This document shows, one piece after another, positions 1 to 64,000 of a stretch of 64,000 nucleotides of DNA. How positions within the stretch are numbered: position 1 is the first letter of the stretch; each line of letters opens with the position of its first letter. Origin of the DNA: Malus domestica (lineage: Eukaryota > Streptophyta > Magnoliopsida > Rosales > Rosaceae). The DNA lies in the NCBI RefSeq assembly GCF_042453785.1, contig NC_091673.1:317501-381500 (forward strand), given 5' to 3'. Position numbers and translations under genes: made by a program. The notes below the pieces were generated by a model that ran no database searches, was not told where the DNA came from, and was given only the letters and a program-made list of their open reading frames with translations.

Positions 1-398
1 GTTATGAATGTTTTGTAAACATGGAAGACCTTATAAAACTCAATCATGTGATGGTGGAGCACTCTTTTGCTCCCAATTGAGGTTAGTGTTCTTTATTGAC
101 TCTATAAAAGTTCAATGGTTGGATAAAGTAAACAGAAGATTTTTTTTGGGTTTGTGAATGAACAAGGAAAACAACGGAAATATAGGAACTTATATTAGAC
201 TCTCAAAAATTTTCTTTAAAACATAGGTCAATTTTCTGTTTACTAACATCATAATACCTCTTCCTCTATTTGAATTTAATCCCTTTGTTCTCATTTTCTA
301 TACAAATGGTTCTGCACCCTTCATTCAAACTTGATCATTCTATAAATATCTATATTATTTTATCCTTTTGAAACATATTTTCTCATACATTTTCTAAT

Positions 399-428
399 CC
401 CGCAGCAACGTGCGGGCACTATTTCTAG
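399..428 (+). mobile_element. Helitron-like 3' terminus
   Basis: A 6-bp stem with a 6-nt loop (CCCGCA/TGCGGG, 399-416) lies 8 nt before CTAG (425-428), which is followed by T. This is the classical Helitron 3' end: a short GC-rich hairpin about 10 nt upstream of CTRR, inserted before a T. The 5' TC end is not identifiable and probably lies outside the window. No Rep/helicase coding is seen, so this would be the end of a non-autonomous copy. Confidence 0.5.
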
Positions 429-1357
429 TTTTTATATCTATTTGCTAAACCAAAAACCAAAAAAAGGCTTCTAGGTGGTTAACATTCAATTCTTCCATTT
501 TTCACCATCACTTGTAGTTAAATATACAGAAACAAAACAAAACCCAAGAAAATGCAATAATTATAATTTATTTTAATTTAATTTAGTTAATTTATACGAG
601 TGACTAAATAGTTTTCAATTTGATTTTATTCTTTTATACATAATTATGATATTTGTATGATAAAATGACGAGTAATGTTAGTTAGACCAAATTTGCAAAT
701 GATTTGATGTGTAACTAATGGAAATAAGCTTGTTAACCAACCCTTAAGTAATAATTTAATTATCAACAATCACATCTTATGATTTACAAAATATGATTTA
801 AATATATTTTATTTCACAAAAAATACCTTAAAATGACGTCATGTATGCCATCATTAAAGAAAATGAGTAATACTATACCTTTTAGCATTTTCATTATATG
901 TGAAACGTGAACGTGTCAAACATGAAAGGTGTGAAATGTAATTAGTCCCTTAATTTAATTACTTATTTGGTAACATATTCGAAACTTAATTCGTCAACTC
1001 AAAACTAGTACTTACTATTTCACAGTTGGGTTTTTAGTTATAAACAACAGATATGTTTGTCTTATTTTTCCTTTTGTCCTTTGAGGCTTGGACATCTACT
1101 TCAAATCAAGCAAGACGTGAATGGCATGCAACCACACGTCTTAAAGTTCAAGATTTAAAATGCCCCAGCAGATCTTTAGAGATTACTTGTTAATAAATAT
1201 TTTTTTTTCTTTAATTTATCTGGAAAACGTTTTTATTAATGAAAGTAGCTGGAAATTCAGTGTCACATCATTGAACAAATCCTATATCCTTTTAAAATAT
1301 ATGAATAATATATTAGTTTCTCATAAGAAAAAAATATTGGAATTTCCTCTGGGATAT

Positions 1358-1700
1358 AATGGAGGGTTTCAAATTCTAATTTTCCTTCTCTCATCTATCT
1401 TCTTACCCACCCTCACCACTAGGTTAATCTCAGTGACTTGCTAAAACTGTAAATTTGAGTTTGGATACATGGAGATGGAGGGTTTCGAACTCTTAACTTT
1501 CCTTCTCTCATTTATCTTCTTACCCACCCTCACTACTAGATTAATCTTAGTAACTTACTAAAATTGTAAATTTGAGTTTAGATAAATGGAGGGTTTCGAA
1601 CTCTAACTTTTCTTCTCTCATCTATCTTCTTACCTACTCTCATCACTAAGTTAATCTCAATGACTTACTAAAGCGGTAAATTTGATGAGTTTGGATAAAA
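1358..1700. repeat. Three-copy tandem repeat, about 113-bp unit
   Basis: Three imperfect copies start at about 1361, 1477 and 1588, each with GGAGGGTTTC. The same order of motifs recurs in each: a pyrimidine-rich CTTCTCTCAT..CTTACCCACC block, then TTAATCTCAGTGACTT-like text, then GTAAATTTGAGTTTGGAT. Periods are about 116 and 111 bp. No coding content; origin unknown. Confidence 0.85.
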
Positions 1701-3029
1701 TGGAGTATAACACACGGGCCTAATTATAGAGAGATTTTTTAGTGTTCCCGTCACACGAAATGATACATCACGTATCCCTCTACAAATGGTGGGTTATGTG
1801 TGTTAAAAGGTTAATAACTTAAAAATTAAAATTTTCTATCACTTATATAAAAACACGTGATATATTATCCGTGTTTCCTTCATAACTAAATTTTTTTCCT
1901 AATTATGAGTCTGATTCTTGTAATGTTGCGAGGTGAGTTGAAAGTGGATGCAAACGAGTGACGCCGTAATTGATGATGTCTTCCAGATGACCAGACAATT
2001 GGAGTCAGTTGACTTCTTATACTTTGTCGTTAATATAATGAAGTAACTCACCCGATGGCTTCCGTTGCAACTAAATATGGGGCATGATGTTTCTTCATTT
2101 ATTTATTTTTTCAATGCTATAGCAAGAGATGTAAATATTTTCCTGAGAATTTAATAAAATATTCGTATCATTTAAATTAATCAAACTCACCAAATTAAGG
2201 ATTACGTGAATAATATTAATCTTTAATATTAGAAAGTCATAAATAAATTTTGGTGTCTCAAGGCTTCATAAAAAATAACTAGACACAATAGTCCCTGATA
2301 CAAAAAAAATTACAACCACCCATAAAAAAAACAGATTATAATACCAAGGGTATTTCCTTAAACACATATTTAATTTATTTTGTTTTAGATAATAACAGAA
2401 AACACTAAAAAATAAAAAAGTGGCGTCAAAACTGAAACCACACAAAAAAATGCCACAAAAAACTAAAATCTACAGCATGAGAGGGGAGGATGAAAACGCA
2501 CGACGCGATCATGCTTTTCCATAGCAAAAAAAATATATTGATCGTGCTGCTCTAGACCTAGAATTCACATACCAGTATTTAAAGAAGACAGGTATGCAGT
2601 ACATGCCCCGTTTTGAAGATGGTAATTAATTACTCCATCAATTTTCTTGGTATTTCTACATTCAATTTTTTTGCCACTTGACTAATTACTCCGATCAGAA
2701 TTATATTTAATTACTGTATGTATGGGTTTGTATATTTATTTAATTTTTATGTAATTTAATTTTGATTTTAGCATCAAAAGGAGGCTATGACAAAGGGACT
2801 GATAACTTGCAAGATGTGGAAATGGCTGTTGACGATGCTGATGGTAACTCTTCCTCTCAATCTCTCCGTTGAATTTGCTATTGCTATTGTATCTTTAATC
2901 GTGTACACCAAATTAAACAACGCATTGTTTCTAGTTGAATGACACACCCCGACCCAAGGGGTCCAGGCGTGCTGGCCATCATGCCTGGACCCCCTGGGTC
3001 GGGGTGTGTCAGTTTGGTATCAGAGCTTC

Positions 3030-3417
3030 CTGAAAAGCCACCCAGAATTTAGAAGTAAATTTTGGGTCTCGATCAGAAATAATATTCACCGGAACTCCAT
3101 GATACTTCACAATCTTCGTAATGAACAATTTAGCCAATTTATTCAAAGGATACTTCTCCCTTACTGGAATGAAATGCGCTGACTTGGTAAGTCGATCCAC
3201 AATCACCCAAATACCATCGAATCCATTTCGTGTACGAGGAAGTTTATACACGAAATCCATGGTTACATTTTCCCATTTCCACTGGGGAACGGGAAGTGGC
3301 TGCATTCGCCCAAATGGCTTCTTTCTTTCTGCTTTAACTTGATGGCAAATAATACATCTACTCACATAATCTGCAATTTCCCTTTTCATACCCGGCCAAT
3401 AATAAAATGGTCGAATG
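3030..3417 (-). pseudogene. Chromovirus integrase fragment
   Basis: On the minus strand this piece carries the second half of an integrase zinc finger (CIICHQVKAERKKPFG), then the start of the catalytic core with WENVTMDFV, WVIVDRLTKSAHFIPV and HGVPVNIISDRDPKF. That text is typical of Ty3/gypsy chromovirus integrases. It is a fossil fragment inside the element at 2940-5437, lying opposite to the direction implied by the LTR and PBS. A further short integrase zinc-finger piece lies on the plus strand near 3430-3540. Confidence 0.85.
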
Positions 3418-3539
3418 GTATGCTTATGCAGGAAAACAGAATGTATGTTCCGAATAATGAGGAATTAAAGAAGGAAATTTTGGATGAAGCGCATTGTTCA
3501 GCTTATGCGATGCACCCGAGAGGAACTAAAATGTATAAC

Positions 3540-5437
3540 TGACACACCCCGACCCAGGGGGTCCAGGCGTGCTGGCCGTCACGGGGGCGTGACGTAACCA
3601 TAAGTGCGACACGGAAGCAAAACAATAACATACGCAATAAGGAATTCAAACCAAACTCTAGCAGAACAACCTACTAGAATAACAGGACGAGTTAAGATAA
3701 ACACATAAATTCAGAGCATAGGTTTCAGTGCAGTCAAGTAGGACTAAAATAAAAGTACATCACCCTCAGGTGAGTCCTACATGTCAAGAGTCTGTTAGAA
3801 AGCCGGAATAAGACCTCGAGAGCCACCAACCGCTAACTAGAACCTGGAGGGGCGCAAAACAAAATGAGTGGGTCAGTAAAACCAAAGAGTTTGCCAAAAC
3901 AGTTCATTTAAACATTTCTAACCCCTCACCGTAAAAACCTGTATACTTTCCCAGAAAATAGTATATAACCATACATACATACATACATATATATATATAC
4001 GCAACATCAAAACTCAACTCATATCCATCATCACAACATCTCAGAAATGATATGCCATGCCCAAAATATAATCAGAATGCATCAATATCAATCAGGTGAA
4101 ATAATACGTCAACCGGAGACCCTACAATGGTCCTGTACGGCTGATTCTAAAGCTCAACATCTAATCCAACCGGAGTCACCTCGGTGACCTGTACGGTCCA
4201 ACTCTGCACGTCACTCGGAACTACATATAGTAGTCTGTACGACGACAGGTGTATAATTACGCTCTAGTGCTTCCCTCATCAATCATCAGCGCGCATAACT
4301 AAGGTCACCCACTAGTCGGAATCACATCTAATGATCTGTACGACTAGCATGTCGGAACCCTCACATGGTCTGTACGACATCCACCTACTTGGATCCAAGA
4401 CGAGCGTACGGTGTGGTGAATAACAATATAAGCACTAACACCTAAGTGCAGGTTATGAGTTTTCAATGCAATTCATATAAAATAACTCAGCTGAATAATA
4501 ATAAAACTCACCTGTGCGTCCACCACGTCAATTCACATATATAAGCATCAATTATCAAGCTAAATATCTCAACAATTTCATGCATGGCAAATAAATTCAT
4601 AATTTTCATATAAACGTATTTTCTGGGGAAAAACAATTGTATATAGGTAATACGAAATCAAAACTGCCCACTCACTGATAAGTCGATGGGTCGTAATCCC
4701 TGTGACGTCCCTGGATGCGCTCGTCCTCGGGATAGGTGTCACCTATATGCGAAACAACTATAAAAACGTTAATTTTAAACACATAACCAATAATTCGAAA
4801 TAACTTCTCATACGATGCTCAATTTGGGTATATGAATATATCACATCGACCTACTCGACGTCACGGACGTCGAGAAATTTTTAGAAAAATTTTTGGATGT
4901 CCCACGCGCCCCCACATGCCATGACAGGCACGGGGACACGTGCCCCCCACGCGCACCATCTTCAACCTCGGCTCGCCGGACTGGTTTTTCCGGCCTCACA
5001 CAAAACCCCTCAAATCTCGGTGGATCGAGGCAACCAAGGTATGTATCTTCATCTTTGAGTCATTTCAAGTTGATTGGTACTAGTTTTAGGAAGTGAAACC
5101 CTCGGAATCACGTGAAACCCGAACCTCCATTTTTTGTCACTGTTCATGCAAACGTAAAATGTTGATTTTCAGGGAATTCTAAGCTTGTAGTGAGCTTAGT
5201 GAGGTCCCAAGGAGGCTCGGAGTACTTCGTTTGAAGGATTTGGACGTCGGGATCACGTGGTTCAACTTTGGCCGATTTTCTTGGAAATTTTCCGGTGAGA
5301 TTTCTTGATTTTTAGAGCCTTAAGCTAGTCTATCGTGATTCTACATGTTTGGGGCTTCATTTTGGTATAAAATACGAAGAAAATGGTTGAGAAACGAAGG
5401 AGAATCACGTCTGGACCCCCTGGGTCGGGGTGTGTCA
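3540..5437 (+). repeat. Right LTR of the chromovirus fossil
   Basis: About 1.9 kb, opening TGACACACCCCGACCC and closing GGGTCGGGGTGTGTCA. The outer ~29 bp at each end are inverted complements of each other, so a single LTR ends in unusually long terminal inverted repeats. It contains a short run of CATA repeats near 3972-3990 and no host gene. Small ORFs inside it (e.g. near 4893) look like chance. Confidence 0.75.
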
Positions 5438-5989
5438 CTGAAGGCTTGCAAGTATCTAAAACTGATTCAGTTTGTTTCTCTTGGACCACAATGCAAGACT
5501 TCTCATGAATGTTTTTTCATGCATAAGTTCGTTTCTCATCAAATCAAGGTTTGATTTGATAGCAGGTGGGATCTTAGATAGGATAAATGTCAAAGCAATG
5601 TGGAAAGAGATGACAGGTTAATTCAAAAGTTTTATGTAAATGTGTAATTATCATTGAATCGAATCATAATACAATCAGTTAAATAAATTTCTTATTTTTA
5701 TTTTCTTCATCTTTCTTTTCTTTATCTCCTACTTATTTTTGCTTTCCAAGTTTACTAAATTATTTTATGTTGTATTTGGAAATATAAGTAGATTTTTTCA
5801 ACGTGTGTACATATTACAAATTCAGAAGAAGAGGATGACGAGATTATTGAAATCAATGGTGGGCATTCAAAAACTACATTTGATTTCTTTTTCTTTTTTT
5901 GGTAGTTTTTTGTTCATTTACTATGTAAAGGGAGGATATTAGGGGTACCGGTGAGTGGAGATTCCTCTGCAGATCAATTTGACTTAGAG

Positions 5990-7571
5990 GTTAGATTTTG
6001 GTTAACAATAGAATTTGGTGGTTTGCTTCTTAGTGTTGACTTAGAGGCATTGGTTATCTTGCTTCGTCCGAATTAGATATTTTGAATTTTATTTGTCACT
6101 AATACTGTTCAAGAGTTTTGTTATTTTAAAAATTACGTGGAGAGGCTTATGGAAATATTGGATATTACATCCTAAACCAATGTAAATTCTTGAACCTTTA
6201 AGCAATTAAACCCATGTGCAAGGCTATAGTATCTGCTTTGTCAGTACCCATTTTCTTGCATCACTTTTCCACTTATCCTAACTTCTAAATGTCATCTTGA
6301 TTTGCTATATTTTATGACAAAAATCAATTATCCATTTTCTTGGCTTCATAGGCTTCATAGGCTTACTCAATAGGTGATCAATTTATCAAAGTTGCAGAGT
6401 TTAAGTATTTGGCTGTTTGTTTGTAATACCTTTTTAGAAGAAATCCCTAACATATCCATCAATGCTCTCCCTCTTCATCGTAAAGAAGTGGTCAATTGCA
6501 TTTTCTTCTACCATTTGGTTTCCATTGAAGCTTACAATTTATCACTTTGAATTAATCGTACCATGTTAATTGTCTTACTTCCATTTTACAAGTTGTAGAG
6601 ATTGATAACTTCTTTGCATTTGCAGGTAGTCGGGAAAAATGTAATTTTGGAGCACCGCTATAGAACAATTTTATGAGATGTTGCTAAATATACCTTACAA
6701 CTAAAATTAAGCATGTGGCCTATATTTGCAGTCCACGGGATTCAGTTATATACGAAAGGTTTTATTAAAGTATCTGTATTTGTTTCACAAAATGAAAAAT
6801 GTAGATATTGTATGTTAGTTTGTACAAACATTTAATTATTATTTATTACATTTTTTTTTTTGAAAAGTAATTTTCACGCACCAATTTTTTTTACCTTACA
6901 CAAAGTTTCCGGCACTTTCAAATCTTTTAAATGAACCTATCAAAAGGTTCTTACATTATTTTTGTTGTTCATAATGATCGGTATCATTAATTGGGGAAAA
7001 AAAATCATGCTTCTTGACAATTGCACAGTGAAAAAAAAAAAAACTACGTATGTTGCGCGTAGCACGCCGTGATTAAAAAAAAAGGCTTTCGCATGCGTGT
7101 ACGCGCCTGCATAAAGGCTAGTGTGGATTAATGTAGAAGCTAAGTTACTATAACTTTTAAAAGGTCCCACTATTTGTAGCCGTTGGATTCTAGATTGATG
7201 GATGTGCAGGATTTGGTTGAAAGTAACCGAAGAGGATCCCTTTCCGTCTGGAAGGTCTTGTGGATTTGTTCTTCTTAATTAGCCACCAAAGTCTAAAAGT
7301 CATGCATCCCTAATTCTCAAGTCATAACCAAATCCATTTTAATATTGTTACACATCCGAATTAGCAATAAACAACGCCACCATTAAAAATAAGAATAAAA
7401 TACACCAAGTGGGACTAAATTAATTTTCATCACAAAAATAGTGAATTATGTGTAAAATTCAAGGTATTAAGGTCGAGCATTAGAGCGAGCAAACCTGCTG
7501 GTATTTTCTTCAAAGTTGGAAGCCATCCATTCCATGATCCATCTCCATGCCTACCCCTCCTCCCTTATCTC
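5990..7571. other. Intergenic region, nothing recognised
   Basis: AT-rich DNA upstream of the gene at 7572. The ORFs are short and without family resemblance. I see no tRNA-like fold, terminal repeats or target duplications here. The last ~300 bp presumably hold the promoter and 5' leader of the following gene. Confidence 0.5.
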
Positions 7572-10006
7572 ATGATTTCCATGGCAGAAATCCAAAAGAA
7601 AACCATTACTCCCACTCCTAGTCCTATAACCACTCCTACTCCGTCCACTTCCAAACCAAAACACAGTTTGTTTCTCGCTTGCTTCGGATTTTCCAGGCAA
7701 ACGAGTCGCAGACGGAGTATGAGATCAAAGTCGCCCCCCCTCATCCGAAAGGAAGCTAACTATACCAGAGAAGATAATCGCGATGACCGTACGATTGATA
7801 TGAAGGGTGAACATTCAACTAGTATTACTAGTCAACGCAGCTGTTATTTGATTTCTTGGTCAAGCTGGAGGTTTCGCACCAAGAAGTCCGCCGCCAGAAC
7901 CGTCCCCATCGACACCTCCGGTACCACCGTCACCGACAAAAGGGAACGTCCGTCCAAGGTGGTCAAGTTTTCCAGCTTGCAGACCAAGTCAAAGTCAAAG
8001 TCAAAGTCTGGTAACCTCGTCTCTAACTCCGAAGAAGTACTTCCGGCCACCACCGATGGGGAGCCGCCAGGGACTCCAAGTCGGGAAGAGGCTGAGCCTC
8101 CTCCCATCGTCTCAGACCCGCAGACCCCTATTAACCATAACCCTCCACAGGTATAGTAATTAATAGGGTAAATTACACTTTCATCTATATTTTAATTCCT
8201 TACAACATCTTTAAAACATTTCACTTCATACCTTAAGTACTATTTTATTTCAAAATAATATATTCGTTACATTTTCCATTCATTGATCCGTTAAATGCTG
8301 ACGTGATTGCCACAAATATATACCACGTGGCAAACAAAAATAATTTTTAAATTTTTTTAAAAAAACCTGAATTTTTACAAAAAAAAACCAACCCCCCCTG
8401 ACGACCAGAGACCCAACTCCCCCCTCTCCCCGCATGACCCTCATCCCTTCGCGATCTTGTGATTTTCAGCAGGAAGAAGAAGAGGAAGAGGAGGAGGGAG
8501 GAAGAACCCGTCCCCCCCTCCCCCCTGGCCAGAGACCCAGCTCCCCCCTCTCCCCCGCGTGACCCTCCTCCCTTCGCGATCTGGTGATTTTCAGTAGGAA
8601 GAAGAAGAGGAAGAGGATGAGGGAGGAAGAAAAGAAAAAAATAACCCCACCCACCCACCCATGACCCGAAGAAGAAATCTGCAGCAGGAAGAAGAAGAGG
8701 AAGAGGAGGGAGGAAGAAAAGAAAAAAAAAAAAAACCAACCCCCCCCCCCCCCCCCCGCCAGAGACCCAGCTCCCCCCTCTCCCCCGCGATCCTCCTCCC
8801 TCTGCGATATGGTGATTTTCAATGTGGGTGAGTTTTGAAATTACTTTGAGTTGGTTGCTGGGGTGATTTTCTTTCTTTCTTTCTTCCTCCCTCTTCTTCT
8901 TCTTCTTGCAGATGTGGGTCGTTGGGTTTTTTTTTTTGTTGTAAAAATGCAGGTTTTTGAAACAAATTAAAATTTTATTTTATTTGCCACGTGGCAGACA
9001 TTTGGCAGCCACCTGACATATATGTGGCAGCCACGTCAGTATTTAACGGATCAATAGATGGAAAATGTAACGGATGTATTATTTTGAAATAAAATAGTAC
9101 TTAAGGTATGAAACTGAAATGTTTTAAAGATGTTGAAATGAATTGAAATAGAGCCCAAATATGAAGTATGAAAATGTAATTTACCCTAATTAATATTTAT
9201 TCGCTCGTAGATAAGACTTAAGAGCATTGACGGTTAGATTCAAGGTTTTAAGTTTGATTTTGCTCCCCCAGTATCACTTCACATAATAAATTATTTGTGC
9301 ACTGCAGACCAACACGATCAACCTCGAAAGTAGGAAACATTTGGAGTCCCCTAAGGTTGGCACGTGTCAAAAGCGATTTTGCAGGAAGATTGATTCACTA
9401 AGAACAAGTACAACTATTGCAGGAAGAAAAGGACCACCTAGCAGCCAAAGCCAACCAGATTCACCGGCTGGACAGGAGGCCAGGACGCGCACGTCGCGTA
9501 CTCGGACAGTGTCGCACTCCGTGTCTTTCCCCGCTCGCGAAAGCCAAACTCAACAGGGGGCGCCGGTGACTCCGTCCGTGGCACACAATTTTAGTAAACA
9601 ATATTCGTCGTGGTCGTGGTCGACTACCGTGTCCAACAACCCCGGATCGAAAAATAATAATAGGGGGAAGGCTAAGGCAAAGGGAGAGTCGAGTACTGCA
9701 GCCAACAGGAAGAATTTGGATCCACTGATTGGTATGTCTATTATTTTGGTGACGTTGATTATTATGTTAGTATGGGGTCGTTTGTGTGCTATTCTTTGTA
9801 CGTCCGCATGGTTTTACTTGCTCCCGCGCTTAAGATCAGCGGCGGCCGCCACCACTACTGCTGCTGATGGATCTGGATACCCTCACCATAATTCCAGTTC
9901 CAATGTTAATACCCCGCGGGCCATGGATATGAATTCCGAAGAATGGAAGAAGAAGGTCGTCTTAGAGGGATTTCTTGAGAGGAATCACCGGAATATAATT
10001 CTATAA
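7572..10006 (+). CDS. Unrecognised basic, membrane-anchored plant protein (2 exons)
   Basis: Exon 1 is 7572-8150 and exon 2 is 9308-10006, joined in phase 0 across CAG|GTATAG and CTGCAG|ACC, giving about 425 residues. The N-terminal half is rich in Ser, Thr, Pro, Arg and Lys (TPTPSPITTP, an RRRSMR cluster, KSKSKSKSG) and looks disordered. One strongly hydrophobic segment near residues 335-365 (MSIILVTLIIMLVW.. and SAWFYLLPRL) is a probable membrane span, followed by a short tail ending VVLEGFLERNH. No signal peptide is seen, so a tail-proximal anchor with a cytosolic N-terminus is plausible. I do not recognise the family; plant genomes have small families of such proteins without assigned function. 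A second in-frame ATG lies 9 nt downstream. The intron carries a MULE-type MITE. The gene model rests on splice signals plus continued frame. Confidence 0.7.
8166..9186. mobile_element. Mutator-like (TIR-MULE) non-autonomous element
   Basis: A 1,021-bp insertion in the intron of the gene at 7572-10006. It is flanked by the perfect 9-bp direct repeat TAATTAATA (8157-8165 and 9187-9195), the hallmark of Mutator transposition. Its ends are inverted repeats of about 170 bp, opening GGGTAAATTACA(C/T)TTTCAT and sharing blocks such as CATCTTTAAAACATTTCA, ACCTTAAGTACTATTTTA and GATCCGTTAAAT. The interior is low-complexity purine-rich DNA on the plus strand (repeated GAAGAAGAGGAAGAGG) with a long C-run near 8738-8757. 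It has no transposase, so it depends on a helper elsewhere. Minus-strand ORFs at 8347-8822 are artefacts of this low complexity. Confidence 0.9.
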
Positions 10007-11495
10007 ATTTGCAGCTAGAAATTGGGCTATTTGAGATGCAATAAAAGAAAAATAAGGAAACGACCTTCAATCAAATAAGTTATAAGTTGTTTATTTCTGT
10101 GACATGTTGAAAGCATATGTGATTGGCACATATGAAATATTACTTGTTTCATCATTTTGTCACTGCTTTGTGTGTAATTAAAATTTTGAGAACATCAAAG
10201 TATCATGTATCATGAAATATCTGTGTAATCTTACAATTTTTTTTTAATAAGAAGAGAGGAAGTACAACAGCCACTACAAAGCAAGCTACTACCACCAGAC
10301 TAGCCATTACATTCTTCAAACAACAAATCAGGTATTAAGTCTGGTGGTTTCTCGAACCATGAATGATCTCGAACCACTAACAACAAATCAGCTATTAAGT
10401 CTGGTGGTTTCTCGCATAGCAGCTGCAATTTGGAGAGAGTTGCTTTTGACATGGATGGAGCCACTATAGGCCTGGAGCGGATGCCCCCACTCAGTTTTTG
10501 ATCATATATATATATATATATACACACACGTATGTATGTATGTACACAAATTGTACAGTTTTGCATCCCAATGACCAGCTCTAATTAAACTACAATTAAT
10601 TTCCTATACATAACCTATATGTTAATTGGTATCAATGTGACTGACTTCGCCAACAATAATTCTAATTGTTTTGTATGAAAACTTTATGAATTAATATATA
10701 TAAGCGTTTTGTTCAGTAAATTTTTTAGTTTTTTAATTGTTTGAAGATAGCTCCATTTATACAAATCTGTAGCTTCGTCCTGGCTTTAGACAATTAAGTT
10801 TTGTAATCCCCCTTTCTGAAGCCAGCGCCAAACCCTCCCTGGTCGCCAAGCCTCAGTCTGCAGCGGCAATAAACACATGATGAAAACTACAGGAGCGGGC
10901 TGCAAGAAACTAACCAGCATCATTTCGAATCACCACCCCAACTCCGCCTATTTTTATTTATTTTTGGTCACAACACCAAGCTCCATCGACGTTAAGTTTG
11001 TGGAAACCACAAGGGAGGTCTCATCCAAATATGTTGTTGGTGACTCTGAGCTCTTGTTCGACATAAGAAAAGAAAGCCGGACAAAATCCTGCTACCACGC
11101 AACAACTTCAGCTGCTAAAGAGTTTGAAGATTCCAGCTTACCGTTCCACAGTAATTGGTTCCTGGCCCCCCCCCCCCCCCCAAATATGCCACAAAATCAC
11201 CAGTCACAAGCTGAAATCACTAATTTAAATTAAACAATCACCAGCATTCCAGACCCACTCCTTTATCGAGCAACCATCTTCTTCGATTGGATGACGACCC
11301 AAGTGAGAGGAAAGGCAAACACATCAAGATTCTCATCCAACATATGAATCTAACAAAGTTCCGTAAGTGGTAAATTGTCTTGATGGCCGTTCATCCTACT
11401 CCTCATTTTATTTACTTAATTTCATAAAGCTTTATCTTTCGCAAAGGATATGAAGGTAAAAATAAACTCGAGACCTCATATATAATAATGAATGT

Positions 11496-11650
11496 TTTTT
11501 TTACTAAACAATAATATTTATACTAAGGGGTGTGAGAGTAAGCTAAGTTTCACACTGGACCATTCATAATAATGTGGGTCAATTCTCATGAGAATCGAAC
11601 TTAAAACTTCTCACTTAAATTGAAAATGAATACCGCTAAGCCATATTAAT
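11496..11650 (-). mobile_element. tRNA-derived SINE
   Basis: On the minus strand a pol III A box TGGCTTAGCGG (11633-11643) is followed 32 nt later by a B-box-like GTTCGATTC (11592-11600), then a non-tRNA body and an A-rich end (AAAAAAAAC near 11500). This is the layout of plant tRNA-derived SINEs. I could not define clean target duplications. Confidence 0.6.
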
Positions 11651-11949
11651 TATTAATCCACAAGTGAACGTTCTTAACTAATCCAACTATTAACCACTTA
11701 CAAAAATAAGAAGGCTACTTTGCAAGGATTTGTCACTCATATGTGAAACCATAGCAATTCCCAATTTTTTTTTTAATTTAAACAAATATATTATTAAGTG
11801 ATGAGGAAAATAAATTGGTACCAAACTTGTTATTCACGAGATTCAAAATGTTCATTTAACTAAGACTTCACATTTATAAATAAAGAAAAACATCTATAAA
11901 CCATTACACTAAAAAGCATATTTAAGTTATAAATAGGCAAAAGTTATAG

Positions 11950-12260
11950 ATATAACTTTGCTAAGGACATGAGTGAAACGAGTGTAAAATATCACACTGT
12001 TTGGTTTCGTAACTATAACACAAAATGATTGCATGTAAAGAGAGGAATAGAGGGATACTGATATTATTACTTCACTTCTTTTTTTTTCACTATGTTTGTG
12101 ATCACACACGGAATGCTCTTTATATAAAGCCACATCATGAAAGTTTACAAAAAATAAAATGATTGTCTTTCGAAAAACCTCACATATCAACAATAACACA
12201 ACTATTCTTAAGTCTTCTTCACTATTAGCTAAAGTATGTGGGCATACATTCCCACGTTTT
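11950..12260 (-). mobile_element. Probable old LTR remnant
   Basis: Read on the minus strand, this stretch has an LTR-like order: a TATATAAAG promoter motif (near 12119-12127) followed downstream by GTGATATTTTACAC, a motif also present near the end of the solo LTR at 47647-48051. No paired LTR or target duplication was found. The minus ORF over 11927-12367 is probably fortuitous. Treated as a weak fossil call. Confidence 0.3.
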
Positions 12261-12758
12261 TTACAATAATTTACAAGTAAAAATAGTTTTTCACACTTCA
12301 CAACCTTAACCCTGAAAATTATAGGGTCCAGCAACCGAATTATGTTTCTGTACAGACCCAAACACAAAAAAATTTATCTACCCACTCTCTGATTTGTCGT
12401 ATTTACCCCGACCTACATGTGGTGAAGAAAACAAAAGATTTTTTGAGTATGATCGACAATGATACATTACTTATCATTATACAAATGATGAGATATGTGT
12501 ATTAAAAAATTTATAATTTAAAAAATAAAATTTATCACTATTTACCTAAAAACACGGTACACCTGCGTTCCTTCGTAATAAAAAATTTCTCTAAAGAAAA
12601 CCCCCCAACTCCTTGACCCGACCAGAGAGGAACCCAACCAACCCAGATCCTAAAACACAAAAACACACACTCTCTCTCTCATACACTTCGAGGGTTCGAG
12701 TAACGTTTGAACCCATAAAACCTATCCCTCGTCTGCGAATCCCTCCCCTTCTCTCATT

Positions 12759-15700
12759 ATGAGAGGCTTAATCTCAAAGGCGAAGCTCCTGGCAAGTAGC
12801 AGGCCATGGCGCCCATCTCTGCGCAGCTACAGCTTGATCCCCATGGTCATTGAGCACTCCTCCCGAGGGGAACGCGCGTACGACATCTTCTCCCGCCTCC
12901 TTAAGGAGCGGATCATTTGCATCAACGGACCCATCGACGACGACACTTCCCACGTCGTCGTCGCGCAGCTTCTCTACTTGGAATCCGAGAACCCGTCGAA
13001 GCCCATCCACATGTACCTTAATTCCCCCGGTGGTCACGTCACTGCAGGTCCTTTTGTTATTTCCCATTTTTATTTCTGTTTAATTTTTTATAGGTTGTGT
13101 GAAATTCTCGTGCTTTAATTTACATATTGTTTTGGTTTGCGATTTGCCGATTGCAATTTTGAGATGTCAGAAATGAGATAGTCGATTTTGTTTTATAGAT
13201 TTTAACCCGATTTCGACTTCCATTTCACCACCTGGTTTACTTATTTGTGTTTTTGGTTGTTTGTTTGTTGTTATATTAACAGTAGAATGAGTTTATATTC
13301 GCAGTATCTGTTTCTCGAAAATGAATTTTGATAATCGATGAGGTTATTTATAAGCTCGAAATCTGTAGCGCAATGTTTATCTTTGTTGAATATATGTGGA
13401 CAGTGAATTTATTCTAACGGTTAGAATTCCTTTGTCCCACATTGGCCAGAAGGCTTGGGAACAAACCATTTATATAGAATTACCCGCTCTAACTAATACA
13501 GAGGCCTTTTGTATTAAAACCCCACGCCGGATTGAGCAGGTGGCCAAGTGGGGATAGTATCGGTGTTGTTGGAGTGGACCCATGGTCCGTCTACCTGAAA
13601 TTTAAGATGGTACCCGAGCTAGGGACGGGTCCGTACATCCACGTGAACGGATGGGTCCCCTTTGGCCCTGCGCAAATGGGTGAGCCCCGACTTGGCTCCA
13701 AGTAGGCCAAGAGATGCCACGCGGCTTGGCTCTACGTGGTTGCCCATGTGTGGAACCTCTACGTGTGACCCATAAAATGGGGTCTCACGTGCGGAGGAAT
13801 GTTAGAATTCCTTTGTCCCACATCGGCCAGAAGACTTGAGAACAAGCCATTTATATAGAATTACCCCACTCGAACTAATACCGAGACCTTTTGTATTAAA
13901 ACCCCACACCTGACGGATTGAGCAGGTGGCCAAGTGGGGACAGTATCGGTGTTGTTGGAGTGGGACCATGGCCCGTCTACCTGAAATTTAAGACTAACTT
14001 GTACCCGTGAAATCTGTAATCTTTTCTTTGTGGGTGTTTGGGCCCAAAATAATAGTTTGGGCCGAGGGTAGGATCACTCTCGGCCCAGGAGGCCGAGCGG
14101 CAAAAGGACCATGGATCAGTCAACCCGTGGGAGTCCAAACCTAGGGCGGTTAGGACGAATCCTAGTGCAATGGGGAGTCTCGACGGGATCGAATATCCAG
14201 GAAACTAATCCAGCTTAGCTAAGGACTAGGTTCATAGTCTTAGTAGGTGTAGGACTGGTTGAGGTGATCCGGAGAGGGAAACCTAGTCCGAGTAGGATGT
14301 AAACTCGGACTCAAGGTTCAGTACTATAAATAGGGGACGCTGTGCATCAGGAGAAGCCCCTACAAAATCAATACAAAATTGCCCTGCGCAGACTCTCACA
14401 ACTTGAGATTTTTTCTTTTTCCTTTTTTCGCTGACACATCTTCCGTTGGCATCAACAGCACTGTGGAAGCAACCGGTGATATCTTAAGTCGGCATAGATA
14501 GCTCTGTCACCGTAGAGTCAGTCAGTCTTGCAGTATCTTCCGTTGGCATCAACAGCACTGCGGCAAGAACGATTGATTACCTATCCAAGTCTCGGTCGAG
14601 AAGGGTTTCTGAATCCTTATTGGTCGGGGTCATCTCATTAGCCTTCTCGGCGAAGTGAGGTGTTACAGTTATTATATTCGGCACGTCGAAAGCCGAATTC
14701 GGTTCGTGAACTTCGTAAGAATAGCAGCCTTGTCTTCAGGCTCGAGAACCTAAGAGGCCGAGACGTGTTCCTTTCTCGGCCGCAATCGCAAGACGCAGAA
14801 GTCAGTAGCGCGACCCAACGCAACATCATCAAATTTACTCCTCGGCCGAGCTCGGCCGACGAGTTGGCACGCCCCGCAATCACCGAAGGACGTAGTCAGC
14901 TTAGAAAATACTCGGCCTGCGCGCCACGTAGGCTTTGTAGTTTCTAGGGTCAACATTTTGGCACGCCCGGTGGGACCTAGTGCTAAACTACGAAGTTCAT
15001 GCCAATTGAAACACGATCGGTAAAAAAGAAGACAGCTATGGGAAAGTCGATAGCCGATTTACCGAGTCAGAGCATAGGACAGAGTGTGCCACAGGCGCAG
15101 AATCCCCTTAGCGCTGGTACACATGAGTCCACGAGCACGACTCGCCGAGAGAGAGAAGTTAATCTCGGCGGTCAACTCCGTGGTTTAGAGATCCCTAACA
15201 GAAACACATGCGTTCTCAATGAAGGGATAATAGAGGAGTGTGACGAGGATGGTGGTGAAGGATCTGACCCACCAACGAGGTCGTTTCTCCGAAAGCGACT
15301 GGACGAGCAATCTCGGTCAGTCGAGCAGACGTTCAGTCGAGGTATCGATAAGCTGACGCGATACTCAGTGCCAATGATCGACAAACCAAGCTGCTCGAAA
15401 TGCTGGTTAGTAAAGTTGGTGGCAGCAGACCTTTCGACCTTCTCCAGCATTGTCCCCCAGGAAACAATCCGGTACCGATTGTACCGGTCGATCCTATTCC
15501 TGCTCTGCTCAAACCAATTAACTTGGAGAAAGGAGGGGGGTCGAATAGTAGGACGGACGGGACCGACCAGAGGGTCGAAGCAACACCTGTTGATATGACC
15601 GAAGTTCAGCGGATGATCGACTCGGCCATGAAGAAAGGGCCGAAGTTTCCCAAGTTCATTCATCCGTACCCAGCTTACGTGGAAACGTTTGGGTACCCGA

Positions 15701-18700
15701 AGGGTTTCAAGATCCCAGATTTTAGTCTTTTTGCCGGTGAGTCGTCCCTGTCTTCGTTGGAACACGTGGCTCGTTTCACCGCGCAATGCGGAGATGTTAA
15801 TAGTGACTTTCATAAGTTACGGCTGTTCAACTTCTCATTGACCGGTTCGGCATTCGCTTGGTACATTAATTTACCCCCCAATTCCGTCCAGAACTGGGAA
15901 GAGTTGGTCGAGAAATTCCATGAGCAGTTTTATCGGCCAGGAATGGAGATGTCAGTTTCTTCGTTAGCAAGGATGGCTCAGGCATATGATGAATCACCAA
16001 TGGATTATCTTACTAGGTTCAAGTCAGCCAGCAATTGGTGCCGAGTACCTTTACCCGAAGTAGAGTTCGTCAGGCTTGCTTTGAACGGATTAGACGTCGA
16101 ATATAAAAAGAAATTCCTGGGGGCAAACTTTCGGGACATGTACGAATTAGCCCAACATGTCGAACAGTATGACTATTTGCTCCGCGAGGAGAAGGTTTCG
16201 AAAACGCCATCTCGGGGGACGCTTTACAAGAATCCTACCGTCAACTATGCGTCCACCGAGGAGGAATGCGTTAGTGTGGATGCGGCCGAGATAGTGATAG
16301 ATAAGCCATACGTGTGCAAGGCGTTGACTCAGGTTGATTCTAGAGAAGTCAAAGGCCGCTCGGCCACTGAAGGAGCATTGAAACCGTCAAAGGTTTACAC
16401 TTTTGATATTACCAAGGCTGACGCAATTTTTGACCAACTGTTGTCCGTAAGAATTATCAAGCTTCGACCTGGTCACAATATTCCTAAGGCTGAAGAGCTT
16501 AAGGGAAAGGTGTATTGCAAATATCACAATTCGAGCAAACATACGACAAACAATTGTGTCGTATTTCGCGACAACGTCCAAAGCTGGATTGATAATGGTA
16601 AACTGAAATTTCCCGAGAAGAAGATGGGTATTGACACTGATCCGTTCCCTACGGCAACCGTGAATATGGTCGACGCGTGCCTACCTAAGGACAAAGGGAA
16701 AGGGAAGGCTGAAGTCGTTACGACGCAACGTTTTCAGACTCAGAATTCTCGGCCACGCTTCATGGCCGATTTCCGTTCAAACGCACCACCTACGGCTTTA
16801 ACGGGACCCGCTGTTGTCAAACCTATGATGGATTATACTACCGATGAAGACAGCGGGACGGCGGTTTTGTGCAGGAAATGTAGAACAAAGGTCGAGAGTG
16901 AGTCAGAGGAGAAGCCCCCTTCACTTGGGACGGAACGACCCGTGGCCGTAACCCGGCGTAATGTCGCCAATATAGGCCAACATCAAGGGGTTTTTGACAG
17001 GCTTGGTCCTAGAGTACGGATGGAAGAGATACCCCCGGTCCGGAGGCGCCTCGATTTTGATGATTCGTTCTATGACGATGATTACTACAAACGAAATTCT
17101 AGCAGCTCAGAATCATCGCGGAGCCAGAAAACCTTCAAACCTCCTGAACCTAAAGATCAACGGTGGTATACATATCATTCTTCGAGGGGAGTTTACACGA
17201 CACTGTCCAAATCCCAGAAACGTAGGCACCAAAGGATAGATTGCATGGCTCGCCGACGGGCAGCCCATGAAACTTCGGTCCCTAGATGGCGGCCGAAGGA
17301 CACAATTGCGCCCGATGATGAGCGACCAAGTCCCTCCATCATGACAGAGTTGGTTCAAGGGAAACGGTTGGTCGACCGAGCTGTTGAAACTACGTTCGAG
17401 GAGGCTGATAAACGGATCAAACTTCTTCTTCGGCCAGGGGAGATGAAGGCACGGCTCGAGTTTTTCAGGCAAGAGGCCGAAAGCAAATTCGTACCGTCAG
17501 CTATACAAGAACCTTTGATCAAAATTCGACGGAATTTGCATCCACCATTCCTTGGGGAGTCTTTGGAGTATACGCGAGAATTTCATAAGAAACATTCGGC
17601 CAACGATTTGTGTGGTTTGCCGAAAGCATGCCAGGACACCATTGATCTGGTTCTGGCTTGTCCGGATGCTGAGCGGATCATCCAGAAGACCTCAGATCCA
17701 GGATTGAAAGCAAGGTTCCAGCACATACGAGAAGCTCGTGTCCTTGGATTTGGAGTCGACCCGTATACCGATATCGATACAGCCGACCTTCCTTTCTCGC
17801 TCGAGGACCTTCAGTATTTGCGATATCACTTTGAAGAATTTTCAGCGGTCTCTCTCTTCGGCCTTACGGCTGATGAAATCACACGTATTGCCCGTCTAGA
17901 TGCTTATCTCGACACGAGGGATGCTCGGCTATATTACCAGGAGCAGGTTCAGGTCCTGACCCCAAACACATTGTCAATCTCTGAAGTGGTAACACAGAAC
18001 CAACACGTCGCCGAAGCAGCTCCGCCGAGTGACGTCATTGAAGAAGGAACAGAAGAGTATCGGTGTCTGACTCTGACGACAACTGAGTCCGTAGTCGCCG
18101 ACCAACCGAACGAGGAGGGTCTTGACCAGATGGGCCCATCAGTCCTGGATAATATGGAAATCGGTATGGTTCATGTGTTACCTGCTGATTTCCAGTCAAG
18201 CACGGCTCAACCAAATTTCCTTGATGGCGATGTGGTTGCTGAGGAACCTGGCCATGTTGATTTTGTGTCTATTGCTGAAGGCGAGTCAACGACAAAAGAT
18301 GATAATCTAAAGGCCGCTTTGGCCGAATTGTTCCTTCGTTCATCATCGGCCAAGCTCCACCATTTAAAGCCATTGTATGTGACGGCCCATATCGAGGGAT
18401 ATCCAGTTTCTAAAGTTTTTGTCGATTGTGGAGCTACCGTCAACATCATGCCTCTGAACATCATGAAGGCCTTACGCCGTTCGAATGACGAGCTCATTCC
18501 GTCAGGAATCACAATGAGTAGTTTTGTCGGCGACAAATCCCAAACAAAAGGGGTACTTCCGTTAACTGTCAATATTGCTGGTCGCACCCACATGACCGCC
18601 TTTTTCGTAGTTGATTCCAAAACCGAGTATAATGCACTGCTCGGCCGAGATTGGATCCATCAAACTAGCTGTATTCCTTCTTCGTTGTGTCAAGTGCTTG

Positions 18701-21700
18701 TCTTTTGGGACGGCAAATCGGTCACTATTCATCCGGCCGATAGCCAACCCTTTCAAAGCTAACATGATCCAAGCCCGGTATTATGATGACCACGTCGGCT
18801 ACATTACATTGCAAGGCTTCAATGAAGACGGACGGCCGACTCGGATTTCGGTTCAGAAAGCTATCGAGGTTGGCGCCGAGACTGTCCATCAGGATTCGGC
18901 GAGACTCGGATTGGCTAATTTTCTCCCCGAATCTGATGTCTGACACAGACCAGGACAAACGTAGGGCCGCGGTTTCATCTACGATGGAACGACTGCTGGC
19001 CCATTGGTATACTATATCTCGGCAACCGAATTCAGGTGTTAACCTCGTCGAATTCCTTGCTGAAGAGGATCCTGGTCCTGCCCTATCTTTTGATCAAGTT
19101 CGAGCCGCCCCGGCCGAGCTCGAGGATTATCGGCCCCAAGTTAAGGACCCCCTAGAAGAAATTAATGTTGGGACGGCCGGTGACCCACGGCCTGTGTTTG
19201 TTAGCGCTTTACTCCCTCAACAAATGAAGGACGAGTTGCGGGCCTTACTTACGGAATTCAAAGATTGTTTTGCTTGGAGTTATCATGAAATGCCCGGTTT
19301 AGATCGTGCTCTGGTCGAGCATGAATTACCTATTAAGCCCGGATTCAAGCCTTTCCGTCAGCCACCTCGTCGATTCTCGACCGAAGTACAACTTAGTATC
19401 AAGGACGAACTAGTTCGGCTTTTGAAAGCCGGATTCATTCGGACAGCTCGATATGTCGAATGGTTGGCGAATATTGTTCCTGTATTAAAAAAAAATGGTG
19501 CACTGCGCATCTGTACCGATTTTCGAAATCTAAATCTGGCAACGCCCAAAGATGAGTATACAATGCCAATTTCAGATTTGTTAATCGATGCCGCGGCGAA
19601 TCATGTGATCTTGTCCTTTATGGATGGACATGCCGGGTACAACCAAATATTTATTGCCGAAGCCGACGTGCACAAAACTGCTTTCCGTTGCCCGGGGGCA
19701 CTCGGCACTTACGAATGGGTTGTCATGCCATTCGGCCTCAAGAATGCCGGCGCCACGTACCAACGGGCGATGAACACCATCTTCCATGATTTAATTGGCA
19801 CCATCGTCGAAGTTTATATCGACGATGTTGTCGTCAAATCTAAACGCCGACAGACACATCTGGACGATCTCCGACAGGCTTTCCTCCGCATGCGTCAGCA
19901 CAACCTCAAGATGAATCCTGCCAAGTGTGCCTTCGGTGTATCGGCCGGGAATTTTCTTGGTTTTCTCGTACATCATCGTGGGATTGAAGTCGATGAGAAT
20001 AAGGCTCGCGCAATCATCACTGCTCCACCCCCAACAACGAAGAAACAATTACAATCCTTACTCGGCCAGATCAATTTTTTACGCCGATTTATTGCTAATT
20101 CGGCAGGTAAGATGAAAGCGTTTTCCACTCTTTTGAAACTCAAGGACTCAGATAGGTTCGTGTGGAATGAGGAGCATCAGGCGGCGTTTACACAGATAAA
20201 GGTTTCTCTCACAAATCCACCTGTCCTGGTCCCTCCTCAGCGCGGTAAGCCTCTCAAGCTATACATTTTGGCGGCCGAGGAGTCCATCGGTTGCCTCCTC
20301 GCGCAAGACAACGATGCCGGACGGGAACATGCTATCTTCTACCTCAGCCGTAATCTGAGCCATCCGGAGATCAATTATTCCGCCGTTGAGAAGCTCTGTC
20401 TCGCCGTATTTTTCGCTGCATCCAAGCTTCGGCATTACATGCTCCCGGCGGTCACCCAAGTCATTGCCCAGACCGACGTTATCCGGTACATGCTTACCCG
20501 GCCAATTGTGAAGGGCCGAATTGGGAAATGGACAATGGCGTTGTCCGAGTTCAGTTTGCAATACGTGCCGCAAAAGGCTGTGAAGGGACAGGCATTGGCC
20601 GATTTCCTTGCCCAGCACCCTTCGCCTTACGGTTTTGGGAGTGCTGACGTCGAAATCGGCATGGTGGTGACCCGCGACAACTATTGGACGATGTATTTCG
20701 ATGGTTCTAGTACTTCGTCCTCGGCCGGCGCAGGCATCGTCATTCAATCTCCCCACAACGATCGTTGGTATTTTTCGCTCAAATTGGATTTCGACTGCAC
20801 CAATAATCAGGTCGAATACGAGGCGCTGGTCATTGGTCTGGGCCTCCTTCTTGACTTACATGCCACTCGTGTCTTCGTCCTTGGGGATTCTGAACTAGTG
20901 ATTAACCAAATTAATGGGTCTTTTCGCTGCATGAGTTGTACTCTGGCGCCTTACCATATGGTCGCCAGCTATTTGGCCGAGTCTTTTGACGGTATTACAT
21001 TCGAGCATATTTCTCGGGTTCATAATACCGACGCAGACGAGTTGGCTCAAATCGCCTCCGGTGCACAACTCATGGGGGGCAAGCTAGGCCGGGAGATACC
21101 AATATTACGACAATTATACCCGGCCTTGTTTGATCAGCAAATCTTCCGTCGAGACAATGTGATACGCACCAGGGTCATGTCCCTGCCTTCGTTGTTAAAT
21201 CGGCAGGACTCTATAGAAATTTGCGCGGCCGAGGCAGTACCAGAGGATTGGAGAAAGCCCATTATGCAGTACCTTGACAATCCTAACGGAAAACATAGTC
21301 GCAGGACACGGGTTCACGCCACGAACTATGTCACGTACCAGAACGAGTTGTACCGAAAGGGCGAAGATGGTTTGTTATTGCTATGCCTCGGCCCCCAAGA
21401 GAGTGCTCGAGCGATCTCAGAGGTTCATGAAGGGGTATGTGGAGCTCACCAGTCTGGACGGAAAATGCGATGGCTACTCCGACGACACGGTTATTTTTGG
21501 CCGAGAATACTGAAAGATTGTATCGAGTTTGCACGGGGATGCGTGCAGTGCCAAATCCATGGGCCTATACAAAGGGTCTCGGCCGAATCACTACATTCGG
21601 TCATTAAGCCGTGGCCGTTTAGAGGATGGGCCATGGACGTAATCGGCAAAATCACGCCGACTTCCGGAGCTGCTAAGCATGCATGGATAATAGTCGCAAC

Positions 21701-24700
21701 TGATTACTTTACTAAGTGGGTCGAAGCAAAATCATATGCCGAGTTAACATCTAAAGAAGTTTGCGACTTTGTGGAGGAGCACATTGTGACCCGATTCGGT
21801 GTGCCAGAAACGATCATAACCGACAATGGAACAATTTTCACAGCCGAAAGGTTTAAAGAATACACGGCCAGTTTGAAAATTCGGCTGGAACAGTCCACAC
21901 CGTATTATCCACAGGCGAATGGGCAGGCCGAGGCAAGTAATAAAGTGTTGATTGGCATCCTCGAAAAAATAATAAAAGAAAGGCCTGGCATGTGGCATTT
22001 GAAGTTGAACGAGGCATTATGGGCATACCGAACGTCGCCCCGATCGGCGACTGCAACAACCCCATACGCATTGACCTATGGACACGATGCGGTGCTACCA
22101 GTCGAGTTGAGCATAAATTCGTTGCGATTAATTGAACAAAGTAGTTTGTTTAGCGCCGAATATAATCAGTCCATGAGACAGGAACTAGAAGATTTGGAAG
22201 AGGCGCGACTTGACGCTTATAACTTATTGGTGGCACAAAAACAGATTGCCGAGCGAGCCTATAATCAAAAGGTACGACAGAAAACGTTCGGCGAGGGCGA
22301 ATTAGTGTGGCAAACGGTGTTGCCCGTAGGAATAAAAGATCCCAGGTTCGGCAAGTGGTCGCCAAATTGGGAAGGGCCGTTCATTGTGCATAAGGTATAC
22401 GGGAAAGGGGCGTATCATCTTAAAGACCGGACTGGAGTAGTTCACAAATTACCGATTAATGGAAAGTTCTTGAAGAAATACTATCCGGTCACATGGGAAA
22501 TGCGTGAATAAAAAAGTTGTACCAGTAGGAAAAAATCATTCCATTAAGATTGATAGGTATTACAAAATGAGTAGGTCGAATACATTCAAGGAGACGAGGG
22601 AAGAAGAGTGCTGAGCAGTCAACTCCAACCACCGCACGTCGGCCATGATGACTTCGGCCTGCCGATTCTTTTTGTCCAGCTTCAGCCGCTCGACCTGTTT
22701 TTTGGCCGCCGCATACTCAGTTAGGCGATTCTTCCCACCTGACTCGAAGTCCCTCGCAAGCTCAGAAGCAATGGCCGACCGGCGTTTTGCTAGTTCGGCC
22801 ATCTGACGGTCGAGCTCGGCTAACGCTTCTCCTTTTGCCCGTAGATCGTCAATCTTCGGACGGAGGGTGTCTTGAACGGCCGTGGCGGCTTGCAGGTCTT
22901 GTTCGGCCTTCAGAGCAGTCTGGAAGATACTAAATGTCTCCCGAACGCGCTCCAAGGCAGATGATGCCCGAACAATGGCATCTCCGCTCAGGCGACCGTC
23001 GGCTCCAAGGTCGTTCAAACACACGCCGAGCAGATCAAGACCGTTGCGCTCAAGTACTTGCGATGATGAGAGCGATAGGACTTCTCGCAACTGGGTTAGG
23101 GCGTTTGGATCGGCAGCCTCAGTCGGAGCGGCCGAAGGGCCGGACTCTGCAGTCGTGCTGGAGAGGAGGGCTTTGAATTCAACCTCCCATGAAGCCTGCA
23201 CGAATAGACAAGGTTAAGCTTAAAGGAAGTCATGACAAGAATAGTAAGAAGGCGTCGTTTTTTTTTTATTTTAACCTGCCGAGAGGAGACCTCGGCCATG
23301 TCCCCAGGATCGTTGCTCGAACCTAAAGAACTCAATGGCCGAGCCCAGTGTCTCAGATTGCTTCTCACTTCACGTGGCCGATGGAGGTTATCTACGTTTG
23401 ATGGCCACTGAGGCGGCCAGGAAATATAGACAACGCCCTTCGGCGCATAGAATTGACGGTGAAAAGAATGTACAGGCACCTGACATTTAGTATTTTCCTT
23501 GTTTAGAATTCTAAAGCAGAAAAGAAATCAGGAGGAGACAATTGAAGGTACTTACAAAAGCCGAGGTAACCTCCTGTGGAGGAATGTGGAAGCCTTGGTC
23601 TTGAGGATGGACCGGCGATTCCGCCGTGGCCTCGGGTTCCTCGAGCAGCCGTTTGCCACGGTCGGCTGCCGATGGGCCGACTGGCGCAGCTGCTTCAGAG
23701 GAGGCCGGGACGTCCTGGTCCTGAGAAGGAACGAGAGATTCAGCCACCGGGGTCGGTTCCTCGACCGTGCGCTTGCCACGATTGGCTGAGGAGGGGCCGG
23801 TTTGAACCGCCATCTCGGATACTGGAGGAGGTTGTCGACGAGTATGAGGACGATGCGCCAACGGGACCTCGTCGCTCCCCTCACTCTCTTCCAACACGAG
23901 GATCGAGGGCTTTGGATTCTTGGGAGATGTTCCCTCGGTCGTAGAAACCGCCTGTTGTGAGACAGGTGCCTTCTCGATAGAGGGAGGTACAATCGATGCG
24001 CCGGCCATAGAGGCAGGCCGCGCTAGGGCCGTCTCTGCGGCCGAAACCGGCTGTTTCTCGACCCCAGAATGACCGGCGGCGGGAGAAGGGGAAGCACTGG
24101 GAGTCGTCGTGCGACTGGAGATAACGTGGATCTCCCGTGCACCTTTCTTCGCCATTTGTTTAACCCGCTTAGCAGGCGGGGAAGGCTCGACAGCCGGCTC
24201 AGCTTCTTGGCGAGGCCGTTTGATCAGCATGGCCCTACCAGCGGGTTTGTCCTTTTGGGCCGCGACCGATTTTTTCCCGGCCGTGGCAGCGGCAACTGCT
24301 TCCGTCTTTCTCAAGGGCCGACTACCTAAAAAGATAAAGACAATTCAGTAAGGCAAATCAATATGCAAGGTTGATGGAAAGGAGGAAAATGGAACAGGTA
24401 CCTTGAGGATGAGGGGCCGAGGCCTTCTTAGGCCGGTCACCGAAGAGTCTGCTAAGCACATCTTCGACCGGCGCACCAAAGAATTCCTGGGTGTATTTCT
24501 CCCACCACTCACCAAAGGTGTCGGTGCAATGGGTTTCCGGGGTGGCTGGTCGAAGGCGGAATTTTTGGCAGCGCTCTTGGAACTCCCTCACGGCGGTTCT
24601 ACACTCCTTCTCAGAGGAACGAGGTTCGCGTCCACGGCTTAGGACCGTTCGGGAGGAAAGAAGGGGGATAGGGCAGCCCTGAAGGTAGCCAAGCTGACGG

Positions 24701-27700
24701 GCAAGGAAGTTCGGATGATATACTTCCCAACCTGACCGTTTCCCATCACAGCCGAGAGGGAGGTCGCGAGCAAGCACAAACGACCCCCAGGTCTGACGAA
24801 GATCGGCGTCGTCCTCCGCGCTCCATGGGGAGGTAGGCAGCCTGATGGAGGAAGGATAGTCTCGACGACGACATATTAGGAACTCGTCGTTGGAGAAGTC
24901 GTCGAGAGCAAAGAGGTACCGAAATACCTCTTCGGCTTGATGGGGAGGTGTCGGTCGAGAGGCCAGTTGAGGCCCAAGCGCCTCTGTTGGTGAGAATTCA
25001 GCTATGGCCGGCCGAAGGGAGGCGAAGTATACCTGCAACCAGAGTTGGAAGACCCAGAGAGGACCATTCTGGTGCGGGTCGACCTTGTGGAGGGTCGCCT
25101 CGGCAAGGCAGCGGAAAAGTTGGGCGAGAATGTTGGAACTCAGCGCCAAAACGTGACCACTAGCCAGGGCTTCGGCTACCGGCATGTTCTCTACCAAACA
25201 CTTGTTTGACTTGGTACAACAAATGTATTTGTTGTACCAGTAGAAGAGGAAGGCTTCATGCTCTCCCTCTCGCAGGTCCTCTTCTCCTCGGCCGGCGAAG
25301 TGGAGATAGAGGGTGTTGTAATTACAGAAGTTCTTGTGGAGCTTCTGAATATCTTCCTTCGACGGGATATGACCGTCACGGTTCAAGGTCTCGGAGGCCC
25401 GACGGTCGAAGAGCGTTTTCAAGTCGATATTCGACGGATGCCCAGAGAGGGTCGCGTCGACAGGGATCCCGGTCGCCGAAGTTCCCAGAATGGCAGTGAG
25501 ATCCAGGATGGTAGGACCAATGGGACCCAGAGGAAGGACCATTGTGTTGGTGGCCGAGCACCAGAAGCACAGGGCGGCTTGGAGAAGCTCCTTGTCAGGG
25601 ACGATTTCCATAGACGAAAGGAGGATGGCGTCGTAGATGCCAAGGGCCTTCCATTGCTCGCCGAAGAGTCGTTCCATTCGAACGACCCAGGCTGCCCAGG
25701 ATGTGGTCGTCGAGGGCCAGGAGCCCTGGGGTTTAGCCGCATCCCATCGCGACCATTCAAACCCTTGAAGCAAGGGTGTTAGGCAGTGCTCCTGTAGAAG
25801 GTCGATGATAGTCGGCGGTATTGAAGCCTTGAAGAGAGGACCCAGGATTTGGTACTGGGTGCTCATGTCGTTTTCAAACCGGATGGTCTTGATCGAGCTC
25901 CGATCAAAAATCTTCTGATGTTGGTCACATTCCCTGGAAAGCTTGGAGATGAAGGATGCCATTGTGAGAAAGAAGCACGGAGTAGAAGGGTTGTCTGGGT
26001 TGGGGATTTAAAGACGAAGACTTGGAATAAGAGAAATGCACTAGAAATCAACGGCAGAGGATTCCAGGAAGTTTGAGAGCGTAAAAGTACAAATGAGGGA
26101 ATTTCGGTATTTATAGAGTTATGGGGGGAAGAGCAATCGTTCGAAATTCAAAACAAAGGGCAAAGTCAACCGAAGGAATTGTTGATCATGATGAACATTT
26201 GGGAAATGCGGTTGAGAAGACCGAAGGTTAGGGTTTTGGGGGCGTATGATTGCGTGTGACGGCGAAATTAATGACGAAAGACGGTTCGACGCCCGCACGA
26301 TGACAAGTGGGTTCACGGACTGAGGTAGTGGCTCGCGGATTGAGATAGTGGTCATGATGGCAAGACGGTTCAGGCTGTCGCACGCCTTAGACGTCATTAT
26401 GGAGGAATGGCCATGTTGGAGGACGCCACGTGGCGAGTGGGTTAGCAGGTTCAAGATCGTGCGATCATGCTCAATAAATGCGCCTTGGAACTCGGGTATT
26501 AGGATCCTGAGGGGTAGATTCGCTTCTTCAAGGCCGAAACTCGGCCAAAGGTTTCAGGCCGGAGACCTCAGAAGCGAGGGGGCAATGTTTGGGCCCAAAA
26601 TAATAGTTTGGGCCGAGGGTAGGATCACTCTCGGCCCAGGAGGCCGAGCGGCAAAAGGACCATGGATCAGTCAACCCGTGGGAGTCCAAACCTAGGGCGG
26701 TTAGGACGAATCCTAGTGCAATGGGGAGTCTCGACGGGATCGAATATCCAGGAAACTAATCCAGCTTAGCTAAGGACTAGGTTCATAGTCCTAGTAGGTG
26801 TAGGACTGGTTGAGGTGATCCGGAGAGGGAAACCTAGTCCGAGTAGGATGTAAACTCGGACTCAAGGTTCAGTACTATAAATAGGGGACGCTGTGCATCA
26901 GGAGAAGCCCCTACAAAATCAATACAAAATTGCCCTGCGCAGACTCTCACAACTTGAGATTTTTTCTTTTTCCTTTTTTCGCTGACACATCTTCCGTTGG
27001 CATCAACAGCACTGTGGAAGCAACCAGTGATATCTTAAGTCGGCATAGATAGCTCTGTCACCGTAGAGTCAGTCAGTCTTGCAGTATCTTCCGTTGGCAT
27101 CAACAGCACTGCGGCAAGAACGATTGATTACCTATCCAAGTCTCGGTCGAGAAGGGTTTCTGAATCCTTATTGGTCGGGGTCATCTCATTAGCCTTCTCG
27201 GCGAAGTGAGGTGTTACAGTTATTATATTCGGCACGTCGAAAGCCGAATTCGGTTCGTGAACTTCGTAAGAATAGCAGCCTTGTCTTCAGGCTCGAGAAC
27301 CTAAGAGGCCGAGACGTGTTCCTTTCTCGGCCGCAATCGCAAGACGCAGAAGTCAGTAGCGCGACCCAACGCAACATCATCAAATTTACTCCTCGGCCGA
27401 GCTCGGCCGACGAGTTGGCACGCCCCGCAATCACCGAAGGACGTAGTTAGCTTAGAAAATACTCGGCCTGCGCGCCACGTAGGCTTTGTAGTTTCTAGGG
27501 TCAACAGTGGGTAATGTTCAAGTTGGACAAAATTAGGGATTTGTCATCCATTTCTTCATTGAAAATGCCTTCAATATGGTGAATAGTCCCACCCAACCCG
27601 ATTCTCTCATCAAATGAGGCCTTAAGAAAACTAATGGATATGTGGATTTGTTGGTTCAGAGGATTTTGTGGATAGTTTGGTTTGTGTAACCTGCGTCATA

Positions 27701-29602
27701 AGCGCATTATCAGTGAGAAGTATGGGATTTTCTTATGACTTAAAAATCTACTAAATCTTAAGTTGTCGAGTGGAATTTGATTCTACAAACCCGTCACGAA
27801 GTAGAACTGTTAGAGAAGTCATTGACATGCGTAACCATGAAATCATGATATTGGTAGCATTTTGGAACCGGAATTAATAGTGGTGATGGATCTCCATTCA
27901 AGTAAAACAGAACTTTTAATTACCATTGTATGATCATGTATACAATATACCACCAATGCTGAGGCACTTACTTAGTAGTTGTACTCTTTGACATGGGTCC
28001 TTTTCACCATAATATTGCTTACAGTTTGAACTCTATCTTGGTTTATGTTAACTATAGTTGAATCCTAAATGTTGTTAATTGTTAAGTATCGGTTTAAACA
28101 AACGGAAAACAACTGCTAGCCATAAGTTATGCAGTAAGTTTTGGAGTATGGAAATTAGTGGTCCACGGACTTGAATAGATTGTAGAGCATTAATAAGCTA
28201 ATCCAAGGAAGTAAGAAAAATAGAGGCAGAGGGTGATCATGCTTTATAGATGATTTCCTGGTGGTGTGTGGGAATATCAGTACTGGATGTTTAAGGAAAA
28301 TACTGTCTGTGTTTTGGAAGGTAGCTGTAGAGTTGTGTGGCAGCCAAACATCTTGTGTCTGCATAAATTACAATAATATTATGAAGAAAAACTAGGTATC
28401 ACAACCATGAATAGAGTTGTGCCACGCACTTTTTGACTTTGTTGAACCATCTCAATACTTCACTTGCTTGAAAGTGCGCAATTTTCTGCTTCATTAGACT
28501 GTTGGCAAAACTGAAGACTAAGTGCATAACTACAACAGAACTCTTTTTCCATTTATGAGTCTACTCTGTCTATATACTCCTGGCTTTGGAGCTGAGACTT
28601 ACGCACAGCATATTGGTAATACTGATCTGGTAGATAGAAATGGAAGTGGAAAGCCAACGTGGCTATGGCCAAACTTGATTATGATGTTCCAAATCGTACT
28701 GCATGAAATTACGATTAACATTTAATTTGTTGTGATCACTTGCTTTCATCAAACCTCATTCTTTATGTTTTCTAATTGGGGTCAAGAAGTCAACTAAGTG
28801 TAAGCCTTGTACCAGCTAGTTGGGGTAAAACAACATAAATCTTTATTGAACATTTGGTCTTACTGTAAACAGTTTCTATTAGATATGTCAATTCAAAAAG
28901 TTGATACTACAACCCTTACTACAATGTTATTTTATTTGGGAGAAACGTTAGTACAATGCTTGTGTTTCCCCCCTTATGGTATGTTTTAATTCCTTAATTT
29001 GCTGATACTTCTGATGTGATTTTTAAACAGTATAGCTATGTTTTGTACTATAAATAAAGAAACGAGACTTGGCAGAAAACAATATCAATGAATAGAGGAA
29101 TAGACGAGACTCAATGCATGATTTGGTTAAAATTCACCAGCATTGTTACATGGTGATGATTGTATTAGTGCATACAGGTCTTGCAATTTATGATACGATG
29201 CAGTACATTCGGTCACCAATCAGTACCATTTGTTTGGGCCAAGCGGCATCAATGGCTTCTCTTCTCTTAGCTGCGGGCGCCAAGGGTGAGAGGCGGTCTC
29301 TCCCAAATGCTACAGTTATGATTCATCAGCCTTCAGGCGGGTACAGCGGACAGGCCAAAGATATGACAATTCACACGAAGCAGATTGTTCGTGTCTGGGA
29401 TTCCCTTAATGCGTTGTACTCAAAGCATACGGGGCAACCAGTAGATATAATTGAGAAGAATATGGACAGGGATCATTTTATGACCCCAGAAGAGGCAAAG
29501 GCATTCGGAATCATTGATGAGGTGATTGATGAAAGACCGATGGCTCTGGTGACTGATGCTGTTGCCAATGATGGCAAAGAAAAGGATAAAAGTTCAAAGT
29601 AG
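12759..29602 (+). CDS. CLPP2: Mitochondrial ATP-dependent Clp protease proteolytic subunit CLPP2
   Basis: Exon 1 is 12759-13047 and exon 2 is 29178-29602, joined within a Gly codon (GCAG|GTCC .. ATACAG|GTCT), giving 237 residues against about 241 in Arabidopsis. ClpP forms the heptameric-ring peptidase chamber that works with a ClpX unfoldase in the mitochondrial matrix. The serine-protease triad is intact: Ser121 in [10 protein letters not shown], His146 in VMIHQPSGG and Asp195 in MDRDHF, with the same spacing as bacterial ClpP. The first ~25 residues ([20 protein letters not shown]) are Arg/Ser-rich and lack acids, as in a mitochondrial presequence. The C-terminus is charged and short. The single intron is 16,130 bp because it contains a TRIM and a 13.5-kb Tat retrotransposon. 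Both exons look undamaged, so the gene is probably functional if the intron is spliced efficiently. Confidence 0.95.
13419..13993 (+). mobile_element. TRIM element (copy 1)
   Basis: A terminal-repeat retrotransposon in miniature. Two LTRs of about 190 bp (13419-13607 and 13800-13993, starting (T/G)GTTAGAATTCCTTTGTC) enclose only ~190 bp. Directly after the left LTR, TGGTACCCGAGC (13608-13619) resembles the initiator tRNA-Met primer site. Just before the right LTR, GTGCGGAGGAA is the polypurine tract. The element is flanked by the perfect 5-bp duplication CTAAC (13414-13418, 13994-13998). It codes for nothing. The LTRs differ at a fair number of positions, so this insertion is much older than its Tat neighbour. 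A relative lies at 58759-59307. Confidence 0.9.
14035..14955 (+). repeat. 5' LTR of the Tat element
   Basis: Begins TGTTTGGGCCC and ends GGGTCAACA. The TATA box is TATAAATAG at 14325-14333. Downstream is a pair of near-identical short direct repeats containing CTTCCGTTGGCATCAACAGC (about 14439 and 14537). The sequence is rich in the palindrome TCGGCCGA and its core TCGGCC, as is the whole element. Confidence 0.95.
14956..14976 (+). promoter_or_regulatory. Primer-binding site of the Tat element
   Basis: TTGGCACGCCCGGTGGGAC lies directly after the LTR's terminal CA, where minus-strand priming occurs. Its form resembles the TTGGC.. primer sites of Tat/Athila elements rather than the tRNA-Met site of chromoviruses. 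I do not assign the tRNA. Confidence 0.65.
14999..18762 (+). CDS. Tat element gag-protease region
   Basis: The region starts with an ATG at 14999 shortly after the primer site; the main open stretch covers 15400-18762 (about 1,120 codons). A retrotransposon gag domain is recognisable ([12 protein letters not shown].., [17 protein letters not shown]-like text, [15 protein letters not shown], 15690-16200). A retropepsin-type aspartic protease follows near the end ([21 protein letters not shown] and [12 protein letters not shown], 18410-18660). Between them is a long charged, probably disordered section. Gag forms the virus-like particle and the protease matures the products. Tat/Ogre relatives are known to separate gag-pro and pol by splicing or recoding, and pol here lies in another frame a few bases on. 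Confidence 0.85.
18783..22511 (+). CDS. Tat element RT-RNaseH-aRNaseH-integrase
   Basis: One open stretch of 1,242 codons. Reverse transcriptase has [18 protein letters not shown] and the catalytic YIDDVVV near residue 345. A first RNase H follows (about 480-610). A second RNase H has [19 protein letters not shown] and [11 protein letters not shown] (about 634-770); this duplicated, archaeal-type domain is diagnostic of the Tat lineage. Integrase has the zinc finger H..H..C..C ([20 protein letters not shown], about 880-925) and the catalytic core with [23 protein letters not shown] and [10 protein letters not shown] (about 949-1060). The stop is only 48 bp from the stop of the antisense gene on the other strand. 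Confidence 0.92.
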   Translation: MMTTSATLHCKASMKTDGRLGFRFRKLSRLAPRLSIRIRRDSDWLIFSPNLMSDTDQDKRRAAVSSTMERLLAHWYTISRQPNSGVNLVEFLAEEDPGPALSFDQVRAAPAELEDYRPQVKDPLEEINVGTAGDPRPVFVSALLPQQMKDELRALLTEFKDCFAWSYHEMPGLDRALVEHELPIKPGFKPFRQPPRRFSTEVQLSIKDELVRLLKAGFIRTARYVEWLANIVPVLKKNGALRICTDFRNLNLATPKDEYTMPISDLLIDAAANHVILSFMDGHAGYNQIFIAEADVHKTAFRCPGALGTYEWVVMPFGLKNAGATYQRAMNTIFHDLIGTIVEVYIDDVVVKSKRRQTHLDDLRQAFLRMRQHNLKMNPAKCAFGVSAGNFLGFLVHHRGIEVDENKARAIITAPPPTTKKQLQSLLGQINFLRRFIANSAGKMKAFSTLLKLKDSDRFVWNEEHQAAFTQIKVSLTNPPVLVPPQRGKPLKLYILAAEESIGCLLAQDNDAGREHAIFYLSRNLSHPEINYSAVEKLCLAVFFAASKLRHYMLPAVTQVIAQTDVIRYMLTRPIVKGRIGKWTMALSEFSLQYVPQKAVKGQALADFLAQHPSPYGFGSADVEIGMVVTRDNYWTMYFDGSSTSSSAGAGIVIQSPHNDRWYFSLKLDFDCTNNQVEYEALVIGLGLLLDLHATRVFVLGDSELVINQINGSFRCMSCTLAPYHMVASYLAESFDGITFEHISRVHNTDADELAQIASGAQLMGGKLGREIPILRQLYPALFDQQIFRRDNVIRTRVMSLPSLLNRQDSIEICAAEAVPEDWRKPIMQYLDNPNGKHSRRTRVHATNYVTYQNELYRKGEDGLLLLCLGPQESARAISEVHEGVCGAHQSGRKMRWLLRRHGYFWPRILKDCIEFARGCVQCQIHGPIQRVSAESLHSVIKPWPFRGWAMDVIGKITPTSGAAKHAWIIVATDYFTKWVEAKSYAELTSKEVCDFVEEHIVTRFGVPETIITDNGTIFTAERFKEYTASLKIRLEQSTPYYPQANGQAEASNKVLIGILEKIIKERPGMWHLKLNEALWAYRTSPRSATATTPYALTYGHDAVLPVELSINSLRLIEQSSLFSAEYNQSMRQELEDLEEARLDAYNLLVAQKQIAERAYNQKVRQKTFGEGELVWQTVLPVGIKDPRFGKWSPNWEGPFIVHKVYGKGAYHLKDRTGVVHKLPINGKFLKKYYPVTWEMRE
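22560..25962 (-). CDS. Antisense plant mobile domain (PMD) gene carried by the Tat element
   Basis: Four exons on the minus strand: 25962-24402, 24325-23556, 23479-23276 and 23195-22560. Introns of 76, 76 and 80 bp have GT..AG ends and compatible phases, giving about 1,056 residues. Exon 1 matches the plant mobile domain (aminotransferase-like PMD, PF10536, also found in MAIN/MAIL1): an opening Met-Ala leader, [33 protein letters not shown], then a Trp-rich domain to about residue 440. Exon 2 is a basic/Ser-Pro linker with KRPRQEAEP and [13 protein letters not shown], plausible nuclear signals. Exon 4 is a long coiled coil ([13 protein letters not shown] .. [20 protein letters not shown] .. 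[12 protein letters not shown]). PMD proteins act in nuclear gene and TE silencing; what this copy does is unknown. Because the introns are antisense to the element's RNA they would survive retrotransposition. Antisense ORFs are known in Tat relatives such as Grande. Confidence 0.8.
26108..26115 (-). promoter_or_regulatory. TATA box of the antisense PMD gene
   Basis: On the minus strand TATAAATA lies 146 bp upstream of the PMD ATG at 25962, in a good position for a start site near 26080 and a leader of about 110 nt. It is outside the LTR, so the captured gene would have its own promoter. Inferred from sequence only. Confidence 0.55.
26570..26585 (+). promoter_or_regulatory. Polypurine tract of the Tat element
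   Basis: AGAAGCGAGGGGGCAA immediately precedes the 3' LTR, as needed to prime plus-strand synthesis. Confidence 0.75.
26586..27506 (+). repeat. 3' LTR of the Tat element
   Basis: 921 bp, same length as the 5' LTR and differing at about 3 positions by eye. TATA box TATAAATAG at 26876-26884. Followed by the target duplication GTGGG. Confidence 0.95.
27512..29177 (+). other. Remainder of the CLPP2 intron
   Basis: AT-rich DNA without recognised repeats or coding. Short ORFs (e.g. 28522-28725, 28807-28989) have no family resemblance. It ends with the acceptor CATACAG at 29171-29177. Confidence 0.6.
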
Positions 29603-30580
29603 GAGCAGACATCTAGGTCTCAGTCAGAAACCATCTCCCCTTTTTAGCTTGCTTTTTAACTTTCTCAGAATTATATTTCTCATGTTTCGGTCCGTCCCGG
29701 AAGTTAAAATGATTTGTTTCTCGCCTTGGCATTCATTTGGAATTCAGTATTTTCATCAAGAGCAGCATCACTATTAATCTTCAATTTTGGAGTGACGAGA
29801 AAAAGAATGTCAGAGAGTGCAGGGTAAACGCTCTTAACCAATTTGAAGTTGCATACTTTCTCATTGTTGAGTCTTTCTTCATCTTTGGCTCCTATTTCCT
29901 ATTTCCATTGAATAAAAGTGAAACGGTATTTACATTTTAGATTTCTTGATTAAATAGAAAGAAAAAGACGGGAAGAGGGAATTAAAAAAAGAAATGGAAA
30001 TCAATAAGGAGTCTTTGCCACGTACACAGACAGCACATAAAACCATCCCTCGGAGCGAGTCCTGACCAATCTCATCTTCCTAAATTTAAAATTTTTAAGG
30101 AATAAAAAAGGTTTGGTGTGTTTTTGTCCCGAATACTAATATGTAAAAGAAAGTGAACCCAAGAATAAAAGAAAAATCGGAAAAATACCGATACGTCCCG
30201 TTCCGATTCGGCAAAATTCCCATTGGTGCGCTCAACCCCGCAAAAAAGCTGAAAGCCCAAGCCCTCCTCCCTCTCGCAAAATTTACAATCTCTCACCCTT
30301 CGACCGCCTCAATTTCTCTCTACAATCTCTGTGTCTCTCACACACCAACACTCTCTCTCCTTCACTCCTTGGCTCGCTGGAATTGTGAATGCAGAGCCCA
30401 GCCGTCCGATGACCTAGTTCCTCCGGCGTCGGAGCATCCGCTGGCCGTCAACAACTGGCGACCAATCCAATTCCGAGCTCTGGGACTTTTATAGGGTTTT
30501 CATAGCTGCTTGTGCGATTCGATTGCGACGATTCAATTAGGGTTTTTCCTTTTGCTTTCTAAGATTGCGGCGTCCACGCC
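29603..30580. other. CLPP2 3' end and HUA2-like promoter/5' leader
   Basis: The first part should be the CLPP2 3' UTR (possible AATAAA at 29910). From about 30240 the sequence is pyrimidine-rich with CTCTCT runs, as in a plant 5' leader, up to the HUA2-like ATG at 30581. No separate gene is recognised; the small ORFs at 30072-30494 lie in the leader region. Confidence 0.5.
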
Positions 30581-33500
30581 ATGGCTCCGGGGCGTAGACG
30601 CGGAGCGAGCAAGGCCAAGGATAAGAACAAGTTGAGTCTCGGCGATCTTGTCCTTGCTAAGGTCAAGGGCTTCCCCTATTGGCCCGCCAAGGTCTGCTTT
30701 TTCATTCCCTTCCCTTTGTTTCGTTTACGGATTCTGCTTCTTCGTCTTCGGCTGTGCATTTGTTCGGTTTTTCATTTCTGTTTATGTTTGTGGTTGTGTT
30801 TTGGGCTTTAGGGTTTATATATATATGCTTTTGATTTGCTTGTTGATTAGTGTGCTCTACTTGGATTTGACTTCTCGTAGTATGTAATTATTAACAAATT
30901 TTCCTAAGCTTTCGGACTCGTGTAGTTACTGAATGGGACTGAACATTGTGAGGCTTCTCAGAAATCATGTATATCTTGCCTTTAACTTTGCAATATTAAA
31001 AGGAATTGGATTGAACGTATATTGTTTTTGCTTTTTTTTTTCTTGGCGAATAAAATGTTATATTCATATGATGAATGTGTTGGTTTTTAAAATACAGTAT
31101 CATGCTTTTTGCAGTATAAGTATGAGCACGAAATTGATGGACTATGTTTAATGTTGATAAGAGTAACTCAGTCAGATTTTAGTCTATGCGACAATCGGTT
31201 GGTATTTGAGGTAACTCTTGTGGGTTTGAATTTTCAGATTAGCAGGCCTGAAGATTGGAAGAAGGTCCCTGATCCAAAGAAATATTTTGTCCAATTTTTT
31301 GGAACGGAAGAGATGTAAGTTTGTACCATTTGATAATTTCAGATTTGTTCATGTATATTGGATAAAGTTTGTTTGTGAAATGTGTTACTTTTACATTGAA
31401 ATACCTCTTGTGCATGGAGTTTTCATAACAAGAAATAAGACACTAATATATTGACAACCTAGGGTGTAGATCACAGAAAGGTGAAATTGACAATTTTTTT
31501 TGGAACGGAAGAGATGTAAGTATATCTCATTTGTTAGTTTTGTATTAGTTTATGCAAGTGAATACAGTCTGCTGTCACATGTACGTTTAACCACCTGTTA
31601 TTACCCGGGCTTTTATGATTTAAAAAAACACTAATATATAAACAGCCTACAGTGTACATACCGCAAGGTGAAAAGGACAACTTAGTCTACCAATTGCATT
31701 TGCTGATTCATCCCTATCTAAGGCAAAATGTACTTCAAGATGCCATATGGAAACATTAAATGTATTGACCTTGGCATGTGCAGTTTGTTATATTTCCTCT
31801 CCTCTTTTTGTGTTTCAAAGGAAAACTAGAACACACTGAAAAGTTCAGTTATTGATTGTTAAATCTATTATTGCTTAGGACTGTCTTGTGACTTCTTGTG
31901 AATTCTTGTTCTACATTTGGTGGTACTTGTGGTTTTGATGTTATTCCTAGAAGCTTACAAGAACAAGATTGAAATTTCTGCCTGCATTTCAGTTTGTTTT
32001 GGTAGAGGAAAATTTAATTGGTTAGGATTTCAAAAGTTGTAATGTTGGATTTTGAATTAATAGTTTCTACTGGGGCAGAAAAAGGGCTAGTAAAATCTAC
32101 TGATGCATTACCTAATGAAAATTTCAGGATGACATCTGAGGGAAATTATTTCCTACTTGATAACATTTTCACTAGTGAAATCTACATTTTGCACAAGTAA
32201 AAAGAATTAGTCAGTTTTTTTCCCTTTTTTCTTTCTATCAATAAAATGTTATGGCAAGTGTCACATGTGGTCTCCTTTATAATCTTATACCCTTGTTCTC
32301 ATTGAATTGAAAGTAAATATTAATTGGCTCACAAATCTGGTAAGTATAGAACTTGATTCTTAATCTAAAACTACATTGAATTGCGTATAGAAACAAAAAA
32401 GAACCAGTGGAACCGTTTAGACCAAATCTAGAGTCCACAATTCTTCCTTTAGTGGTTTTTTGATCTGCTCAGTTTCTACTTCATCTGTTTGTTTGTTTTT
32501 TGCTCTGCTGGTTAAACTGACTGCTACTGATATGTTATTCTTGTTGTTTTCCCCACTCCACAGAGCTTTTGTTGCCCCTGCAGATATTCAGGCATTCACT
32601 AGTGAGGCAAAAAGCAAATTATTAGGTCGTTGTCATGCTAAAACAAAGTATTTTTCCCAAGCTGTGAAGGACATATGTCAGGCATTTGACGAGTTACACA
32701 AAAAGAGGTCAAATGATTTGAGGGATGATACTGATAGATCAGACACCGGATGTGAGGCTCCATCTGGTGATGGCATAGAAGATAATGGGATTGATGTTGA
32801 CTTAAAGGATGGGGAGGGTCTACAGGATTCCAATGGACAAACAGACAAGGAAGAAGGCATAGGTGATATTGGCCCTAAGCTGGAACGCTGTTCACAGGCA
32901 CGAGGTGAAAATGACAATGACGATGGAAACCCATCTACCTCATGTGGAGCAAAGGAGAGTTCTCCAGTATTTTCTCCTGAGAGAAAAAATAAAACGGCTG
33001 CAGTTCCACCGCCTAAAAAAGAGGCATTAAAGAAATCTAAGCCAGAGAATTCTTCTCATCCCAAGGAAGAAGTTTCTGGTAGTAAGCGTGAACAAGATGA
33101 TCGCACAAAGAAACGCAGTGATGGACAGAGGTCTGTAGCAAATGGCCACAAGATGACGAAGATGGTTACTGGATCAAAGAGGAAGCATGGTGGCACGGTT
33201 GAGGAACAAAAAAATCATTCTGCTGTTACATCGTCGAAGGATGATAACTCAATTGGTCGTGTTGATCACCCACAATCTGGTGATCGATTAAAAGATGGAA
33301 CAAAGGGCGCACTTGGCTCTGGTGGCAGGAAGAGGGAGTTCTCCCCAGATGCTCTAAAATCAGATACTGGTGGTAAGGTTGGGAAAAAGACAAAAGATCT
33401 TTTTAAAGCCAACAAGCAAGTCAAGTTGCCAAATAATGTGATAGATGATTATGAGGAGCATGCCAAAGACAAACATTCAGGAAGGACAAAGGGGGTTCAA

Positions 33501-36333
33501 CCAGGGCTTGGAAAGCCTAACTTGGGAACAAATGATCCTTCACATTGTTCCAAAAAGTCAAAACATGTAGATGCTGGGGATAGTGCTTCAAGGGGTTCGG
33601 TCTCTAAAACTACGAAGAGCCTGTCTCCTAGTTCTGATGTTGATGACAAGACATTAAAAATAATGGATTCAAATTTGTCAACTTCTCGTGTGAAAAGAGA
33701 GAACCATCTAGTTTCCATGTCCAAAAATGTTGTTGGTGGACCCAACGGTCCTGGTGATGAAGCTGTGCTACCCCTAACAAAGAGGCACCGTCGAGCATTG
33801 GAGGCTATGCCTGATTCTGATACTTTGGTTAGTGACGATAAGAAGGAAGAGGATCCCACTCTGAAGAATGATATGTCATGCTCTACTGACGTCAGAGTTC
33901 CTACACAGAGGAAGCGGAGAGCTGTGTGCCTCTATGATGAGGAGGAGGAGGAGGAAAAACCCAAAACACCAGTTCATGGAGGATCTTCCCGAAATATTAA
34001 GGCGTCTTCACACTCTTCAGACGCTGTAAAGAGCAATAATGAAAATCATGAGAGGTCAGATACTGCTCAACAGAGTACCCAATGTCCTACTGAATTTCCG
34101 ATGAGCTTCACAAAGGAATCATCTTCCCAGTTATATGATGGTTTTCCATCACCTAGAAAACCTCAAGCGGATGAGGAGAAGCTGGAAAAGAAACCTCAAA
34201 TTGAGAAAAAGAGTCTTGAAAAGGTGGTGCATGTGTATCACAGTCCAAAAAAATCAGAACCTGGGCATTTGCTGTCCAAGGAGGAAAAACCAACCTTGAT
34301 TTCTCCTAAGAAGTCTCCCCATTTGGTTTCAACCACTAAACCAGTTGTGGAACAGCAGAAACCCACAAAATCTCTGGTTAAAGTCTCTAGTACTGGTACT
34401 CAAAAGAAGGCTCAGGCTGTTTCTAGCAAGGGTTCAGGTTTATTGTCTAACAGTTCGGTTTCTTCTCATAATCAGGCAAGAAACAAGTCTGCACCTTCTG
34501 GAGAAAAGTCTAAACCTACTACACAATCATTCCCTCAGATCATTGACTCCGCTATTTTAACAGAAAATGAAACCGAGTACATTTCATTATCTGGTGAAAG
34601 GTATCCATGCTCTTCCTTCTTAATTGTTTGCATAGTTGCTATTTGCGTTTTCTAATGTTTGATGATTTGTTTCTGTTTTCCTAATAACAGAATGGAAGTT
34701 GGCAGAGAAGAAAAAATAGGCATATCCATGGGTTCTAGAACTCCGGAATCATCTCAGTCTATGAGGCATCTTATTGCAGTTGCACAAGCAAAAAGGAAAC
34801 AAGCTCAGTCGCAAAATTTTTTCCTTGGATTTTCCAGTTCTACTCTTGTGTCTAACTCAGATATGCAAGGGAGGAGCCCCAGCCCTTCTGCAGTTCAGGG
34901 TTTTTTGTCCATTTCTAGCACTGCATTGCAGGCAGATATCCCGGGGTCCAACCAACTCACAAATGTAGCTTCCCCGGTTACTCATGGTCGACATTGTGTA
35001 TCACAAATTCAACTTGATTTGGAGGAAATCTCGGAAAGAAGAGTTAGTTCTGGGCATCGAACTGCTGGAGGATCACTTAGTGGTGGTACCGAGGCAGCTG
35101 TTGCTCGTGATGCTTTTGAGGGAATGATAGAGACTTTGTCTAGGACTAAAGAAAGTATTAGTCGTGCAACTCGTCTTGCCATTGATTGTGCCAAGTATGG
35201 TATTGCCAATGAGGTAGGCTCTTTGCTCGTTCTCGTTTCTTTTAGCTTTTATTCGTTTTATTCTTTTCAAAGATGGTTACAATTTCATTGATACAATATT
35301 TTCCTTTATATTTCATTCATCACTTTATGAGTTTTTCAATACCTTATATTAATTTGAAAGCATTTCCTTATGTTTGGTGGATGTCATGTTTATAATTTGT
35401 AATATATGTTCATTACATGTGTCAGACTGTTAGTGTACATTTATATGTTAATAAAAGGGGTGTGCTATCCACACACCCTTTTTTACTTCTCACACACCCC
35501 TTTTTAATTTCTGTTCGTTGATCTTCTTCAATTCATCCAATCCGACGGCCGAAAACCAAAAAGGTGTGGGAGAAGTAAAAAGGGGTGTGAGGATATCACA
35601 TCCCTAAAAAAATAAGCTAAAAAATAGTCCTGTAGTGAAAATGTTGATTTTCTATACTAACAACCATTCAAAAAAATAAGCTAAAAAATAGTCCTGTGGT
35701 GAAAATGTTGATTTTCTATACTAACAACCATTCATCTTGAGTCTGCAAATGTTTTAAGACCATAAAAGTTGAAAGATCAGATGGGTGAGAGTTAGGCCGA
35801 GTGAAAAAATCTTTCTAGTTTGGGTTTTAAATCTTGTAAACTTTGTAAGTTTTCATTTCACCCAGAGCCATTACTCAGGTGCGTTTGAGTTTTAAATCCC
35901 TTGTCCACACCTACCATAACCAATTAACAGTTGTCCTTCCTGTTCTACAATTATATCTTACGTTTGAGAAAAAGAAAGCTTCAAATAGCAGCTTCCTTTG
36001 GGTTGCGAATCTAGATTTTGTAATGTGTGTGAAGTTTGCAAATGAAGTTGGGTGATTATTTAAAATTGCTCATGCCGACCAATAAATAAATGTTTTTGGA
36101 GTTTTGCTTTATATCACACAAAATCGAAGATTATTATAGCGTATAACCATGATGTGGATTTGTAGACTATTTTAGTTACAATTTAAAATGTTGATGCAGG
36201 TTGTGGAACTACTAATCCGGAAGTTGGAGAGTGAGCCTAGTTTCCATCGAAAGGTCGATCTTTTCTTTCTTGTGGATTCCATCACACAAATCTCGCATAA
36301 TCAAAAAGGTACATGCACTTGAAAGAAAATGTA

Positions 36334-36392
<59 letters not shown>

Positions 36393-39361
36393 TGCTGGAT
36401 TGTGACTTGTGTGCATGCCTGATATGGTAGTTCATTGTGAAAATATTAAAGGTAGCTATTTATTTATTGATATTCAGGCATTGCGGGAGCTTCATATGTT
36501 CCAACGGTTCAAGCAGCATTGCCACGTCTTCTAGGTGCTGCTGCTCCACCTGGTTCTGGTGCTCGTGATAATCGTCGTCAATGTCTTAAGGTTAGTGCAT
36601 TGCTATATAATTTGATGAGTTTTTCTTGTATACGAGATAAAGCGGAACATACTTCTCTTCCAGGTTTTACGGCTGTGGATTGAGAGAAAAATCTTTCCTG
36701 AGTCTGTTCTTCGTCGTTACATGGATGACATTGGAGTTTCAAACGATGATACAATTGCTGGTTTCTCCTTTAGACGTCCATCTCGAGCTGAGCGTGCTAT
36801 AGATGACCCAATCAGAGAAATGGAAGGAATGTTTGTGGATGAGTATGGCAGGTATTTGATATTAACATTTTACTTGAATTGTTATAGTTGTACCTTATTC
36901 TTCTTTTGTTCTATTAAGCTGATTTTTTTGGTCCAGACATGACTATAAGATTCTGTTTGTTATTGTTGCTTGAAGTAACTTACATGTGGTTATGGAACTC
37001 AAATCCAATCTCAATGTCATGTTTAATTTGGAAAACCATTATACTTAGACATGACCATGCAAGGGATGTGATGAATGTATCTTTCCCATATTTTATGCAC
37101 ATGCAATTCAAGGAATTTTTGTTTAATTATTTATTTATTAGATGCAGTTGAAGGAATTCAAATGTTACTGCATGGAAAATCAATGATTTCTTTTCTTCGT
37201 AAAATATATTATTATAATTCTTGTTTGGTCGTGTTTTGAAATTACATTTATTGTTTTTCCATGAAGTATTCCCCAAATGAAAATTGCATGATAGTACTGT
37301 CCAGAGGAGAAAATAAATAAGGAGTATCTGGTTTGCTCGATGAACAAGTGTTTGTTTTAGTGGAACACTTGTTGCAACTTGCAATGATCTTGTTTGATTA
37401 CTGGGTCAAGTTATGTGAAATTGTACTTAAAGATCTGTTGTTATGAAAATGCTTCTATTATTTTTACGTCTGTGTTGTTGCATGCACTTACTGGAATCTA
37501 ATTTGTGTAGTTGTTTTTTGCCTCTTTGTCAGTAATGCTACATTTCAGCTGCCTGGATTTTTGTCCTCTCATGCATTTGAAGATGATGAAGAAGAAGAAG
37601 AACTTCCTAGCTGTTCATATAAGGAGACTAGCCATTCCTCACCAATGGAAACTACTCATGCTTCTGGGGAGTCAGAAACATGTGCGGTGACGCCTAACGA
37701 TAGGCCAGAAACATGTGCGGTGACACCTAATGATAGGCGACACTGTATCTTGGAGGATGTAGATGGTGAACTTGAAATGGAGGATGTGTCTGGACACCCA
37801 AAGGATGAAAGACCCTTGTTTGGTAATGGTTCTTTTGAATTGGATCCACAACAGCAGGGATCAGATAGGGTCATGGAACCAGCTTCAATTGCTTGCACTG
37901 ATTTGCCCCCTGTTCCAGACGGTTCTCCACCATTGCCTCTTGATTCTCCTCCTGCAACCCCACCTTTGCCTCCCTCACCCCCACCACCACCACCTCCACT
38001 TCCGTTATCTCCTTCACCACCACCACCACCACCCCCGCCTCTACCATCACAGCCACCTCCTCCCCTACCATCTTCTGGTCATCAACCATTATTGATTCCT
38101 CAGTCATCTATACCAACTCAGGCTTCTTTGTTATCCCAACAGATGCTGCCTCTGCAATCATCAATGCATCCTTCACCGCAGGTGGCATATCAACCTCCTA
38201 CGCCTCATGAATACTGCAGCACGAGTGTAAGAATTCTTGCTTTCCCCACCTTTATCAGTGCTACATTGTTATTGTTGTATATATCATGACATTATTTCTC
38301 CATACAGGGTAACCAGCATGTCCAAATTGCTGGAAATGCTTCTCATGTTGGCCCTATTGATGCGACTGCCAAGAGCGAGATGTTTCCGCAGCAGCAAGCT
38401 TGCTTTGTTCCTGCAGGAGTATGTGGTCCTCGAGAACCTTCTGGATTTAATTCGACAAGGCCGCTAGAACATGGGCATAATGACATGTTTCTAAGTGCAC
38501 AAGTCTCTCAAGCAAGCCAACAATTTCAACAAGTTATTACACCTTTTCCTCAAAGGCCTTTACCTCCTGCTCCACCACAAAATCCCTCAAGTCATTTCTC
38601 CTATACTAAGCAACATCCTCATCAACATCCTCAACAACCATACCACGGTCCATACTCTTTGCCTCCCCCACCTGATAGTCAAAGACGATTCGTTGCTGAT
38701 GAACAACGAGGCGTTTGGATTAATGGAGGAAGACCCCCACATCCGGGACCACCATTTGGCCATGAAGGTATAGGGTTCTGGTCCTGGTGGCCAAGCTATC
38801 CATTAAGCAGTTGCCTGCAATAGTGTATAATGTTGTTATTTCAATGCACCCATCCCATTTTCGCACCTACCATATAATGGGAATATAGTAGCACTCAAGG
38901 AACTGGAATTTCTGCCCGTATTATTATTTAAACTCATTTTCTCTTTGAGGCTAGAAAATCATATCATGGACGCTCAGTTGTACTAATAGTTTATTAGTGT
39001 TTTTATCTAATGTTTTAGTTGCGATGGCCAATGTGTCCTATGCCTAATTTGCACTACCCTAGGCATCTCTACTTATGTTTGGTTCTGCTATGATAGGTTA
39101 TTTTCGGCCACCACCTGATAGGCCGCAACCTAATAATATGGCTTTTCAGCGTTCTGCCCCCAATAATGTTCCAACTGGAGCTCCAATATCAGGTGATCTT
39201 ACGTAAACTTGTTTTGAAGTGTGCTTGCATGTTGAAAACACTGGGTCATTGTTGCAGTGATAAAATGATTTTCTGTCTGCACTTTTCCAGGTCATGGTGC
39301 TTCCCAGATCTTGCCATGTAGACCAGACATACCTGCTGTTAATTGTTGGAGACCAGCTTAG
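30581..39361 (+). CDS. HULK2/3: HUA2-LIKE protein (PWWP and CID domains)
   Basis: Eleven exons with phase-consistent GT..AG junctions: 30581-30691, 31238-31314, 32564-34600, 34691-35213, 36200-36308, 36478-36590, 36664-36851, 37533-38226, 38308-38767, 39097-39192 and 39291-39361, giving about 1,492 residues. The N-terminus MAPGRRRGASKAK leads into a PWWP domain (VLAKVKGFPYWPAK, ISRPEDWKKVPDPKKYFVQF). The long middle is charged and disordered with KRKH and KKTK nuclear-type clusters. An RPR/CTD-interacting domain spans about 880-1015 (DAFEGMIETLSRTKESISRA .. VLRLWIERKIFPESVLRRYM). A proline-rich tract lies near 1177-1238. The family (HUA2, HULK1-3) promotes correct pre-mRNA processing of floral regulators such as AGAMOUS and FLC, in the nucleus. 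The PWWP text is closer to HULK2/HULK3 than to HUA2 itself, although the neighbours match the Arabidopsis HUA2 locus. Confidence 0.93.
31292..31685 (+). repeat. Tandem duplication of exon 2 end plus intron
   Basis: A segment of about 190-200 bp is repeated in intron 2 of the HUA2-like gene. CAATTTTTT..GGAACGGAAGAGATGTAAGT occurs at 31292-31320 (the real end of exon 2 and its donor) and again at 31491-31521. The following CACTAATATAT..AGGTGAAA block recurs at 31441 and 31629. The second copy therefore carries a perfect spare donor (GTAAGT at 31516). The intron parts have diverged, so it is not recent. Confidence 0.7.
35457..35604. mobile_element. Small MITE in HUA2-like intron 4
   Basis: About 148 bp with imperfect terminal inverted repeats of some 43 bp: the left starts GGGGTGTGCTATCCACACAC, and the complement of the right starts AGGGATGTGATATCCTCACA. 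Both arms contain CCTTTTT(T)ACTTCTC. The middle is CATCCAATCCGACGGCCG. No clear target duplication could be defined because both flanks are A-rich. Confidence 0.7.
35606..35733. repeat. 64-bp tandem duplication
   Basis: Two adjacent copies of a 64-bp unit (AAGCTAAAAAATAGTCCTGT .. CTAACAACCATTC) differ at a single position, so the duplication is recent. It directly follows the MITE at 35457-35604. Confidence 0.9.
36339..36389 (+). repeat. (CT)n microsatellite in HUA2-like intron 5
   Basis: About 25 CT units, beginning some 30 nt after the exon 5 donor and 90 nt before exon 6. The intron is only 169 bp, so length changes here alter it appreciably. Likely polymorphic. Confidence 0.95.
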
Positions 39362-42300
39362 TAGTGAACCTTAGCCCTACATAACTATTCTTGTAAGTTA
39401 TTTTTCTTTGTTGTTCAGTATTTAAGTTTTTTGTAGCTCATGCACTTCTCTGAATTGCTTAATCCTACAACACTTTAGTCGATTCATTCCTCATTGAAAC
39501 CTCTGTTAATTTAAATCGACGGAGACCTCTTGTGCTATTTATTTTTTGAGAATTGAGTCCACGATCCTGTAATCAGAATCATCTCAAAGATTTCATGAGA
39601 TTCTTCATCCTCGACTCTATTTCTGCAAATTTGTGTGCTGCATTTTGAACTACCATTTAAGCATTATTCAAACTGTTTCCATGATGGCTTAGATTGATAA
39701 TTCTCTCTCTCTCTCACTGGGTGATAAATCCGTTTATTTTCTGCAATTTGTTTCAGAATTGACGGCGGCATATCAATTAGTTACATCACATTATGGTGTC
39801 CTTCAAAGTTGGATTCATCTTGTTTAAGAAACCCAAGTACCACTTGAAGTCAGTGTTGAGGACATGTGGAGGCTCTTGGCAGGACTCTGTATATTGTAAT
39901 TTTTCCTGACAAATATATCCCGAGAACATTTGCTTCCAAGTTTATGCCCATGTTTCTTTCTTGGTTAGTACACTTGTTTCTTAAGTTTTTAAATGATGTA
40001 ATTATACCCGATATCAGAATAGATAGAAATCAATTCAATGCACCGACTTTTAATCTTTGATGAATTTATTTTGTTATTATCTTGGTTGCATCGTAAAACG
40101 CATTGTCCTCCCAGTCGGTTCAATTTGTGTTCCTTGCTCCACTCGGATGAACATGTCCTTGATTGTGCTTGCATCTATTAAACAGTCAAAGATATTTGTC
40201 CTCCCCCTCTTGGGTGCGTCCTGGTATCTCCAAGTTAGGTGAGATTGAGTGTGGTTTGCCTTAATTTTGTATGTTGCTACGTTTTGGCATATGCTGAGGG
40301 TTAAGTGCTCTCTTAAAAGCTTAGTTTTTTGTTGGAATTGCAGTAATCACATTTTGGGATGTCATTCAATACCCAAGAGAAACTTATTGTTGTCGAGTTC
40401 ATGCATCATAGAGAAATTTTCCTTTTTCTCGATAGAATCACTTTAATCTGTTGCCTTTTCGGTTTACACGTTCTCTCTATTATTTTAAGTTTTGGTCAAG
40501 GTGAGAGGTGACCAATTTATTGGTATATTTTGAAAGACTTTAAAGCACTCTTTTGGGTGACATGCAAAGAGCATGCATGGTTATTATCTGGTTTGTTCCT
40601 AAGATATTACCAACGTCTTTCACGATCCCGACAGTGCACTTGGAATCCCTCTAAGAATGTATATTTGGGTTGTGCATTCTTCTTTTTGAATCATAAGTCA
40701 CATGTTTTTTGTCAATTGTAAATGATAGCCCTTTTGTGATAAGTGAAACATTTTAGGTTGAATTAGCCTGTGAAACTTTGATGAAAATTACAATTTCTAC
40801 TGTTAAAGGAGTGTTGCTAGACGATTGGAGAGTCCAGTATTACAATCAACCAGCCATTATCATCTGTCACATATTGAATGTGGGACTATACTTTTCACTA
40901 TTATATGTTATTGCGAGCTTCAGCGTGTAGAACCAAGTATCATCTCTGCAACCTTGACTGTAAAGCTGAACTTACCAGAATTTGAGTTATATATATACAT
41001 ATATGGATATTTTTGTGAATTCTTCTGTTGAAAGTGAAAGATCAGCTTAGGGACCCTATAAGTTTTATCTGACTCATTGTGGTAGAGGCACATCTCAGTT
41101 TCATCTTTCACTCTACATCTTCTGGTTCATTCAAATGGCAAGAGATATCATTGTTTATTTTAGCGTGTGCTGTCTGATACATGTTTTGCATATTTATTTT
41201 ACAATTGCTGTTGCTACATGTCGATAACCTGCCACTTATCAAAACAAAAAGTTAATTGGGTAATGAGTGGTATTATATGTGTGGCTCACTTTGTGCATTC
41301 AGTACAGTGTCGGAGTTGCTTGTTAACACATCTTGTGCCAAATCAGCTGCTATGGTAGTGTTTAGAATGTTTTCCTAGATATTTGCACATGAAGAATTCT
41401 CCTTTGTTTCGATTTCCTAGCTCCTTTATGTTTTTTTTTTTTTTTTTTTTTGTCTCAATAAAAGTGAGAGCTATGTGAGGGCCATGCATGTTTGTATTTA
41501 TTTTGGAATGTTTAGTTCTAAGAACCTGTTAACTCTAGCCTTTCCAATCATTTCACTCTGGTTGAGTGTTGCAAGATCTTTTTTATGTGAGACTGACTGT
41601 CTTGTGGAGCTTTTACTTTTCCCTTTGAAATTTGTTTCTGATGGGGATTTAGTTTGGAATGACATCATAACTATGCATTCTGTCACAGGTTTCGGCGAAG
41701 ATTAAAACAGTAGCAACCACGTTTTTGGGGTGGTTTCTATCTGGTCACTCGCAGAGGAAAAGGAATCTGACTTCGTAGCATGTGCACTGCTGTAAAACAT
41801 TCAGGTAAATACATGGATTTTGGACCAAGAAAAGGCTCATCATAATTATTTGTTAGTTGAGTACAGTTTTGATGCAACAGTATATGTTGCAATGTAAAGA
41901 AAGGTAGTTCGTACAGATGCCTCACAACTGTTAAAAAGTTTTATTCCTCAGTTTTTATACATTGCTTTGTACCCACTGATAGTTCTTTCAATCTGTAAAG
42001 ATCCTAGGTTTTTATTTTTTTGTTTTTTTTTGTTTTTTTGTGCATAGTTTTGAGTTTGATTATGTTCTGTTGTTGCTGTACCGTTTACACTGAGCATCAC
42101 AAAATGAAAAGCGGTTCTCTGACTAGTCCATTGTTCTTTATTATTGCTCAAGTCTTTTTCTCGTCATTTTGTGGTGCACTTTTGATTTATTTTGGATTTG
42201 GTTTGAATGTTTTTTTGTTTGTTATTTGATCATTCGCCCGAGATTGGCTGAAAACCACCCCCCACAAAAAAAAAAAAAAAAAAAAATTGCAGCAATCTGT

Positions 42301-43519
42301 TTTTTCAGTTGTTTGTCGCCAACTTTTATTGTTTAAAATCTTTATTTCCACTGGCAGTTGGAGCCGACTCTTCATTGGACTTGAGGTCATGTTTTAAGCT
42401 AGATATGTTAAATCAGTCTTGTAAGTCTTTAGGTGCAAGCAAATTAGTGTTCTCTGTCACTCCCAAACATTGCAACTGTCTTTTGGAAGGGTTGTTGTCC
42501 ATGTGTTTCGAGCTCGTTCGTATGCTTAACTCGTATTTCATTAAGTTTTATTTTTCTGTTGTCGATGGTTTTCCTTGTTCGTATACTCTTGTCCAAAACG
42601 AATAGATAGTTTAAATAAACTGCAAATGGTCGAGCATTCTCTTTGCAGAAGGCTCAGCTTCAAGTAACCCTGACTAAACTAAACTTTGCCACCAATTGTT
42701 AAGACGGAGCAAAGAAGGGTGGTTTTAACAGGAGTGTTGGGAACACTCGGTGTCGAGGCCGATGATTGTGGTGTTTGTTTTGGGAACACTGCCGAGGCTG
42801 ACGACTGTGTTCATTCCTTGCATTGTACATGATGATGTATGATGATATTTTTTTCCAGATCATCCTAGAACTGGCCCGCTGGACTATTTTTATATCATCT
42901 TTCTATATATACAGTGAATATGACCCTTGTCTTTGTTGTGCGAACATGACACGAGGTCGCTTACCAATTTGAACGTTTCGAAAAATGAAGACTGATGATA
43001 TTCACTTCAAACGTGTTCACTTTATATGATGACAATTGATTAATTTAAAATTATCTTGAAAACGTATTTGATATGAAGGATGGTGTTAGATTAAATAACT
43101 GCTGACACGAGATTAGACATCATCGTAATCGTAACCCATCAGAAAACAAAAGCAAAAACAAAATGGAGATAATTAAATAAAGAAGCAAAAGAATTAGAAA
43201 GTATAATCAATGTATAAACAAATTGTTCCAGAAACCTAAGGAATGACTAGAAATCTACATCCTCTTAAGTTTGTCTAACAAATTATCTAGTTTTGTATTC
43301 TTCAATCTGCATATAAAATCGGTTGCTTCGCTCAATCGTTCATCCGCCGGCTTGGGCCGGTATCCTGGTACCTCAATGATTAAGGATTTTGAGTGTTATT
43401 CAACTCTTGTCCCGATTTCTTGTTTCTTTGTACTTACCAGTTGAATGCTTGCTGATAATGAATGACGGATGATGCGAAAAATATGGATCAAATTGGCAAT
43501 GATAGTATAATCAAGTGAA
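39362..43519. other. Long gene-free interval after the HUA2-like gene
   Basis: The first part is the HUA2-like 3' UTR. The rest is T-rich DNA with short ORFs (e.g. 39866, 40057, 41475, 42309) that match nothing I know. There is a poly-T run at 41431-41451, a poly-A run at about 42265-42285, and an imperfect repeat with GGGAACACT at 42738 and 42783. No terminal repeats or RNA gene folds were found. Confidence 0.5.
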
Positions 43520-45637
43520 TTAGTCAAGTGCAGTTTTTCTTCGACCTGTTATCGGTTTAGGCAAACCATCGTATATTGGTTTCGCAATTCCTGCGGTTGA
43601 AAAGGCTTGCAAGTCTGGCTTCAAACTCCACTTAGATGTTGACCAGATGGATGCAGAACCGCTACTCTCGTGATCCTGCAAATTTGACGTGCTTGATGAC
43701 TTCCTCACTCCAAATAACCCATCTGCTATAAGAGAATCACCCATACCTACTGGTATAGGATTCAAGCCACCAGCTTCAACATCATTTCCTAAGGCAGTTC
43801 TATTAGCTGCTGTGGGTCTAAGGGCTAAGCGCTGCCCTGAAATTGCTGAAAACCCGGCACTGCTGGCACTGCCGCTGTTACCTCCCAAAAGCTTCTCAGG
43901 GGTGCGAGAGAAGTCTGCTTCAGATTTCTGACGCCTTCTAATCCATTTATCCCCCAATGGTTCAGAGTCACCTTCTGCAGACATGGAATCACAAAGTTCA
44001 CCATTCTCATCCAACTTAACTAGGCTCCTTGACTTTCGATATTGTCTCAATGGTTGGTCAGAAGCTGGTGAGGCTCCAAGGAATCGTCCCTCTTCTAAAT
44101 AATGGGCACCTCCATTTTTGTAGACTGCCATTTCAAAACCTTCAGTTATAGAGTTCTGATTTCTTGGTTTCAGCCCGTAATAACTTTGTAATGAGTTCAT
44201 AGCCGGGGAGGGTTTCTTCGGAGGAGTAACTCTAAGGGACCAGAATGAGTCAACCAGATCATACTGTATGCTGCGAGTTGGGTTCTGGTCAGAACTGGTC
44301 TGGCTGCATAAGCAAGTGTTAACATGGTAAGCCACAAATGAACCACAAGCAAAACACGGTACGAATCATTCAATGACTCGAATCTTAAGCAATATTTAAA
44401 GACTAAAGAGAACCTACAAACTTTAGTTGTTCAATTTCACCAAGATAAAGTTGACTCGTATATATATACATCTTCTTGACATGTTATCTACAAAGAACAT
44501 TGCATTTAGACCACAATCACCTAAAAATACATTCCCAAAAATGATAAAACTTTGCGATCGAGGCTGCCCCCATTCAAGAAAAAAGCAACATCTGGAATGT
44601 GACACAATAGGTGCAGATTAATACGAGAATCTGATTCAGAAGCGCATTTCCTAACAACAGGGGCAGATCACACTGCTCCCTGAACCGACCTTATGCTTCA
44701 CTTCCTTTCCTGGGAAGCACTAGAGGTGTATTATGTTTAGGGATACAACTTTGACATAATGATATCTGCAGCTACCGTAAACAAGTTTGCGGAACAAAAG
44801 TCCCATAACCAAACAAATTAAGAGTAGGGACGTATAATTACCCTGGAGTCTTGGAACCATCTGATAAACATGGGGATGGAGGATGCCTCCCCGGTAGTGG
44901 AATCTGAAGAAACCGGAGGCCAAACATTTGGCGATCTGTAACGAGGCCGTTCATCTTTTTGATGTCGGCCACCTACAATATCACCAAAACACTGATTATT
45001 TTCGACAAAAAGCTCCATAATCGAACAAGCCAACGAACAAAAATCAGCCTGATATTAGGCTGGGAAACAAACACACACATTTCCAATATATCTGAAAACA
45101 CAATGCCCTTTTGGAAGCAAAATGAACATTAAAACTCAAACAATTATTCGCATTACCAATTTTCCATTGACTACGTCAGCTATGAGCCTCAAACGTTTCT
45201 CAGAATCCAGCAAATATTTGATTAACCAACAAAAAGTGACACAGAAAAAACAAGAAATTCAAAACAGTAATTGAAGCAGACGAAGTCCAAAAGTAACATG
45301 TATTTTGGAGAAATGCGAAAAATCAAAAGCGAAGATGAGGAAATGGAAATGGTGGTACCTCAACGCCGTATTTGATGGCGACGCCAGCAAGCGTGTCGAA
45401 TTTGGAAACGACGTGTTCTAGATACCCTGCTCCACCGCCTCCGCCACCTACCAAAGCGGGAGAGGTAGACCGCGGCGGCGACGAAACAGGGAGAAAAGGG
45501 GAAGACGAAGAAGAAGAAGAAGCCGACATTGGATTGCTGTTGGAGTTATTGGATCGGTTATGCAAAGAGGACGAAATCACCTGATCCGCATAACTAGAAC
45601 AAAACTCGCTTTCCATCAGCATACCTTCTTCCCCCAT
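43520..45637 (-). CDS. LysM-domain protein
   Basis: Three exons: 45637-45359, 44972-44842 and 44303-43520, with compatible phases (0, then 2), giving 397 residues. The N-terminus is Ser/Asn/Gly-rich and shows no signal peptide. One LysM motif spans about residues 72-121, split between exons 1 and 2 (YLEHVVSKFDTLAGVAIKYGVE, then ADIKKMNGLVTDRQMFGL and LQIPLPGRHPP). LysM folds bind N-acetylglucosamine glycans in many proteins, but this intracellular-looking plant type has no transmembrane or kinase part and its role is not established. The C-terminal two thirds are Ser-rich and basic (PLRQYRKSRSLVKLDENGE, WIRRRQKSEADFSRTPEKL) and end GLPKPITGRRKTALD. In Arabidopsis a similar gene lies between HCF136 and CLPP2, matching the neighbourhood here. 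Confidence 0.9.
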
Positions 45638-46019
45638 TCACTTTCACTTTCACTTTCACAATCCGATTCCCTCCAGATCATATCTCATCCCTCTCCATTC
45701 CAATTACATGTACGAATCTGAGAGCGATCGACATCGTTCGATTCGCGAAGATAACCGGAACCCCAACGCTGACGAGAGATGTAATTGATTGGAATTTGAT
45801 TGATTCAACACCAATCGAATCAACCTGATGAATTCGAATGTGTCTTCCAAACGCAGCGTGCGATTTCTTCAATGCCTCGTTGGTTACAGAAATTGAATCT
45901 CGAATGTATATGATGATATGAAACGTTTTTCTGCCCCCTCCTCCTCCTCCTCCCTTCTTCTCTGAAATTTTGAGTCCCTCTTTTCTTCTTTCCGTTTTTA
46001 CCTTCTCTCTCCCTCCCTC

Positions 46020-46061
<42 letters not shown>

Positions 46062-46871
46062 AATTTAAAGATTAAGGATCAGGGATTCAGGATGACGTCA
46101 CCCCACAACCAGGCTATAATTATTATTTTTTCATTAATAATTTAAATTTTTAAAAGGAAATGTAATTAGTACTCCAAGAATTTCAGTCTATACTTTAAAT
46201 TTTATATTTTAGAAAAGAAAAATATACTTGTGAGGAGTATAGAATGAAATTTTTGGAGTGTCAATAATACTATCCATTTTAAAAAGAGTATAAAAACGAT
46301 GGTGGGACAATTTCTCTTAATAAGTGCATATTTTATCTTAATATTAGATAATCATTATAATATCAAAAGTGAGGGTAAAATAGGAAAAATAGGGATATGA
46401 TTATCATTTTATCAAAAGATACAAGATTACTATTTTGCCCTCCTTATGTATGTATTGTGTTTGTGTATCAAAATGAGGGCAAAATAGGAAGCAAAAAGGG
46501 GAAAAAGATACAAAATTACTATTTTACCCTCCTTAATGTAAGTATTATGTAGCAAAAGTGAGGGCAAAATAGAAAAAAAGTGGTAAAAAGTTGACAAGGA
46601 GGGTTCTCTTAATAATAGTATAGATATTTTGGATGTTATTTATACTTCTTAATTTGTCTCCTAAATTTGTAAATGGGAATTTTGTTTTGGTTTTAACCCA
46701 ATTTCCGTTACAACTGGCAGAGAGACTCCCTCCTAATTCCATTTTTCTGTTTTTGTTATGCCATGTTTTTTACCTGACATCGGAAAGCGGTAGTTATAAT
46801 ATCAGAAAATTTAATAAATGAAAAGTAATAATTAAATTCAATTTTAGTCCAAACCCAGCTTAATTATTTAA

Positions 46872-47022
46872 AAGAAAAACTAATGAAAAAAGTTTAAAAA
46901 CTTTGAGTTTTAACCATAAAGGTAAAATAAAAGATAAAGTAAATAGTATAAGAATTGACTTTTTAGTGTAAAAATATGATTTTTCGTTAAAATAAATAGT
47001 ACAGGGAATTTTTCGTTAAAGT
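46872..47022 (-). repeat. Dispersed repeat, copy 1 (minus orientation)
   Basis: About 150 bp, matching the reverse complement of 51882-52034. Shared blocks include TTTAACGAAAAA, CACTAAAAAGTCAATTC-like text, AAAACTCAAAGTTTT and CTTTTTTCATTAGTTTT. I remember similar sequence as common in Rosaceae genomes, but cannot verify that. No coding. Confidence 0.75.
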
Positions 47023-47570
47023 TTATTTATTCAAATGGGCACTGTGTTTCTTTTTTGACCTTTCATTTCATTGAGCCGACGTAAATCAAGGAATACTGCA
47101 GCCTTATTCTCATCATTTTCTTTCAGAACGTCAAAATGGAGAAGATGGTTAGACCATGTTTTTGCATCATAATGCTAAAAATAAGTTACATGAAACGAGT
47201 TTATCTCTATGTAACGTGTCGATCTATGTTAGTTGCTTTCAGGTCAAACATTTTGCACAGGTAAAAAGGTTTGCCTAATTTTTTCCGCAAAGTCAAAGCC
47301 TAATGCTTTTTTATCAAATTTGTAGCACTGATGGTTGTCCAAAGTTGCATTCAGGACGACATGAAAGGATGATGTATAACTGCCTAACCCTGCTTCTAGT
47401 CTGCTATTACCGGTCCATCTACGTAGACAATGGCGCTAATTGCTCTCATCATTTAGTTCCCGTTGCCGGCAACCTAACTCCAATTTCATTGACGCTACCT
47501 AATTCCGAATTTGTTCATAATTTATTGTCTGCCAACCTCTACTCAGCCTAAGTAACAAGTCAACAAGAGA

Positions 47571-47623
<53 letters not shown>

Positions 47624-47646
47624 CTGCTTAGTTTCAAGTCCACACT

Positions 47647-48051
47647 TGTTGAAAATGTTGGTGGGTTAGTGAATGCCCACAGTGATATTGAAAACCTTGG
47701 TAGATCTTTTAATACCCACACAGATTGGATTTTCAACATTAGCAGATTAATGAAAACATTGGCTGTGTTGAGATGTGGACTTTGGAAATAACGGAGATCG
47801 TTTTTCAAAAGATGTATTGTAAATTTCAAACTGTAATAATACGGAGTTGCTCTATAAATAGAGCGCTCTGACTGCTGTTAAAGGACAGTGAGAAATATTG
47901 AGAAGGGAGGAAAGATTTATAACTTCAGTATCTATTCCTCCCTCTTTTATTTGTCATCCTCTTGTGCTATAGTTTCAATATGATATTTTACACCTGCATC
48001 GCTCCTATCATTAGTAAAAGTTATCTCCTTAACTTTTACATATTTGTAACA
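47647..48051 (+). mobile_element. Solo LTR (405 bp)
   Basis: Starts TGTTGAAAATG and ends ATTTGTAACA, with the perfect 5-bp target duplication ACACT on both sides (47642-47646, 48052-48056). It carries a TATA-like CTATAAATAGAGC near 47852 and GATATTTTACACCTGC near 47984, the usual order of promoter then U5. No internal region or second LTR is present, so it is the product of LTR-LTR recombination. Size and style suggest Ty1/copia, but the superfamily is not certain. Confidence 0.85.
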
Positions 48052-48673
48052 ACACTATCATTCTCGACACTAACCATAAAAATTCTTCGCATATCATGAC
48101 GAATGTGGAGACACAAGATAACGACATGAACATCGCTTCTGTATTTTCAGAGTCCATATGACGGACGATTGATTTTTGACGTGCTTCACCTTCATGTAAC
48201 TAATGTGATACAATAAAACGACTTAAGCCAGCGAACCTCATCATCTCGTGTCCCTAACATTGGTTTATCATCGCCTCATGAACCATCAGTCAGGTCATTT
48301 CTTCTGGCTGCTTAAACTGATGAGTATATAGAGAATAAAAAGTAAAAACCATGCGTTACATAACGTAATAAGAGAGCTAATAGAGAGGAAATCTACGTTA
48401 ATCAAAACAGAAACACTTGTTATGTTCTATTACAGAACGCAACATAAGCGTGTTCATACGCTTTATCTAATCTACTGTTACTCTCTAAGGTGGTTGCATA
48501 TCTCGTACCAAAATCGTTGTAGATGTGACACCAATGGGAAAAAACCGGCATTACACCTTTTTATGGAAGATATGATCCTAATGCAGCTCAACCCCCGCTG
48601 GACTCCCAATAAACTCATTAGGAAGCCTCTTCATAATAGTTAGTCTCAGTATCTTGCCGGTGTTACAAGCCTT

Positions 48674-50914
48674 CTAAGCCACAGGGATGTTAGGTTCGTT
48701 TAAATTCACAAAGGCCTCAGCTCGAGCCATGCGTGCCATTGCCGCATTCCAAGACACAAGATGGTTCATAAACGCATCCACGTACTTTCCTCTGTCATTC
48801 TGTTAACAAGTTACCCAAAGACATTAAAAATTAGGGCCAGCCAGAGGAAACTAAATGAAGTTTGAAACCAGTGCATACCTTGTAATCCAGATAATAAGCA
48901 TGCTGCAAGAAAGAAAGCAAAAAGAAGAAATATTAGCATGTTCCCACAAGAGAGAGTTAGGGAGGGTAGGAAAAAGAGTAGCGCGAGAGATCATTTACGC
49001 ACCTCCCACAGATCCAAACTGATTATAGGCTGCAGAATAAGAGATGATTAATGAAACTGCTGAAATAGATGTCACAACAAAATTGGGAAAATTGATTTTA
49101 CTTACTACGTCACCCCAAACAATTGGGCAAATGGCATTTGAAGTTTTAATTATCTGAAGTCGTCTCTCTTCTCTCTTTACTGAGAAAATGAAACAATAAA
49201 AATTATCGGTAACCAGAGGAGTTAATTAGCAAAACAAGGTCACAATTAGTACAGAAACTTAGTGCTGGTGAACTCCAAAAAAATTAATGTAACAGTAAGT
49301 TTGAGATTACCCAATCAATGAATATGAGAAAAATTCATTATTCAAAATCCCAAACACATTAACTCACACAGGTTCAGAAATTAACATGAGGAAGGACTTA
49401 CAAACAAGCCAAACCCAGCCAGACCCAAATAGTGTAAGTGCTGCTTCTGTAAACTTCTCTCTGAAATTAGTAAACGAACCAAAATCCTTTTCTATCTGCT
49501 GAAGGACACCCAGTTGGGGCATGTCTCCTCCTCCCGGTTGCATGGACTCCCAAAAGAAGTCATGATTCCAGACCTACAACAATAAAGTCAAAGGATCTCG
49601 TCTCATAATCCCCAAATTAGACATGGAACAAAGTCTCCTTGTTGCATATCCCTTTACGCAACATGTCTCCTGTTTGAAACATTATTTCATGTTAAGTCCA
49701 AAACCGGACTTCAAGTTTGTGATTCCCAGTCTTAAACCAGTATGACACTGCACTAAACCTTTAGGAATAACCAATCAGGAAAACTAAAAATTTGAACAAG
49801 CTTAAGCCACAGTTCTGCTTCAGGCTACAGGATCATATCATATACTGTCCGGTGGTAATACATTTGAACCTAAGATAGTCAAGCATGTAAAAACCTGTGG
49901 CCAAACGTTTCATATCTTTGATCAGTGACCCCTATGCAAGCTCGTTGATAGCATTTAAAAATGATCCAGTCAAGAAAAGTATACAAATTAGCTAACGATT
50001 TTGTAGATACCTGAGCAGCGTTCTTAAATTCAGGTAAAGGATTCCCATTATTATATGTTGCTTTGACAAGTTCATCGAAAGTGCAGCCATATAGTATGTC
50101 ACTCTTCTCTAGCTGTTTGTTCAGACCTTCCACATAGTTTTGATGATGGCCTCCCCAATGAACGTCCAATGTTCTCTGACTCATATACGGCTCCAAAGCA
50201 TCCTGAAAATAGAAACATTACAGTTCAGTCAAGGAAGATCATACGCCAATCGTACGTATAATATAATTACATGAATGTGTATCATCATGTGACAAGAATA
50301 AGCAACTCGACACCGAATACTAATCTGTACCCAAAAAGATTGACACCGCGAGATGGATAACTGCCACAAGTGAGGGCTTTCATAGAATCAAATGCTACAC
50401 CACACGGACTTGAGAAACCAAACAATGACATACTAAAGTATCTTCCAAATCGAATCAGGTTACAAGACATTGACAAAGAAGGGCAAATAGGAACCCGAAA
50501 AACTTCTATTCTTCATGCACCTAATGTGAGACTAGAAGCTGACTTCGCCAACCCCATTTCGCGTCCCGAAAATTGGTTTAGCAAGATGAGAAAGTAGTTG
50601 ACTTACAAGTTTATACGGAGGTTTCTTCAATCCGTAGTAAGCAACAACTCTAGAAGCTCTTGGAGACCCATCGGGCTGTCTTTTCTGCTGAACAAATCAC
50701 ATATCATAGCGCAACCGAATATATGAATACATTACAACTTGCAAGAGAAAATAAACACACAGGAAATTACATCAAATTACATAAAAAAAATATAGCAAAG
50801 AACACAATAATTACGTACCAGAGGAGGAAGCTGGGGACTCTTAAAAGAGTGAGAAAATTCATTCAATAAAAGGTGAGGGGTTGGAGCTGAAAGACTGGAT
50901 AAACAGAGTATCAT
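48674..50914 (-). CDS. FSD3: Chloroplast iron superoxide dismutase
   Basis: Eight exons: 50914-50819, 50684-50607, 50202-50011, 49573-49402, 49179-49106, 49029-49003, 48902-48879 and 48799-48674. All junctions fit GT..AG and one frame, giving 262 residues (Arabidopsis FSD3 is 263). It converts superoxide to oxygen and hydrogen peroxide at plastid nucleoids. Residues 1 to about 45 (MILCLSSLSAPTPHLLLNEF ..) are a Ser/Leu-rich plastid transit peptide. The metal ligands are all present: His73 (DVHWGGHH), His126 (VWNHDFFW), and Asp210 and His214 (SLDLWEHAYY). FeSOD signatures include YYGLKKPPY and ATYNNGNPLPEFKNAAQ. The C-terminus EPNIPVA matches FSD3 rather than the longer FSD2. The ATG was chosen because the upstream ATG on this strand is quickly followed by a stop. 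The leader is GA/CT-rich (51022-51037). Confidence 0.94.
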
Positions 50915-51134
50915 TGCTGCTTTGATTGCTCCTCTCGCACTCAAATATGCATGTCTGAGAGATTACGACATTTTATTAAAAATAAATTAAACAAAATTTG
51001 AGGGCTGACATGCTTGAACACAGAGAGAGAGAGAGAGACCTTGGTAGTTGGTAGTTGGTAGTTGGTGTTGCTGAGCAGCGGCGTCCGGTGGGTTGGTGAG
51101 GTTTTCCAATTCCCGCTACAAGTATAATAAGCCC

Positions 51135-51501
51135 CAGTTTGGGGTTGAGGTGATTTTAAAAAAAGCTCCTATGAAAAAAAGCTGGGAGTGTTTTTGGTGT
51201 TTGGTAAACTTAAAAAAAATGGCTTATTTTGGAAGCTGCTGTGAGAATAAGCTGAAATCAAAGGAAAAAGCTGAAGCTGCAATTTGTAGCTTTGGAAAAC
51301 TGGCTTTTTTTCAAAGCACACATAATTACAGTGCTCCTTTAATGAAAAGACCCACTATCAGACTGCTTTTTTTTCCAAAAGCACTTTTACAAAAAAGTTT
51401 ACCAAACACTCTGCTAATTTATTTCACAGCCGCTTATTCTCACAGCACAGCCGCTTATTCTCATAGCAGCTTTTTTTCAAAGCACAGCAATACCAAACCA
51501 G
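51135..51501. mobile_element. hAT-like MITE
   Basis: About 367 bp with imperfect inverted ends of some 40 bp: left CAGTTTGGGGTTGAGGTG.., complement of the right CTGGTTTGGTATTGCTGTG.., both continuing into AAAAAAAGCTNCTATGA. The interior is full of AGCT/AAGC-type palindromic words and a short direct repeat (CCGCTTATTCTCACAGCA, CCGCTTATTCTCATAGCA). It has no transposase, and the target duplication is not clear. It lies about 220 bp upstream of the FSD3 ATG, so it may be part of that promoter region. Confidence 0.6.
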
Positions 51502-51881
51502 AAGAGTGACAACTGGGGAAGCTTTCGTATGAAAGGGGGTTATCGTTTCGTCTGCAGTTTCTAATTATTTGTTTGCTTTTTAGGCCTCTTGTCATTGCTA
51601 ATTTACATTGGGACCAGATCAATCGTTGTTCTTTGCACTCCTGTCCAAAACAGAAGGAAACCATATAGCAGAATAGATTTACGAAAAATTATCATCTGCA
51701 CCACTGTTTCTTTTAACAAGATTAAAGGTACAACTACAAAGATATTGGGAAAAATATGTTTTCACTTATCCACTTTCAATTTTGTCACGTTTTTCTTTCG
51801 CTGCTTTGCTATTTCACTAGGTTTTCCTTGTATACCTTCGTCATTTAAAAAAAAAAAAATGATATTATGTATATTTTAAAA

Positions 51882-52034
51882 GGGAACTTTAACGAAAAGC
51901 ACCCGATACTGTTCACTTTAACGAAAAACCACATTTTTACACTAAAAAGTCAATCCTGGTACTATTCACTTTACCCTTTATTTTGTCCTTATCATTAAAA
52001 CTCAAAATTTTCAAGCCCTTTTCATTAGTTTTCC
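51882..52034 (+). repeat. Dispersed repeat, copy 2
   Basis: About 153 bp from GGGAACTTTAACG to CATTAGTTTTCC, inverted relative to the copy at 46872-47022. The ends are not inverted repeats of each other, so a SINE-like or other short element is as likely as a MITE. No coding. Confidence 0.75.
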
Positions 52035-53973
52035 TAAGAATCTTCTTAGTCAATATTCATGATGCACGTCAGCACCTTTCGAAAATGCTCTGCCCAACAC
52101 AAAACCGTTTTAGATTATTGTTATTTTACCAAAAAAATGACCTTTTTTTTTTAATTTCAAATTTCAATAGAAAAATATTTATGTAACTGAATAGATGGTT
52201 ACCTGATAGCGATTTTACCACTTGTAAAACAAAGGGTTAAACCATAGAAAATTCTTGCAAGAGAACAAGTGTTTGTAGTATAGAATGGCTCAAGCAAGGT
52301 CGATCTCCTCAGGGACTGATATAAACAATTTACGAGTTTTTGTGTATTTAACTTATTTAACTCTAAGAATTACACTAATTTGACGAAACTAAATATTACT
52401 GAATGTGAATTAAACAAATATCTAAAATAGGAATTGATTTATAGGAATAATGATTCAACTAAAACAAAACAAGCAAATAAGGAAATTCAAGATAAAATAA
52501 ATGATTGAAGAAAAATAGATTGACAATATGCTAGAGTTCAACCTTTACCAACAACACTCCTACGTAGCTATTCCAATTGCTTAAATAATTGAAAACACAC
52601 ATGCTTTGATGGTTGGATTTTCCTTGTGTATGTTTTACTTGTGACATTCAAGCTAAAACGCATACCACCACATGCAACTTATCCATGACATTTGGATTAA
52701 ATATAAACATGAGTGATTCATTAATCTTTGTGAAAATCCTTTTGTTAAACCATATAATCCCTAAGAGCATGATATTTACCTTAGGAGAGTATAATTTTCA
52801 ATCACAAGAAGCACAATCAATTTTAACGTGACATTCGTTCAAAATTGCATCTAATAACTTTTCTAAGCATCCTAATGGTGATCAAGCATCAAGGTACATA
52901 GATAGTTTAATTCAGTGATTGAAAATATCAAAGCAAGCATGTAACAACACTTAAGCAATTGAAAAATAAAACTACGTATTCATGTTGTGGCTCATGGCCT
53001 CACTCTAGCATAATAAATTAGTTACACATAATAATGTTCATACATAAGAAATTATCCATAAAGAAAAACAAAGAAAGAAGACACCCGTTTTAACAAGACG
53101 AGCTCTCCGTTGCTCCTGTTTTCCTTTCCTCTGCCTGCTGCCTTGCCTTCTGCTGCTCGCCAGTCCGAGTCCTCCTTCCCCTGCTCCTGTTTTTCTGCAC
53201 CTCTGCCTCTCTGTGCTCTATTCTTTTCTGCTCTCCCGTTTCACCCCCGCTTCTTATCCACCTCTGCCCATTGCCTCTTTTATTCCACCTGCTTGCACTG
53301 CCCTCTTTTCTTCTCTGTCAGTCCTCACTATCTCTGACCGTGCTGCATCCGCCTTCTCTCTCTCTGCCCTCCTCTTTTCCCCACCTTCAGTCCCTCTTTC
53401 TATATTTCTTCTTATTCTTCTTTTGCGCCTCTTGCGCACTCCTTCTCTTCTGCCTCTGACGCCCCATTTCCATTAAGTTTCTACTCCTCCTTTTTTTTAT
53501 TCTTCCATATCCGTCTGTCTGCCTCATCCTTCTTCTTTTATTATTTTTATTCTTGCTGCTGTCCGCACTGTCCTCCTTTCTATTATTTCCGTTTGCCTTT
53601 CTTTCCACTCCCTGTTTTTCTCCATTGTTTTCTCTTTAGTGTCTCTCCCACTGCCCTTTTATTATTCTTCTTTTTATTCCATCAGTCTTCCACTCCCTCT
53701 TTGTCTGCCGTGTCTCTCCCTCTAACAAAAAGCAGCCATTTTCAATTCCATTCTCTCCATTTTGCTTGAGATTAATCATAAACAAAATTAACTGCACATT
53801 AACACAAGGTAAGGTAAAATGCCACAAGTTTAACATTAAAACATCACAAAGACTTTAAAAATGGATGGTATAAATGCATGAAATATATAAGTGATCATTA
53901 CCCATGGATTTATAAAAATTGGTTGCCGAAAATGTTTGTCTATTGACTTTTCGTCCAGCCTAGGAAACCAAAT
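52035..53973. other. Intergenic region with a long pyrimidine tract
   Basis: AT-rich DNA up to about 53100, then an unusual pyrimidine-dominated stretch (53102-53760) full of CTG/CCT/TTC words. It gives spurious Pro/Ser/Phe ORFs on the plus strand and Arg/Lys ORFs on the minus strand. I see no gene in either part. Confidence 0.6.
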
Positions 53974-55603
53974 TGTTCGTCGCAGGAATTTCCTGGCGGT
54001 CGAGCACACAGCTCCCCTGGGAGAATGGCGTCGGTTGAGGGTATCTGTCGTACTCCTGCTTTCTTCTCGGGCTTGCTCGGGAAGGCCTTCGTCGGGCAGA
54101 TCTTGGTCGGGCAAGACACACTTCGGGCAAGGCTCGTCGGGCAGTTCTGAAAGAGAAGGACAGAGTTAATTTGAAAGGGTGCCTTTGTGGGGCCTTAGGT
54201 GTAGGCCTTGAGGCTCACAATCAAGATTAACTTTATCGTGCTCAGGCGTGCCACTGCCATCTTCAGTATGGCAGATGTTGAATGGGTGTTTAAGCTTTGA
54301 TTGAATATGTATACGCCCGAGAAACCGAATTAGATATAACAGGTGCCTTTGTGAGGCCTTAGGTGTAGGCCTTGAGGCTTCCTGTCAAACTAAACCAGCG
54401 CTTGGATGTATCATATTTGGCCTTTTATGGTTGCCAGAGTTTTATCACTATTATACCTTTGATTATCTGAATCCCAGAGGTAGGACGAACCCAAATGAGT
54501 GCCTTTGTAGGGCCTTAGGTATAGGCCTTGAGGCTTCCCATCAGAGTTAATCCTTATACTCGGACCAACTAGACCGCAACATAAAATGAAGCTAAATAGA
54601 TGCCTTCGTGGGGCCTTAGGTGTAGGCCTTGAGGCTTTCTATCAGAATTCACTCTATGCTTAAGCCTTTTCTACGAATCAAGATATAATAGTAACAAAAC
54701 GGAGAAATAGATTGATTACTTGCGCCCCAAGTAACTTCGGACTTCTCGCTTATCAAGGATCGTCGTGGATGGGTTGAGTCCACATAGAGTTCTTTTTTAT
54801 GCCTTGAGGCCAAGGACTTTTAAACTGATCTTTAAATTACATGCCTGCGGGCTTAAGCCTCAGATCTGATCTAAACTCTGACGTGATTCAGATCGGATTC
54901 AAGTGCTGAAGACTCATTTTCATTGTGACTTTGCCAGAAATAACTTGTATATAACTGAGAATATATAACATGTTATTGTGCTTTTAAAAGAAAGAAAAGA
55001 CAAAGACAGAGCAAAGATAGTCGGGCAAGTTTGAACCTTATCGGCCAAGGCTGAACTTCTTACAAAATCTATCTTTGTGGCTCTATCAAAGGTCTGAAAG
55101 CTTTCAGAAGTGGTTGATGGGGAGAAGAGGATACAAAATGAATCGATACCACCAAGAACAAGGTAGCAGAGCTATTACAGGGGTTTGGGAAGGTTTATCC
55201 CGAACGGGATGAAGGCTTGTGCTGACTACAGCTTTGTTGAAGGCAAATCTGGCTTGAGCAGAGTTTTGGCTTTTGTTTGTTTGTTTGAGTGTCCTTAATT
55301 CTGTCTTCTCTTCCTCCTTTTATAGACGGATTCAGCTTGGGTTCCTGTAGCAATGGCGGTTGCCCGAATGCGGTTTGGTGATGACTCACTAGCTTTTTTA
55401 CATGAATGCCACCAATAAAGTACTTTATTGGGCTGTGCAGTGATTGAATAACCTACCCCCTGTGGTCTTTGAGCAGGTAAGCAGGTGGCCTTTGTAATTT
55501 GTGCCCAGCCGAAAGCCTCTTTCCTGCCTCCTAAGTTTTCCTCTGGGCCTTGGGTTTGGGCCGACTTTCTCTCTGGCCCAAAGTTCAGATTTTATCCCAA
55601 ACA
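53974..55603 (-). mobile_element. Solo LTR (1,630 bp)
   Basis: Read on the minus strand it opens TGTTTGGGATAAAATC and closes CGACGAACA. Both sides carry the perfect 5-bp duplication CAAAT (53969-53973, 55604-55608). A TATAAAAGG box lies at 55316-55324 on the same strand, correctly placed for an LTR promoter. No internal region remains. Its TGTTTGGG start and GGCCCAAA words recall the Tat LTR at 14035, so a Tat-type origin is possible. It contains a four-copy internal repeat (54181-54636). Confidence 0.75.
54181..54636. repeat. Four spaced copies of a 35-bp motif
   Basis: The core GCCTTTGTGGGGCCTTAGGT continuing as GTAGGCCTTGAGGCT occurs at 54181-54215, 54344-54378, 54501-54535 and 54602-54636, with only one to three changes per copy. 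The start-to-start distances are 163, 157 and 101 bp and the spacers are diverged. Each core holds nested near-palindromes (GGCCTTAGGTGTAGGCC). The array lies inside the solo LTR. Confidence 0.9.
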
Positions 55604-55608
55604 CAAAT

Positions 55609-56079
55609 AGATGGCTTTGAAACGGCTTATACAAATTCTCTTACTATGAAGGTGTAAAAATATTGCCAAGATCTGTCCGTGGATGGTAATAATTTACAGA
55701 AAAATTACAATATCAAATGAATGAGGCATTGACCCCTCTTGGCAGCTTTGGATACGTGATCGATCATATATGTGTTACATCACCACTACAAAATTGACCT
55801 GCATAAATGCACATGTCAATAAAACGACTCTAAACGACGAGATAACATATTTTAAGAATGCCCAAGAGATGTGTAGATTAAACCCTTATCCAAGATACCG
55901 AAGCAAGACCCCATCATTCCCCAGCACAAATCCTTTATTGTCATCAATAAACCTGCATCGGTATAGATATTATAACACTAAGTTCCAGTATTCTGAATAC
56001 ATTGAAAAATCTCTAGTTGTAAATAAGATCACTACAAGGAAATACCATATTCATAGACAAACATTTGGAAAGATCAGAC
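55609..56079. other. Intergenic, HCF136 3' flank
   Basis: Nothing recognised beyond the probable HCF136 3' UTR (minus strand). The plus-strand ORF 55770-56156 overlaps the last HCF136 exon in antisense and matches nothing. Confidence 0.5.
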
Positions 56080-57806
56080 TTACTTCACGGAGTATAGATT
56101 GGCTGCAATATTATCTGCTGCTTTGTCACGGGTCCATGTCTTACCACCATTGTTAGTTTGCAGTAAAATCCCACTTCCCCCTGCTGCCCAAGCCTCATCC
56201 TGCATGATACAAACAGTCACTAAAGGTCGTACCCAGTGCACAAGGCTCCCGCTTTACGCAGGGTCTGGGAGAACATGTAAAAACTGACTGAGAAGTTTAC
56301 ACTAGACAACGAGTTGAATGGTAAAACCGTTACCTTTGATCGGTACCCAACATCAAGAATGGCAAACCCCCGGCTTTGGACTGGAACTTCTTCAAAATCC
56401 TCAGTTAACTGAAACAGTAAGCAACAGCTTAGCTTCTATGCTATGAGAGTAACAAGGCTACAGGGTGAATTCTTCTTGATAAGGTTACAAGGCAAAACAG
56501 TATTCACTTACCCCGGTACCTTTGCTTAGATAAAGTCCCCCTCCGCGAACAAGGAGCCAAAGACCACCATCAGCTCTCCACCCCATGTTTTGAATTCTTC
56601 TTGCAACTGTTCTGTTATGTGGCTGCCAGTATGGCTGAAAATATAAAGAAGGCAATGAATCACAGACTTCACAGTTAACATGAGTGCATGAGCATAATGC
56701 ATCTAATTTTCAGGGGCTAAAAGATAAAACACGACAGAAGGAAAAGGCCATATTGCATAGAAGAGGAGAAACTCACCTGGCCAGGCTCCCAAGTGAGGTA
56801 GAAGTTACCACGGCTTGAGACAGCAACATATTTTCCATCGGGTGAGCGATTCACAGAATTAAAAGTTCCAGTGTAGTAACTTGCACCACTAATTCCACTA
56901 GAAACTGTTCTGAAAAAGCAATGGAGGTACATGAAACTTGCCTTTATATCATCAATAAAGGAGTAACCAGCTTAAACACTATGAAAATCTGAGGAAAACT
57001 TAAGGAAACCATCACAGATCTTCACAACATACGCGAAATTTTTTAACTTTGAAATATTTTGACCTCCTTCGGAGATTATCGAGTTATATACTATAAAATT
57101 TTGAAAGCAAGATACCTATTAAGAGTAGCGGAAACAGTCTCCTGAACAGCAGCCCTCCAGTTGAAGCCTCTATTTGATGTCACATAAATCGCACCTTCAT
57201 CAGTCACCATCTCTGCACTCTTCTCACCAGTTGCCTTTATATACACCTGGAAACGTTACAACAGATTGACTTATCTCAGCTTACCTATATCCAAACGGAA
57301 AACAATGTTGATTACTTCATCCAATGTTTTGATTACTTCGTAAGAAACCGCACCACCGACACCGAGATAATAAGATATCACTTAAACTGGCATAGAATCA
57401 TGCTAAGAAGGGATATTTGAGATTAAATGAGTAATAGAAAGGTTTACCATATCTCCAGGAAGCTGAGAGCTTAGCGGTATCCGTTCCCAGCCGTCTCCGG
57501 AATCAAAAGTGTGCAACAGAATTGCAGGTTTTCCAACAATCCAACCCTCCTTCCCTTTGAAGCTTATGGCATTGAATCTGTAATTGAAATCTTCATCTTC
57601 CGCTGATGGAATCGAACGCGGAACCCAAGTTTCTCCGCCATCCTTCGTCTCCAAAAGGGTTTGCCTGGTCCCCAAAAGAAAACCTACCCACAGAATTTAA
57701 CCAACAACTACTCAAAATTAATTCCAACTAAAAATGAATTTTAGCACTTAATGAACAATACTCGACATTTCTTGCACACATTTTCTGAGGAACCCAACAA
57801 CAAATT

Positions 57807-57846
<40 letters not shown>

Positions 57847-58203
57847 AATACCGTGCTTAGGGTCCTCGGGCACAAAGGCAATGTCGAGAAGGACGACGCC
57901 GGGGTCAATAGGAAGGGAAACTTTTTCCCACTCCGAAAGGGTGGGATCCTCCGCCTTGGCCGTAAGTATGGATCCAAACAGCGGCAGAGTGGTGATGGAC
58001 AGAGACAGCGCCGCCGTCTCGGAAACGAAGTGTCTGCGACTGACGAGCGAAGAATCAGAAGACGAAGAGGAGGAGGAAGCTCGAGGTATAGATAGAGAGG
58101 TCCGGAAACGGCGAGGAATGGTTGTGAATTCGAGAGACGGTTTGAGGAGAACTGTGGGTTTGGAGAAGTCCGTCGTCAGTTGCAGAGCAGTCGCCATTTT
58201 CAT
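56080..58203 (-). CDS. HCF136: Photosystem II stability/assembly factor HCF136
   Basis: Seven exons: 58203-57852, 57683-57448, 57246-57116, 56909-56777, 56634-56512, 56408-56334 and 56199-56080, all in frame across GT..AG, giving 389 residues (Arabidopsis about 403). HCF136 is a thylakoid-lumen beta-propeller needed early in photosystem II reaction-centre assembly. The precursor has a bipartite targeting region: a Ser/Arg-rich stromal transit peptide, then twin arginines (SRRHFV, 56-57), a hydrophobic stretch and AKA (82-84) before the mature protein, i.e. Tat-pathway import to the lumen. BNR/YCF48-type repeats show as [18 protein letters not shown], and NGGKTWTRD near the end. A (GA)n run begins about 10 nt inside intron 1. 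The ATG at 58203 is the first in frame; the third residue is also Met. Confidence 0.95.
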
Positions 58204-58336
58204 GCTCTCTGTCTCTCGAGTCCGCTTGTCTCTCTTATCCGTAAGAAATATCCACGGTTTCGCGGGTGATTTTGGAAGCGTGGAAAATTTGCTTATTATT
58301 AATCATATTGATTGGAGCAAGAAGGAAAGAGCAACA

Positions 58337-58409
58337 GGGGATGTAGCTCAGATGGTAGAGCGCTCGCTTAGCATGCGAGAGGTATGGGGATCGATACCCC
58401 ACTTCTCCA
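58337..58409 (+). tRNA. tRNA-Ala (anticodon AGC)
   Basis: 73 nt from GGGGATGTAGCTCAGATGGT to CTTCTCCA. It has A box TAGCTCAGATGG, anticodon loop TTAGCAT with AGC flanked by the 5-bp stem CTCGC/GCGAG, and B box GGATCGATACC in a fully paired T arm (TGGGG/CCCCA). The acceptor stem GGGGATG/CTTCTCC has one T-T mismatch at the sixth pair, where plant tRNA-Ala usually has CATCTCC. A T-run (58413-58417) follows as pol III terminator. It lies 134 bp from the HCF136 start codon, divergently arranged. Confidence 0.93.
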
Positions 58410-58412
58410 TTC

Positions 58413-58417
58413 TTTTT
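58413..58417 (+). terminator. Pol III T-run terminator
   Basis: TTTTT four nucleotides after the tRNA-Ala 3' end, the usual pol III stop. Confidence 0.75.
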
Positions 58418-58523
58418 GCCTAATTTTTTTTGTTTTAAGTTTTAACTAACGGTAGGGCAGTATACCATATGTTTTTGCCTAATTTTTTATGTTTTAATTT
58501 ACGGTAGGGTAGTATACCATATG
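58417..58523. repeat. Two-copy tandem repeat after the tRNA
   Basis: TGCCTAATTTTTT..TGTTTTAA, then ACGGTAGGG(C/T)AGTATACCATATGT, occurs twice (about 58417-58472 and 58474-58523) with small indels. Confidence 0.85.
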
Positions 58524-58602
58524 TTATTATACAAGCAGAGAAAAATATATTTTAAGTGCCCCTCCTTTTGTATAATAAGATTTGGCATATATGCCCCTTC
58601 AT

Positions 58603-58836
58603 TTGTGTAATAACATTTGTATAATAACATTTTGTTGGATTTTTAGATCGTCGGGCCAGCCCCACTCTAACGACATCGATATTGTCCCCAACTTTACCAC
58701 ATGCCTAATCTAACTCAGCTGCCTCCATTTGTGTAATAACATTTGTATAATAACATTTTGTTGGATTTTTAGATCGTTGGGCCAGCCCCACTCTAACGAC
58801 ATCGATATTGTCCCCAACTTTACCACATGCCTAATC
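58603..58836. repeat. 126-bp tandem duplication
   Basis: The block from TTTGTGTAATAACATTTG to CTTTACCACATGCCTAATC occurs at about 58603-58710 and again 126 bp further on, almost unchanged. The second copy includes the left end of the TRIM LTR at 58759, so the duplication has added a partial extra LTR. Confidence 0.85.
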
Positions 58837-59307
58837 CGTCAGGTGTGATGTTTTACCACAAAAGACATCCATATTAGTTAGAGTAGGGTAATAGTATTTA
58901 AACCCATTGGGTTTCCTTTACCCCACGATGTGGGACATTTAACACACCCCCTCACGTGTAATCTCATTTAGTAGTTCACATGTAGAGATCCATATCGGTA
59001 ATTGAAACTCAGAAGTCGCCTCACGTTGGGCCCACTTGTTTTCAATGGAACTCAGTTGTCGTCTCTATATTAAGAGTTCATACTTGTTTCATTATGGGTG
59101 ACAAGCTCGTTGGCTTGCACACAAGCTCATTGGCTTGCACGAGCCCGCCCAACTCTAACGACACCGATATTGTCCTCAACTTTACCACTTGTCTAATCCG
59201 TCAGGTGTGGGGTTTTACTACAAAATGCATTGGTATTAGTTAGAGTAGGGTAATACTATTTAAACCCATTGGGTTTCCTTTACGCCACTGATGTGGGACA
59301 TTTAACA
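58759..59307 (-). mobile_element. TRIM element (copy 2, minus strand)
   Basis: Two related LTR copies lie at 58759-58944 and about 59140-59307. Both end, on the plus strand, GATGTGGGACATTTAACA. Read on the minus strand they start TGTTAAATGTCCCACATC and share with the TRIM at 13419 the blocks ACTAATA, CTTTTGT, CACACCTGACGGATT and GGGGACA(A/G)TATCG(A/G)TGT. A polypurine stretch (GTGAGGGGGTGTG) borders the 58944 LTR, where the TRIM model expects it. The region is noncoding. The LTRs differ at many positions and I found no clear target duplication, so the copy is old and disturbed. Confidence 0.75.
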
Positions 59308-59748
59308 CATTTGGCATATATGTATGTGTTTCGAACACACTGAAAAATCTCTTATTTATCTATCTTGAAAAAAGACACAATCAGTCAGATTCCTTGTTTT
59401 TTTACAGAGGCTCACTCAATATTCACTATCCCTTGTACGGATTATTTCCCCAATTAATAAAGATCGCACTTTTCTTAAAAAAACTTGAGCTAAGCTGGTG
59501 TAATATTAATCATGATTTTCAAGAGTAATTATATATGGATAGTAACAAGTTGAAGCGGTTAAAGTGTGGTTACATAAATAAATTAATGGTAAGTAATCCA
59601 ATTAATCAGATGTTTAATAAAGTGGATTTGGTGGATAATCAGGTCTCAGATCCGAGTAATAAATAGATAGCCATTTTTACCTCTCTTTTCTGTGTATAAA
59701 TATGACTTGGGACTGAGAGCCCTCTTCAACATTCATCAGACTTTCATG

Positions 59749-61725
<1,977 letters not shown>

Positions 61726-63330
61726 TTAAAAGCTACTTACAATATGATCTATATTCTGCTTAATATAATAAGAAATTGATTAAAATTATCAGAAATCAAA
61801 TCCTAACTGATTAAAATTAAATATTGGTGATATATCGTAATGAACACTTGAAATCATTAAAAGTGAGCATTCTTGCAAGTTAGAAAACTAAAGTGCAATT
61901 TGCATTGCCGGTATTCCATAACGAATGGGACGAAAATAAAACTTTCAGAAAAAAAGAGGAGTATGAGGTTTTACATGTCAGGGGCAGAGAAGCAGTTGCA
62001 AGTAGCAGCACAGTCCAGACAAGCGATATATATCAAACTATATATAGGTATGTTTGTATTGCAGATGCGCAACAGTAATACGCTTCAACAGATTCAGATT
62101 CAAGCTTCATTTACTGGGAGATAAAGTGAAAAAAATTCGAGTTATTAAAAATACATTTGTAGCTCAAAGGGTAAAACCGCTTTCAATTGCCTTATGTAGT
62201 TACTTTTAATCATGACGGAAAGTATTCAGCATAAATAAAAAATTTGTATTTTTCACAAAAAAAGTGTGTTGCCATCACCATTTCTAGGCTATTTTGCAAA
62301 TGAGAACAAATATCGTCGTCAAATCTATTTGCTTACACCTCCACTGCAAGTTCGCAACGTGAAATTTGAAAATTATGAAAGGCTTTTTGTTATTATTCAT
62401 GTAGATGGAGTCTCTTCAGGAAATGTTTTCGGCCTCACTACAATTTTTGTCCATTTATTTTTAAATTTTCGGCTTAAATAATAAATTTAAAATACATTTG
62501 TAGTTTAATAATTGGTAAACAAGCTTTCATTTTGCCTTATAAAGTTACTCTTAATCGTGATAGAAAATATTTCGCAAAAATGAAAAAATTGCATTTTTCT
62601 TAAAAAAAAAACGTGGGCTAACCATCACAATTTCTAACCATAATGAGTGAAATATGAATAATATTTCCCACTGCTTCGATGCTTCTTTGAAAAGTACTTA
62701 TACTCATGAATGCTTCTGTTAGAAGTGCTTTTATTCTAAACGTGTTGAAATTTGCTTAAAGAATCCTAAGATGCTTCTTCAAAAAAAGTTCCTATGTACC
62801 ATGAAGGCTTTGTGAGCTTTTTGTGTGCCAAAAGAAGTTAGAAAAGATATTAGCCCTTACAAAAGGAATCCCAAAGACAACAATTCACCATTTGGTGCTA
62901 TGATTGAATTGGATTTGATTGGATACACGAGAAATAATTGGTGAAGATAAAAGACGAAACATTACAAAAAATGCCAAGTTTTTTTATTTTTTATTTTTTA
63001 TTTTTTGTTGTCAAATGATTGATTTTATTAGATTAAATGTTAAATTAGCTATCAACAAAGTTTAAACCCATGTCATCATGCTAAAACTTAACCCCTTTCC
63101 ACTAATTTAGTAAAGAGCCACTTGCAATTTGTGAAAAGCTTTCGCATCTCCTTTCGTTTTTAAATTTCTTTTCTCACGGGCGCTTTCCACCAAAAAAGAA
63201 TTTCACACGTATGGTTTCCTCTCCAAAAATTTATATTGAAGCTCCTTTTTCCCTCCATAGAAACCCTAGAAGGGACAGAAGCTCTCTGCTCCTTCCTCTC
63301 GGGGGCTAACCCAAATACTCACACACAGAG
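61726..63330. other. Intergenic region with a diverged direct repeat
   Basis: A block of about 140 bp beginning AATACATTTGTAG occurs at 62149-62290 and again at 62490-62640 in diverged form (shared TTGCCTTAT, GTTAC(T)TTTAATC, CACAAAAAAA-type runs, CATCACNATTTCTA). Nothing coding is recognised. The last ~100 bp, with AAACCCTAG-type text (63262-63271) and CTCTCTG, look like the POT1 leader; AAACCCTA is also the plant telomere-repeat (telo-box) word common in plant leaders. Confidence 0.55.
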
Positions 63331-64000
63331 ATGCCACGTGGTGGTGGTAACTACTACAACTTCACGAAGATCAGGGACGCCATTGATTCCGTCGGCGCCA
63401 AGGTCAACGTAATCGGCGTCGTCCTCGAGTGCGGCTTCCCTCGCCAAACCAGAGGCACCGGTAAATCTTCTTCCTTCAATCAAATTCATCACATTTATGT
63501 AATGTGCTTGCACTATATATGTATATGTATTTATGTATGTGTGCATGTGTGTGTAAATGTGTCTATCTGTGGTGGCGATGATGAAACAAAGGCCGGACTT
63601 ACGGCTGCTTCCGGCAAGGTCGGTAGTAGATTGATGAGACTCTTAACGAAAAGGTGTTTGCTGAGCCGCGTGTTACTTTTGTTCCATTTCTCTGGGTCTT
63701 TATAATATTTTGTGTTTTTCTGTTAAATTAATTATTTTTAGCTCTGCTTTTGGATGCAGTTTTTCTTCTTTCTGTTTGTTATATACGTATTGGTGTGAAT
63801 CTTTTGCAGATTGGTTCGTTTCGGTGCGTATAATCGATGAGACGCATCAGGATCCCGGGTTGTCAGTTAATATATTTACAGATAGGAATGAATGTCCTCG
63901 CATTTTATCTGTTGGAGACATAATTCAGTTCCAACGCGTCACGGTATATCTTGGGCTTAACTTCATTTAATTTTCTTTCCAGGATTCTTCAATTGCTGAT
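63331..64000 (+). CDS. POT1: Protection of telomeres protein POT1, 5' part
   Basis: Two exons are in the window: 63331-63460 and 63810-63943, joined within an Asp codon (ACCG|GTAAAT .. TTGCAG|AT). The second ends at a phase-0 donor ACG|GTATAT, and the rest lies beyond the edge. The protein starts MPRGGGNYYNFTKIRDAID, then VNVIGVVLECGFPRQTRGTD and WFVSVRIIDETHQDPGLSVN, then IFTDRNECPRILSVGDIIQF: the first OB-fold (Telo_bind) of POT1, which binds the single-stranded G-rich telomeric overhang or, in some plants, works with telomerase. POT1a and POT1b cannot be told apart from this fragment. ORF continuation at 63461-63705 is intron. Confidence 0.85.

Follow-up and report, generated by a model that had tools for sequence, protein, structure and literature searches.

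An antisense, intron-containing plant mobile domain gene as a probable long-standing accessory gene of Tat-clade Ty3/gypsy retrotransposons in apple

Introduction

Two host proteins with a plant mobile domain (PMD), MAIN and MAIL1, take part in silencing (PMC5418596, PMC7156037). Host PMD proteins silence transposable elements, yet elements carry the same domain, and the relevant passages of Ikeda et al. 2017 (PMC5418596) leave open which of the two owned it first and in which direction it was transferred. Those passages describe PMD-A1 and PMD-A2 as Gypsy-only clades, widespread in angiosperms and distinct from MAIN/MAIL, and propose such a PMD in the angiosperm ancestor; the words "intron" and "antisense" are absent from the text, whereas the apple gene reported here is antisense and has three introns. 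The passages of PMC9289625 on extra domains name the PMD as the most frequent one in plant Gypsy consensuses from ten species, a feature shared with the apple element, and leave antisense spliced genes such as the one predicted in apple undescribed.

Antisense genes between pol and the 3' LTR are likewise described for Grande (gene23), RIRE2 and Silene Retand (PMC7264820, PMC11963269). According to the same sources, the antisense gene of Grande has its own promoter, to be compared with a TATA-like box outside the LTR in apple, and the pol-to-LTR region of Tat/Retand elements spans 2.9-6.6 kb, to be compared with 4.1 kb in the apple element. A 2025 survey (PMC11963269) reports TRP28 (PF04195) as encoded by 57 of 104 antisense ORFs, whereas PF04195 is unmatched in the apple gene; "PMD", "mobile domain" and "intron" are absent from the main text of that survey. 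PMDs carried by Gypsy elements, and likewise antisense genes of Tat elements, are thus already known in print. By analogy only, HBZ of HTLV-1 (named in PMC11963269) is likewise an antisense accessory gene for a nuclear protein, and the HTLV antisense promoter lies in the 3' LTR (PMC7264820).

Results and Discussion

We analysed a window of 64,000 nucleotides of the apple genome, in which a young Ty3/gypsy retrotransposon with near-identical LTRs and matching flanks is inserted in a Clp protease gene, within one of its introns (Table 1). By profile search, the second RNase H (RVT_3) occupies pol residues 644-761, between RT_RNaseH (493-595) and Integrase_H2C2 (880-931), and on this dual RNase H the element is assigned to the Tat clade. 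The gag frame matched Retrotrans_gag at E 5e-11, while its protease match scored below the family cut-off. An Rfam search of positions 22400-27600 returned nothing at E <= 0.1.

Table 1. Features of the apple element and its antisense gene, in window coordinates.
Feature	Position	Strand	Basis or remark
Target-site duplication GTGGG, 5' copy	14030..14034	.	flanking sequence
5' LTR, 921 bp, TG...CA	14035..14955	+	LTR comparison
gag + protease open frame (stop to stop)	15352..18762	+	ORF and profile search
pol open frame: RT, RNase H, second RNase H (RVT_3), integrase	18768..22511	+	ORF and profile search
Exon 4, long predicted helix; final codons out of frame with relatives	22560..23195	-	exon reading; alignments; structure prediction
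Intron 3, 80 nt, GT..AG	23196..23275	-	exon reading; sister copies
Exon 3, bounds of the earlier note; strongly folded, low synonymous divergence	23276..23479	-	9/15 Malus models begin the exon at about 23407
Intron 2, 76 nt, GT..AG	23480..23555	-	exon reading; sister copies
Exon 2, variable linker	23556..24325	-	exon reading; substitution comparison
Basic cluster KRVK..AKK in linker	24132..24170	-	shared with Pyrus relatives; may be a nuclear localisation signal
Intron 1, 76 nt, GT..AG	24326..24401	-	exon reading; sister copies
Exon 1	24402..25962	-	exon reading
Plant mobile domain PF10536, residues 108-488	24499..25641	-	profile search
TATA-like box CTATAAATA, 154 nt upstream of ATG, outside LTR	26108..26116	-	sequence; sister copies
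Purine-rich tract adjoining 3' LTR	26571..26585	+	flanking sequence, by eye
3' LTR, 918/921 identical to 5' LTR	26586..27506	+	LTR comparison
Target-site duplication GTGGG, 3' copy	27507..27511	.	flanking sequence

An earlier note, made from the letters of this window, had described a young element with near-identical LTRs and, between pol and the 3' LTR, a gene of four minus-strand exons with consensus splice sites, a PMD-like first exon and a coiled-coil end, and had proposed a search for it in sister copies; the gene is present in sister copies, and nearly all of the description held, the start of exon 3 and the last codons being the exceptions. The gene runs from 25962 to 22560 with a CDS of 3171 nt (1056 aa), and its introns are 33-36% GC versus 54-62% for its exons. 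Chance open frames were ruled out, as the longest open run of the region is 534 codons versus a maximum of 339 in 1000 first-order Markov sequences. HBZ of HTLV-1 is spliced; its promoter lies inside the LTR, and its protein is unrelated to the apple PMD protein. Among the 15 Malus gene models spanning the acceptor of exon 3, nine place it later (about 23407), five lack the exon and a single one has the acceptor of the earlier note, and the start of this exon is uncertain on the available gene models. The window copy is also altered at its C-terminus: its last dozen or so codons are out of frame with the 14 relatives (of 20 aligned) and the 13 genomic copies (of 18 aligned, the other five stopping earlier) that reach this end.

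The encoded protein matches PF10536 over the full length of the profile (positions 1-347 of 347; E 3.1e-38; 132.3 bits versus a cut-off of 34.9 bits). Exon 4 is predicted to form a single helix of about 132 residues, which is compatible with a coiled coil. The basic cluster of the linker is a possible nuclear localisation signal, and the protein is probably nuclear. The structure model of the PMD was weak (pLDDT 58.1); Foldseek with this model gave no match at E <= 0.001, and a PDB sequence search gave one match, at E 0.15, and nothing related, and structure was dropped as a guide to mechanism. The viral contigs yielded no relative.

Of the 20 PMD copies fetched from the genome, 19 have integrase on the strand opposite the PMD, and all four exons were matched in 18. 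Several copies lie inside Gypsy elements, and it is in this carriage that the apple gene, set beside PMD-A1/A2 by description, resembles PMD-A. All 17 close copies, like the window, retain the GT..AG ends of the three introns, the TATA box and the ATG. Nevertheless, one or more in-frame stops fall within codons 1-1040 in 7 of 19 aligned rows, and two copies (L031 and L040) additionally lose frame in exon 4. Judging by these lesions and the altered end of the window copy, many single copies are decaying; the statement that the element keeps its gene intact is true of many copies but not of all, and the window copy has its altered C-terminus.

Across 18 rows, dN/dS from pooled pairs of copies, which are not independent of one another, was 0.139 in exon 1 (codon-bootstrap interval 0.104-0.178), 0.118 in the PMD (0.083-0.155), 0.415 in exon 2 (0.289-0.601) and 0.244 in exon 4 (0.167-0.350), with a point estimate of 0.558, without interval, for the short exon 3. 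All these values, 0.12-0.56, lie below 1, the check proposed in the earlier note. With 15 rows, the ratios were 0.199 (exon 1), 0.157 (PMD), 0.362 (exon 2) and 0.202 (exon 4); for comparison, in pol, integrase gave 0.075 (15 copies and the window) and RT 0.071 (14 copies and the window). When wrong frames were used as a control, one of the five was low in each of four tested stretches (0.23-0.43), which is expected because, by coordinates, the low frame is in every case the sense frame with its third positions on the antisense third positions; this low ratio is not an independent negative control. Additionally, amino-acid changes between six close Malus proteins and the window were milder than neutral one-step changes, simulations being as mild in 0 of 2000 for the PMD, 4 for exon 4, 22 for the linker, 30 for the N-terminal part and 476 for exon 3. 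These comparisons indicate that the protein is maintained by purifying selection across copies.

The earlier note took the gene for a captured host regulator, which the data did not support. Three high-scoring apple places (L001-L003), with open frames of 629-684 codons, could be host genes, but the identity of the window PMD to them is 25-27%, lower than to proteins of Pyrus (one at 73%), Rosa (40-41%) and Prunus (about 34%), and the PMD tree groups it with the Pyrus, Rosa and Prunus proteins, apart from these three. No close host source gene was found among the 14 other-type places compared, out of 118 apple PMD places, the best-scoring of them (L011) being 29% identical. Transduced genes are, moreover, said to lie mostly in sense orientation (PMC7264820), and, with these 14 places compared, we consider a recent capture of an apple host PMD gene very improbable. 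For TRP28 (PF04195), neither the three antisense frames of the window (E <= 1) nor five relatives (E <= 10) yielded a match, in searches where HMMER filters drop most weak matches.

The antisense place between pol and the 3' LTR recurs copy after copy, with a TATA-like box, three kept introns and selection, and we therefore think it rather probable that the gene has long belonged to a Tat-clade Ty3/gypsy family, as an accessory gene that codes for a selected PMD protein and works as follows. The minus strand would be transcribed from the gene's own promoter and the transcript spliced. The sense genomic RNA would hold the introns as their reverse complement, so that they would not be removed before reverse transcription and would persist; the earlier suggestion that antisense introns are invisible to the sense RNA fits their retention in all close copies. 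More tentatively, the protein may be active in the nucleus, its PMD competing with or recruiting the host MAIN/MAIL1-PP7L machinery, with more expression of the element, or of relatives in trans, as the outcome; alternatively, it might regulate the element's own transcription. Earlier publications already propose a counter-silencing role (PMC8616336; for MULEs, PMC5418596).

A structural or nuclear-import factor that the element encodes for the integration complex, unconnected with host silencing, has a modest chance of being the better description: the basic cluster shared with Pyrus and the long predicted helix would suit it, and Vicient and Casacuberta 2020 (PMC7264820) consider nuclear and accessory functions of the antisense proteins that plant LTR elements encode, but the domain is that of the host silencing proteins MAIN and MAIL1 (PMC5418596, PMC7156037). 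It is improbable that the antisense transcript rather than the protein is functional, pairing with sense genomic RNA and feeding small-RNA control. Tea PMD genes do yield 175 phased siRNA loci (PMC10673657), and exon 3 is unusually conserved in nucleotides (dS 0.034) and strongly folded (z -5.2); amino-acid-level selection over exons 1, 2 and 4, however, requires a translated product, and covariation in the fold of exon 3 did not exceed controls, one pair having changed on both sides, with 133 of 500 shuffles as high (15 of 19 rows, 13 distinct), so the fold was rejected as a conserved RNA. A passive, decaying passenger without present role would account for the stops and the altered C-terminus, but dN/dS of 0.12-0.42 in the tested stretches, the conservation of the TATA box, the start codon and all splice sites in the close copies, and retention of the PMD gene in a stretch (L050) where RT and integrase were searched for and went undetected make it quite improbable.

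A more detailed form of the accessory-gene reading seems rather unlikely to us: an antisense PMD protein, made from spliced and possibly alternatively spliced transcripts, would interfere with the MAIN/MAIL1-PP7L silencing complex and matter enough to the family to be retained even in L050, an exon 3 added in Malus would be under nucleotide constraint, perhaps as structured RNA, and the introns would persist through the opposite-strand genomic RNA. As apple offers numerous copies, an intron-bearing and a single-frame Tat lineage, and a measured selection signal, function is directly testable there, and the case bears on the call by Vicient and Casacuberta (PMC7264820) to seek antisense and spliced transcripts of such elements.

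In the second lineage, L045 repeats the antisense layout, its PMD gene being a single open frame of 941 codons, and L050 is a gag-bearing stretch that keeps such a PMD gene of 960 codons. Neither TATAAA nor TATATA was found upstream of these two genes, so that an own promoter is no more than putative in the second lineage. The dN/dS of the L045-L050 pair was 0.226.

Anatomy and setting of the antisense gene

The antisense Plant mobile domain (PMD, PF10536) gene has a coding signal, is under selection and has a conserved gene anatomy. Between the stop of pol and the 3' LTR, the minus strand carries four exons and three low-GC GT-AG introns, with a full PMD in exon 1, a variable linker in exon 2 whose basic cluster is common to Pyrus, and an exon 4 in which a single long helix is predicted, spanning residues 71-202 of its 211 (pLDDT mostly 80-95, weaker at the end; pTM 0.37). 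A TATA-like sequence, CTATAAATA, stands outside the LTR, 154 nt upstream of the ATG, and the longest open run on the sense strand over the gene is 190 codons. The earlier note had proposed this four-exon model; its exons, GT-AG introns and PMD stood, its exon 3 acceptor is uncertain, and a short indel puts the window copy's last codons out of frame relative to every relative reaching that end.

The gene is carried by a Ty3/gypsy LTR element with 921-bp LTRs that differ at three positions, flanked on both sides by a GTGGG duplication. Its sense strand has gag-protease and pol open frames, and Pfam places reverse transcriptase (RT), RNase H, a second RNase H (RVT_3) and integrase in pol. Three LTR differences in 921 positions would correspond to an age of about 0.1 million years if 1.3e-8 substitutions arise per site each year. 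A second RNase H is a hallmark of the Tat family, as stated in PMC9289625. The insertion lies inside a Clp protease gene, in an intron: the domain PF00574 is coded in two parts on either side of the element. Gene and element have identical orientation. Where the gag-protease frame stops, another frame in a different phase continues past that point and overlaps the start of pol; this second frame has no Pfam match. Elsewhere in the window, a minus-strand open frame resembles, by eye, part of a retroelement integrase.

Coordinates of the features in the window
Feature	Position	Strand	Remark
Integrase-like open frame	3009-3464	minus
Clp protease gene, part around the element	12711-29602	plus
PF00574, first part	12711-13115	plus	domain positions 2-65
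PF00574, second part	29096-29599	plus	domain positions 60-181
Ty3/gypsy element	14035-27506	plus
Other-phase frame	18611-18943	plus	overlaps pol start
gag-protease stop	18762	plus
pol stop	22511	plus
Antisense PMD gene	25962-22560	minus
Exon 1	25962-24402	minus	full PMD
Exon 2	24325-23556	minus	linker
Exon 3	23479-23276	minus
Exon 4	23195-22560	minus	predicted long helix
TATA-like box	26108-26116
3' LTR boundary	26586

Copies and protein relatives

The 651-Mb, 19-contig apple genome, in which the window occupies G000:C13:317501-381500, holds at least 118 PF10536 matches, many with scores that look similar to the window copy's own. Twenty places were fetched, the first 20 of 40 chosen from the top of the window-like scores and so a non-random sample. 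The antisense gene of the earlier note recurs in these sister copies: the integrase is opposite in strand to the PMD in 19 of the 20 (the exception is the place L050), and all four exons are matched in 18, with L045 and L050 matching in exon 1 only, at 22% identity. An LTR match lies beside the PMD gene in 18 of the 20 places, extending no further than roughly the first 260 bp, with 96-97% identity in three and 67-75% in fifteen; several LTR families probably have the PMD gene in common. Among the matches listed, six PMD matches fall within 50 kb (G000:C3:27566370-27616344), where host-like PMD genes may form a tandem cluster.

The 1056-residue query retrieved 30 proteins, every one with a Rosaceae name; a profile search retrieved 92, of which those with names are likewise all Rosaceae and the remainder come from the sources 'ena' and 'lgn'. 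Both searches rest on shared 5-residue words, with scoring limited to the candidates sharing most, and distant relatives are therefore missed. The best seven matches are Malus (86-92% identity over 98-99% of the query), followed, over the aligned parts, by Pyrus (43-57%), Rosa (32-38%) and Prunus (28-36%). The exon 1/2 junction joins identical residues in 18 of the 19 relatives shown, including five from Pyrus; protein P0013 differs, and protein P0008 is without that part.

Exon 3 varies among deposited gene models, which are not transcripts. Fifteen Malus models span its acceptor, of which nine use a late acceptor, one uses that of the earlier note and five have no exon 3; among the Pyrus models, three extend into exon 4, and all of these lack exon 3. 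In a search confined to proteins between about 0.55 and 1.75 times as long as the query, exon 3 was present in 10 of 14 candidate proteins, all Malus members of the antisense gene's family and the only relatives in which it was seen; eight of the 10 have a PF10536 call. Exon 3 also folds far better than its shuffles (z -5.2), and it differs by 15.7% from the more diverged copy L041, against 23-40% for the other exons.

Conservation and selection

All 17 close copies and the window keep GT..AG at the three introns, the TATA box and the ATG; L041 has lost one donor and keeps the TATA box and ATG. In-frame stops occur within codons 1-1040 in 7 of the 19 aligned rows. Over 153 pairs from 18 rows (L041 left out, stop codons skipped), dN/dS was 0.139 in exon 1, 0.118 in the PMD, 0.415 in exon 2, 0.558 in exon 3 and 0.244 in exon 4. 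Every exon lies below 1, the range that the earlier note named as the sign of purifying selection. In these rows exon 3 had the lowest dS of the gene, 0.034; the other three exons gave 0.10-0.16, against an intron divergence of 0.083. With L033, L043 and L040 also left out (15 rows), the ratios were 0.199, 0.157, 0.362 and 0.202 for exon 1, the PMD, exon 2 and exon 4, and for these four stretches the bootstrap intervals remained below 0.61 in both row sets. Wrong-frame controls gave 0.67-2.79, apart from a single sense frame in each stretch (0.23-0.43), whose third positions, from the coordinates, fall on the antisense third positions. For pol, dN/dS was 0.075 in the integrase (15 copies and the window) and 0.071 in RT-RNase H (14 copies and the window). 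These ratios indicate strong selection on the PMD, though at a ratio about double that of pol, with the linker under a looser hold still. In two places, L033 and L043, exon 1 differs from the window at 162 of 381 silent sites, far above the level in their own exons 2 and 4, a pattern suggesting that element families have recombined.

Origin and a second lineage

In a PMD tree of 27 rows (apple PMD places, 14 of them of other types, and Rosaceae proteins), the window family groups first with Pyrus (73% identity, support 100/100), next with Rosa (40-41%, weak support of 80/76), then with Prunus (about 34%, 93/91) and then with the apple place L011 (29%, 100/99). The higher-scoring apple places L001-L003 (25-27% identity) stand apart from this family. 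A second lineage, made up of L027/L045 and L050, joins L001-L003 at modest support (89/82), and for this reason a separate origin of that lineage is possible.

L045 has the layout of the window element, including the dual RNase H. Its pol is 41-52% identical, depending on the part compared, and the PMD gene that it carries is a single open frame of 941 codons. L050 has gag on its sense strand and keeps an antisense PMD gene of 960 codons; its 7985-bp stretch gave no match to RT, RNase H or integrase. The pair has a dN/dS of 0.226; neither gene showed a TATA-like box upstream. PMD and Tat are therefore associated in at least the L045 lineage besides the window's, with introns differing between the two. 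An old Gypsy-PMD association was proposed by Ikeda et al. 2017 (PMC5418596).

Proposed mechanism

The antisense gene would be transcribed from the minus strand and then spliced, and its introns would persist through retrotransposition, since the genomic RNA is of the opposite sense. Two papers that mention plant mobile domain, retrotransposon and antisense (PMC9289625, PMC10673657) describe, in their consulted portions, no intron-bearing antisense PMD gene. Steinbauerova et al. 2011 reportedly treated extra genes in plant Ty3/gypsy elements and may cover some of the present observations. The antisense protein might conceivably act on host silencing, an action already proposed for TE-borne PMDs in general (PMC8616336) and for MULEs (PMC5418596).
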